Positions 1-64,000 of a stretch of DNA of 64,000 nt are shown in pieces (positions within the stretch are counted from its first letter, which is position 1; each line of letters opens with the position of its first letter). The translations under genes and the position numbers were made by a program. Origin of the DNA: Tilletiopsis washingtonensis (lineage: Eukaryota > Basidiomycota > Exobasidiomycetes > Entylomatales); NCBI RefSeq assembly GCF_003144115.1, contig NW_020312013.1, positions 413,143 through 477,142 on the forward strand, given 5' to 3'. The notes beneath the pieces were generated by a model. It searched no databases. It saw nothing but the letters and a program-made list of their open reading frames with translations, and was not told the origin of the DNA.

Positions 1-644
1 CCCCCCCTCCCAATCTCCCTCAGCGACCCAGCCCCCGCGCCCCCCACGCCCCTCGCCTTGCCCCCTGCCTGCGTAAGGTAACTCACGCCAAAGCACTCTC
101 CCTCGCTGCGCGCCGCGAGAATCTTGTTGAGTTCGCCGTGCGTGCTGATGCGCTGCACAAAGGAGCTGCTTGTCTGTTTGATGTTATTCTTTGGCCTTGT
201 GCCGCCCGACGCCGCGCTGCTCGAGGTGGCGGAAGCGGCGTGCAAGGGTGCCCAGTTGGCGAGGGGCGCAAGGCCGCCGCTGCCTCCCGTCATCTGCGAG
301 GCGGGAGCATCGATGCCCTGAGCGGCAAGTACACATTCGAGCGTCATGCCCGCGCCTCTTGCGCCGCCGCGCATGGCCTCCTCGCCGGGCGCGCGCACAC
401 TGGCGACGCTGATGCGCGCCGGCGGCGGCGGCAGCGGCGGCAGGGTCGAGACGCCCGGGCCGGAGGGCGGCGGCAGGGGCGGCAGCGTGAGGACGGGCGT
501 GGCGACGTGGGCGCCCCACGTGTAGTCGCCCTCGGGCGAGGCGAGCGTCGAGCAGGGCACCTCGGGCGCCACGGGCGTCAGCAGGTACGTCGTGGGCAGC
601 GAAGAGGGAATCAGCGCCGGCGTGGCCATCATGAGCGCGGCCAT
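1..644 (-). CDS. CreC/WDR20-like WD40-repeat protein, N-terminal part only
   Basis: The gene starts at ATG 644 and leaves the window on the left. The visible first exon is 644-87 (186 codons), ending at a GTGAGT donor (86-81). The protein begins with a Pro/Leu-rich low-complexity stretch. Near its end it reads KNNIKQTSSSFVQRIST, then HGELNKILAAR. An SSFVxRI block followed by a short basic helix is the conserved segment before the WD40 repeats in fungal CreC and animal WDR20/DMWD proteins. In Aspergillus, CreC is the partner of the deubiquitinase CreB in carbon catabolite control; that role here is inferred. The WD40 repeats lie outside the window, so the call rests on this block. An in-frame ATG at 632 is an alternative start. 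Confidence 0.66.
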   Translation of the reverse strand, partial: MAALMMATPALIPSSLPTTYLLTPVAPEVPCSTLASPEGDYTWGAHVATPVLTLPPLPPPSGPGVSTLPPLPPPPARISVASVRAPGEEAMRGGARGAGMTLECVLAAQGIDAPASQMTGGSGGLAPLANWAPLHAASATSSSAASGGTRPKNNIKQTSSSFVQRISTHGELNKILAARSEGECFGVSYLTQAGGKARGVGGAGAGSLREIGRG

Positions 645-1148
645 GCTGGGCGAGCAAGCAATGCCAACGGCGGCGCGGAGGGAAGTGGGGGTGGGACGCA
701 GCGACGATGTGGAGAGGCGAGGGAGGCGAGATTGCCGCGCGGCCGCGCCGACGCCGCTTCGCTTCCCCGCGGCTGCCGCCGAGGCGCGCCGAGCGCTGCC
801 GGCTGCACCCTTCCGTCTTGCTGCCCTTGCGCCGCGCAGCACGTGGTTGTGGGGGCGTGGGGCGTGGGGCGCGGGAGCCGCCTGGCATCCAAGCCTCGCC
901 TCGCGCAGCTTTGTACTTGCCCGATCCACGCGATTCAAATCACGCGCGCCCGCGCGGCATGGGCTCGGCATGATGGTCTGCGCATGACGACGAGCGAGGG
1001 CCCGACGCTGCATTGGAAGCACAGATGCGCCCGAGCATGACGCTGCGAGGCGCACGTGCACCGTCGTGAGGGCGCACGGCCGGCGCGCACAGGCATGTGG
1101 GCGAGTCGGGGCGGGGCGGCAGAAAGAGAGGCGAAAATTGGCAGGGGC
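645..1148. other. Upstream region between the CreC-like gene and tRNA-Tyr
   Basis: About 500 bases that should hold the promoter of the minus-strand CreC-like gene. Open frames on both strands overlap one another and show no family motif. I see no further gene or repeat here. Confidence 0.5.
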
Positions 1149-1156
1149 AAAAGAGC

Positions 1157-1161
1157 AAAAA
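1157..1161 (-). terminator. RNA polymerase III T-run terminator of tRNA-Tyr
   Basis: Read on the minus strand, four bases separate the discriminator base of the tRNA (1165) from a run of five T. A second run of four T lies just beyond, at 1152-1149. This is the usual Pol III stop signal. Confidence 0.8.
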
Positions 1162-1164
1162 GAA

Positions 1165-1257
1165 TCCCCATTCCGCGGATCGAACGCGGTGCCTTCGCAG
1201 AATATGTGAGAAGTATCCAATTACAATGCAACGCTCTTCCAGATGAGCTAAACGGGG
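1165..1257 (-). tRNA. tRNA-Tyr (anticodon GUA) with a 20-nt intron
   Basis: The minus strand folds as a full cloverleaf. The acceptor arms CCCCGTT/AATGGGG pair over seven positions with one G-T. The D stem is GCTC/GAGC. The anticodon stem is TTGCA/TGCGA, and the T arm is CCGCG-TTCGATC-CGCGG. The anticodon loop reads TT-GTA-A, and a 20-nt intron sits directly after position 37, the canonical place. Eukaryotic tRNA-Tyr genes usually carry an intron and a C1-G72 pair, and both are present. Mature length is 73 nt plus CCA added later. Only one tRNA was found in the window. Confidence 0.93.
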
Positions 1258-1284
1258 CTTCATGTTGGGCTTCCCTCCAGAGCA

Positions 1285-1292
1285 ATATATAA
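1285..1292 (-). promoter_or_regulatory. TATA-like box upstream of tRNA-Tyr
   Basis: An eight-base A/T-only run, TTATATAT on the minus strand, begins 28 bases upstream of the tRNA 5' end in otherwise GC-rich sequence. Upstream TATA-like elements help TFIIIB placement at tRNA genes in some fungi, notably fission yeast. The role here is inferred from position. Confidence 0.5.
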
Positions 1293-2740
1293 TCAGCAGG
1301 GCTGTGGCGCACACTCTTGTCGCCGTCCCCTGACCGAGGCGTCCTGCTTGTGCGAGCCTGGCGTCCGGCAGCACCTGTTGCTGAGCGCGCATCAACACGC
1401 CGCTTCACCGAGTGCGTGTCGCTTCTCCGAAGCTCGGCTGGTTGCCCCTGAGACACGTATGAGCCAGCAGGGCATTGAGTGTGGAGAGCGTCTGCTGGCA
1501 CGAGGCACCTGTGCGCTGCAGGCTTGACGCGCTTCTGCATCGCCCGCGTACGGCTTGCGGAGGCCCGAGCGACCGCTTTTCACTCCCCTCATGCCCTCCT
1601 CCGGGTACTTCAAGCGTCCGAATGCCTGAAAAAATTTGGACATCGCCCAGAAAATACTACAACGAAGCTCTGCCCGCAAAGCAGCAGCGCTTGTCTGCCA
1701 GTCGCAGTGCGTGACTGCATGTCGAGCAGCGTGGAGCTCCGTTCTGCTCGCAGCCGTTCTGATTTCCCCTCTCCGGATCTGAGCAACGCCGGGCGAGAAG
1801 TCCCGGCTGGAAGACGCCTCTCAAAATGACGGATATCCAAGTCGCTGATCAGTGGCGGAGAAGCGACGCAAGCCGAAAAGGCAGCCTCTCGGCTTGATTG
1901 CTCCGACCACACAGGCGAACGAGCTCTGACGTAGTACAGCTTATCTGTTGAGTAGCTGAGCAGTGCTACTCTTCGCACGAGAGCATCTCAGTAAAGAATG
2001 CCTGACGCCTCGTTGAAGCCGAGCTTTTGCTTTGCGCCGCCTCGCGACGCTCCTCGAGAAGCAGTGCAAGAGAAGTCGCGTGCGCGCGTTTCTACCTTGC
2101 GCACGTCAGTTGCGCAGCTGGGCCTGTGGCGTGTGTCCTGAACCCCGGAAGAGGACTCTGCACATCCTACTGCCGACGAAAAGCGCCACGGCGGCGCGCA
2201 GGGCTCGCACACGGGCCTCGCACGCGGGCCAGCCGCCGCTTGTGCTTGAGGCGCTGCCGTCTCTCGCGCGCAGTTGCGGCCCGACTGGGTGCCGGGCTTC
2301 TTTGCCCAGACGCCGTTGGTGACGGCGACGGAAAAGGTGGCCTCGTTGCCGTCGTCATCTCTTGAGGCACCTGAGCTCCAGGCGGTGGACGCTGTGGAAG
2401 AGGAGGCGTGCTCGGAAAAGAGAGGCACTTCGAGCGTGCTGAGCGACGCGAGTGCAGAAGCACCATGCCTCCGCCTCCGAGCAGCGCTGTCACGCTCACA
2501 CCTCTGACCATGCGTCCCTGCGCTCATCCGTGTTGATGGCGCACCGCCGACTTGCTTCTCGCCGACGCGCAGTGCAGACGCCTTGAGTCCGGAGGCGCTG
2601 AGCAAGGACGCTGCCGAGGTCAGCGGCGAGCTGCCAGACGCAGCGCTTCGCGGCGTGCGGGCTCGCTCCTGGGGCGGTTGGGCTTGCGTCGGGTCTGCGC
2701 CGTGCCGCTGCCGGCGAGCAGGAGCGGTGCGATAATGATG

Positions 2741-2830
2741 CAGATGCCTCGCACGCAGCGGTGCAACGGTGACGCAGATGCCTCGCACGCAGCGGTGCAA
2801 CGGTGACGCAGATGCCTCGCACGCAGCGGC
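2741..2830. repeat. 34-nt tandem repeat, about 2.6 copies
   Basis: The core CAGATGCCTCGCACGCAGCG starts at 2741, 2775 and 2809, so the unit is 34 nt. The copies are nearly identical, which points to recent expansion or homogenisation. Because 34 is not divisible by three, each unit would shift a reading frame, which fits non-coding DNA. Confidence 0.9.
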
Positions 2831-3122
2831 AAAGTCAGACGGGATGGCGGCTCGGGCCACGCACCGCAGCACGGCGCACGAGACGGCGAGCAGGCTGTCC
2901 CTCCTGACCGGCCCTGGAGCGTAGCGTGCAGCCCCTGTGCATGGACACGTGTGAAGGCGAGAGCGATGACTTTGCGTACGCATCAGAAGGATGAGCATTT
3001 CGCTATATGTAAAGACAGACAACGGAGATGGTGTAGCGGAAGAGCACAGTGTGGTGCGATCGTGACGTGCTGCGCGTCGTCCGGGACTTAGACAGTGACG
3101 ACGTAGCTGAATGTGGAGCCAG

Positions 3123-3178
3123 GCGTCCGACTTGCGCGCTCCCTCCTGAACGAAAGAAGGAGAGCGCGAGTCGGACGC
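3123..3178. repeat. Imperfect inverted repeat (hairpin)
   Basis: The outer arms 3123-3132 and 3169-3178 are perfectly complementary (GCGTCCGACT/AGTCGGACGC). A further six-base pairing (CGCGCT with AGCGCG) lies just inside, and a partly paired A-rich loop closes it. I see no gene end beside it, so it does not look like a terminator. It could be a small foldback relic or a structured RNA element. Confidence 0.75.
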
Positions 3179-4477
3179 AAGGCGCTCTTCTTCGCTCGGT
3201 CGTACTTGTCCACGCCCGGAGCTTCGACACAACGCGATGGTGCCGTCGAAAGGTCAAGCCGCTGATCTTGGGGTGCGTCGCTGCTGAGCGTCAGCAGACG
3301 TGGCGAGCGCCGCGAAGCAGCCGGTGCGAACTCACGAAGCAAGGTCGGGCCGTCGCTAGATCCCGGCCGCGCGTTTGGCACACTGCATTCATACTACACA
3401 ACACAGAGAAGAGCCAACGACGCGCTGCCTCTTCTTGAGAGTTGTGTGATACGAATGCAGGTTGTCAAAGGCGAGCCAGGGCGTGCTGGTGACGCAGTCG
3501 GCCGAGCTTGCGCCTCTGATGTGGACGGTGAAGCTGCGGTGGAGGAGTCAGGGCTGTAGCAGCGACTACCCTGTCGAAGCACACTCACACGGAAGAGAGA
3601 CATGACAACCAGGCGACGGGCGCTGCAGCGACGAGGTGATGGACGTCGACGCACTGTGGGAAGAGCATGATCAGCCCAAGTGACGGTGCGCGAAGCAGCT
3701 GCACGACTACTCACTGTGAGAGGTCCTCCTACGACGAGGCAGCAGATCGTGAGGGCGGTGCTGGGCACGACGAGCACTTGAGCGGGTCGATCGAGCGCTG
3801 CAGTCTGTCGAGCAAGGAAGGGCAGCGTCAGCGAGAACGACTAGGCTCCACTTGCAAGAGGTCAATGCCAGCACGGCGCCGACGAGTCACTCACCCGTGC
3901 TTCAAACGGACGACGGCGTTCTCGGCGCGCCGAGCGCCGACGACGAGCGCACGGCGCGCGCGCCGGTGACGCCGACAATGCCTGGTGCTGTGGCGTGGGT
4001 GGCGTCAGAGTGGTGTGCGACGAGCGCGACGAGGCTGGCAGGGGCCGGTGCATGGAAGACGACATGGCGACTGACCTTGGCAGCGACGAAGGGAAGGGAG
4101 GTGGTGGTGGAGCGAAAGGGAGAGGGAAGGGCGAGCGCCGGCCTTTTGAGCCTACCGCGCGGCGCGCGCCGGCGCAGCCGCCGAGCACGCGCGGTCCAGC
4201 ACAGCGCCGCAGCTGCATCGCTGCGCTGAGAGCGAGGGCACGGCCGGCTCGCAATCGAGTTGTGTCGATGACGCAGAGAAGCTCTCTGCTGCTCTGCTGC
4301 CGCAGACGGCGGACGCTCAGCCTCGATGCTGCTCGGCCCAGCGAGGCAGGCGAGGGCGCAGCGCCGACTGCCGCTTCGGGAAGAGGGGGCGCGCCGCACC
4401 GCCTCGAAGGTGTTGTTGCCGCGCCGTCCGTCGTGCTTGTCCTGCCTCAGCACCCCATCCCCCTCTCGCTCGTCGCG

Positions 4478-5300
4478 ATGCCGCGCCAGCCGCGCTCCGT
4501 GCGCATCGTGCTCACCCTGCCCCGGATGCACGACCTCGTGCGTGTCGGCGCACAGCGCGTGTACGACGAGTACGGTCCGCCGCCCGAGGAGCGCGACGTC
4601 GGCGGTGCCCCGTCGCAAGCGCCTGCGCTCGACGAAGTGATGAGCGACGATGAGGCGTCTGCCGGTGCTGACGATGCGTCTGCGTCTGAGAGCGCTGCAG
4701 AGGCTGCCGAGGCGCACGAAGCGTTGAACGCGGCGCTGCACCGCAGCAACGCGTCGCTCGGCGTGCGGCTGCGCGTGGCCATCATGGAGGAGCGCGTGCA
4801 GCGCAACGTTGTGAGTGGCCGCAGGGCGGGAGTGAGGTGCGGGGCTGAGCTGCGACCCAGTCTCGCGTCATTGAGCGGCAGAACAGGCTCGAGCAGACGG
4901 TGAAGGGCATGCAGCGGCAGAAGGAGAAGCTGGCCAAGACGGTGGCGAGGCAGGCGAGCAAGATGGTGGGTGAGCTGCACGGCAGACCGGCAGCCTGGCA
5001 CTGACGGCGCTTCGACAGGCGCTCATCGTGCGGCGCCAGAAGGAGCTTACCAGACGCCATGTCGCCGTCGAGGAGCGGCACGCCAAGATTGAGGAGCGGC
5101 ACGCCAAGATCGAGGCGCGGCTCAAGGCACTCGAGCTGCAGGAGGGCAGAGAGAGCAGCATGGAGGGCGAGAGCGGCATGGAGGGCGAGAGCAGCACGGA
5201 GGGCGAGAGCAGCATGGAGGACGAGAGCAGCACGGAGGGCAAGGCAAGACGCATGACGGTGCCAGAGATCGAGAGGCGCCTGACGGCGCTGGGCGTGTAG
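4478..5300 (+). CDS. Orphan acidic/coiled-coil protein, 239 aa
   Basis: Three exons, 4478-4810, 4861-4965 and 5019-5300, are joined by introns of 50 and 53 nt, both phase 0. The start is the first ATG of the coding-like stretch, after a C-rich leader; the frame stays open upstream to about 3995, so a longer N-terminus cannot be excluded. After MPRQPRSVRIVLTLPRMHDL comes an Asp/Glu/Ala-rich segment. A long charged helix rich in Arg, Lys, Glu and Gln follows, with tandem EERHAKI copies, and it probably forms a coiled coil. Near the C-terminus an 18-nt unit encodes about six copies of M/T-E-G/D-E-S-S/G. The end is PEIERRLTALGV. No family is recognised and the function is unknown. Confidence 0.72.
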
Positions 5301-5355
5301 CGCGCGACGGACATGCAATGCATCGCATCGGTCTCTCACGTCGCAGCGTATTCTC

Positions 5356-6584
5356 TCATTGTGCCCTGGCCCAGTCGAGTATCAAGCGCGCCAGCCCGTC
5401 TGCCGCCGCACCGCGTCCGCGCGCCCAGAAGTGGTCTGCGCCGTCGATGAGCTCTGCGCGGACGTGTGGCGCGGCGTGCAGCTCGTCGCTCCAGCTGCGG
5501 TACGACTGATGCAAGGTCAGGGCCTGGAGGGACAGTGCGGTGGCGCACTCACCGCAGCACTGGTGAACTGATCGGCGGTGCCGTGCACGAGCAGCAGCGC
5601 GCCACCCTCGCCGGCCAGACGCTTCACCTCCTCGCGGCACTTGCCCGCACGCAGCGTCGCGAGTGCCCACAGCACGCCGAGCGGGTAGGAGACGAGCACG
5701 TGGCGTGCCGTGTGCGGCGCCGAGACGCGGGCGAACGAGGCGCTGCGGAGGAGTGGCGAAGGCGTGGCGAAGGCATGGCGAAGGAGAAGGAGGGGCGAAG
5801 GAGGGGCGAAGCGAAGGAGGGGCGAAGGAGGGGGCGAAGGAGGGGCGAAGCGAAGGAGGGGCGAAGGAGGGGCGAAGCAGTGGCGAAGGAGGGGCGAAGC
5901 AGTGGCGAAGGAGGGGCGAAGGAGGGGGCGAAGCAGTGGCGAAGGCGTGGCGAAGGAGTGGTTCAGCAGAGCCAGAGGGTGCAGTGCTCCAGGTCCGGAG
6001 GCGAGGCCACGGCATCTCGCTTCTTGCAGCGACACCTCCTTGTTGCATCTCGCCAGCTGACTCCTGCCACTCACGAGACGGCTCCGGCGCTATATCCCTG
6101 TGATGCAGCATCAGCCTCCGCACTTGGCCTTCACACAGCCATTCACACATCTCTTGGCACCTCTCACTAACACAGCAGTACACCGTCGTCGCGCCCCGCT
6201 GGCCACTCAGCGCATAGTCCACCACCGCCTGAAAGTCGTGCGCCTCGACGCGCGCCGTCCAGCTGGTGCGCCCCGTGCTGGCGCCGACGCCGCGGGCGTC
6301 GTACGTGAGCACGCGGCAGCCGAGGTCGAGAAAGACGCGCACCAGCCGCACGACGGTCGGGTCGCCCTGCGAGCCGCCGAGGGGGCCGTACGCTGGTGAG
6401 GGTCAGCACTGGCGCACGACAGCCACGCGCCACATCCCGCCGGACACTTGACAGCCATGCCGCGCCACTACTCACGGTGCGACACGACGGCCACGCACTC
6501 GGGCGACGAGACGTCGCCGGGGCGCATCTCGCGCACGTCGAGGCTGGCGCCGTCGACGGCGAGCGTGTAGCTGAGCGGCAGCAT
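5356..6584 (-). CDS. Small cytosolic alpha/beta hydrolase, 230 aa
   Basis: Five exons in transcript order: 6584-6476, 6392-6172, 6097-6075 (23 nt), 5742-5553 and 5505-5356. All introns are GT-AG and the frame closes exactly at TGA. HPYGPLGGSQGDP spans the first junction and is the usual oxyanion-side start of this family. The strand DARGVGASTG follows. The nucleophile elbow GYSAG lies wholly in the 23-nt third exon. SYPLGVLWAL, the acid region VHGTADQFTS and the histidine region DGADHFW complete the triad. There is no signal peptide. The substrate is unknown. The third intron (332 nt) carries a purine-rich microsatellite. Splicing that skipped the 23-nt exon would remove the catalytic Ser and break the frame. 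Confidence 0.85.
5748..5961. repeat. Polypurine microsatellite inside an intron
   Basis: Degenerate repetition of GGCGAAGGAGG-type units. The plus strand is purine-rich except for a single C in most units. It fills most of the third intron of the minus-strand alpha/beta hydrolase, so the transcript carries the pyrimidine-rich strand. Confidence 0.9.
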
Positions 6585-6755
6585 GCGGGGCAGCTCAGCG
6601 CGGCGTCAAGGTGGGCATGATGGTGGTGGTCGTGTGGAGAGCGGCCAATCTTGATTGCGCCACGATCTGTACCCGAGGCGTGGGAACAGCGGGCCTCTGG
6701 CGCACGGGCCCTGCCTGCGGGTCACGTCAACCTCCACGCCTGCCTCCGCACCACA

Positions 6756-9700
6756 ATGTCATCCGACCCACACGCGGCGCCGGCGCTTGCACGCTGGCTC
6801 GGCGCACTGCGCGCCGGCGCACTGCCCGACAATGCGCAGGCATACGCAGCGCTGCACGCCGTCGCCGCGCATCTCGACGGCCTGGCGGCAACGACGAGCG
6901 AGGCGCCCGCGCCCAGCGTCGCGCCCGAGGCGCCGCCGCGCGCACGGCCGGCGCTCAATCCTCGCACGCGCGAGGTGCTCACCGAGCTGGCGGCGGCCGC
7001 ACGCGATGCTGCCAAGTGGCTCTACGGCGGGCGCCAGGCGCCGCGCGAGGAGCGCCTCGTCGACACGCGCGACGCCGCCGAGCGCGAGCGCGACGAGGCG
7101 CCGCGCGGCAACGAGAATGAGCAGTGGCAGCGTCTGATCTGGCTTGTGCGGCGCGCCAGCGTCTCGGTAGATGTCGACGTGGGTGAGTGGCGCCGCATGT
7201 ATGCCGCTGCCGCAGCTCACACCTGCCGCAGACCTGCCGACGGTGCGCGACGCGGCCGAGGCAGGCACCTCGGCCGCACGTACGCTGCGCGACGAGGGTG
7301 CCGAGGCGCTGCGGGCCGCGTGGACGATCCTCAACGTCGTCGGCGTCCAAGAGGCGCGCCGGCTGCTCGTTGCGGGCATCGCCAAGGCGCGTGCGCGCGT
7401 GGCGGCGCGCGTCGAGGACGTGGCGGACCGGACGCAGGGCGCAGCGGAGGCGGTCAAGCCAGAGCGTGAGTGCGCCGTTGCCGCGTGCGCCATCACACCC
7501 TCACACCTGCACAGAGGACGCGCGCGAGGTCGAGGAGCAGAACGCCGTGCCAGAGCTCACCGAGGCGCTCAAAGACACGGCACAGGCAGGCAAGGAGGCG
7601 GTGCGCGAGGTGGCGGGCAAGGGCGAGCACGGTGTGCCGCTGCCCGAGCGCGAGGAATGGGCAGAGCTACTGGCGAGAAGCAGCGAGCGGGTGAGTAGGA
7701 CGCGCGCGAGCTCTGCCACCGCACGTCACCAATATTTCTCAGGTGATCCGGGCGGCGCGCGAGGATCCGGCCGTGCAGGACTCGCTGGCCAAGCTCGTGG
7801 CGCTGGGCGAGGCATGGAGCGCGCGCCTCGATGCGCTCAACGAGCGGCTGCAGGCCGGCGGGCCGTCGTTGGAGCTGGGCGACAGCCACGTGGGTGCGTC
7901 TCTTGAGCCCAGTCCAGCAGCGCGCGGTGCTTTGCAGGCGGCACGCGAGTGTCTCGAGGGCCTGGCGGGCGGCACGAGTCTCGGCCCGACGCTGCGCGCA
8001 TGGGACGCCCTCGTCACGGCAGCCCGCAGCGAGAGCCGCCTGCGGCAGTGGGCGCGCGAGGCAGGCGAGACGCTGCGCTCGTGCGCCGGCTTCGAGGACG
8101 GCAAGCCGGCGATGGACATGAAGCAGGCGCAAGAAGCGCTCGAGAAGGTGCTGCGCGAGCTGCAGGAGATTTTGCAGCAGACGCCGGCGGTCAAGGAGCA
8201 CCTGCAGGAGCTGGTGCGCTGCAGCAGCGAGTGAGTGGCGCCGTTGCGCGCCATGCGCTGCGCTGACCCTTCGCCCAGCTTCGTCGAGAGCCTCACGACC
8301 GAGCCGTCGCTCACGGCGCTGCACCAGCATCTGGCGCGCGCCGGCGGCGCCGTCGTTGGTGCGCTCTCGCTCGGCGTCAAGGGCTTCGTCGGTGAGGCCG
8401 GTGCGGTGGCGCGAGACCTCGTCGGCCGCATCCTGCCGAGCCTGGGCGAGGTGTTCCGCGCCGTGCCGCTGCCGAGGTGGGTGCTGAGTGTGGCCTGATT
8501 GACGTGCGACTGACGCCTGCGCCAGGGTCGAGTTCACCTCCGACGCCGTCGATGCGGCCGTCGAGGACATTGTCATTCCAACGCTCAACCTCGTGCCAGA
8601 GACCGTCAGCGTTTCTGTCAGCAACGACTACTCCTACTCGCGCGGTGAGGCGGCTCCGACTGGCTGCATGTGCTGTGCTCACTTGCTCTGCAGACCGCTT
8701 CACGCAGGAGTCCGAGTCGTCGCTGGACGCGCGCATCAAGCTCGGCCTCGGCGGTCTGCGCCTGGGCGTCAAGGACGTCAGCTTCTGGGTCGAGGAGAAG
8801 GTGACGGCGCCGCGCGCCGGTACGTGCGGCGGCTGCTGCGGCTGCTTTGCGTCCGAGGAGGACTGGGATGCGCGCAGCTGCGTCTGCCAGGGCCCGGCGT
8901 CGTGGCTGGCGTACCGCGAGAGCGCACTGCTGGACATTGGCCTCTGGGACGAGGGACTCAAGGTGGACATCGACCTGGTGGACGCCGGACAGCAGGCACA
9001 GCGCGACACGAGTGCCAGCCACCCGCCGACGGACGACATGGACGAGACTCGGCGGGAGAGCTTCTTTACCGTCAAGAACGTCGCCGTCGATGCCGGCGCC
9101 TTCGACTTTCGCCTGCGCAACTCGCACCACTGGCTCGTCAATGCGCTCTTCCGGCCCGTGGCACGCCCCATCGTGCGGCTCGTGCTGCAGCGCGTCGGCG
9201 CGGCACTGGTGCAGTCGGCCGTCGAGCAGGCCGACCGCACGGCGTGGGATCTGCACTCGCGCGCCACGCGCCTGGCGCAGCAGCGGCAGGGCTGGGGCGG
9301 CAAGGAGGTCGAGTCGCGCGAGGAAGTCAAGGCGGCGTGGGGCGACTATGTGCGCGTGCTGCTCGACGCCGACGCGGGCAAGAGCGGCGCGAGGCTGCGT
9401 AAGGAGCGCGAGGCGCGCGAGCGCGAGGAGAAGGAGCAGCAGCGGCAGCAGCGGGAGGAGCAGCAGGATCAGCGAGAGCAGCGGGAACGCATGGAGCGAG
9501 AGCAGGCGCACCCGCGCACCGAGCCGCTCAAGCCGACGCAGACGATGAAGGTCTCGCCGACGGTGAGTGGCTGCCGCACCGCCGCACTGTGCATCTCTCA
9601 CTCCCCTGCCAGTCGCTCATCATGACCGACACGGCCGGCTCGTACGCGCTGAGCGTCGGCGTGGCGCCGCGTCTGCTCGCGCCGCACAAGCGCGGGCCCA

Positions 9701-9963
9701 AGACGGACCACATGCGGCTGCGCGACGACCTCGTCGAGCGCAACTGGCGCGCGCTGGGCAAGCGGCCCGTCGAGCGCGCGCGCGCCGCCTACGACGAAGT
9801 GGACCCGCTGGCGGGCGTGCGCAAGACGGCCGCGACGGCAACGCAGACGGCCGCGGACGTGCGCGACGTGCGCGACGGCGTGCAGCTCGTCCAGGAGCAC
9901 GGCGCGGGCGGCGATGGAGAGGACGAGTACGGCTTCAAGTCGGATCTGTTTGACCTGCACTAG
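6756..9963 (+). CDS. HAM1-like family protein, about 953 aa
   Basis: Eight exons: 6756-7182, 7232-7465, 7515-7690, 7743-8230, 8279-8476, 8526-8644, 8694-9562 and 9613-9963. The frame closes at every junction. The N-terminal half is Ala/Arg/Glu-rich and helical. The C-terminal half has LGLGGLRLGVKDVSFWVEEK and then VKNVAVDAGAFDFRLRNS, followed by a long hydrophobic helix (LVNALFRPVARPIVRLVLQR). This pattern matches the fungal HAM1-like N- and C-terminal families (PF19343/PF14613), which are thought to resemble lipid-binding BPI-type proteins; biochemical function is not established. A Cys-rich insert (GTCGGCCGCF) and a charged Arg/Glu/Gln coiled stretch near residue 800 are unusual. Bases 7890-7937 could be a further stop-free 48-nt intron, which would give 937 aa. 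The start is 171 bases from the divergent hydrolase. Confidence 0.85.
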
Positions 9964-10063
9964 CGAATAGCATTAGGAGTCTGTGCGTGACGTGGAGCAA
10001 GCTGCGCTCAGGCTGGAGCGCAGAGACAGGTGTGGGAAAGATGTGCAGCGCCGCAGCAGCACC

Positions 10064-11553
10064 TCACTGCTCCTCCTCGTCGAGCTCGTTGCGGCGCCGC
10101 GCCGCGCTGGCGTTCTTGCTGACGCGCGTCGAGGCGCCCGGATAGCCGTCGCGGAAGAGACGCAGCATGCCGAGCTCCGAGGCCCACATGCACATGGGAT
10201 CGTGCGAGCAGCCGGAGACCTGGTCGTAGGACCTGGAAGAGGGTGAGCGCCCTGCATCGGTGGTGTGTGCTGGCTGCGACTCACCACTTGGCCGGAAAGG
10301 CGCCGAGCAGCTTCGTAATCGAGCGCACGAACAGCATGCCGCGGTTGCGGTGGCTGCGGCCCTGCACCGAGGCCTGGCAGCTCGGGTCTCCGGCGCCGTA
10401 GTCCTTGTCGCCGAGCGCCAGCACCACGTTGCGGCCGGCAAAGCGCCGCAGCATGCCGTCGCGGCCCAGACGCAGCAGGTCGGCCATGGCGTACGGCACC
10501 ATGCCGGCGCTCAGGCCGAACTTGTAGTCGTCGACACCCGGGCAGTTGGCGTCGGGCCGCGGACGAGACGTCTCCATCCACAGCCACGACGCCGGGTTGC
10601 CGGCGACAAAATACACGGGCACGGCGTCGAGCTGCTCCTTGCGCAGCACCGAGTAGCGGTTCACGGCCTGTCCGCCGAGCGAGTGGCCGCTGGGAGAGGG
10701 TCAGTGCGGTGCGCAGCACCTCGCGCTGGCGTCACTCACGCGACGACGACGCGCTTCGCGTTCGGGTAGCGCTGCTGCGCCCACACGATGAGCTTGTCCA
10801 GCACCTCGTAGCTGCTGATCTGGTCGCCGCCGAGCTGGGCGCCGCCGCCGGCGTTGGCGCGGCCCTGCGCACCGTCGGACCAGCTGACGTCGTCGAAGAG
10901 CAGGTCCGTGGCGCGCGCAGAGCCGGCGTCGGCGTCCGCCTGGTTCATGTACTGCGTCGAGATGATGCTGCAGCAGCGAGATCAGCACATGCGCGGAAGG
11001 AGAGATCAGCGGATGTGCGGGAGGAGAGATCAGCGGATGTAAGCGGCAGGCGCACATGCACACGCACGCAATCTTCTTCTTGTCAATGTCGGCGTACGTG
11101 GCGCCGGCCTTTTGCAGGGCGTTGTAGATCGACGTGCTGGGCCGCGACGTCAGCGAGGCGGTCGGATGCGGCCCGCTCATGTGCTCTCTCCTCTCACAAG
11201 TACATCCAGCCATCGCGGCCCTTGGCCGGCACGGTGATGACGATGCGCTGCACGGCGCTGTTGTCGGCGAGCTGCGAGACGTACAGCGGCTGCGTGAGGC
11301 CCTGGCTGTTGACGACGAACGCATCGCGCAGCAGCTGCGCGCCGCACACGGCCTTGCTGCCCGGCAGCTTCTTCCAGCCGCCGTTGGCGGCAATGTCGGC
11401 GGCCGCGGCGTCGTACTGCGTGTACTTGCGCAGCTTGCCCTGCGTCGTCCAGCCGTGCGAGGAGCACTTGGGCGCGGCGGCCGCGGCGGCGGGCACGAGG
11501 GAGAGGGCCGCCAGCACGACGGCCAGCAGCACGACGACACTGAGCCGAGGCAT
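10064..11553 (-). CDS. Secreted alpha/beta hydrolase (lipase/esterase-like), 408 aa
   Basis: Exons in transcript order: 11553-11198, 11136-11068, 10967-10740, 10689-10285 and 10232-10064. Residues 1-26 form a clear signal peptide (MPRLSVVVLLAVVLAALSL, then an Ala run), so export is likely. The nucleophile motif GHSLGG begins exon 4, just after the strand RYPNAKRVVVA. A candidate acid region is ALGDKDYGAGDPSC. Conserved cysteines in the mature part (KCSS, AVCG, NCPG, PSCQ, SGCS, PMC) suggest disulphides. It resembles the uncharacterised secreted hydrolases of basidiomycetes with GHSxGG; the natural substrate is unknown. The gene is tail-to-tail with the HAM1-like gene, 100 bases apart. Confidence 0.83.
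10980..11040. repeat. 24-nt tandem repeat in an intron
   Basis: GATCAGC recurs at 10980, 11004 and 11028 with similar flanks, giving about 2.5 copies of a 24-nt unit. It lies inside the second intron (10968-11067) of the secreted hydrolase gene. Confidence 0.85.
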
Positions 11554-12751
11554 CGCGGAGAAAGCGCAGTGAGAGAGGCCGAGACGAAGGAGCGTGGCCG
11601 CGACGGAGGAGCCGAGTCGAAGGAGCGTGGGTGGTGGTGGTGTGGAGAGGGACAAAGGGTGCGCCGCTCTTGTGCCGCCGCCGATCTCGCCTCGCCGCGC
11701 AGCCTCCGCTCCGCTCCCACATGTGCATGCTGCCCGCCCGTTGCTCCACCAGCCAGCCGGCGGCCGGCAGCGGCGAGCGGTGCGGCGGTACATGCCGACG
11801 TTCTGTGCAGCTTAACTCAAGAGAGCCGGAGTGCAGGCCGAGGCGCTTGAGGCACGCCGGCAGTCTGTCGTTGCGCCAGAAGCGCGCGCCGAGGAGCCGC
11901 TTGCGCTTGATGTTTCTGCGCGTTGGACCCCGTCGTCCCGCGCCCGTCGGATGTGCCAAGGCCGCACACAGGCGCGCCGCCTGCAGCAGCCTTGTGTGGC
12001 GCGCAGCGAGCAGCAGAGGATCGGCGCGCCACACCGCAGCGGCGCGCCTGCAGCTGCACCTTCGCTCGAGCGGCCGTGAGATGCGACATCGCATCGCATA
12101 ACACCACCGACGCAGTCGTCCTCGACTCGATCTCACGCATTCAACGCTCACCCGCAGCCGCCGGCACCGAGAGAGCGTCCGCCGCGGCCGCTTGCTGTGC
12201 TGCGGCTGTTTGGCTGGTGCAGCATCGGCCCGCATCCTAGATCTCGCACGGCCGTTCGGCACAGGGTATGCGCCTCTGATGGGTGCAGCACAGCGAGCTC
12301 CTTTAGGCTCAGGCCTGGCCCCTGTTCACGCATCTCCAGCATGGACTTGAGCAAGCAGGCTTTGCTCCCTGTCTCTGGCACGCCATCGGTGCGCCGAGGC
12401 AGCAGCAGCGGAGCAGGCGTGTGCGCGGCAGCGAGGAGAGGCCGCGCGCGAGAAGCAGCGCGAGGAGCACCGCCCATGGCCAGCAGCGCCGGCGGAGCGG
12501 CCATCTCCCTGCTGCTCGAGAGCACTGGCTGCTCTGCTGCGTCGTCCAGCCCTGTTGCGGCCGTCGCTCTGGCTGCCTGAACAGACGCAAGGCTGTGCCG
12601 GGCTGAGGTGTTGGTCTGGCTGGGCCGGCGGTCACGTGCGTGCGCGCCCGGGATTTTTGGCGCGGCGCCCCGGCGGCGCCGAGCCTCTCGCACCGTGCTC
12701 CGCGCCTCGCCGCGCTTCCTTCTCCGCGCCACCCCCTTCATCTCTCTCGCC
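11554..12751. other. Divergent intergenic region
   Basis: About 1.2 kb between the divergent secreted hydrolase and the TMA23-like gene. It should contain both promoters. A CACGTG palindrome (bHLH-type site) occurs near 12642, about 110 bases before the TMA23-like start. No gene is supported. Confidence 0.5.
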
Positions 12752-13842
12752 ATGCCGATGGACACGTCGCAGTACATGCTGGCGCAGGGCTGGGCCGGCG
12801 CCGGTGTGCCGCTCGACGGGCACGGCGGCAACGGCCTCAAGAAGCCGCTGGCCATTCCGCAGAAGCGCGGCATGAAGGGCCTGGGCAAGGACCGCGACCG
12901 CGCCGTCGAGTGGTGGGACTGTCTGTTTGAGGTGAGTACGGTGCGACGAGGGCGACGTGCGGGTGGCGGCGTTCTGCAGCTGCGTTGAGACGCTGCGACA
13001 TTGGCTCACGCGCCTCACAGGCCGGCGCAAAGACACTCGCCATTGCCGATCCGTCGCGCCCGGCCTCGGCGTCGGGCACTTCCACGCCCGAGGCCTCGAG
13101 CAGCACTGGCGCTGCCGCACCGCCGGCCGCCAAGGGCCTTTCGCTCGTCTCGCTGGCGAAGCGCGAGCACGCGCGCCGCTCGCTCATGTCCGGCTTCGTG
13201 CGTGGCCGCGCACACGAGGCCATCGCCGAGGAGCTGCGCAAGGCCGAGGCGGACCTGGTGCGCCGCGTCGCCGAGCAGGATCGGCGGCGGCGCGAGGCGC
13301 GCGAGCACGAAGAGGAGGAGCGCAGCGCGGCGCGACAGGCACTGGCTGCCGCTGCGGCCGTGCAGCCCAGCAGCAAGGCCCTGGGCAAGCGCAAGGAGAA
13401 CGGCGAGGCGCTCGATGCCGAGAAGCAGGCGCGGCGCGCGGCCAGAGCCGAGCGCAAGGCCGCCAAGCTGGCGAAAGGCAGGAGCGGCGCGAGCTCGCCG
13501 GCAGACCCAGAGAAGGCCGCGCGCAAGGCTGCCAGGGCAGCACGCAAAGCTGCAAAGGCAGCAGCGGGCCAAGGCACTGCTGCTGCTCGCAAAGCAGAGG
13601 CACGCGCAGAACGGCGGGCACGCAAGCAGGCAAAGGCCGCGAAAGCAGCGGCCGTGCCGTCGCAGGCGCCCGCAGAGACAGCACCGGCAGCATCGGCGCA
13701 GAAGCGCAAGCGGAAAGACGAGCCGATTGCGCTTCAAGACGACGCGGGAGACGAGAGCAAGGAGGAACGCCGGGCGCGCAGAGAGGCGAAGCGCGCGCGC
13801 AAGGCAGTCAAGGCGACAGGTGCAGTCGCGTCGGCAGCGTAG
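12752..13842 (+). CDS. TMA23-like G-patch ribosome-biogenesis protein, 333 aa
   Basis: Two exons, 12752-12931 and 13021-13842. The N-terminus MPMDTSQYMLAQGWAGAG, then GLKKPLAIPQKRGMKGLGKD and WWDCLFEAG, matches the short G-patch module at the start of yeast Tma23 and relatives (GW, GGLKxP, K-GLG, WWD-LF). Tma23 is nucleolar and acts in small-subunit ribosome biogenesis. The rest is a very basic Ala/Lys/Arg-rich helical tail with repeated ARKAAKAA-type units and a KRKRKD-type nuclear signal, typical of nucleolar proteins. The stop lies only 55 bases from the convergent CDK8 stop, so 3' ends must overlap or abut. The function is assigned by family, not shown. Confidence 0.82.
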
Positions 13843-13897
13843 GCAGGCGAGCGCACAATGCATCCCTCGTCACCTCTGCATGCTGTGACATTTGCCC

Positions 13898-15814
13898 TCA
13901 GTCCACTCGCTGCCGCTTTACTCTTCCCGCATTCGTCGTGGCCGTGCCGACGAGGCCTCCGCCGCGCGCCGCAGGCTGCGCCGCCGTGCCCGACGCGGCC
14001 GCAGCCGTCGAGCCCGGCGCGCTGCCAACGCTCGCGGCCGCCGAGCCGGGCGCCGCGGGCGGCGCGGCAGCCCCGCCGGGCACAGCGCCGCCCGTCGCGA
14101 CGGCGCCGGGCGCCGTCGGCGCCATCTTGACATCTGCATCGTCCTTGATGAGCCTGCGCACGGGATACGTGCCGAGCGGCTTCTCGAGTGAGGCGAATGC
14201 GCTGTGTGTCGGGGTGCATGAGCCATGCTGCCATGCTGCACACCTCTGCACCACTCACTTGGCAGTCGGCAGGGGTGTCTCGCGGAACCAGGCATGGTCC
14301 AGCGCGTGCGCCGCATCGAGGCGCTTGGCCGGGTCGTACTGCAGCAGCGCCTCGAGCAGCTCAAAGCCGGACGGCGAGCGCGTGCGCGTCGTGTACCACG
14401 TGTACAGGCTGTCCGAGTAGCTGGGGAGAGAGGTCAGCGCTGCAGCACATGCACTGTCCGCCACACCCACCCGTCGAGACGCAGATGCGGCCACCACGTC
14501 TTGAACTCGGGCATCATCTCGATGTTGTTCCAGCGCTGGCGTGTCGGCGTGCCGAGCACCTCGACGATGCGCTTCAGCTGGTCGCTAGAGGCTGACGTCA
14601 GCTCTGCCAGGGTGGGCCTCTAGTTGCACTCACTTCTGGAACGGCGCGCCCTTCTTGCCGTCGCCCTTGGCCTCTTCGCCCTTGAACATCGGGCGCAGCG
14701 CCAGCAGCTCGCCCCAGATGCAGCCGACGGCCCACATGTCGATGGCCGTGCCGTAGTGGCGCGCGCCGAGGAGCAGCTCGGGCGCGCGATACCAGATCGT
14801 CACGACGACCTTGTCGCCGGCGTACAGGCTCTGCAGCGGGTTGGCCGCCAGCCGCGCCAGGCCGAGATCGGCAATCTTGACGACGCCGCGCGACGTGACG
14901 AGGATGTTGGCGGGCTTGAGGTCGCGGTGCAGCACCGCGGCGGCATGCAGATACTTGAGCCCCGCCAGCAGCTGATACAGCAGCGACTTGAGCACGCCGG
15001 CGGCCAGCGGCGCCCGCAGCACGACGTGGTGGTGGTGGATGAGCTGCAGCAGGTCGTGCTCCGCGTAGGCGAACACCATGTCTGCACGGCGTCAGTGGTG
15101 CGCTGCATGGGCCCATCGCTTCACCCACAGATCGCCTTGTCCTCGAGGATCACCTCGCGCAGCGTGACGATGTTCAGGTGGCTGAGCTCGCGGTTGAGCT
15201 GCCGCGGCCTGCATCAGTGCTCTGCCGCACAGGCACTACTACCCCTCCCGACTCACGGCGATCTCGCGCATGGCGCTCTGGCTGATGCCCGTGTACGTGC
15301 TGAGTTCCTCCTTGTCGGGCTTGAACTTCTTGATGGCATACACGCCCTTCTCGTCGCCCTCCTCTTCCTCCTCGTCCTCGTCTGCCTGCTCGCTGTGCGG
15401 CGCACGGTTCCACGGCCCCGCCGCGCGGCGCTGCCGAGTCGCCGCCGGCGCATCGGCACGCAGCCGGGCCTTGTACACGCGGCCATACGTGCCCGAGCTG
15501 AGGAAGCCGAGGATGCTGTACGTGCGCAGCACGCCGATGGGCGCCCGCACGGCGTCGCGGAAGCGCCGGTACGCCAGCATGGCATCGCGCGGCGAGCTTG
15601 ACGCCGGCACCTGTGCTCGCGCCAGCGCCAGCTCCGACGGCGGCGACGGCGAGCGCCGTGGAGACGCACCGCCATCGCCGATGTACTGGTACGCGCCGCC
15701 GCCACGCTGCGGCAGGCGCGTCGGCACCGCAGACGACGTGGCGAGACTGCTGGACGACGGCGAGCGCGCCACGGCCGGCCGCGCGGCGCCTGCCTCGTGT
15801 GCGGCGGGCGGCAT
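13898..15814 (-). CDS. SSN3: CDK8-type Mediator kinase Ssn3/Srb10, 551 aa
   Basis: Exons in transcript order: 15814-15257, 15198-15129, 15081-14634, 14584-14471, 14420-14259 and 14201-13898. A Ser/Pro-rich N-terminus precedes the kinase domain. Visible motifs are the Gly loop [11 protein letters not shown], the catalytic Lys in YAIKKFK (about residue 162), the cyclin-C contact helix SQSAMREIA in place of [34 protein letters not shown] where most CDK8 proteins have [18 protein letters not shown] and [14 protein letters not shown]. The tail [15 protein letters not shown] is also CDK8-like. An acidic insert ([11 protein letters not shown]) splits the N-lobe. Human and yeast homologues phosphorylate the Pol II CTD and transcription factors within the Mediator kinase module. 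The last junction was placed to give [14 protein letters not shown]; using the nearer AG gives a non-homologous frame. Confidence 0.93.
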
Positions 15815-17836
15815 GCTACCGCTGCGTGTGGCTCTGCGAGTCGAGGTGCGGCGGGGACGTGCACGGCGCCGGGCGCATCGCGCGGCGCCTAGGCCTGGAT
15901 GCTGGTGGCCACTGCACAGCTCGCGCCAGCAATTTGAGACGGCCGGCGCGTGTCTTGCGCTGATGGTGCAGCACGCGGCGCCAGTCGCAGCTGTGAAGTG
16001 TGCAGAGGCAGCGAGGAGATGGGAGTGGAGAGGCGAGGCAGGCGGGGCGGACGTGTTCCCACGCAGCTTGGGACACCCCGCTCGGAACTCGGGCCTCGGC
16101 GCCTCGCACTCCCTCGCACTCCCTCGCTCACCTTCACTCCTCTCGCTGCTCCATTCTGAGCATGATACATGCACTGAGATACTTAGCCAGACTTGAGACT
16201 AGAGGCTGCAGCGACAGAGACAGGTCTGACCTCTGAGATGGCGCGACAGAACGTGCTGTTGTCAGCGGAAGCTTGAGCCAGGGCGCAAAACGTGACGTGC
16301 ACGGTGTCTTTCCCGTGCTCTCGGCGGCCTGCCTACAGTCCAGTCCTTCGCCGGCACACTTCGTATCGTTCTGCTGCGCAAACACTTCCCAGACGGTGAT
16401 TTTGAGCCTAGGAGCTAGTCCTCCACGCCGAAAGGAGCCGTGCGCCGATGTCAAGAGCCTGTCTCGCAGCCCTCGCCTCTCGCACGTGACGGTGCGCGTC
16501 CGGCCGCGCGCGCGGCGAGGCACGACGACGGACGCCCCTCCCACCCGTCTGCGCCTCTCCCATTCATTCCGGTGCTGAGCTACGGACCAGACGAGGAGGT
16601 TCACGCTGCTGCTCTGCTTGCCCTGCACTGAGAGCTGCAGTCGTTCGGAGGCTGAGCGCCGCTCGACGTGGCTGCATGGCAGCGGGTGCAAATCTGGGCG
16701 CGCGTGCAGGCGAGGTGAGGCGCAAGGGCAGGGGCAAGGCGCAGCTCGAGCGGAGTGCGGCCGCCGCGCGCGCTGCCCGATGGCGCCGAACTCGGGGCGT
16801 GGGGCCTTGCCTGCTGGATGCTGCAGCGCTGGCCTCTGGAGCTTGCTGCCTACCGCAGTCTTGCCGCAGCATCGACAGGGCGGTGACAAGCCAGCGCCAA
16901 GGCAGAACCGCATAACCAGCCAGCCGTAGCGAGACCCTCTGGAGAGGTGAAAAAGGGACGGCCGAGGAAAGCAGCGCGCGCGTCAGGGGCTCGTGCGCAC
17001 GTCTTGTCTGGTGCTGGAAGCAAGGACCTCGAGCTCTCTTCTCTGTGCCCTGCGCGCTCTGCTCTTTCGAGTGGCAGCTGGCATGCAGAGGCCATTCGAC
17101 TGCGACAGGCTTGTACCAAGGCGGCTCGGCGTCCCTGCGAAGCATGTGAGGCTGCTGGCGAGGCGGCATGCTCTCGGCCTCCGAACCGTAGACGATCGAA
17201 AGCCCGACCCGACGAGGTGCCTCGACGAGCCGCGCTCCCGAGGCGGGTCCTCCTGCCAGGCAGCCTGCTGCATTCCGTCCGCGCTGCCGTCATCTCACCC
17301 GACCCCAGCCCATCCGTCGACGGCGTCTCGCAGCCTTTCAAGCTGGACGGGACGTCCGAGGCACAAGCTGGGCTGCAGCTGAGGTCTCACCGCCGCTGCC
17401 TGCCATGCGCATCGTGCAGCATCAGCTGCGAGCGGCGGCCGGCAGAGGAGCAGTCGCGCGGTGCGGTGCGTAGGTGGGCGAGCCGTGCTCTGCTGCCGCT
17501 GCTGGCGTGCCTGCTGCTGGCGCGCGGCTGCTCTGCTGAGCCGCCGCATGCCGCCTGCCTGCCGCGTGCCGTGCGCGCGACGCTGCGCTGGCCGGAGCGC
17601 ACGCACCGCCGCGCACCTCGCGGCATCCCTTTCCTGTCGCTCCTCCTTCCATCCTCCATCCGCATCAGCCCGCCCGTGCGCCTCACTCCTCTCGCACCGG
17701 GCGCACCCACATCCTATCCGCCCACACACATCGCTCGCCGTGCGGCCTCCTCTCGCCGTGCAGTGCGCTGCTGCAGCGTGAGCGCCGGCGTGCCTGACGT
17801 GCACCTGCGCGCCGGCCCCGCGCCGCTGCCTCTGCC
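15815..17836. other. Long divergent intergenic region
   Basis: About 2 kb between the divergent CDK8 and DYRK genes. Several mid-sized open frames overlap on both strands but carry no domain or conserved start. The last roughly 250 bases before 17837 are C/T-rich and probably hold the DYRK promoter and leader. I see no RNA gene or repeat. Confidence 0.5.
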
Positions 17837-24218
<6,382 letters not shown>

Positions 24219-24367
24219 AGCAACCCCACCGTCCCTCGTCTGGTCCTGCTTTCCCCTCGCTCGCTTCGTCCCGTCATCACACAGAGCCGCGCGTGCGCAT
24301 CTACATTCCACAACACGATTACCCGCTGCCGAACATGCGTGTGCGCTCGCAGGGCTTCACATTTCGC

Positions 24368-26430
24368 TCACTCGCGCACATCCTGCACGGCGCGCATCAG
24401 CCGGCTGTACCACTCGTGCGCCTTCGCCAGCGCATCGATCTGCGTCGACTCGTCGACGGTGTGCACGTTGTTGTCGCCGTGCGGCGCCAGGTTGGGCAGC
24501 AGGCTCGACGGCGACACGCGGAAGATGGCGCGCGTGAGGGCCCAGTAGGACTTGGTGTCCGCTGTGAGGAGTGGTCAGCTCAGAGGCATGCGCGAGGTCG
24601 CTTCCGCACGCACTGTTGCCGATCATCTGGCTGCCGACGACGCGGATGCCCTCGCCGTCGAGCTGCCACGTGCTGCGAATCGTGCCCGCGAACACCCTCC
24701 ACGCGAGGTCCTCTCCCGTCGGCGTGAGCGGGCTGGGCTCGAGTGCCGAGCCAAACGCGTCGCGCAGTACCACGGTGCCCTTCCAGCTCTTCTCGCGTGC
24801 TGTGGCCTCATCATCCGCGCCGCTCCACGCATCCAGCTCCAGGCCGGCACGCTCGACGTGCGGACGCAGCACAGAGGCCACGCGGTGGCGCAGCGCAGCG
24901 ACCGACGACGAGGCGTCGATGCGGTAGTTGATCACGGCCGTCGCGAGCTCTGGCAGCGCGTTGATCTGTGCGAGGCGTCAGACGTGCGCAGGACACACTG
25001 CGGGCGACACGCACCTTGACGCCGCCGCTGATGAGATCGACGGCCTGCGTGGTGCGAAACGACTCGGCCTCCTCCTTCGAGAGGCTGCTCAGCACGTCTT
25101 TGCGCGCCTGCTCCAGCCTGGCGCGAGGACACTTGTGCTTCTTGAGCAGCATCGTCAGGCGTTGCAGCTTCGGCGTGCTGCGCTGCGAGAGCGCCTTGCG
25201 CGCCTGCACGAGCTCCTCGAGCGCACGGCCAAGCTTGGAGTGCTTCATCTTGGGCATGTCGCGCACGCACAGCAGCGCCGTCAGGGCCGGCGAGTCATGC
25301 TCTGCGCCATCCTCCACGAGGTACAGCTCGGGCATCGGCGGGTCGTTCTCCAGCGCAACGATCAAACGCGCCAGATGGCCGATGCCCGTGTGCGTCGGCG
25401 GACTGCTCGAGTGGCCACCGGGCGTGCGCACCGAGAGGGACACGTCAAGATAGCCGCTTTCAGAGATGGCCGGCGCCGCGAATACCTCGCCATACACGGA
25501 CGCGTCGGTGAAGCCCTCGCCCTCATCGACGAGCATGAACACCGAGTCGCTGGCAGCCGTGTGAGCGCGCGAGAGAGGCAAGCAGAGCACGGAGAGGGAC
25601 TCACCGGCCGTAGCGCTGCTCGAGGAAGCGCGACAGCTCGAGGGCGCCCTGCGTGCCTGCGCTCTCCTCGTCGAAGCCAAACGCGAGGATGATGGTGCGC
25701 TTCGGCGTGAAGGCCTCGTCGGCGGCGAGGCCCTCGAGCGCCGCCAGCAGCATGATGAGGGACGCTGCAGTATCCACGCTGTCAGCACGTCGACGGCTTG
25801 TCTCACCTTCTGCTGCTCACCCTTGTCGTCGCTTGAGCCTCTGCCCCACACGAGGCCGAGCTTCTCATCGATCAGCCCGCTGAACGGCGCATGCGTCCAG
25901 CGCGCCTCTGAGCTGGCATCGACGGGCACGACGTCCTGATGTGCGGTAAAGACGATGGGCTTGAGCGCCGCATCGCTCCCCTGATACGTGTAGAGCAGGC
26001 CGTGCGTGTTGATGTGCTCGAGCTGCACGGCGCCCGACGTGTGCAGCAGCGGAAAGGCGCGGCGCAGGTACGCCTCGAAGGGCGCAAACGTGGCGTTCCA
26101 GCGCGCCGGCGCCTCGGCGACGGGCGGCGTGCCGTCAAAGACGCTCGTGTTGATCTGCACGGCCCCGCTGAGCAGCTTGGCGAGCGCCAGCGGCGGCGGC
26201 GCGGGCCCGAGGGGCGCGCTGTCCTGCCATGGCGCAGGCTGCGGACAGGTGGCAGCGGCGAGTGGGGCGTGTGACTCGGCGACGAGCGCGGGCAGGGAGG
26301 CACGGCCCAGCAGCACGAGGAGCAGCACGGCGCAGCAGAAGCGCAGCCGACTCGCCGCACGGCAGCGCAGGCCGGCGGCAACTGCGGCCTTTTCGCTGGC
26401 GTTGTGCTGCGGCAGAGCACTGCTGGACAT
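24368..26430 (-). CDS. CPS1: Carboxypeptidase S-type M20 metallopeptidase, 616 aa
   Basis: Exons in transcript order: 26430-25821, 25764-25605, 25549-25015, 24965-24614 and 24561-24368. Near residue 30 a hydrophobic segment (LRFCCAVLLLVLLG) after basic residues looks like a signal anchor, as in the vacuolar type II protein Cps1. Zinc-site motifs of M20 peptidases are in order: TAHQDVVPV (His164), GRGSSDDKAS, AFGFDEESAG, LVDEGEG and the C-terminal HGDNNVHTVDE. GNTDTKSYW is also characteristic and is formed only after splicing of the last intron. The dimerisation domain contains a Lys/Arg-rich insert (KLQRLTMLLKKHKCPRARL). The yeast enzyme releases C-terminal residues after Gly or Leu in vacuolar peptide salvage. 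The gene shares a 172-base divergent promoter with RMT2. Confidence 0.9.
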
Positions 26431-26602
26431 GGCGGCTTGGGGGGGTGTGAGGGTCGGGAGTGGAGCTCGAGCAGCCCGATAAGAAGGCGAGAGCGTGGGA
26501 ACGGGCGGCGTGGGCTCGCCGCGTGCCGAGTGCCGAGTGCCGCGCGGCACCCGCAACCTTCGCTCACCCGGCCTGCCTCTCTCTCCACCACACTCGCTCG
26601 CC

Positions 26603-28042
26603 ATGTCCGCACCGCCCGCCGGCCTCGACGCCGCACGCGTCTCGCGCAACCTCGAGCTGCACGCGGCCGCCGCGGCCGGCGATGCGGCGCAGGCCAAGGC
26701 GCTGCTCGACGCCGGCGCCGACGTGTGGTGGGAGGACGAGGCGACGCTGGGGTGGGATGCGCTGCACTACGCCGCCGAGCGCGGCGACGCAAAGCTCTGC
26801 CGCCTGCTGCTGCGGCGCGGCGCCATCTGGAATGCCGGTGAGTCGCGGCAGATGTGTGGCTGCTGCAGCTGCGTGCATCGCTGACCTGCGGCAGTGGACG
26901 TGAACGGCTACACGGCCGCCGAGGTCGCCTGGTCGCTCAACGACGGCGCCACGTACCAGACAATCCTCGATGGTGCGTGCTGCATGGCGTGCGCTGCGCT
27001 GTGTGATGTGTCTCACGCGCCAGCGCTCCAGAGGCAGTGCGGCAGACCGTCATCCGCAACCTGCTGGCGCAGAAGGCCGAGCAGCAGCGGCTCGAGGGCG
27101 GAGGTGAGGAGGCCGAAGCCGAGGCAGAGGCGTCGACGAGCGGCAGCGCGCAGATCGCCGCCGATGGCAGCCTGGTGCTGCGCGTCGACAGCGGCGACGA
27201 GGTGGGCGCCGATCCAAAGGCCTTTCTCGCGAGCAAGCTGCGCTTCGAGACGGGCGCCGACGGCAAGGAGCGGTGTGTTGACCGCGACGGCGGCGTCGTC
27301 ATGGCGGCGTGGGAGACGTGAGTCTTGTCGCAGCCCTGATGCGCGCATGCGTGCTGACACGCGTCTCATCACAAGCGACATCATGGAGCGCACAGCCGCG
27401 CTGCTCTGCGAGGGGCAGCGCGACGGCTTCTCGGCGCTGAACATTGGCTTCGGGCTGGGCATCATCGACGGCTTCCTCCAGCGCTACAAGCCTGGCCGGC
27501 ATGTCATTGTCGAGCCGCATCCAGACGTGCTGGCACATCTGCGTGCAAAGGGCTGGGACAAGCTGCCGGGCGTCGAGATCTGGGAGCGCAGATGGCAGGA
27601 CTGCCTGGCGGAGCTGGGCGACTTTGGTGCGTGGCGTGAGGTCCCTGCAGCTGCATGTGCGCTGAGCCCCACGCCCCAGACGTCATCTACACCGACACGT
27701 ACAGCGAAGACTATGCGGCCCTGCGCGCCTTCTTCGAGGAGCTGCCCAATCTCGTCTCGGGGCCCGACGCTCGCTTCTCCTTCTGTGAGGCGCAGACGCG
27801 AGACGTGCGGCAGCCGCAGCCAGCTCATCTCCCACACAGTCCACGGCCTCGCCGGCACGAACCGCTTCCTGTACGACGTATACACGCGCGTGGCCGAGCT
27901 CGACCTGCGCGGCATTGGACTCGGCACCGAGTGGGAGGAGATGCGCCCACAGCTCACCGAGGAGACATGGCAGGGCACGCTGCGCAGCTACTGGACGCTC
28001 GACAGCTTCCGCATCCCCCTCTGTCGAATGAACGTCTTCTGA
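26603..28042 (+). CDS. RMT2: Protein arginine N5(delta)-methyltransferase RMT2, 385 aa
   Basis: Exons 26603-26837, 26895-26972, 27032-27317, 27376-27626, 27680-27784 and 27840-28042. The N-terminus carries ankyrin-like repeats (LLDAGADVWWEDE, WDALHYAAERGDAKLCRLLL, NGYTAAEVAWSLNDG). A Glu/Ala-rich linker leads to the methyltransferase: WETDIMERTA, the SAM loop LNIGFGLGIIDGFLQ, VEPHPDVLAHL, VIYTDTYSEDY, FFHGLAGTNRFLYDVY and a C-terminal RSYWTLDSFRIPLC. Both the ankyrin/SAM layout and length fit RMT2, a fungal and plant enzyme that methylates the delta nitrogen of arginine, on ribosomal protein Rpl12 in yeast. Splice frames close at every exon. The stop is 146 bases from the convergent HSP70-like stop. 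Confidence 0.93.
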
Positions 28043-28188
28043 CGTGAGCGCAGGTGCGCGGTGGTGATCCAGGAGGGGGGGATATCAATTGTGCGTCGCG
28101 GCAACAGAGACGGGGCCGCGGTAGAGCGAGCCGCCGTGGCGGAAGAGACACTGGGCAGAGAGCTCGGTGGCGCTGCGAAGAGGGGCCG

Positions 28189-30997
28189 TCAGTTGGGCGA
28201 GAATTGGCACTGCGGAGCAGGCACGCACCTGAGGCGCATTGCGAGCTCGACATCTGAAGGAGAGCAGTGCGTCAGCCGAGGCGAGGGCACAGCAGCAGGA
28301 ACGCAGCATACGCACCGGCGCGGATGTACTCGCCGCCGTCGCTCGACTTGCACAGCTTGAGCAAGGGGCGGAACGGCTCCATGCTGGGTGTGCAGGTGTC
28401 AGCACGCGAAGAGGCAGAGCGTGCGCCTCTCTGCGCCACGCACTCGATGATGAACGTCGCAAGCTGCTCGAAGCCCGCCTCGTCGACAAACTGAGCCGCG
28501 CGAGCGTCAGCCATGCAGCGACGGTACAGTAACGGCTCTGCGCTGCTCACCTCTGGATGCTCCTCCTCTCCACGGTACACAAAGAGCGAGATGTTGGCTG
28601 TGCACGGCACGCCCTGGATCCACGTCAGGACAAAGGGCGAGATGTGCTCCTCGTCGTCCCTGCCGCTCGTGCCCTTGCGCAGCACGCAGCCAAAGGCACC
28701 CGACAAGTGCTGTGTGCCATCGACGCCGCTGTACACCTGTGCGCGCCGCGCCGCGTGTGCCGCCTTCTCGGGCTTGTACACCGTGGCGCACTTGATGCCG
28801 TAGTCGAGGCGCGAGACACGCGAGGAGACGACGCCGTCGATGAGCCACACCAGCGAGCCCGAAGCGACGGCCTTGGCAGTGCTCTCGTCGGGCTTTGTGA
28901 GCTGCACGCTCGGCCCCAGACGGCGCTGCACCTCGTTGCGGTAGTACTCGCTGAGGCAGCGCGTCAGTCGCTCGCCATGTTGCACGCCATTTGTCTGCCA
29001 CGCACCTCTCGCTGAAGCCGCCGACAGCCGCGACGGTGATTGGCCCGTTGCCGGCGCCGCCGCACTGCGCCACCCGCCGCTCGATCGACTCAACCGTTGC
29101 CTTGATGCTCGGCTCGAACAGATCGGCAATCTCCTTGCCCGTGAAGATGAGCTTGCCACGCCGCAGCCCAATGTTGGCGTCGGACTCCGACGACGAGCCA
29201 ATCGGCAGCAGGATCTGCTCGACGTCGGCGCGCGCAAAGGATTGCTGTGGCGTGGCCGCGTCAGCCACCTCGCCGCAGTCTGTCCCGTTCCTCGCGCGCT
29301 CACCTTGATGCCCTCCGAGAAGGCCTGGCGCAGGTGCCGCAGGTCCTCAAAATTGTCCCAGCGCGTGCCCCTCAGCCGGTCTAGACGTGCGAGTCAGCGA
29401 GGCGCTCTCCGCGCATTCTGCAAGCCGCTTGGCTTACCCTGGATCAGGAGCATGGCGCGGTGATCCACCGTGGCGCTGCCGCCGATGATGCAATCGCTCA
29501 CGCCCACCTCGCGGCACTCTATCGCGGGCCACACGCTCGTGACCTCGTATGTTGTCTGCAAAGGCCGCAAATCAGCAGACGTTCAGGCTTGGCCGGACAG
29601 CCGCGCGCGCTCACAATATCAATCGTTCCGCCGCCCGCATCGAGGACGATGAGATGCGAGCCGGGCCGGTCCAGCCAGTCGCCGGCGGCCGACATGGCAC
29701 AGTAGTTGATCGACGCCTCGGCCTCGGTGACGAAGCGAATCGCATCGCTGCGCTCCGGCGGGATGAGCTGTGCGTTGATGCACGCCTGCCGCAGCACCTG
29801 CTGCTGCGCCAGCTCCCAGCCACACGGCGTCGTGATGATGCTGCGCAACGCGGACAGCGAGGGGTCAACCGGACCGCACGCGCGCCACGCTGCCAGGGCC
29901 GACTCACTACGACGTGTTCTGTCCCAGCGTCTGCAGCACCTCTGCACCGTTGTGCAGGCGCGAGAAGATATATGCGCCCTGTTTGTCGCATCATGAGCTC
30001 ACACTGCGGCGACAAGCGCTCCGCCCGGCCACTCACGACACAGCGGATGATGTACGCCAGAAAGGCACTGCAGACCTGCTCGGGCGTAACACCCTCGGGC
30101 AGGGGGTCGAGATCCAGCTGGTCCGTGCTCTCGTTGGAGTCGCCTGCGAGAATGACGTGCAGATGTGCCGGCTTGAGATGCAGCTGTGCGACGCCCAGAG
30201 CTTCAGCATCGCCGCCTTGGCACGATGCCCTCACACTCTACGCACCTTCCACCAGCGAATCTGCGCGCCGCCCTCGTCGAGCACGAGATCTGCGTCTGGC
30301 CCCTCTGCCTCGGCACCAAAGAAGCGCGCATTGCCCGCGGCGTCGTATGTCACGACCGACGGCACCTTTGCTGAGCGCGCGACAGACATCAGCACTGCGG
30401 ACGCTGGTGCAGCTCGCCAGCTGCCGCCTGCAGCAGGCCCTTCTACCTGCGCCGCGGCTGCGCTGCACGGCCTACTCACACAAGCCACTGGCCTGCCCTG
30501 GGTATGCGCGGCAGTCCTCGATGCGCGGCTTCTTGCCCGGCTCGAGAATGCAGTACGATGCTCCGCTGTACGTTGTTCCTGCGAGGTGTGCCGTGTGCAT
30601 CAGCAGGGGTGCGGGACGCGCTATTGCGGCACGGAGCGCAGATGTCCTGCGCGTTCGCTGCGCGGCGTCTCAACCCCCTCTCGCTATTCACCCGCTTCGC
30701 TCCTCCCACACACGCACCCAGGTCAATGCTGATGATCAGCTGCCGCTCGCCCTGGTACGGCAGCCAGTCCTTGCCGGCGCGGCGCTGCGGCTTCGGCGCA
30801 ATGCCGCCGTCGGCGAGGTACTGCACGTAGGAGCTGCTCGGCTGCGCGCCATTGCCATTGCCGGCGGCCGCCGCGCCGTTGCCGTTGCCGTAGGAAGCAG
30901 AGTCGCGCGCCGCCGCCGCGGCAGCACTGCCGCCGTTGAGGTTGCTCTGCGACGGCGACGTATGCGACGACGAGGAGCGGTTGGAGCCGAAGGCCAT
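28189..30997 (-). CDS. HSP70-like actin-fold ATPase (HSPA12-type), 653 aa
   Basis: Thirteen exons in transcript order: 30997-30718, 30578-30480, 30370-30246, 30183-30037, 29978-29908, 29840-29615, 29555-29438, 29380-29304, 29244-29006, 28950-28551, 28490-28444, 28383-28316 and 28253-28189. A Ser/Asn/Gly/Ala-rich leader precedes the ATPase fold: IDLGTTYSGASYC (phosphate 1, split by intron 1), TYDAAGNARFFGAEA, ITTPCGWELAQQQVL, VTEAEASINYC, LDAGGGTIDI (phosphate 2) and AVGGFSESEYY (adenosine). No canonical substrate-binding domain follows, as in HSPA12-type and fungal HSP70-like proteins. The client and role are unknown. The last two exons are less certain: reading on through intron 12 instead would end at 28272. 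The start is the ATG at 30997, after a G/A-rich leader. Confidence 0.83.
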
Positions 30998-32147
30998 CGC
31001 GGAGAGAGGCCTGAGGTGGTGGAGAGGAGAGGGAGAAAGGGCACGCGAGCGAGCCACGGCTGCGCGGCGGCGTGCGGAGGTGCAGCGAGGTGCAGCAGCT
31101 GCGGCGCCGGAGGCAAGAGAAGCTGCGGCGGTGAGGGAGCGGGAGCGGGAGCGGGAGGCGGAGGCAGTCAGAGTTGGGAGGCAAGCGCCGTCGCGCGGAA
31201 CAAGCACAAGGAAGCCCGAGAGAGCGCTGCATGCGCCGCTGCGCCCACGCAGCTCTAAAGCGCAGCTTAGCGTGGCAGCGCAGCCCGACGGCATCGGCGC
31301 AGGCGGCGCGCCGTGAGAGAGGCGGGGACCGAGCGCAGGCACGCCGTCGCCGCGCGACGCTCCCCTCGCGCTGCCGCCACGGCTTTCTGCCGCTGTCTCA
31401 CAGCGGGCCTCAACTCCGCCATGGGCACGGCGTCGTATCGCGCTGCTCGAGCTGCTCAGACGGCCTCTGTGGACGCTGAAAGAGCTCTCCTCCGAGGCGA
31501 CAGCGGCTTCACGCGCGCACACCCTCCAGCATGCTCTCCGAGGCCGCGCGGGTGCCTCATGCGCGATGCGCACAAAAGGCGGAGCTGATGCTGCAGCGAG
31601 GTGTGAGACCGCCGTGCTGGTGCGCCGCCGGATGCAAACACATCGGTCCCGGCGCTGCGGTGCACGACCCCTTCTCGCAGGCACGCACGCGATGGGGATG
31701 GCGTTGCTCGAGAGAGAGAGGTACAGACTGCCCGTGCCTGGGTGATGCTGCAAATAGAGAGGTGCGGCCACTGCGACTGCAGGTTGAGAGAGGTACGCGC
31801 GAGGGCCTCTCAGGGGTGTCCTTCCCGGCGCGCGCCCTGCTGCTCCAACGCCGCCGGGAGCGCTCCTTCTGCCATCGAGAAAGACACAAAGAGCAGCGGC
31901 TAGGAACCGCTGTCACTCCTTCCTGGCCTCCTCACCGCAGAGCGAGCGTCATGTGGCTGCTCCCTTGAAGGCATGCTCTGCCACCCGTCGGTCCGGGCGC
32001 CGAGCAAGTCCGATGCAGGGACCGGCACGGCGCGGCCGCGGCTGGCTAAGCGCGCCTGCACCTCCACTCGTCGTGCTTCTCTCCTCACCACCTCGACACA
32101 AGCCTCCGCACTCGCAGGAGCGTCAATAGGCCGCACTGGACGGGCTC
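30998..32147. other. Divergent intergenic region
   Basis: About 1.15 kb between the divergent HSP70-like and MFS-fusion genes. The part next to 30997 is a purine-rich leader on the plus strand. Open frames here are short and overlapping without motifs. No gene, RNA or repeat is supported. Confidence 0.5.
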
Positions 32148-35009
32148 ATGGGTCTCTTCTCCCGGCTGCGCCGTCGTGGGCGCGATGACGACGAACGCGC
32201 GCCGCTGCTGGCCCAGCAAGCTGCGCCGCCGCCGCGCAAGACGCCGCTGCCGCGCATGCAGCTCTTTGTGCTCTGTCTGATGCGCCTCAGCGAGCGTAAG
32301 TCTGTCGGAGGGGGCGTCGACTGCTGCGTACGTGCTGATGCTGACGCTTGGCTTCTCCGGCAGCTATTGCGTTCACGGTCAGCGCCAGAGGCGACGACGA
32401 AGCGCTGACTCATGGCTGATGCGCGCGCCTCTCGCAGTGCATCTTTCCCTTTGTGCCGCAGATGCTGCACGACAATCTGCCTGGCGTGCCGAGCAAGCAG
32501 ATAGGCTGTGAGTTGCTGCGCAACCATTCTCTCACTTTCACCGCTCATCACCTCCTCGCTCAGACTACGCCGGCCTCGTCGAGTCGCTCTTTGCGCTCGT
32601 GCAGTTCCTCACCGGCCTGCTCTGGGGCTCGCTGAGCGATCGCATCGGACGTAAGCCCGTGCTGCTCATTGGCCTGCTGGGCACCTTTGCCTCGGTCAAT
32701 GCTTTTGGTCTTTCGCGCAGCTTCAATCAGATGATCGCCGCGCGCGCGCTCAACGGCCTGATGAACGGCAACGTGGCCGTCATCCGCTCTGTGCTTGGCG
32801 AACTGACGGACGAGACGGTGAGCTCGGCCTTTGCGCGAAGCCATCGTGCCGTGCTGACACTGTGCATCGCTGCAGAATCAAGCGCGGTGAGTCGCGGCCA
32901 GCTCGGGGAGATGCGGCCGAGACTGACACGTCCTCGTCACAGCGCCTTCTCCTTTCTGCCGCTCATGTATGCCATCGGCAGCATCATCGGCCCCACCCTC
33001 GGCGGCACACTCTCTGACCCCGTGCATGCGTTTCCCTGGCTTTTCGGACGCTCCGAGTTCCTGGCCACGTATCCATACTGGCTGCCATGCGGCGTCGCGG
33101 GCGCACTCAATGTCGTGGGCCTCGTCATTGGCTTTTTCTACCTCGAGGAGACGCTGCCTTCCAAGGCTGCACCGCCGCCCTCTCCCCGGGACGAGAGCAA
33201 CGAGACACCAGAGGGCAGCGCCACGCCCACGCTCACGCATCGTCTCTCCGAGCCCGACTTGCATCGCGCCACCCTTGCACGCGCAGCTTCGCGCCTGGCA
33301 GCTCGACGTGCCGGCGAGGCGGCAGCGGCCGCAGAGCGCCAAGCAGCGCAGGAGGAGCTGCCGGTGCCATTCCGTGCCATCCTCACTGGCAATGTCATCA
33401 AGGTGCTGACGAACCAGGCGCTCATCAACCTCATCAACATCTCCTACATGGCTGCCCTGCCGCTCTTTTGCTACACCGACGTGGCCGAGGGCGGGCTGAG
33501 CTTCAGCAAGGCGGGTGAGTGGCTGAGCGCGCCAGGCGCCACCCGTGTGCTCAACAAGCTCGCGCAGATATCGGCAACCTCCTTGCCGCCAACGGCGTGT
33601 GTGCCATCTTCGTGCAGCTCTTCCTCTTTCCCTACCTCGAAGGGCGCATCGGTGGACCTCAGCCGTTGCTCAAGCGCGTGCTGCCCTTCTTCGCCTCTGC
33701 CTTTCTGCTCTTTCCGCTTGCACACGCCGCTGCTTTGCTGGGCCGTGCGCAGGTCTGGAGCGTGCTCGGCGTCATTCTCGTGGTGCGCAGCATCGGCGGC
33801 ATGAGCATCGTCACGGGCACGCTGTGCATCAACAACATCGCGCCGAACCGCGCCAGCTTGGGCCGCGTCAATGGGCTGGCGCAAAGTCTCGGCAGTCTGG
33901 CAAGAGCCATCGGGCCGATTGGCAGCAGCTCCCTCTTCGCCTTTTCCATTGAACATCCCGACCTCCTCGGCGGCCAACTCGTTTGGTACACACTCTTCGC
34001 CATCGCCGCCCTCACATGGCTCCTCTCGCTGCGCATCCGCGACGCCAACAAGGCGCGCTGGCGCAAGGAGAAGCGTGTGCTAGCGGCCCCAGCCCCGATG
34101 GCCGCCGATGGTGAGGCCGCACCCGCGGAAGTCTTTACGACGATGCTTCTCTCCGCAGCCGCGACGCCCGCGGCGACGCTCGAATCCCTGCTTCCGCCGC
34201 AGCTCTGCGCCATGCTCCACGAGGCATCACCACGCACGCAGGGCGACGTCGTCTCGACTCATGTGCTCGCACGCCGCATCCCTCTGCTGCGCGAGCATCT
34301 GCGACGTCTCTCCACTGCCGTGGCGGCGCTGCACGCAGCCGCGCCGTCCGCGTGGCAGACGCCTGCCAGCTACGCCGCGCTCTCGGAGGAGCGTCTGCTG
34401 CAGGCGCTGCACGAGGCGCTAGATGGTCAGACCGAGGCGCGGCGAGTCAGACTGGCCCTTTCACGAGAAGAAGGAGTCGTGGCAGTGCAACACTATGCTC
34501 TCTCGCAAGTGCCGCAATCTCCTTCCGTCAGGCTCGACGTCGAAGCAACTCGGCCGCGCACTGGCACACTCGACGACGTAGTGCTCCGCCACAAGACATC
34601 TGCGCGCGGCATCTACGACGAAGCTCGCTCTCGGGTGCACGCCACGCTGGGTGCTCCTGCTGCGGCGAGGGACCAAGCAGCGTGCTTTGACGTGCTGCTC
34701 TGGCTCGAAGAGAGCGGCGAGCGACTACTGACGGAGAGCAGCATTGCCTCTGTGTTGCTACAGCTCGCTCCTTCTTCCTCGTCATCCGCAGCAGGAGAAG
34801 CAGAAGAGAGGCCCGTAGCGCGCTTCGTCACGCCTCCAAGGCGCCTGCCGCTGCTGCCGGGAGTGGTGCGCAGCGAACTGCTGCGACGAGGCGCGGTGCG
34901 CGAAGAAGAGATCAGCGTGGCACGCCTCAAGAGCGAATTGCAGAGAGGAGGTAGACTGTGGCTCGTCAATGCGCTGAGAGGCGCATTTGAGGTGCACTTG
35001 ATACCGTAG
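32148..35009 (+). CDS. MFS transporter fused in frame to an aminodeoxychorismate-lyase-like PLP enzyme, 836 aa
   Basis: Exons 32148-32295, 32364-32377 (14 nt), 32438-32507, 32564-32817, 32876-32886 (11 nt), 32943-33514 and 33568-35009. Residues about 40-520 are a major-facilitator transporter: GLLWGSLSDRIGRKPVLLIG is the loop 2-3 signature, followed by many hydrophobic helices and a charged central loop. The last helix (LVWYTLFAIAALTWLLSL) runs without a stop, through KARWRKEKR, into a second module from about residue 534. That module has the class IV aminotransferase/ADC-lyase pattern: EVFTTMLL, RHKTSARGIYDEAR with the probable Schiff-base Lys (about residue 699), DVLLWLEESGERLLTESSI, TPPRRLPLLPGVVRSELL and NALRGAFEV. 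ADC lyase makes p-aminobenzoate for folate. A separate internal start at Met534 (34098) cannot be excluded. Confidence 0.8.
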
Positions 35010-35176
35010 CGCAGCACGCGGAGGCTATATTATACATTGCCCTGAAGAGCCGCAGAAGAGGCGTGATGCATTCGGAGCGGGATCGACGCAAGGCGAAAGG
35101 GTAGTGCGCCGGCAGAGGTGCGCGCACGCGACGTCAGGTCGCCACTCTCGATGTGGATGACCGATCCCTCGGCACA

Positions 35177-36079
35177 TCAGAAGTCCGTGGCGCGGCCACC
35201 GTAGCTCCACTCGCGCGCCCAGGTGAGGGGGTCCTGCTTTGGGCCGCCCACCTCGCCCGTCTCGGGGTTCGTCTCGCCCTCAAAGTCGGGCGAAGGCTTG
35301 CGCCGCGCATCGGGATGCACGGGATCGCCGTCGGAGGGCACTTGGGCCGAGGTGAATTGCAGTGCGTCTGAAAGAGGATAGGCTCAGCGATTGCCCACGC
35401 GCGGATAGCAGGAGGTGCGAACGAGGCAAGGACGTGCAACGTCTGAGCGAGAAGGAGATCAAGACTGTCTCTGAAGGACGGAGGCAAGCGCGCGCATAGA
35501 TCACCACACGGCCATTGCACTGCCCCTGATTGCACGCCGAGCGATCATCCTCCCACGGTCGGCGAGCGCAGCCGCGCTTGCCACTCCGACACGGGTGCGT
35601 GCAGGGCTCGCTCGAGGCGTCCATGCGTCGTCGTCCGCGCCTCGTCGCCAGCGAGTGCCGCCGGCAGCTCGCGGGGTTCGTCACGTCCAGCGCCAGGCAG
35701 GGCATCACCGCGCGGTGCAGAGTGTCGCCACCGCGCCGGTCCTGTCTAGCTCCAGAGCAGTCCTCCTTGCCACCGCGCCGGCCTTGTCTGGCTCCCGAGC
35801 CGTGCTGCTTGCTCCATTGCCCTCCTCGTCCTTAGCTGCACGCGACGGCGACGACTCACTGCTCTTCTCCTTGACGAGCTTCTCGAACTCCCTCTGTTCG
35901 CGCGGCGGCAAGGAAGGCGGGCCTGGCCGGCTGAAGAGCTTGCCGTTGCCGCCGCCGCCGCCGCTGCTGCTGCTGCTGCCCTCGCCCTGCTGCAAGGCGC
36001 AGGCGGAGGTGCGCAGTGTGCGCGCCGAGGCGCAAGAAAGGCGCAGCGGCGGCAGGAGTGCGGTGCGAAGGGCGAGCAT
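35177..36079 (-). CDS. SDHAF4: Succinate dehydrogenase assembly factor 4 (DUF1674), mitochondrial, 136 aa
   Basis: Two exons in transcript order, 36079-35860 and 35367-35177, with a 492-nt intron. The N-terminus MLALRTALLPPLRLSCASAR, with further Arg/Ser, is a good mitochondrial presequence. A Ser/Gly linker and RPGPPSLPPREQREFEKLVK follow. Exon 2 encodes HPDARRKPSPDFEGETNPE, then TGEVGGPKQDPLTWA and the family-defining end WSYGGRATDF. SDHAF4 binds flavinylated Sdh1 and aids its joining with Sdh2 in complex II assembly. The donor at 35859 (GTGAGT) was chosen because it gives the right phase and skips Pro/Ala-rich sequence not seen in the family; the unspliced frame ends in an unrelated tail. 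ATG 36079 is preferred over in-frame ATG 36127 because it gives the better presequence. Confidence 0.87.
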
Positions 36080-39000
36080 GGCGAGGACGAGGAAGTGGAG
36101 GTGAGGAGGGAGGCAGGAGATGCGCACTCGGACTCGACTGCGCCATCTTGAGGCGCGCCCCGCACTCGGCCGCCGGTGGCGCGCCGCGGTTACCTAAGCA
36201 CGGCCTCCCCTCGTCCTCCGAAGCGTCCACCGCCCCCCAACGACGCCTCCGCAGCACGATGGTCTCAAGACGCGCACCAGATACTCTTGATGGTTGCTTC
36301 AGCATTGCAGGCATCACGATGACAAGCGCCAGAGCCGCACGGACCATCCCTGGGCGCGCGGCTCTTGGCGGTGGCTGGTCATTGCAAGCTGGACCCCTGA
36401 CCTCCAGGGTGCAGCGCAGCCGGCGGCTCAGCCACCCCCAGAGGGCTTCTCACGGAGCCGTCCGGGATGCAGCTACGTGCTGCAAGTGTCCCGGCGCACG
36501 GGGTCGTCGCAGCTCGCCGCTGCCGGAGCAATGCACAACGGAGCTCGGACGCTCGAGAAGGGTGGCGTTCTGCGGAAGCAGGCCGTGTGTTGCCATGGAG
36601 AAGCAGAGGAGAGCAAGAGAGGGTGCAGCGGCGGAATGCGCTGCTCTTCAACACCTCGTCTGCCCGCAAGCACGACACTGCTCTGCGTGCTGCGAAGACG
36701 CTGCAGAGGGTGCTGGCGTATCAAGGTTCCGACTCACACAGCAAGCAGGCTTGTAGTTGCCTCCTCTGCGGTGCTCGGCGTGGATGGACAAGTCCGCCCA
36801 TGCTCGTGGCCCGCGTCCACAAACAGGTCGCACGCCTGCGCCACACGGGGCGCTCGCAGCGTCCAGCAGCTGATGCAGGATGGCATGGCGCGTCAGCCGT
36901 CGGTCGTCGGCTGCGGCCTTCTGATTGCCGCCGACTCGCCGTGGCATGCTGATGCTGGCGGTCGAAGCGGACCCGGGTCGCTTCGGCATGTCCTTGTTCC
37001 GCAGACGCAGCGATGACCAACCGTGGCGAAGGACACGCTCACGCGTACGGCGGCAACGACGGCAGACGCGGACGACTACCGTGCCGCGACGGTGAGAGCA
37101 AGGCGCGACATGTTCGCATCTCCCCGTCCCTGGTCTCCGTCCCCTGCTCCGCTCCTTGGGCACCGAGCAAGTGCCGAGCGAGGGGGATAAACAAGGGAGA
37201 GAAAGCTGCCGACGAGCCTGCAGTGCAGCGGGCAGGCGGCATGCTGAGAGGACAGCTTACCGATGCACTCGAGTCTGCAGCAGCTGCTCCGTGAGACAGG
37301 CACGCACACAACGACGGCATCGCACAGCCAGCACTCTGGGCTGTGCTTCAGCACAGCTTGGCGCCTCTTTCCGCGGCAGTGACCTGCCGTCGCGGTGACG
37401 GGCGGAGAGAAGCGCGGAGAGCGGCGTCCTGCACGATGGTGCTCCGCGTTCAGCCACACGAGCGCGTCCCGGATCTCAGCTCTCGGAGCTGGCGGCTAGG
37501 GGCGCCGCTCGGCTTGAGCGCCGCGGGAGCGCCCAACGAGCTCGAATATCAGATGGCTCTCCATTGTGAGGCGACGGGCTGGCGGCACGGGAAGATAGAC
37601 GAGACATTCGCCAGGCCGCCGTCGTGAGTGTGACGACCTCACGGGAACGACGCGTCTGTCTCGCATTCGGCGCCCCGTGGCTCTGCATGCGTCGAAGCTC
37701 GCGCAGGCGACCCGAGGCAGAGGATTGTGGGCTCTCATTCGCTGTCGGTGACCGTACGCAACCGCGCAGGCGTGTGAGTCGTCGCTGCGGCCAAATTCGC
37801 CCTTCGTCGTCGGACATCGCCGAGGCTGAGCTTGAGAGACGGCGGCGGCACCGGCGGATGAGGTCGTCGTCGCCGTGCGCCCTTGGCCGCTGCGCTGCGG
37901 CCGCGCCTGCGGATCTCACCCGGGGCGGCTCTGCACGGCGGCTGCATGCAAACGCCACACTGCGAGCGCCGACACAGCTGACGTGCCGTGAAGGCTGTCA
38001 AGTTGCTAGCGTCGCCGCAGCGCACAGGTGCAGCGCAGCAGCCGCAGGGGCGCCACGCCTGTCGCCGTTCCGCGTGCGCGATGGCGCCGCCCCCGAAAGC
38101 GCGACCAAGCCACACGTCCGTCGCTTGCGGGCGCTTCGATGACTGCTCAGCTGCCTCGGCCTCGGTTCCGCCGCACCCGGTGTGATGTGTGGACTGCGCG
38201 GCGCTCGTGCTGTGGGCTGCATGCTGCCGCTCTGGCACGGGCATATCTCTTCTCGCTGCTCCTCCCTCGTCCCTCGCCCTCGAGACCTCCTGACAGCGCG
38301 CAAGCAGGCAGGCGCCGAAGCGCCGGGAGAGACACGATGCGCCTTTGCAGCGCTCGTCGCTCAAACTCTACGCATGCGAACTGTCTCTTGGAGCAGTTGG
38401 CCCTCGCACGAGGGTTGACGGACAAGAGCACGCGAGAGAGAGCACCCGAGAGGGGGGTATTGCCGCACAGCCGCATCGCCCAATTGCCGGAAGAGAAGGC
38501 GAGGCGGCCGTGCTGCGGCCGAGTGCCTGGCTTCTACACTTTCACTTTGGAGCCTCTGGAACCACTCTCCTGAAGCCGAAGCTTCAAATTCTGCCCTCGT
38601 GCGCACAGCACAAGAGTAATGAAGGGGTGCCTGCGCCGCATGCGCTGCCCGTGTGCTCCTGCGCCGCGCTCTCGTGCTCGAGACTGCTGGCCGTCGGCAG
38701 ATGCAGCGGCAAGATCGCATCGGTGGCGCTGCCCCTCTCTCGCGGGCCGGCTTCGGCTCTCGCGATGCGCTCTGCCGCCTGCCGCCCGCAACCGCGCCCG
38801 CCGCTGCAGCTCCCTTCCCGCCCGGCTCGCCTTTGCTCCGCGCGCGCCGCTGCATGCGCAGCAGCGCGATCTTGTGCTGCACCTGCGAAGCCGTCGGCTC
38901 TGCACCCCCTGCGCCGCCTCCGTCGAATCAGAAATCGGCCGGCGCGCTGCCACGGTGCGACAGCTGCCACGCTAGCCGCGCAGGATGCAGCGAGGAGGCG

Positions 39001-39671
39001 GCCTCGGAGGCGATGCGCTGGGCCAAGCGCGCCCGGCCGGATGGATCCCGGCAGGCGCAGCATGCGGCTCGGCGGCAGTGCTGCGGCGCGGCGCGCACCC
39101 TGAAGCCGGGCGCCGGCGCGTGGCGCGATGGCGGCGGCGGAGCGTGAGGCGTGAGGGGTGCTTCGGCGGCAGGGCAGCACGAGCGCTGCTCCGGCGCCAG
39201 CTCGGGGTGCGGCAGCTGGGCTGGCGTCTGGCAGGCGCCACGGTGCCTGTCTCGCTCCTTTTGCGCGCGTGCGGCGGCGCGGCTGCCCGGGTGCCGCTGC
39301 CCGCTGCCCGCGTGCCCGCGGCTGCACCTCGCCTGCGACCTGCTGCGCTGCACCCGCGGCCAGCCACCGACGCCGCGTCGCGCCGTTCGCGGGCGGCGCT
39401 CCGAGGGCCAGGCAAGGCAGGTCCACGCCCCGCTCGCCGCCTGCCGTGCGCCTGCGCGCCGCCTGCGCTGCCCCGACGCCGCCGTCCGCGTCGCCGTGTC
39501 GCCTTCGCCCTTCGCCCGCACCGTCGCGCCTTCGCCATCCCTGCTCCCAGCACCAGCATCTCTCGCACGCGCGTCCATTCCGCACTCCTCTGCTCATCCT
39601 CACCCCGGCAGCCGCGCTCTCGCGTCTCCTCTATTCCTTCCAGCTCCCCGTCGCGCGCGCGCACGCCTGCC
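36080..39671. other. Long gene-poor stretch
   Basis: About 3.6 kb between the divergent SDHAF4 and zinc-finger genes. The open frames here are all below about 340 codons, overlap on opposite strands and show no start context, domain or intron pattern I recognise. The last roughly 600 bases before 39672 are C-rich and may be leader and promoter; that frame stays open upstream to 38985. No tRNA or repeat family was recognised. It could hide a non-coding RNA or a fast-evolving small gene. Confidence 0.5.
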
Positions 39672-42013
39672 ATGGCGTCCCCGCACGGCACGTCGCCCTC
39701 GCTGCCGCCTCTCGCCGGCGGCAGCGGCAGCGGCAGCAGTGCGCCCGAGGGCACTCCCACGGCCGCCGGCGCATCTGCGGCAGCACCCGGCGCACGCTCC
39801 TCGTCGCCGTCGTCGCCGTACGTGTCGCCCATCATTCCGCGCCGGCGCCTCGGCGCACTGACGGGCGACGACGCCTCGAGCGACGTCCTCTCCAGCCTCA
39901 CGCTGCCGCCGCCCATTCCACGGCGTCGCGGCGCCGTCAGCGGTGCGTCGGGCCCGTCGCTGCCCTTCCCGCCGCTGGGCCGCGCACGCCGTGGCTCGCG
40001 CGGCCCCAGCCCGTCCGGCGGCAGCGTCGACGGCAGCGACGAACTGCCCGTGCTGGCGCCCATCGGCATCCCCACGCAGCGGCGCGGCGCCATTGCCGGG
40101 CCCGCGACGAGTGGCTCGACGTACCCGCGCCACAACGCCCCGCCATATGGCTCGTCGCTGCATCCGTTCGAGGGCGGGCCCGGCGGCACGAGTAGTGCGC
40201 CGCCCAGCTCCGGCGCCGCAGACGTGCCCTTCTACGCCGTCTCTGCGCTCTCGGGTCCCGGGCCCTCGGCCTCGATCCCCGCAGCATGGACGGATCTGCG
40301 GCGTCCCTCGCGCGGCAGTGCGCCGCCGCTCGACGGCTCGCTCGGCGCCGGCGGGCCTTCGAGCGACAGCTTGGGCCCCTCGAGCGCCTATGCCGCCAGC
40401 ATCGCGGCCTCGAGCGCTGCGGCGGGCGGCTACGCGCCGGCATACTCCCACCCGGGACCCGTGCCGTCTATGATGAGCATGTCGCACGCCGGCTACGGCG
40501 CGCCACGCCCCGCATGGGCGCCTGGCATGAGTGGGCCTTCGCACCCTGCCGTCATGGCGCTGCATCACGGCGGTGGCGGCGGCGGCGGCGGTGACATGTA
40601 CGGCGCGCCGCATCCCTACGGCCACATGATGACGGCCGGCGGCTTCGACATGAGCAAGCCACGTCCGCGCTCCGGCCCACGCATCGAGAGCGACGTGCCG
40701 CGCAACTTCCGCTGCCAGTACGCCGGCTGCCCGGCGCGCTTCCAGCGCAACCACGATCTCAAGCGCCACCAGCGTGGGCATCTGGCCACGCGGCCGTTTG
40801 CATGCAGCTGCGGCAAGAGCTTCAGCCGCAAGGATGCGCTGAAGCGACACATGCTTGTCAAGGTGAGCTGCGCAGTTGCGGGCATAGTGTCTGCGTCCGA
40901 CCTGTAGGCTCACATCTCATCTTGCAGGGCTGCGGAGCGTCGAACAACTCGCGCGACGGCGACGGCAAGGGTCCGGGCGGCGACGCCAAGAGCGGCAGCG
41001 GCGGCCCGCACGGCGGCCCGCACAACGGCGACGGCGGCGACGAGGGCGGCGAGTACGACGACGACATGGAGCACGACGACTACGACGACGGCAACGAGGA
41101 CATGGGCGACTCGTCCGTCGGCGAGGCCGCACGCGGCACCAGCGAGGCCGACGCGAGTCGGGAGCGTGCCTACTCGGGCGGCGCGGCGAGCCAGAGCAGC
41201 TGGCATGAGCAGCAGCAGCAACAGCAGCACCAGCAGCAGCAGCAGCAGCAGCAACACTCGCACTATATGCAACAGCAAGCCCACACGCGCGTCGTCTCTG
41301 CGCCAGCTCCGCAGGCTCACTACGGCGGCGGCGGCCTGCAGATGCCGCCGTACGGCATTGCTCCCGGCTCTCCGCGTGCTCGCGCACAGGCCCCGTTCAT
41401 GCCTCAGCGCACCGCGTTGCAGCAACAGCACTCGTCGCCTTCGCTAGGAGGAGGCGGACACGGCGTCAACTACTCTCCCTCGCAGCCGCCAAGCTCGACG
41501 AGCGGCATGAGCGATGATCTGCTGCTTGCGTGGTCGCGCGGTGCGCCCGGTGCTCATGCAGACGGAGCGTCGGACGGCGAACCTGCAGCACGAGGCGGCG
41601 CGGGCAGGCCGCCCATGGCGCGCACGGAGAGCGTGGATGTGCTCAGTGCGGGCTACTCGGGCGCCGAGAGCAGCAGTCCAGATGCAGGCGGCAGTGCAAA
41701 TGGAGGCGCAGCGGCAAAGGCTCCCCCCTCGCTCTTCCCTTCCTCGGCCGGCTCGACGGCCTTCGGCGCCGGCAGCACCTGGGGCGCCAGTGCGAGCGGC
41801 GGTCAACCAGCGGCATACGCTTACGGTCTGCCTCCGCCGCCGGACGTCGCCGAGGAGCCCGAGATGGCAGCTGCTACCACTGCGGCTGCCGCGGCGGCCG
41901 TCACGGCAAGCAGTGTGCCCAGCAGTGTCCTCGCGAGCGCGGCCGGCGCCCTGAGCCGCCGCGAGAGCGTCACGAGCCTGCTGGCGTTCCACTCGCCACG
42001 AGCTGTTGGCTAG
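39672..42013 (+). CDS. Zinc-finger transcription factor (C2H2 plus C2HC pair), 758 aa
   Basis: Two exons, 39672-40862 and 40928-42013. A Ser/Pro/Gly-rich N-terminus precedes two fingers. Finger 1 is FRCQYAGCPARFQRNHDL KRHQRGH-type (Cys348, Cys353, His366, His370). Finger 2 is CSCGKSFSRKDALKRH with a final Cys (Cys378, Cys380, His393, Cys399) supplied by exon 2 as KGC. The tandem fingers with RKDAL and terminal KGC recall fungal Swi5/Ace2-like DNA-binding domains. The C-terminal half has an acidic Asp/Glu/Gly stretch, a polyglutamine tract (about residues 490-512) and Ser/Ala/Gly-rich regions typical of activation domains. DNA target and regulon are unknown. The start is the first ATG after a C/T-rich leader; the frame is open upstream. 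Confidence 0.88.
41209..41255 (+). repeat. CAG/CAA repeat encoding polyglutamine
   Basis: A run of CAG with a few CAA and CAC interruptions inside exon 2 of the zinc-finger gene. It encodes Gln runs broken by His. Such tracts vary in length between strains by slippage. Confidence 0.95.
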
Positions 42014-43163
42014 GCGCACAACGCCCGGCAATTCCACCTCGCGCATCTTTCTTCGCATCCTCAATCTCCGAATCGCTCCACTCAACTGTCTCCCTCGGCA
42101 TTGCCTGCCTGGGACACGCTGGCAGCCCAGCCCCTCCGCTCCTCCACCCCTCGCCTCCATCCGGCCGGTCTCCTGCTTCCCATGCGCGCTCCTCTCCGCT
42201 CCCTCTCTCTGCTCTCTGGTCCCCTCTATCCCTTCGCACCGCAAAGCACCTCGCCCTTCCACCCAGGTTTCTCTTATTCTGCTCCGGATCACCCCATCTC
42301 CCCTGTGCGGCCCGCTGCCTGCTTCTCTCCAGTCACCCGACGTGGTCTGCCTTCTCCTTATTCCGGCCCCCAGCGCTCTGCCTCGCGATCTGCCTCGCGC
42401 CAGCGTTGCCTCCTTCTCTTTGTCGCCATGCCCGTCGCGCGCGCCCGCAGCGCCGCCTGCAATTTGCATCGTCATTGTCACCCTGTGCTGCTGGGCGCTG
42501 TGAGAGCGAGCCGGTGCCGAGAGACGGCTGGTGCGAACGCCAGGGCCTCGCGGGACCTCGTCTTGGGGCTGCCGTCACGTGCGGCGTGGGAGCGAGCCCC
42601 TGCGCGGACAGAGGGCCGTCGAAGGCGCACGGCGGCTGCATCTGACACGGCGTGCGTGCCTGGCGCTCCCGGCTGCCCTGTGATGACGCTGGCCGGCCGC
42701 GCGAGCGACCCTCGCGCCTCGCGAGTCGTGCACGGCGCAGGCGTGACGGCCGCTGATCGACCTCGGCTCGCCTCGACTGCGCGGCGCGCCCCGCTCCCTT
42801 CTCCTCGCCCACCATCACCACCGCCCGGCCTGCCTCAAGTCAGCTCCCGCAAGGCCGTCTCTCCCTCCCACCACCCGCACCGCACCGCCACGCCGCCCGG
42901 CTCGCCTCCACTCTCGCCTCGCCTGCTGCGCCCGCCCCCACGCATGCAGCCCCTCGCTGCGTCTGCGTCGTGCTGCCCCTGACTCTGCCCACCGCTCGCA
43001 AGTGCGCCAGCGCTCGCGGTCTCTGCTGCGCCCTCACAGCGCCGCGCTGCCCGCACCCGCACTTGCCTGCCTCTCGCGCACCAACTCGACGCCCTTGCCG
43101 CCAGTCGCTCTTCGCCTTCTCTCCGAAGCCCAAGCCCTGCCGTGCGAGCTGCGCCGACATCTA
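42014..43163. other. Pyrimidine-rich intergenic region
   Basis: About 1.15 kb between two same-strand genes, the only neighbouring pair in the window that is not on opposite strands. Long CT-rich stretches (about 42040-42430 and 42780-42960) suggest the leader and promoter of the HECT gene. No gene on either strand is supported. Confidence 0.55.
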
Positions 43164-46100
43164 ATGGAGGACTCGCGCGCGCAGTCTAACCCGAGTCACC
43201 CCACCACACACGCGCCGTCACTCCCTGCTCCCGACACTGCATCTGCTGCACCCGCCGCCGCGCCGCACACGCCTGCCCTCGCCGCCGCCAAGCGCCACAC
43301 TCGCTCCTCCACCACCCTAGACACCGGCACTGGCAGCAGCAGCAGCAGCAGCAGCAGCGCCGCCGCCGCCGCCGCCGCCCCGCCTGCTTCCGCACACAGC
43401 GCTCGCCGCGTCACTCGCGCTGCCGCCGCCGCAGCTGCCGCCGCCGTTGCATCGCCCGCCAGCGCCGCCTCGCCGTCGTCGCTCTCCAGCGCCTCGTCGT
43501 CGCGCCGCTCCAAGCGCAGCTCCGGCAGCGACGCCTCGTCGCTCAGCCAGCGCGCCCGCTCGCCTGCAGACACGCCGGCCACGACGGCATACAGCACGCC
43601 GGCCACCGTGCCTGCCTCTGCCGCCTCGTCGTCGTCGCGTGCACTCAAGAAGCGCGCTGCGCCGCAGGACCTCGACGACGAGCACGACGCCGAGACCACT
43701 GCCGCTGCTGCATCAGACGCCACGCCGTCTCGTGCGTCCAAGACTCGCGCGTCTGCACGCTCGCTCCGCTCCAGGTGGGTCATTCTCTCGCTCCGCTCAC
43801 GCGCAGCAGCTGATCCCTCTCCCTCCAGGGCCTCGACGCTCGCAGCGTCTTCGTCCAGCAAGGGCAAGAAGCGCCAGATCTCGCCCGAGCAGGCCGAGCC
43901 CGCCGGTCCAAGCAGCGACTCGTCGCGCAGCGCCAAGCGCCAGCGCCACTCGGACAGCGGCGCCTACAACCTGCGCCCTCGTGCTTCTGCCGCCTCGCTC
44001 GCCGACCAAGCAGCCGAGCCCAGCAGCAGCCGCAGCGGCGCCGCGAGTTCTCGCCGCAAGACGCGCTCCAGCATGAGCGGTCCTCGAGTGTCCAACAGCT
44101 CCGCCTCGGGCTCTACGGTCGACGTCGCGGGCAGCAGCGCCGGCGGCAGCCGCGCCGCAGCCGTGGCGGCCAAGGGCAAGAGCAAGGCGCGCAGCTCTGG
44201 CGCGCGTGGCTCGCGTGCGGCAGCGGCGCGCGGCGCCTCGGACGCGCCGCCGCGCATGAAGGCCGAGTGCGACGACGACCAGATGGAGGTCGACGTCGAG
44301 GCCGGTGCCGCGCTCGCCGACGCTGCCGACGAGGCCGAGGCCGAGGCAGAGGCCAAGTACTCCTTCAGCGAACTCAGCGGTAGCCACAGTCCCGAGGACG
44401 AAGAGGACGAGGGCGACGATGACGACGAAGACGCGGCAGCCGACAGCGGCGCCAGTCCCTTTGGCGCGCTGCAGATGGACGAGGACGACGAGGATGACGA
44501 TGAGGATGAGGGTCCGTACGACGACGAGGACGACATGGATGACCCGTACGGCGATGGCGGTCTTGGCGCGACGGGCGCCTATGGCCAGCTGCGCGCCATG
44601 GCAGGCTACATGTCGGGCCTCTCGGGCCGCTTCCGCACCCTGCTGGCGTCGCTGCGCAACTATGGCGACCCGACGATCCAGCTCGTGGCGCTACAGGAGC
44701 TCAGCGAGGTGCTCAGCATGAGCAATGAAGACACGCTCGCCGGCTACTTTCCGCTCGAGAGCTTCGTCCGCGAGCTCATTCACCTCATGGGCGGGCCCAA
44801 GCCGAGCGAGGCCGGTGCTGCTGGCGCAGCGGCAGAGGACAGCGGCGACGAGGAGGAACGCCTCAACGCCGCCGCTATTGCGGCCGCCACGGCCGAGGAC
44901 AACGGCGAGGCCGCACTGCTGGCGTGCCGCTGTCTTGCCAACCTCATCGAGGCGATGCCGTACGCCGCCCACCAGGTCGTCGGCATGGGCCTGCTGCCCG
45001 TGCTCCTCTCGAAGCTCAAGGAGATTCAGTTCATCGATCTGGCGGAGCAGGTGCTGCAGGTGAGCTGCGCCACGCGCGCGTGCTGCGTCCGCGACTGCGC
45101 ACTGACGCTTCTCCCACAGACGCTCGAGAAGATCTCGGCCGAGTATCCGACGGCCATCGTGCGCGAGGGCGGCCTGCTGGCCATGCTGCAGTTCATCGAC
45201 TTCTTCGGCGTGCACGTGCAGCGCACGGCCATGCAGGCGGCGGCGCACTGCTGCCGCAAGCTGGGCGAGGAGTCGTTTGCAAAGGTGCGCGAGGTGATGC
45301 CGATCATCCAGAACGTGCTGGGCTACGCGGATCAGCGCCTCGTCGAGTCGGCATGCAAGTGCGTCGTGCGTGCCGTCGAGAGCTACCGCCATCATGGCGA
45401 GCTGCTGGAGCAGCTTCTGACCGGCGAGCTCCTCTCTGCCGTCAACGCCATCCTGCTGCCCGGCTCGGCTGCCGGTGTCTCGGGCGGCGGCGGCGGCGCC
45501 ACCGCCGTCAGCACATCGACGTACACCGACATCCTCAAGATGCTCAGCTCGGCCGCGCACGCCAGTCCCAAGGTGGCCGTGATGCTGCTCGAGCACAACA
45601 TCGTCGAGACGCTCTATCTGCTGCTCACTGGATCACCGGCACCGGCAGAGGACGGCTCGGGCGGCCGTGGACCTGCGGCGCTGGATTCCGTGCCCGGTGA
45701 GACCGAAGGCGCGGGCGGCGCGGCGTCTGGCTCTGCCGAGGCGGCGCCCATTGCCGTCGTGGCGCAGGCCAGTGATGCTCTCGTCGTCGACAGCGTGGCC
45801 GTGGCCGACGTGGCGGTGCTGCAGAACCTGGCACAGCGGCCCAAAGAGCAAGTGCAGGAGGCGCTCTCGCTCGTGGGAGAGCTCATGCCGCCGCTGCCAC
45901 GCGACGGCGTCTTCGATGCACGCGCCTACAGCGAGAAGGCGTACCTGCGCAAGAAGAGCCGCGATGCCAAGAATGCGCGTGCGGCACAGCGCGCAAAGGC
46001 GGCGGCCGCAAAGGGCGGCAACACGGCCATCAAGCAGGAGCCCGACGCCGAGATGGCGAGCGCAACGGCTTCTTCGAGCGCGGCGCCGGCGCCCTCTGCC

Positions 46101-49100
46101 GACGTGCCGATCAAGAGCGAGCGCGTCAAGACGGAGCGCGAGCTGGCAAAGGAGTCGGCACAGGCCAAGCGCGTCGAGATGCTCACGGAGCGCAAGGCGC
46201 TCGTCAAGCGCTTCACACAGCTCGTCCTGCCCACGCTCGTCGAGGTGTACGCCGCCAGCGTGGCGCTGCATGTGCGCACAAAGGCCCTCTCGGGCATCCT
46301 CAAGATCGTCAGCTTCGTCGAGGCCGAGCCGCTCAGCGAGGTGCTTGACGTGAGTTGTGCTGGTGCGGCTCCATCATCTCTTGCTGATCACGCGTCGACC
46401 ATCAGAACGTCCCGCTGGCCAGCTTCGCAGCGAGCATCCTGTCTGCACGCGACAACCCGGCGCTGGTCCTGGGCGCGCTGCAGATGGTCGAACTGCTCAA
46501 CGCCAAGCTGCCGAGCGTGTACAGCGCCGCTCTGCGCCGCGAGGGCGTCGTGTGGGAGATCGAGGACATTGCCAACAAGGAGCCGACGGCATCGACGGTG
46601 GCCGCCTCGCCCTCCAAGACGCGCGATGACAAGCCTGCAGCGACCAACCCCTCGGTCTCGGCATCTGCACAGCTGCTCCAGGCCCTCGCTGGCGATGGCC
46701 GTCGCGCCGACGACGCCAGCCCCGAGGCATCTCGTGCGCGCCTGCAGGCGCTGCGCGAGCAGACACGCGAGCTCACCGAGGCCAGTGCACGCTTTCTCGC
46801 GGCGGGCAGCAGCATTACCAGGAAGCCGCCGGTCACCAGCGCAGATGCGGCCGTCGCAGCTGCGACGGAGCAGGAGGACGCCAACATCTGGCGCGCGCGC
46901 CTGCTGCGCGACCGCTTCAACGAGGACGTCGTGGCGGGCGGCACGGCCGAAGGCTCCGAGGCTCTGCGTGCACTCGACAACCTGCAGGCTCTCTCGGCCA
47001 CGCTTGGTGCCGAGGCTGTCGGTGACGAGGCTGTAGCCGAGCAGACGCTGCAGGCCATCGCGCCGCTCTTCTCGCAGCGCGACAGTCCCATCTCCAGCTT
47101 CGAGCTGCTGCGCTCCGGCCTCGTCGACGCGCTGTACGAGTTTGCAGTCGGCAACTCGGCGGCTGTGCCGACAGAGCGGCGCCGGGCACTCTTGCTCGAC
47201 GCACTCATGGCCAGCTCTGCCGACGGCGGCTCGACGGCCGCGGCGGCGCTGGTGCGCCGCCTGCAGGAGACGCTGAGCCGCCTGGAGAAGTTTGAGATCA
47301 CCGCGGCCATCACCAGTGGCGGCGAGGACACGCGGCGCAGCCCCACGGCCAACGTCTCGCGCGCCGTGCGCCTCAAGCTCGTCGCCGACGGCAACACGAC
47401 GGGCATCCCGCGCACGTGCCAGAATGCGTTGATCACCATCCACGCCATCGCGCCTTTCCAGGCGGTCAACGACTATCTGCGGCCCAAGATTGCCGCGGGT
47501 CTCGCTGGCGGCCCGTCGGCGATTGGTGCTGGGGCCGGCGCGGCATCCCGCCTCTCCGGCATGCTGGCCGCAATGGCCGACTCGGGGCTCGAGCTGCCGC
47601 CCGGTCTCGCTGCCGCTGCCGCAGCCGTCGCAGCAGGTGGCCGCAAGAGAGTTGGCGCAGCAGACGCCCCTGCCGCCACTGCGTCCAGCGCCGCGGCAGA
47701 GGCCGGCTCGTCGAGCGCTGCAGCTGCACCGGCCTCCTCGAGCGAAGCTTCGGAGAAGCCGCGGCGCAGCTCGCGCCTCAGCGGTGCAAGCGCGCTGGGC
47801 GAGGCCGAGGCGCCAGACAGCGCGCCAGACGTCAAGGCTGAGGCTGATGTGAAGGCCGAGGCCCCGGCAGCCGCTGCTGCCGCGGACGCGCGCGACGAGG
47901 GCGAGGATGAGAACTCGGCTGCGGCGCGCCGCATCGTTGAGGACTTCATGGGCGCCATGGACGAGGAGGACGAGTTCGGCGGCGACTACGACGAGGAAGA
48001 CATCATCGACGACGCGGCCATGTCGGGCTTCGCGGCGCGTGCCGGCGACACGTCGACGTCGAGCAACGAGGACCGCACGGTGAACCTCAAGGTCACGGGC
48101 GACGCGAGCTCCGCCAGTGCGGGCACGCCGGCCGCGTCGCGGTCAGGCTCGGGCAATAACGCCGCGGTCCCGGCAGCCACCGCCGCGAGCGGCAGCGGCA
48201 GCAGTACCGAGACGGCCGCTGCGCCGAAGCCGTCGTACGCGTCCATGGCGCAGAAGCAGCCAAACGACTGGCACCTCGTGTTCGAGGTCGGCGGACAGCC
48301 CGTCAGCCTCGACTCGACGATCTACCGTGCGATCCACAATTTCGAGATGACGCCGGAGCGCCAGACCACCGGCCTGCACCGCCACATTTGGAACAACGTG
48401 TACACGGTCAAGTTCCGCCGCGTCGACGGGCCGGCACCCGCACCTGCTGCGGGTGAGTTTCGTGCGCAGGCACGCCTGGGCCACACCGCTGACCTTCGCA
48501 CAGCCGCCGCGACGCCCGAGCCGGAGGACGCCTCGTCGTCGGCCGTCGTGCTGCCCTCTTCTGTCGCCGAGGACGCGTCGTTCGCCAAAATTCTGCAGCT
48601 GCTGAGCGTGCTGCACGAGCTCAACGCCGAGTGGCGGCAGGACCCAGCGCGCAGCGAGAGTGCCGGCGTGGCTGCGCTCTCCGAGGCCGCATTCGTCAAC
48701 AACAAGCTGACGGCCAAGCTGAACCGGCAGCTCGAGGAGCCGCTGGTCGTGGCGAGCGCGTGTCTGCCCGACTGGGCGCTCGAGCTGCCCAAGACGTTCC
48801 CCTTCCTCTTCCCCTTCGAGGCGCGCTACTCGTTCCTGCAGAACACGGCCTTTGACTGCCCGCGCCTCATCGCGCGCTGGCAGACGCAGCAGTCGCGCAA
48901 CCAGGATCCCTCGTCGGCGGCGGCGGCGTCGCGCACCGACGATGCGCGTGCCGTCGTGGGCCGCCTGAGCCGGCAGAAGGTGCGCATCGGGCGGCAGAAC
49001 ATCTTCGGCTCGGCGCTCAAGGTGTTTGAGCTCTACGGCTCGTCGTCGGCGCTGCTGGAGATCGAGTACTTCGACGAGGTCGGCACGGGCCTGGGACCAA

Positions 49101-50113
49101 CGCTCGAGTTCTACGCACTCGTCAGCAAGGAGTTTGCACGCAAGGATCTCGGCCTCTGGCGCGACGACGGCGCCGGCGCGGCCGACTCGCGCTTCGTCTC
49201 TGCCAAGCAGGGCCTCTTCCCGGCCGTGGCCGACGCCGCGACGCGCGCGGCGGCACAGACGCCCGAGAGCGAGGCGGCAAAGACGAATCTGCGGCTGCAG
49301 TCCTTTGTCGTGCTGGGCCAGTTCGTCGCAAAGGCGCTGCTCGACTCGCGCATCATCGACGTGCACTTTTCGTCGGTGTTCCTGCGCGCTGCGCTGCTCA
49401 ACGGCCGTGTGCCCGAGACGCTCGCCACGCTGGCGCAGGTGGACGCAGCGCTGGCGCGCAGCATGCAGCAGCTGCTTGCCATGCCGCCCGCCGACGTCGA
49501 GGCGCTCGGCCTCGACTTTACGCTTCCGGGCCGCGCCGAGTACGAGCTGCACGCCGGCGGCGCCAGCGAGACGGTCACGGGCGCCACGGTGCAGCAGTAC
49601 GTGGCCGAGGTGCTCTCGCACACGCTCGTGCAGGGCGTGCGACCCTACGTGCGCGCCTTCCGCCGCGGCTTCAACGGCATCTTGCCGCTCGGCAGCATGG
49701 CCAGCTTCAGTGCCGACGAGCTCGTGCTGCTCTTTGGCAACACTGACGAGGACTGGAGCGAGGCGACGCTGCTGGCTGCCATCAAGCCCGACCACGGCTT
49801 CACGGGCGACAGTCTGGCGTTCCGCGACGTCGTCGCGCTGATGGCGGCCTTCTCGCTCGACGAGCGCCGGCGCTTCCTGCAGTGGCTCACGGGCTCGCCC
49901 AAGCTGCCCATCGGCGGCCTGGCGGGCCTGCACCCGCAGCTGACGATCGTCAAGCGGCCGCACGAGGCGCCGCTGACGCCCGACGACTACCTGCCCTCGG
50001 TCATGACGTGCGTCAACTACCTCAAGCTGCCCGCCTACTCGAGCCGCGACGTCATGCGCCGCCGCCTCGAGACGGCCATGCGCGAGGGCGGCACGAGCTT
50101 CCACCTGTCGTGA
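43164..50113 (+). CDS. UFD4: UFD4/TRIP12-type HECT E3 ubiquitin ligase, 2,242 aa
   Basis: Exons 43164-43774, 43829-45059, 45120-46349, 46406-48452 and 48504-50113. Order: a Ser/Ala-rich disordered N-terminus with low-complexity runs, an acidic Asp/Glu block, and an armadillo-like region (YFPLESFVRELIHLMGG, EQVLQTLEKISAEYPTAIV, REGGLLAMLQFIDFFGV) as in TRIP12/Ufd4. A second acidic region and a C-terminal HECT domain follow. The HECT domain includes LEIEYFDEVGTGLGPTLEFY and ends LPSVMTCVNYLKLPAYSS with the thioester Cys at about residue 2209. Ufd4/TRIP12 ligases act in the ubiquitin-fusion-degradation pathway. Three of the four introns (54, 60 and 51 nt) are stop-free and in frame; the 60-nt one interrupts the conserved armadillo sequence, so it must be spliced. 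An upstream in-frame ATG at 43002 exists but adds a C-rich leader-like segment. Confidence 0.93.
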
Positions 50114-50422
50114 GGCGTGCGAGGCCCGAGCGCGCTAGACGGGCACTCCAGTGCCACACCATCCCATCATCCCTTCCGTCCAGCATTGACCCCTACATCC
50201 ATGCCTCTTTCCCTCTCCCTCATGCGCTACCACACCAGACTTGGCTTCTCTTTCCCACCTCTTTCACCTCATGCGCTCGCGACTTCCCCCACCATTCAGT
50301 CTTGGCAACGATTATCGGCACATTCCATCAGCGCGCCGTGCGAGAGAGAGAGAGAGAGAGAGATCGATTAAGGGTGTGTGTAGTCTAGAGCAGGAGGTGT
50401 GACAAACGCGGGCTGCGCGCGA
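50114..50422. other. Convergent 3' intergenic region with a GA microsatellite
   Basis: About 310 bases between the convergent HECT and fRMsr genes. It is C/T-rich on the plus strand and contains a (GA)n run at 50342-50362. It probably holds both 3' UTRs. Confidence 0.6.
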
Positions 50423-51451
50423 TCACCAATCGCAAGCATCGACCAGGAGCCTCGCGATGCCCTCCAGGCCCTTGCGATCCTCGTCGTCGAAGCCCTCGAG
50501 CTGTTCACAGTCGATGTCCAGCACGCCGATGATGACGTCTTGCCCGTCTCCGCGGCCTGCCCACTCTGGCCGGCTCGCGTCGAAGGCCGAGAGGCGGCCG
50601 CGGGCAATAACGAGCGGCACGACAATCTCGGAGCGCGAAGCACTGTCGCATGCGATGTGGCCCGCTGTTCTCTTGCCATGTCAGCACAGCACAGCAGGAG
50701 TGAAGCCGAGGCAGGAGCTGACGCACGGTACGCGTCGGTGTCGCGCACGACGACGGAGGTGGGAGGCAGCACGGCACTGCCGTCTGCGCACACGCCCTTG
50801 CCTGCGATGGACGGAATGGCCTGGCAGGCGGGCAGGCCGTGGAAGGGCGCGAGGAGCAGAGTGGGCCGCTTTTGCGGGCCGGAATGAGGGATGAGAGGGG
50901 AGAGGAGGTAGAAGCCTGAGCCACGAACAGAGAGAGGGGCAAGGGAGGGGCAAGAGAGGTCAGTGAGCTGCGCCCCAAAGAGAAGCCGGGCGCAGCAGAA
51001 GGACGACGGCAAGACTTGCCGCTGTGGCTCTGCTGGGGGTGCCAGGCTTGACGTTCGAAGGAGACGGCCTGCGCATGGCCAGCCGTACCTGCCTGCGGAT
51101 CCCACCCTCGCCTCTCCTCGCTGCCACACTGCCTCCTCGCTGCCACCCTGCCTCCTCGCGCTCTGCGATGCCTCTCGCCTGTCTCTCGCCGCTCGCGACT
51201 CGCCTTGCGCCCCTCTGCTCCCCCTCTTGCCTCCTAGCTGCGCACTCACCGGCCCAGTTGATGCGCTTGCCCCTGCTGCGCTTCCACTCGTTGAGCGCGG
51301 CATACAGCACGCTGCTGGCGTTGGCCAGGTTGCACACCCAGGCGCGCTGCCCCTCGCACAGCGCGGCGACCTGCTCGCCGACGTGCGCGTAGAAGGCGGC
51401 GGGCGAGGCGAGCGCGGCGGCAGGCAGCGTGGCGGCGTCGGCGTGGACCAT
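50423..51451 (-). CDS. Free methionine-(R)-sulfoxide reductase (GAF domain), 210 aa
   Basis: Exons in transcript order: 51451-51250, 50915-50727 and 50664-50423. The protein is one GAF domain: WVCNLANASSVLYAAL, INWAGFYLL (formed across intron 1), LAPFHGLPACQAI, GKGVCADGSA, YPGHIACDSASRSEIVVPL and GVLDIDCEQLEGFDDED. Three cysteines (about 98, 110 and 136) sit with spacing like the Cys91/101/125 set of the yeast fRMsr, which reduces free methionine-R-sulfoxide using thioredoxin. Length matches the family. The first intron is 334 nt, long for this window, and contains repeated CTCGC/GCCTC-type motifs. The enzyme would be cytosolic and protect against methionine oxidation. Its start is 276 bases from the divergent DUF202 gene. 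Confidence 0.92.
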
Positions 51452-51727
51452 GGCGGCGCGAGCTGCGAGGGCGTTGATGAGGCAGGGAGAGAAGGAGCGC
51501 AGTAGAGTGAGGTCCGGAAGAAGCCAAGCCCCGTGCGCAAGAAGAAGGTGGAGCTCGTGCACGCGCGGCGAAAGCACGCCATGCGCTTGACAGGCGTGGG
51601 AACCTGAACGCCTCGACGGCGGGGGGCGCGGGCCGTGCAGCGTGCTGGTGCGTTCGCTCGGCCTCTCGCCCTCGACTCTCCCGACCACAACAGCAACCAC
51701 AGGCGTGCACAGCGACGACGCTCGCCG

Positions 51728-52559
51728 ATGCCGCTCTTCTCGCCGCGCGCAACAGCGGCGCGCCTGTCGGGCCAAGTGCACACCGCAGAGGCTGCCGAGA
51801 GCGCACGCGACACAGCGGCAGCCGCAGCAACGGCAGCCGCGACCGCCGAGGCATACGCACATGTCTCGCACGCCGAGCTGACCGATCTGCGCGCGGTGCA
51901 GCGCACGTTTGTGCGTCCCTGCTCTCAGCTCCACAGCAGCGACTGGAGCGCTGACGCCCATTGCCCATGCGGCTGCTCGGCGGTGCAGGACGGAGCCTAT
52001 GCTCGCACAGCCCTCGCGCAGCTCGGCTATGCAGTCGTCATCCTGCGCCTCTTCAGTGCCGACTTCTACTACATCGGGTCAGTGTGGCGCAGTCTGCCTT
52101 GCTTTGCGCTCGGGCCTGCGTGCTGTAAGCTGACAATCGAAGTACTCATGGGGGCGCAGGCTGGCATACACTCTCCTCGCCCTCCTCTTGCTGCTGGCCT
52201 CGGCCTATCGCCACAATCTCGTCGTGCATTTCCTGCCCACGCCCGCGCCTTCGCCCACGACGGCCACGCCGTTGCTCTGCGCTGTTGCGCCTGCATCTGC
52301 TGCGCACGACGACGCAGGTCTGGGCGTGCAGCTCGCGCCCGCAGCAGCAGGGCCAGCAAGCCAGGCAATGTCTCGCGCTCCGAGCGCCCTCAGCGCGACG
52401 AGCACCACAAGCACCGCGCGCACGACGGCTCCCCGCACGCGGCAGCGACACATGGCCATGGCCTCGCATCTCTTCACCGCCGGCGACGTCGTGGCGCTGC
52501 TGTCGGCGGGCATGCTGCTCGTGCAGGTGGCGCTCTTCGTGCTTGTGCTTCGCCTTTGA
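51728..52559 (+). CDS. DUF202-family membrane protein, 223 aa
   Basis: Three exons, 51728-51910, 51989-52077 and 52160-52559. An Ala-rich helical N-terminus (residues 15-60) precedes the DUF202 core: LRAVQRTFDGAYARTALAQL, then hydrophobic helices LGYAVVILRLFS, YYIGLAYTLLALLLLLASAY and, at the C-terminus, DVVALLSAGMLLVQVALFVL. The RTxLAxL motif before the first helix is the DUF202 signature seen in Vtc1-type and yidH-type proteins. A Ser/Thr/Ala-rich loop of about 70 residues lies between helices 2 and 3. The first intron (78 nt) is stop-free and in frame; splicing it puts RTF next to the AYARTALAQ motif. The second intron uses a GTCAGT donor. Location and function are unknown. Confidence 0.78.
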
Positions 52560-53145
52560 GCGGGAGAGAGAGAGTGAAGGATGGGAGGAGGGGCACGGGA
52601 AAACGGCACGTTGGCTCGGCTGGCCAATTTGCCTCACATGACGGGCGCGGAAAATCCGGCGCGCTCTCTCCCCCCATCGTCAAGTCCTGCTCGTCTACCG
52701 CCCTTTTGCGGCATCGNNNNNNNNNNNNNNNNNNNNCTCCCCTCTTTGCTCCTGCCAACGTCAAGGTCAAGCCAGAAGCGCAGCTTGCTCAGTCCTTGGC
52801 TTCCCAATACCCGCGCCAAAACTCGCTCCGTCGCCTTTGCGCCGTCGCGGCTTGAGCATATCGCCGCCCAATTGTCCCTCGCTCTTCTCCTGCTCGTGCC
52901 CTCTACCAACTCACTCTCACTCTCACTCTCGGCTCCCTCATTCAATGTCTCAACGATCATCACATACCCTTGCCGCATTCTCAACTACCCCTCCTCGCCT
53001 TGATCTCCCCGTCCCGCCCAATCACTAGTGGCCTTCTCGTAATCTATCTCGGCCTTCTCTCAACTCGCGCGTTGTGAGGTGCTTTCATTGTGATGTCGCT
53101 TGGCATAGATGTGCACGCCACGCCGGCTTTGAGATTTGAGAGGGA
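52560..53145. other. Convergent intergenic region with an assembly gap
   Basis: About 590 bases between the convergent DUF202 and Ctk2-type genes. It contains the 20-N gap at 52717-52736. The rest is C/T-rich with no supported gene. Confidence 0.6.
52717..52736. other. Assembly gap (20 N)
   Basis: Twenty unresolved bases. The round number suggests a placeholder rather than a measured length. It falls between genes and does not interrupt a coding region I call. Confidence 0.98.
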
Positions 53146-54979
53146 TCAGAACAAGTACCTGACCAAGCCCGCAGCGCCGACTTTCTCCTTCTCCCTCTTG
53201 CGCTCCCTCTCCCTCGCTGCCTCAGCTTCGCCCTCTGCCCTCTCTGCTCCCGCCTGTCGCTCCTGCTCTCCCTCGCGCTCCTCGTCCGAGTCCGGCGCCA
53301 GCCTGACGCCGCCATTCTCCACTTTGCGCCGCTGTTGCGCTGCGGCACGCTTCAAGCGCCGCCGATGAGCTCGGCGCACGGCGTCGTCCGCGTTGGCACT
53401 TGACGTCGCCGCCTGTCTCGCTACTGGCGCAGATGTCGAGGCAGAGGCAGCAGCAGCAGCGAAGTGCCCAAAGTCAAGCGACGCCAAGGGCGTCTGTGCG
53501 CGCAGAAGCACCTCGGCATCCCTCGCGCTGCGCTCCTCGGCACGCTGCCGCAGCGCGATTTGCAGCTGTTGCAGTGCGTGGGAGAGCGACGCGGCCGTTT
53601 GCTGCGGCGGCGGCTGCTGCTGCACTTGCGCCGTGCTCGTCGAGGCCGAAGAAGACGGCGCTGCTGCGGAGGCAGGAGCGAGCCAGCGCAGAATGGCGAG
53701 GGGAGGCGGCGCAATCGCAAGCAGAGGCAGCTCCTCCTTTGGCGCGGCGCTCGAGGCGTGCACGGCGGAGAAGTCGGCCTCGGCGGGAGAGGCGGGCGTG
53801 GCGGGAGAGGCGGGAGTGAGGGTGGAGGGAAGGGCAGAGAGGGAGGTCGTGTAGAGCTCTAGGAGGGAATGGATGATCTCTGCGCGGCATGGTCAGCGAT
53901 GCGCTCGGTAGCTATGGGGGCGGGCGAGCGCATTGGATAGCGAGGGAACGTGACACTGCCGAAAGAAGGAGGCAGCCTTCGGCGCCCTGCTCCCTGGCCG
54001 GTGCCTCGCTTCGACGGGCTACTGCACTCTTGCCGCAACCCACCCCTCCTCCCTTGCCCATCTACGCCTCGTGTCTGCCTCGGACAACGCCCTCTCTGCC
54101 TCTTGTGCGTTCCCGTCGCTCTCTCCTCTTCGTACGCGCAGCAGCACCGAGACTGAGCACGGCAACTCACCCTCCAAGTCCTCGACGCCACACCGCCACC
54201 TTTCCGCTCCCTCCTTCTCAAAGAACTCCCTTATCCCCCCTTCCTCCTCCTTCTTCTCCGTCAGGACCGCCAACCACACACACGCGCCCGCCACGGCGTG
54301 CACGGGATAGCACGCGCAGCTGAAGCAGCGATGCGCATCGATGCCCATCTCCCACGCCACGCGCGTCGTCTGCTTGCTCAGGCCGAGCGTGCGTGCAAAC
54401 TTGAGGAGCAAGGAGGCAAAGGAGGCCGGCGGACGCAGCGAGAAGGAGAGCGAGGAGAGGAGCAGCTTCTCGAGGGCAAGGAGACGCTTGCGCTCGCCGT
54501 CGATGAGCTGCGTGGGAAGTCAGCCGCTGCGACGAAGCGAGGGGCGGAGGCAAGAGGCCACGCACGCCCGCCTCGACGTTGGCCTCGGCCACATGTCCCC
54601 GGCGCACGTCGCGCCGGCCATGCACGACGCCGATGAGCTCGGGGCGGCGGAGCGCCATGCTGGCGAGGATGACGTCGCGCGCCTTCTTGGTCGTGTCGCA
54701 CATCTTGGCCGCCAGTGCGAGGGCGGCGACGGGGGCGTCCCACTCGCGCGCGCCGCCGGGCGCGACGGCGGCGGGGGCGAAGAGGTGCAGGCGCAGCAGG
54801 AGGGACTGTGCGAGAGTGAGCGTGGCGGCGGGGAAGCCGATGCGCGCGGCGAGGGCGACGAGGAAGGCGAGGTGCAGCGTGCGGCGGCGGAGGATGTGGG
54901 CGGAGCGCGTGGGCTCGAGGAGCGCGCCGAGCTCGGCGGGCGTCAGGTAGGGCGTGGGCGCAAGGGTGAGGAGCGACAT
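53146..54979 (-). CDS. CTK2: Ctk2/cyclin-K-type cyclin of the CTD kinase complex, 494 aa
   Basis: Exons in transcript order: 54979-54566, 54507-54171 and 53879-53146. The start MSLLTLAPTPYLTPAELGAL is followed by a first cyclin fold with LHLAFLVALAARIGFPAATL, then AALALAAKMCDTTKKARDVI as the cyclin K/T-type box. Exon 2 holds the second fold: RKRLLALEKLLLSSLSFSLR, TRVAWEMGIDAHRCFSCACY and CVWLAVLTEK, joining across intron 2 to EDLEEIIHSLLELYTTSL. The tail is Gln/Ala-rich, then strongly charged (RRAHRRRLKRAAAQQRRK). Ctk2 partners the Ctk1 kinase in phosphorylating Ser2 of the Pol II CTD. A cyclin L or K identity is an alternative. Intron 2 (291 nt) was placed by joining the split cyclin helix. 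Confidence 0.82.
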
Positions 54980-55259
54980 GATGGCGAGGGAAGCAGGCCG
55001 GAGGAGCGAAGCGGCGCGGTGCAGGCAAGGCAGGGCCGTGCGGGCGGGCGGCACATCACGTGGGCGGCCCCAGGCTGAGCCGCGGCTGGACGAGGCGGGC
55101 GCCTCGACTGAGCGAGCGTTGGCTTGCACGCCGGCTCGCTCCTCCACTTGCCCTCTCTTCCGCACCACCACCTCCTCCACGCACACCTTCGCCGTCGCGC
55201 CACATCGCCGCTGCCTCGCGCGGCTGCCTCTCACGCTCGTCTCCTCGCGCCAGCTCGCC

Positions 55260-57224
55260 ATGTCCGCGCCCTCGTCGTCGGCGCCGCCCGGCCCGCCGCC
55301 GGGCCCGCCGCCGGGCCCGCCGCCGCCGCCGCCGCCCGCGCTCGCCTCCTCCTCCAAGCTGCCTGCGCCGCCTGCGCCGCCTGCGCCGCCTGCCGCACCT
55401 GCGCCGGCACCCCTCGCCGCACCCGCGCCGCCCTCGGAGCGCACCATCGCCCTCGAGCGCACCTCCTTCTTCCAGGAGCTCGAGCTCGACCGCATCCTCG
55501 CCGCCTTCCGCCTCAACCCCTACGACATCCTCGAGTGTCCGCTCGAGGCAGACGCAAAGACGGTGACGAAAATCTACCGCAAGAAGAGCCTGCTCATCCA
55601 CCCCGACAAGGTCAAGGACCGTGAGTACTGCACCGCGCGACGCAGCGCGAGAGGCGAGCCTGCGCGAAAGGCAGACGCGTGGGCGCTGGCTGGGGGCCCG
55701 CATTGCGCATCGTGGGCAGAGCATGGGCGCATGGCCCGTTGCATCGCTGCGTCTGCATGCTGCTTCAGCGAGGGCGCAGCTACGCACGTTGCGCTGCGCC
55801 TTCTCGCGCGCGGCTGCCCAAAATGTGCAAGAACAGCATGCAGGGGTCCAGACGCGAACGTGGGTGGCGCGGTCGGCGGCTGCACTTTTTTTGCCACAAA
55901 GTGCTGCGATACGCTGACGGAGCCACGCGCGTGGAGATCTGGCCTATCTCTCGGTGACCGCACAGGCAGGGCTCCGGCGGCGCGCGCGAGGAGGGCTCAG
56001 GGGCTTTATTGGCCTTGATGAGGTACCAATTCTGCCCCCCGGGCGCGGCGCGGTGCCGAAGAGGACCGCTGCGGAGCCGAAGCGAGAGCCACGCAACGTG
56101 CCCTTTCTTTGCATCACACATCGCTGCGCACGACACGTGCGTGCGTTGAATATTGGGGCGTGGGACGCACGAGAGGGGTCGAGGAGCTCGACGGCGAAGG
56201 AGAGCGTATGGCGGTAGCTCGAGGTCCTACCTTGATCCAGCGTCACGGGTAGGCGCGCACGGGCATTGCGAATGGGCTTGCTCTCAATTGGGCGGACGCC
56301 ATCGTACGACCCCGCTCCTCTGCGCCTGCCGGCAGCCTTCTCTCCACATCTGCATCGAGCGTTTGGCGTCGAGCTTCCGCCGAACAGGGGTTCTATCTCG
56401 CTGCGATGCGCCCATCACACGATGGCCTCGACGGCGGCGGGTCTATGGTGGCGGGAACGCACATGAGGGAGAGTGGTCACTCTACGGCGCCTTCCGTTGC
56501 TCATCTCGGCGCAGCGTCCTTGCTATCGCTGCTTCCGCCGACAGGTGCGATAGGCACCCGCCCTTGCCCCTTTGCGCCGCTCGTTTTCCTATCTACAGCT
56601 TCCGCTGCCTCGTGCTCAGCTGATCTTGTCTTCTTCAGCTCGCGCCGTGCAAGCCTTCGACCTCCTCAAGAAGGCCTCCTCTGTCCTGCTCGATTCCGAG
56701 CAGCGCGACACACTTGACGAGGTCGTCATTTCCGCGCGCGTCATGGTGCTGCAGGACATGAAGCTGCCGGCAGACGTTGCGGCCGAGGATGAGAGGCTGC
56801 AAGACCTGGTGCCTTCCTTTGAGGAGCGCGTGAGGAAACGCACGAAGGAGCTGATGGTGGATGATGAGCTACGTCGTCGTCGGTCAGTCCTCCCTCGCCC
56901 CCTGGAACCCCTCGCTCTACTCGCTGACTCTGCAGTGTGCCTCTCAGATCCATCAAGATGCAGCACGAAAGCGAAGGCGAAGAACAGCGCCGCAAAGAAG
57001 CGGCAGCGCTGGAGCGCAAGCGCAAGGCGGAGGAGAAGGAGACGTGGGAGAATGGCCGCGAGGAACGCGTGGCGGGCTGGCGCACGTTTGCGAAGAGCGG
57101 CGCCAAGAAGAAGGTCAGTCTTTCGTCGTCGTCGTCGCGGTGTCTGCTGCCGAAGGTGGCTGGTGGCTGATGCAGCGCTTGCCGTTCGGTCGAGCAGAAG
57201 AAGGGAATGGAAGTGCTCGGCTAA
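55260..57224 (+). CDS. DNAJC8: DnaJ protein, DNAJC8 type, 269 aa
   Basis: Exons 55260-55620, 56639-56882, 56936-57113 and 57198-57224. A Pro/Gly/Ala-rich N-terminus precedes a J domain: LNPYDILECPLEADAKTV, YRKKSLLIHPDKVKD with the HPD triad, then DPRAVQAFDLLKKA after the splice. The second half is a charged helix, and the end ENGREERVAGWRTFAKSGAK, then KKKKKGMEVLG-like residues, is the hallmark of DNAJC8, a spliceosome-associated J protein with nuclear localisation. The first intron is 1,018 nt, by far the longest in the window. Introns 2 and 3 use GTCAGT donors. The last exon is only 27 nt. The gene is divergent from the Ctk2-type gene, 280 bases apart. Confidence 0.92.
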
Positions 57225-57791
57225 GCCCTTCGAGGACCGTCTCGTCGAGCTGTCTTTCTGAGCGCCGCGCTCGTCTCTTTTTCTCATCTCCTACTCGGTC
57301 TCCGTTCCCTTGCAGCCGCATCCTTCACATCCACGCCCTCTCCAGGCCCGCTCCCATCTCGTCACATCGCTCTGGACTTTCTTTGTCGCAACTCGACATC
57401 TCCTCTCCTCTCTAATGTCCTCAGCTAACCCATGTCCCGCTCTCCGTCTAATGATCACCCTTCGCAACGTGTGCTTGGTGCTCTCGCATCGGGAAGAAGG
57501 CAAAGGCGCTTTCGTTTTCTCACGGGGGGCGTAGAGATGGGCGGGCACGAAGAAGCGAGGCTCGTGCGGGGAATGGGAACGGGTGTATCGAGGAACAAAC
57601 GCGCGGTCACGAGATCTCTGGCATCTCTCTCGAGAAGCGTGCCTGCGCGTGGGTCTGGGTGGCTGGACAAACGCCGAAACTGCGAGCGCTTCAAGCGCGC
57701 GTGGCCCGGTAGCTAGACGCGGGCAAGGCAAGAGGCAAAGTGTCAGCAACCTTGGGGTGGAGGGAGGAGACCTGCAAGCCCTCCATGGGAC
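57225..57791. other. Convergent intergenic region
   Basis: About 570 bases between the convergent DNAJC8 and BAR genes. Short overlapping frames only, with no motif. It probably holds both 3' UTRs. Confidence 0.6.
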
Positions 57792-59469
57792 TCACTCCGA
57801 CTCGGCCGACATGCCCAGGCTGGCGAGCTCCGAGCTGGCCTGCGCCAGCACCTCGGCGGCGGCCGCGTGGTATTCGCTCTGGCTGCAAGCGGGAGAGGGA
57901 GAAATAAAGGAGGCAGCGCGTCAGGAGCTGTACAGAGGACAAGGCGATGACCGGAGAGGCCATGATCTCCCCCCAGGCCTGTCTCTCGTCTACGCACGCT
58001 TTGACAAAGGCAGCGAGCGACTTGATGCCCTCGGGGTTCTCCAGGACCGCCTTTTGCGATGCGATGGCCGCCTCTGTGGCCTCGACGAGCTGGAGCCGCC
58101 GCGCGAGTCAGGGGGGGAGTGTCAGCGTGCACTGGCCCAACGGACAGAGTTGCAGTGCCTCCAGAGGCAGCACGCACCTTGTCCTCGGCCTGCTCCACCT
58201 CCTGGCGCTGCGCATCCAGCTTGGCAGAGTTGCCGCTGGCCTCCGAAGCCTTGAGCGTCTGGCGCCACGAGTCGAGGTGCAGCCGTGCATCGCGCACAGC
58301 CTGGCGCGCCCTGAAAGGAAGAGGAAGGGAAACTGGCGTCAGTATTGCCCACGTGTTGCTGCGATTCCCTGTGCGCTCCTTGCTCCCTCGCACGCCCGCT
58401 CTGCTCGACTGCAAGTCTCGCCCCCTCAATGTTCCATCTCCAGCACCCCGAGGCGGACTCACTTAGTAGCCACAGCAATCTGCGCGCCAAAGCCCTGCCA
58501 CGGGCTCAGGAATCCCTCGCGGATCGCATCGTCCTGCGCCAGGCGGGCATTTCCGACGCGGTCCTGCGCCAGGGCAAACTTCTGCAGTGCCTCTCCCAGC
58601 TTGCCCTCTTCCTGGCCCGCGCCCGCCGCACCCGTCGTCGGGCTCGTCGGCAGGCCAGCGATGTTCGTCGGGCTGGCGCCGAGCTCCAGCGCGCCCGAGG
58701 CGGCGCCGCGCGAGAGGGCGTGGGAGAGGGTGCGGTGCACCTCGGGCGGCGCAGAGGTGGCCTGGACCGTGGGCAGCTGAGGCACACCCTTGGTCGCCGA
58801 CGCAGCCCAGGACGTGACGCTGTGGCCGATCTGCTGCGACAGCTGCCCGATCGACTCTTGCACCTGCGTCGGGTAGTCGTAGCCCTCGGACTCGTAGGCA
58901 CGCGTGATCCTGAGGGCGAGTCAGTGTGGTCCTCGGCAGAGGCAAAGGCCGCGTGTCGACAGCTGCACCGCGCATGGGCGGACAGCCCGCCGGCCTGGCA
59001 CGTTCGCTTGGCAACGACGACACATGCGTGCCGAAGCGAGCAAGTGGCCAGCTGGCGCTGCACTGCAGCGCCAAGGCACTCGATGTACTGCGCCCCTCTG
59101 AGCGGCGAGGCGGAGGCAAGGGTCGGGGCCAGGCGCGGCATGCGCTGAGCCAGGCGCTGCGCCCCATGCCTCGCTCCTGCTCGCTCACACTCACTTGAGC
59201 AGGTTGTTGTGCGCCAGCTTGAGCGCGTCGACGCGGCGCTCGAGATCCTTGTACTCCTGCGGCTGCGCGTGGGAAGAGGATGAGCATCAGCCTCTGCGCC
59301 GGCGCGCGCGCCGCTGTGCACTGACGAGCTCGGTGATGTCGTCGGCATCGACGGCGCCGAAGCGCTCCTTTGCCTGCTGGTTGAGGTTGCCAAAGCCGCG
59401 CGATATGTTGGCGCCGAGGGGCGTGACGTTGGCCGAGACCTTCTGGGTGAAGGCTTTCCAGTTGTCCAT
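57792..59469 (-). CDS. GVP36: BAR-domain protein, Gvp36 type, 324 aa
   Basis: Exons in transcript order: 59469-59326, 59262-59195, 58909-58463, 58310-58178, 58089-57998 and 57882-57792. The N-terminus MDNWKAFTQKVSANVTPLGA with FGNLNQQAKERFG and VDADDITELPQEYKDLERRV matches the fungal Gvp36 BAR family. ITRAYESEGYDYPTQVQESI follows, then a long helical region interrupted by a Ser/Thr/Ala/Pro-rich insert (about residues 110-160). EGKLGEALQKFALAQDRVGN begins the second half of the three-helix BAR fold. The fifth junction was set to give AAFVKAQSEYHAAAAEVLAQ; running on would insert unrelated sequence. Gvp36 binds curved membranes and acts in Golgi, vacuole and endocytic traffic in yeast. Intron 1 has a GTCAGT donor. 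Confidence 0.88.
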
Positions 59470-59769
59470 GCTGGGCGTGGGTGTGTGTGGGTGGTGAGGG
59501 GTGGTGGAGGGGAGGAGAGGCGGCGGAGGGCAGAGGCCGGCGCACGTCGAGTCGCTGTCGCCGCCGTCGGCGCACGGAGCACCGCCGCGCCCGCTGCTGC
59601 CAGCGCCGCCGCACGCGCTTCGCCGCCGTCGCTCCCGCGTCTCGCCCACGCCGCTGGCTCTCGCACGGCAGCGGCGCGCGCCTGCTGCTGCTCTTCTCGC
59701 CGTTCCTTTCCTTTCCGCCGCCTCATCCACTGTCCTGTCCGTCTCCTCCACCCAGCAAGCCGGCCCAGC
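59470..59769. promoter_or_regulatory. Shared divergent promoter region
   Basis: Exactly 300 bases separate the divergent starts of the BAR gene and the mitochondrial orphan. Both promoters must lie here. No TATA box or clear motif pair was seen. Confidence 0.5.
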
Positions 59770-60549
59770 ATGGCGTTTGCTCTTCTGCGCAGCAGCCTCG
59801 CCGCTCGCAGCCTCGCGCGCAGCTTCAGCACGTCGCTGGCGCTGCACGACGCCGCCGCCGGTGCGACCGCCGCCGCCTCGTCCAGCTCGGCCGCCTCGCC
59901 GCCGCCGCGTGCGTCCCGGGCGCCTCGCAACGCCGACGGCGCTTCTTCCTCTTCGCGCCCGCAGCGCTCTGCCTCTTCGGCACGCGGCACTTCCCGCGGC
60001 GGCTCCTCCTCGCGCGGTGGCTCTGCACGCGGCGGCGGCGGCCGGTCCAGCGGCGAGCGTGCCGACCGTCCGCCTCGTCGCTTCGACGGCGGCTCTTCGT
60101 CCGAGCGTCGCGTCGTCGTGCCGGCCAAGATCGACGTGCCCTCTACCGAGTGGTCCTCGCCGCTCTATGCCATCAAGGGCGCCGCTTATCTCCCTGCCGG
60201 CCCGCCCGTGCCTGCCGAAGTGGCACTCGGCGCAGACGGCAAGCCAGCCTCGCCGAAGCCACTGCGGAAAGCAGAGCGGTCACTGCACGTGCACTTGCGC
60301 AAGGGCGTAACGACGCTGGGTCCCGTCAAGCCCAACGAGGCGCGCGCGCTGCCCGAGGTGGAGCGCGTGGCGAGAGAGGAGAAGGTGCTGGCGGCGCTGG
60401 GAGGACAGGTGCTGCGCAAGGCCGAGCAGGAGGCCAAGGGGGGCGAAGGCGTCCTCAAGAGCGCGGCAGACGTGCTGGAGCAGAACGTCACGGTTGGGCC
60501 CGAGGGCAAGGTGTGGGTCGTCAAGCAGATGAGGGAACTGATGAAGTAG
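59770..60549 (+). CDS. Orphan protein with a predicted mitochondrial presequence, 259 aa, intronless
   Basis: A single exon with ATG at 59770 and TAG at 60547. The start MAFALLRSSLAARSLARSFS, followed by TSLALH, is a strong mitochondrial targeting sequence. Next comes a disordered Ser/Ala/Arg/Gly region with RGG-like spacing (RGGSSSRGGSARGGGG) that may bind RNA. The C-terminal 140 residues look folded: STEWSSPLYAIKGAAYLP, KPLRKAERSLHVHLRKGVTT, LGPVKPNEARALPEVER and VTVGPEGKVWVVKQMRELMK. Codon use matches the neighbours and the frame is clean, so I take it as real. No family is recognised; a mitochondrial translation or RNA role would fit but is only a guess. It is the one protein gene here with no intron. 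Confidence 0.75.
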   Translation: MAFALLRSSLAARSLARSFSTSLALHDAAAGATAAASSSSAASPPPRASRAPRNADGASSSSRPQRSASSARGTSRGGSSSRGGSARGGGGRSSGERADRPPRRFDGGSSSERRVVVPAKIDVPSTEWSSPLYAIKGAAYLPAGPPVPAEVALGADGKPASPKPLRKAERSLHVHLRKGVTTLGPVKPNEARALPEVERVAREEKVLAALGGQVLRKAEQEAKGGEGVLKSAADVLEQNVTVGPEGKVWVVKQMRELMK

Positions 60550-61588
60550 GAAGATGGACACCGCAGACCAGAGAGGGAAGGGCGCATGGGCTGGGAGATG
60601 AAAGCGAGGCAAGCACGCGTGGGTTGGGAAAGAGCGGGAGGGACCAATTTGATAGAGTACAGTTGTGTGCGGTTGCTTGACTGAGTGCGTGGCCCGGAAC
60701 TCCGCTCCCGTCTCTGCGTCTCGGGCGCGACCAGGCGTGGACACTGACAACAAAGGCAGTCTCACAGCTCTCGGCGCTGCATTGTGCTGCCCGAAAGGCG
60801 AGTGAGTGATGGACGAGCGTCCGACCTTCTGCGCTATTTCCCGTCACGCAGGCCTGTGCATAGCGGCGCCTTGCGCTATCTTCCTGGTCCTGCTTGACCA
60901 AGCCTTGCTTGTCCGCCGGGTGCGAGAGACAGCCACTCATGACTTTGGCTGCACTTCCTGCGCGACAACTCACGCGCGTCGTTCTCAGCGTGAGAGAGGC
61001 TCTGTCTCGAGAGGAGCGATGGTTGGAGCGATGGTTGTGAAGAGAGAGTCACAGCGCGTTACTGCGGGCTTCACAGGCATAGTGCCAAGTGACTGCGGCC
61101 AGCCCGAGGCATGGGGCCGATAGAGTCAGAGTCAGAGTCGATGCGATGCGCCCGATGTGAACGGCAAAGCGGCGTTGGGGGTGACTCGAGCCAGGGCAGC
61201 ATCTTGCCCGACACGCTGGCTCGCTGTCCCGTAGGGACGCGATGGATGCGGGCCTCAGCCAGCGAGGGAAGGGAGACGACGAAAGGAACGTGACATCCGA
61301 TGGCAAGGCAACACGCGCACTCTCGCCTTGTTCTGCCGGTGCAAGCCGGACGGTGAGCAAGCAGGCGACGCCACACCAGAAGGGCGTCGCAGGATAGGCT
61401 GGAACTCTCCTCACACGCGCAAATGGCGCTGCCCGGCGTGGCGGACTTGCGACTGTGAGCCCGAGGCGTACGCCTCGCCCGGCTGGCAAGAGCGCCAGTG
61501 TAACATGTGAGGGGGCCGGCCACAAGATGGCCACCTCACTCTTCACGCAGACATCGGTATCAGACACCATCGTCATTCCCTCCATCCT
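60550..61588. other. Convergent intergenic region
   Basis: About 1 kb between the convergent orphan and glutaredoxin genes, unusually long for a tail-to-tail pair in this window (most are 55-310 bases). A short AGTCAG triplication lies near 61126. No gene is supported, but a small RNA or short gene could be hidden. Confidence 0.5.
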
Positions 61589-62134
61589 CTACTGCTTGAG
61601 CAGCTTCTCGATCTCGCCGCTCTTCTGCTTGGCGAAGAAGTCGTCGCAGCCGCCGACGTGGGTGCCGTTGATGAAGATGTTGGGCACCGAGCGCTGCCCC
61701 GTCTTCTCGGCGAGCGAGTTCTGCAGCTCCGAGCCGTTGGACATCTCGTCGAGCTCGAGAATCTTGATGCTCGACTGGTTGAGCGAGGGCAGGGCCTTCT
61801 TGACGCGCGTGCAGTCTGGAAGGAGAGGGTGAGCAAGGGAAAAGGGCGACATTGACGACCGCGAACTGTCTTGACGAGGCAGCTGGCAAAGAGCAAGTGG
61901 CATCGCAGTGCCATTCCTGCCCGCCTACCACTCATCCCTCGTCTTGCCTCCAGAGGCTGTGCACCTGGCCCCCGTGCTCGCGCGCGCCAGCATTTGACGA
62001 CCTGACTGCCCCTTGGCCCTCTCGCCTCGCAGCACCGCGCCCTCGCACAGCCACTCACACGGGCAGTAGCTCTTGCTGAACACGGCAATCACGTTTGCCT
62101 TGATGACGTCCTCGACGATCTTTGCGGCCGACAT
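61589..62134 (-). CDS. GRX1: Dithiol glutaredoxin (CPYC), 100 aa
   Basis: Two exons in transcript order, 62134-62059 and 61815-61589, with a 243-nt intron. The intron splits the active site: KSYCPYCTR is formed as YCP-Y-C across the junction, giving CPYC at residues 24-27. TVP-type and GG-type glutathione contacts are present as RSVPNIFINGTHVGGCDDF. Length and order match yeast Grx1/Grx2 and human Grx1. It reduces disulphides and glutathionylated proteins with glutathione. There is no presequence, so it is most likely cytosolic; an upstream in-frame start was not seen. Confidence 0.95.
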
Positions 62135-62473
62135 GCTGATGGTTGGTATGAGTTGTTTTGGGTGGTGCGTTGTGTGGTGGTGAGAGGAAAGGAGTGGAGG
62201 AGCGTGGCGTGGCGATCTTGACAGGCGCCGGCGTGTGGAGCGTGCGCTGGCGCAGCGCCGGACGTAAGGCACCGCGCCGGTTGCCGCGGCTTGCGTCATT
62301 TGCCGCGCTTGCCGGCGTGCGGCCTTGTTCGGCCGACACGCAGCGTGGGAACAGCGGCCTCGGCGCCGCTCTCGCCGTCCCGGGCGGCGCGGCTCCAGCG
62401 CGCTTCCTCCTTCTCCACCCACCCACCCACCCTCCTCACTCTTCGCTGCACGTCGTCTGCCGATTACGCAGCA
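62135..62473. promoter_or_regulatory. Shared divergent promoter region
   Basis: About 340 bases between the divergent glutaredoxin and SF3A2 starts, expected to hold both promoters. No gene or repeat is seen. Confidence 0.5.
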
Positions 62474-63931
62474 ATGGACTACCAGAACCGCGCAGGCAAC
62501 AAGGGCGCCGGCGTCGCAGGCGCCAGCGAGGCCAATGTCGACCGCCGCGAACGCCTGCGCAAGCTGGCGCTCGAGACGATCGACATCAACAAGGTGTGTG
62601 GCGCGCAATGCGACGGGCGGCAGAGCACACCGAGCGACAGCAGGACGTGGGGCCAAATGGCGACGCGCGCGAGGTGTGCGGTGGTGCGGCGTCGGCGCAG
62701 GAGGAGCGCGGCACGGGCACAGGCGAAGGCCGCTGAGGGGACGGCGTGGCGCGCGGCGAGCAGGCGGGCAGAACATCGAGGGGTAGCCGCTGGCTTGACA
62801 GGTTGTGCATCGCGGCAGCCGCTTGCACGCTTCCGCCAAGTGTGCTGCAAGCGGGGCGCCAAGAGCGCCAGTGTGCGCTCGCAGTGCTTGCGGCAGTCCG
62901 CTAATCGCTCGTGACGACCTAGGGCACTGGCTGCAGCCGCAAGGACGAGCCGCAGGCGTGAGGACGAGACGCGATGGCAGCCATATGGCGACGCTCCAGC
63001 CAGTTGCATAGGCTCCCTTTCCATCTGCAGTCATTGCGCGTCATCTCAGTTCGCCCTCTTGCGGCCCGACTTCTTGCTCACCCGCCCTCTCCCGCACAGG
63101 ATCCCTACATCCTCCGCAACCATCTCGGCTCGCTCGAGTGTCGCCTCTGCCTCACGCTGCACACAAACGAAGGCTCCTACCTTGCGCACACGCAGGGCAA
63201 GAAGCACCAGACGAACCTCGCACGGCGAGCCGCTCGCGAGGCGCAACAACAAGCCACCTGGGCGGATGCACAGCGGCTCATCACCGGCCCCGGGCATGCC
63301 GAGACGGAGAAGAAGCGCTTCATCAAGATTGGCCGGCCGGGATACAAGATCACAAAGGTGCGCGAGCCGAGCTCGACGAACGACGACGACGAGGAGAGCG
63401 GAGGACGCATGGGACTGCTGTTCCAGGTGCACCTGCCCGAGATCAAGGAGGGAGTCAGACCGCTGCATCGCTTCATGGGCAGCTTTGAACAGCACGTCGA
63501 GCTGCAGAATCGGGCGTGGCAATATCTCGTGGTGCGTCTCGCGCCTCTTTTCGCCTCCCCTGCCTCGCTCGCTGCTGACGCTCGTCGCGCGTCAGGTGGC
63601 GGCAGAGCCATACGAGACGATTGCGTTCAAGCTGCAGGCGCGGGAGATTGATCGCTCGGACGGCGTGCTGTTCAGTGCCATGCCGGGCGCGAAGCCAAAG
63701 GAGGAGCCGGGCACGTGGAGCAGCTGGGACGCCGATACCAAGACTTTCAGTGAGTGCGCGCGCAGAGCCCAGCCCGGAACACGAGCGGGGCATGCCGGCG
63801 GGTGAGCGCGAAAACGTCGGGCACGCGCGCCACTGTCGTGGGCGATGCGGACTCGAAAGGAAGAGCAGGCAGAGGCGCAACGATTGCTGACAACGGCGCC
63901 GCTCACAGCGATTCAGGTTCTGTTCCGGTAA
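62474..63931 (+). CDS. SF3A2: Splicing factor 3A subunit 2 (Prp11/Sap62 homologue), 242 aa
   Basis: Exons 62474-62593, 63100-63531, 63596-63749 and 63909-63931. The start MDYQNRAGNKGAGVAGASEA with NVDRRERLRKLALETIDINK matches SF3A2. After a 506-nt intron comes DPYILRNHLGSLECRLCLTL with HTNEGSYLAHTQGKKH, the matrin-type C2H2 finger that contacts U2 snRNP, then RPGYKITKVREP, LLFQVHLPEIKEGVRPLHRF and VAAEPYETIAFKLQAREID. The last exon gives TIQVLFR and TAA at 63929. The long proline-rich C-terminal tail of the human protein is absent, as in fission yeast Sap62. A GTAACC donor overlaps the stop, so continuation beyond the window is possible but less likely. Confidence 0.92.
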
Positions 63932-64000
63932 CCACGTGGCGCCTCGACCCCCCTTGTACTTTAGCTAGCAGCAACGTCATCTTCATTGCTTTCTGGCCGC

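Follow-up and report, generated by a model that had tools for sequence, protein, structure and literature searches.

The locus and its gene model

The window, by which the whole analysed stretch of 64,000 nucleotides is meant, comes from Tilletiopsis washingtonensis contig NW_020312013.1 (positions 413,143 to 477,142 of the forward strand). Positions 32148-35009 of its forward strand carry a gene model of seven exons (32148-32295, 32364-32377, 32438-32507, 32564-32817, 32876-32886, 32943-33514 and 33568-35009), separated by six introns of 53-68 nt that all have GT-AG borders. Splicing of the seven exons yields a 2511-nt frame of 836 codons and a stop, whose translation and Pfam matches describe an MFS transporter followed by a class IV PLP enzyme. 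The transporter half (aa 1-526, 32148-34076) is recognised by its MFS_1 domain, by matches to MFSD10 and NorA and by motifs A and C, and ends in the basic tail KARWRKEKR (aa 518-526, 34050-34076). Next comes an Ala/Pro linker (aa 527-544, 34077-34130), which is 18 residues long if the first strand of a low-pLDDT structure model is correctly placed. The aminodeoxychorismate-lyase-like module, counted from the methionine within the linker, comprises aa 534-836 and the stop codon (34098-35009), and is recognised by an Aminotran_4 domain, by the solved structure 3qqm and by relatives among bacterial PabB-PabC proteins. All of these features are on the forward strand.

Searches of the fused protein against Pfam placed MFS_1 at aa 43-473 (profile positions 2-347 of 347, E 9.6e-39; 133.7 bits at full length, with a cut-off of 33.4) and Aminotran_4 at aa 589-835 (profile positions 8-223 of 223, E 3e-12; 50.9 bits, with a curated cut-off of 28.5). 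For the enzyme module, aa 534-836, the Aminotran_4 match reached E 2.4e-13. Sugar_tr and TRI12 overlap the transporter half, the latter with a score below its cut-off, and these four were the only families matched in the fused protein at E ≤ 0.001, a chorismate-binding domain being absent at that threshold. Both halves can be read from these matches as clear homologues of their families. The Ala/Pro linker and the enzyme motifs share the reading frame of KARWRKEKR, and the original prediction of a last exon open from the transporter into the enzyme proved correct in its coordinates and motifs, the spliced translation carrying both Pfam domains in frame. A second copy of either half was not found in the window at E ≤ 0.01.

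Immediately downstream, on the reverse strand and convergent with the fusion gene, lies the C-terminal part of a DUF1674 protein (35177-35374, PF07896, E 1.2e-16), presumably the succinate dehydrogenase assembly factor SDHAF4. Its stop codon (35177-35179) is 167 nt from the stop of the fusion gene, so genes can lie close together in this region. Two long open frames that overlap each other occupy 42747-50110; they match the repeats of the TRIP12 N-terminus and a HECT domain, and probably belong to a single large gene for a Ufd4/TRIP12-type ubiquitin ligase. Further frames in the window match SF3A2, BAR_2, glutaredoxin and protein kinase, a set that together with TRIP12 and HECT suits a fungal genome. 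A 1756-codon open frame at 17798-23065 has a partial protein kinase match, near its end only and below the Pfam cut-off. A tRNA-Tyr of 93 bases (anticodon gta), perhaps intron-bearing, is located at 1165-1257 on the reverse strand, and a run of 20 N at 52717-52736 is an assembly gap.

Continuity of the frame across the join

The space between the two halves can be measured in two ways. The structure model, whose pLDDT is about 34 at this point, has its first enzyme strand at 34131 (domain residue 12), leaving 54 nt after the end of the basic tail at 34076. In alignment A2 of the module with bacterial relatives (see below) the shared part begins at domain residue 49-50, giving a gap at 34077-34241 of about 165 nt. 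The linker contains an in-frame ATG at 34098 (M534), and the other two forward frames have stops at 34081 and 34112. It also contains two runs of CCCC (34087-34090 and 34093-34096), at which the draft may have slipped; a slip would leave two frames that are 14 nt apart or overlapping, depending on which of the two stops was used, and these would probably still be transcribed together.

Openness of the linker was compared with that of fixed-frame stretches elsewhere in this GC-rich window, where the open share is 14869 of 18252 at a length of 51 nt, 8641 of 18161 at 210 nt and 8008 of 18148 at 234 nt. For two presumed intergenic regions the counts at 210 nt are 522 of 1262 and 1895 of 4782. Since 41-48% of stretches of the same length are open, an open linker of this size is weak evidence taken alone, and, given adjacency of the two halves, the chance of an accidental join in the same phase is roughly 15% (about 0.45 × 1/3). 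Stronger than openness are the continuous coding signal and the shortness of the interval, which would have to accommodate the stop and 3′ end of one gene as well as the promoter and 5′ leader of the next.

Coding signal was scored by codon usage with two training sets. One was the transporter itself (aa 36-515), which overlaps the tested region up to aa 515, and the other was an independent frame of 1241 codons at 46388-50110. Under transporter training the fused frame ranks above the other five in all nine scoring intervals across 33966-34415; a rival frame scores above it in 6 of 22 intervals, all of them within 34371-34865. Under independent training the fused frame outscores both alternative forward frames in 4 of 4 segments, and in segment 34050-34127 it scores 1.9 versus -32.3 and -20.9, a gap to which stops in the two alternatives contribute. 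Over most of the enzyme half, this training gives all frames scores below background, the fused one included (-97.8).

Signals for the end of a transcript were sought past the stop codon and at the join. A candidate 3′-end signal, an AT-rich stretch with 11 of 12 positions A or T, lies at 35026-35037 on the forward strand; a 12-mer that rich in A/T occurs in 4 of 1062 overlapping 121-nt stretches sampled across the window, some of which perhaps contain the 35026 site itself. No comparable stretch is present at the join, where the maximum is 8 of 12. A loose filter for GT...AG introns of 45-110 nt in 33900-34450 returned eight candidates, all of them lacking a branch point of the kinds considered. 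Three of these keep the frame, one of which (34111-34158, 48 nt) has the best donor of all eight, and the other five shift it and run into stops at aa 622-705, inside the enzyme. An intron at the join that brings in a stop was rejected, as no candidate gives a stop before aa 622; an intron of this type near 34080, which the original prediction had named as evidence that would speak against a fusion, was looked for throughout 33900-34450 and not found.

Type and topology of the transporter

The best solved relative of the transporter half is MFSD10 (6s4m), with E 2.8e-17 over aa 78-214, and NorA matches with E 8.5e-11 over aa 55-202; both alignments are confined to the N-terminal half. Among NCBIfam families, 62 match the transporter at E ≤ 0.1, and the best among the 25 of these that were listed is the Tet(A)/(B)/(C) efflux family, at 111 bits versus a cut-off of 475, so that the transporter is a relative of that family, not a member. 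Neither half of the protein reaches a specific NCBIfam cut-off among the matches listed, in a collection that is built for bacterial and archaeal proteins.

In DHA1-type drug/H+ antiporters motif A sits between helices 2 and 3 and motif C lies in helix 5, and motif C marks proton antiporters. By the patterns of these motifs, the transporter has motif A as GSLSDRIGRK at aa 99 and motif C as GSIIGPTLGG at aa 178, a pairing that would favour export over import. Hydropathy places ten helices above the threshold, with the positions of helices 4 and 11 falling below it (12 are expected of the DHA1 type). The N-terminus has 9 K+R versus 4 D+E and the C-terminal tail is basic. In the central loop the charges almost balance (11 K+R versus 12 D+E), so that it is of no help for topology. 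Taken with the positions of the helices, the basic N-terminus and the basic C-terminal tail would put both ends of the transporter on the cytosolic side, and the enzyme with them.

The enzyme module and its bacterial relatives

Sequence searches of the PDB at E ≤ 1 gave two matches to the module, namely Mlr3007 of Mesorhizobium loti (3qqm, E 3.9e-9) and 8pnw (E 0.0023), the second of which is named a branched-chain aminotransferase/ADC lyase. The best NCBIfam match is NF005731 (PRK07546), at 51.6 bits versus a cut-off of 189, and 3qqm is presumably of this PRK07546 kind; the aminodeoxychorismate lyase family NF005888 scores 14 bits versus a cut-off of 273. A structure model of the module, made with 27 sequences, is mediocre overall (mean pLDDT 64, pTM 0.63). 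Foldseek searches with this model returned 12 matches at E ≤ 0.001, the best being again 3qqm (E 5e-10), followed by branched-chain-type aminotransferases or transaminases (2hdk, 3csw, 9j0v) and then by the putative ADC lyases 3ceb and 2zgi; an E. coli PabC entry did not occur in the 50 matches listed.

A tblastn search of plasmids found one weak match (E 0.2), in the pabB gene of a Sphingomonas, which encodes a protein with this type of module at its C-terminal end. An alignment of the fungal module with this Sphingomonas PabB-PabC module seeded a genome scan, in which 44 pattern matches led to 30 confirmed loci. Sequences titled Sphingomonas, Novosphingobium, Croceicoccus or Sphingomonadales account for 28 of the 30, and one each is titled Microvirga and 'bacterium'. 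A PabB part is in frame with the module at 29 of the 30 loci, a frequency that is overstated by the PabB-PabC seed of the scan. The same-frame PabB motif was recognised by the first pattern at 25 loci and by a looser look at two more (L003 and L024), and a same-frame Chorismate_bind domain was found by Pfam at L005 and L021; at L026 the PabB motif is in a separate upstream frame of 210 aa. The nearest bacterial relatives found are PabC modules of PabB-PabC proteins. The flanks of the 30 modules, up to 4 kb, contain no transporter-like stretch by tblastn at E ≤ 1, and so they give no outside support for a functional link between carrier and enzyme. Viral contigs gave seven stretches for the enzyme half and four for the transporter half, none of which was confirmed in either case.

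Alignment A2 combines the fungal module with 26 of the 30 loci (L011, L019, L025 and L029 were left out), and across these 27 sequences the lysine of LRHKTS, the LTE glutamate, TP, LPG and NA-RG are invariant. The lysine, aa 699 (domain K166, 34593-34595), is the predicted PLP-binding residue, by analogy with the family, and the glutamate of LLTES, aa 746 (domain E213, 34734-34736), is the residue predicted to face the PLP ring nitrogen. The asparagine of the NAL(R) motif is aa 824 (domain N291, 34968-34970). Both the LTE glutamate and the NAL asparagine are shared with and align to those of E. coli PabC, which has 21% identity to the module; at that level of identity MAFFT did not align the E. 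coli lysine to K166. About 35 residues of the fungal module (domain residues 19-53, 34152-34256) form an insertion that none of the 26 aligned bacterial relatives has. Its placement differs between methods, in that A2 has a 38-residue gap at domain residues 11-48 and the low-pLDDT model puts strand 1 before the insertion.

The ADC-lyase-like nature that the original prediction gave to the C-terminal module is supported by the Aminotran_4 match, by 3qqm, by the PabB-PabC relatives and by the kept catalytic residues. On these grounds the class IV module is very probably an aminodeoxychorismate lyase.

Interpretation of the locus

The best explanation of the locus, with a probability of roughly 0.6, is one gene that gives one membrane protein, a transporter fused to an ADC lyase. 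A complete MFS frame continues stop-free over a short linker and then encodes a class IV PLP module that is likewise complete. The transporter would have both termini on the cytosolic side and export its substrate by proton coupling in the manner of DHA1/MFSD10 carriers, and the C-terminal module, by way of PLP on the lysine at aa 699, would free pyruvate from aminodeoxychorismate and form PABA at the face of the membrane. The fusion would most likely fix the co-expression and co-location of this PABA-making step with the exporter, and movement of PABA or a related compound by the carrier would be speculative.

The locus might instead give two products, one being the transporter and the other a soluble ADC lyase of its own with ATG 34098 as start codon, either by an internal promoter or internal initiation or because two frames were joined by error, and perhaps from a bicistronic transcript. 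This is a possible reading, although an unlikely one. Its start codon is suitably placed, 11 codons ahead of the first predicted enzyme strand (a position of low confidence in the model), the other-frame stops at 34081 and 34112 and the two CCCC runs lie near the join, and the draft state of the window shows in its gap of 20 N. Close neighbours do occur, as the convergent DUF1674 gene illustrates, and multi-gene read-through transcripts have been described in mushroom fungi (PMC4503453). However, the gene pairs in that paper have stops in all frames between the genes, and the fused frame here has none. Separate control of two genes would also be hard to envisage when a stop at 34081 leaves them 14 nt apart and one at 34112 makes them overlap, and the join is without an AT-rich stretch resembling a 3′ end.

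The other readings accept a real fusion and differ in what the protein would do. The original prediction had proposed that catalysis and transport are coupled, the carrier moving PABA, aminodeoxychorismate or another chorismate-derived compound. Coupling of this kind would be consistent with the physical joining of enzyme and carrier, with a motif C that suggests export, and with the bacterial fusions of the same kind of module to the preceding enzyme of the pathway, which indicate that the module does fuse with pathway partners. Against it, the 30 bacterial loci have no such transporter in their flanks, the relatives of the carrier are multidrug and tetracycline-type transporters with no link to PABA as a substrate, and PABA export by fungal MFS carriers is not described in the available portions of the literature matches listed; the proposal is improbable. 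A stricter version, in which a proton-coupled exporter with a built-in ADC lyase forms PABA (or a related aromatic) right at its own entrance and delivers it to an organelle or to the outside of the cell, is quite doubtful; if it were true, such a carrier-enzyme chimera would channel a folate precursor in a way that is new for fungi. It is very doubtful that the module is a D-amino-acid or branched-chain-type transaminase, or an enzyme of dual activity. Class IV enzymes do switch substrates, with one mycobacterial member performing both the ADC lyase and the D-amino-acid transaminase reaction (PMC8105722), and both the second PDB match, 8pnw, and the Foldseek matches ranking directly after 3qqm point in that direction. 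The nearest bacterial relatives found are nonetheless PabB-PabC modules, the asparagine of the NAL motif is kept as in E. coli PabC, and PMC8105722 counts N236, to which N291 of the fungal module would correspond, among the ADC-lyase-specific residues.

Fusion to an enzyme gives a clue to what an MFS carrier moves, and many of the DHA1-like transporters of fungi have no known cargo. If the fused gene is expressed and kept in relatives, an uncharacterised exporter would be tied to the PABA/folate branch; if the join is recent and unconserved, it would be a clean case of domain accretion without a shown function.

Comparison with known systems

A fusion of an MFS transporter with an ADC lyase is not described in the open-licence literature, within the available portions of the matches listed, and within the scope of that literature it would be a new combination of two known families. 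The DHA1 carriers MFSD10 (6s4m), NorA and Tet(A)/(B)/(C) resemble the transporter half in the alignment of the N-terminal half and in the presence of motifs A and C, and are not known to carry an enzyme domain.

Yeast Abz2 is a fungal ADC lyase of which the same reaction is expected as of the module, and it is encoded by a gene of its own, ABZ2 (PMC4882779); the separate yeast gene contrasts with the fusion here. In Coprinopsis, Pab1 is a fusion of PabA and PabB, after which an ADC lyase forms PABA (PMC7552465). The best solved relative of the module by both sequence and fold, Mlr3007 of Mesorhizobium loti (3qqm), differs from the fungal protein in being a free-standing polypeptide of 221 residues in its record, and is named only as a putative amino-acid aminotransferase. 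Another close parallel is provided by the PabB-PabC proteins of Sphingomonadales (for example Sphingomonas parapaucimobilis WP_347092215.1), which have a C-terminal module with LRHKTSARG-YD-AR, LTE-S, TPP, LLPGV-R and NALRG and which show 28-36% identity to the fungal module over the best segment at the 30 loci. The fungal module has a stretch of about 35 residues that theirs lack, and it follows an MFS transporter, whereas theirs follows component I of ADC synthase.
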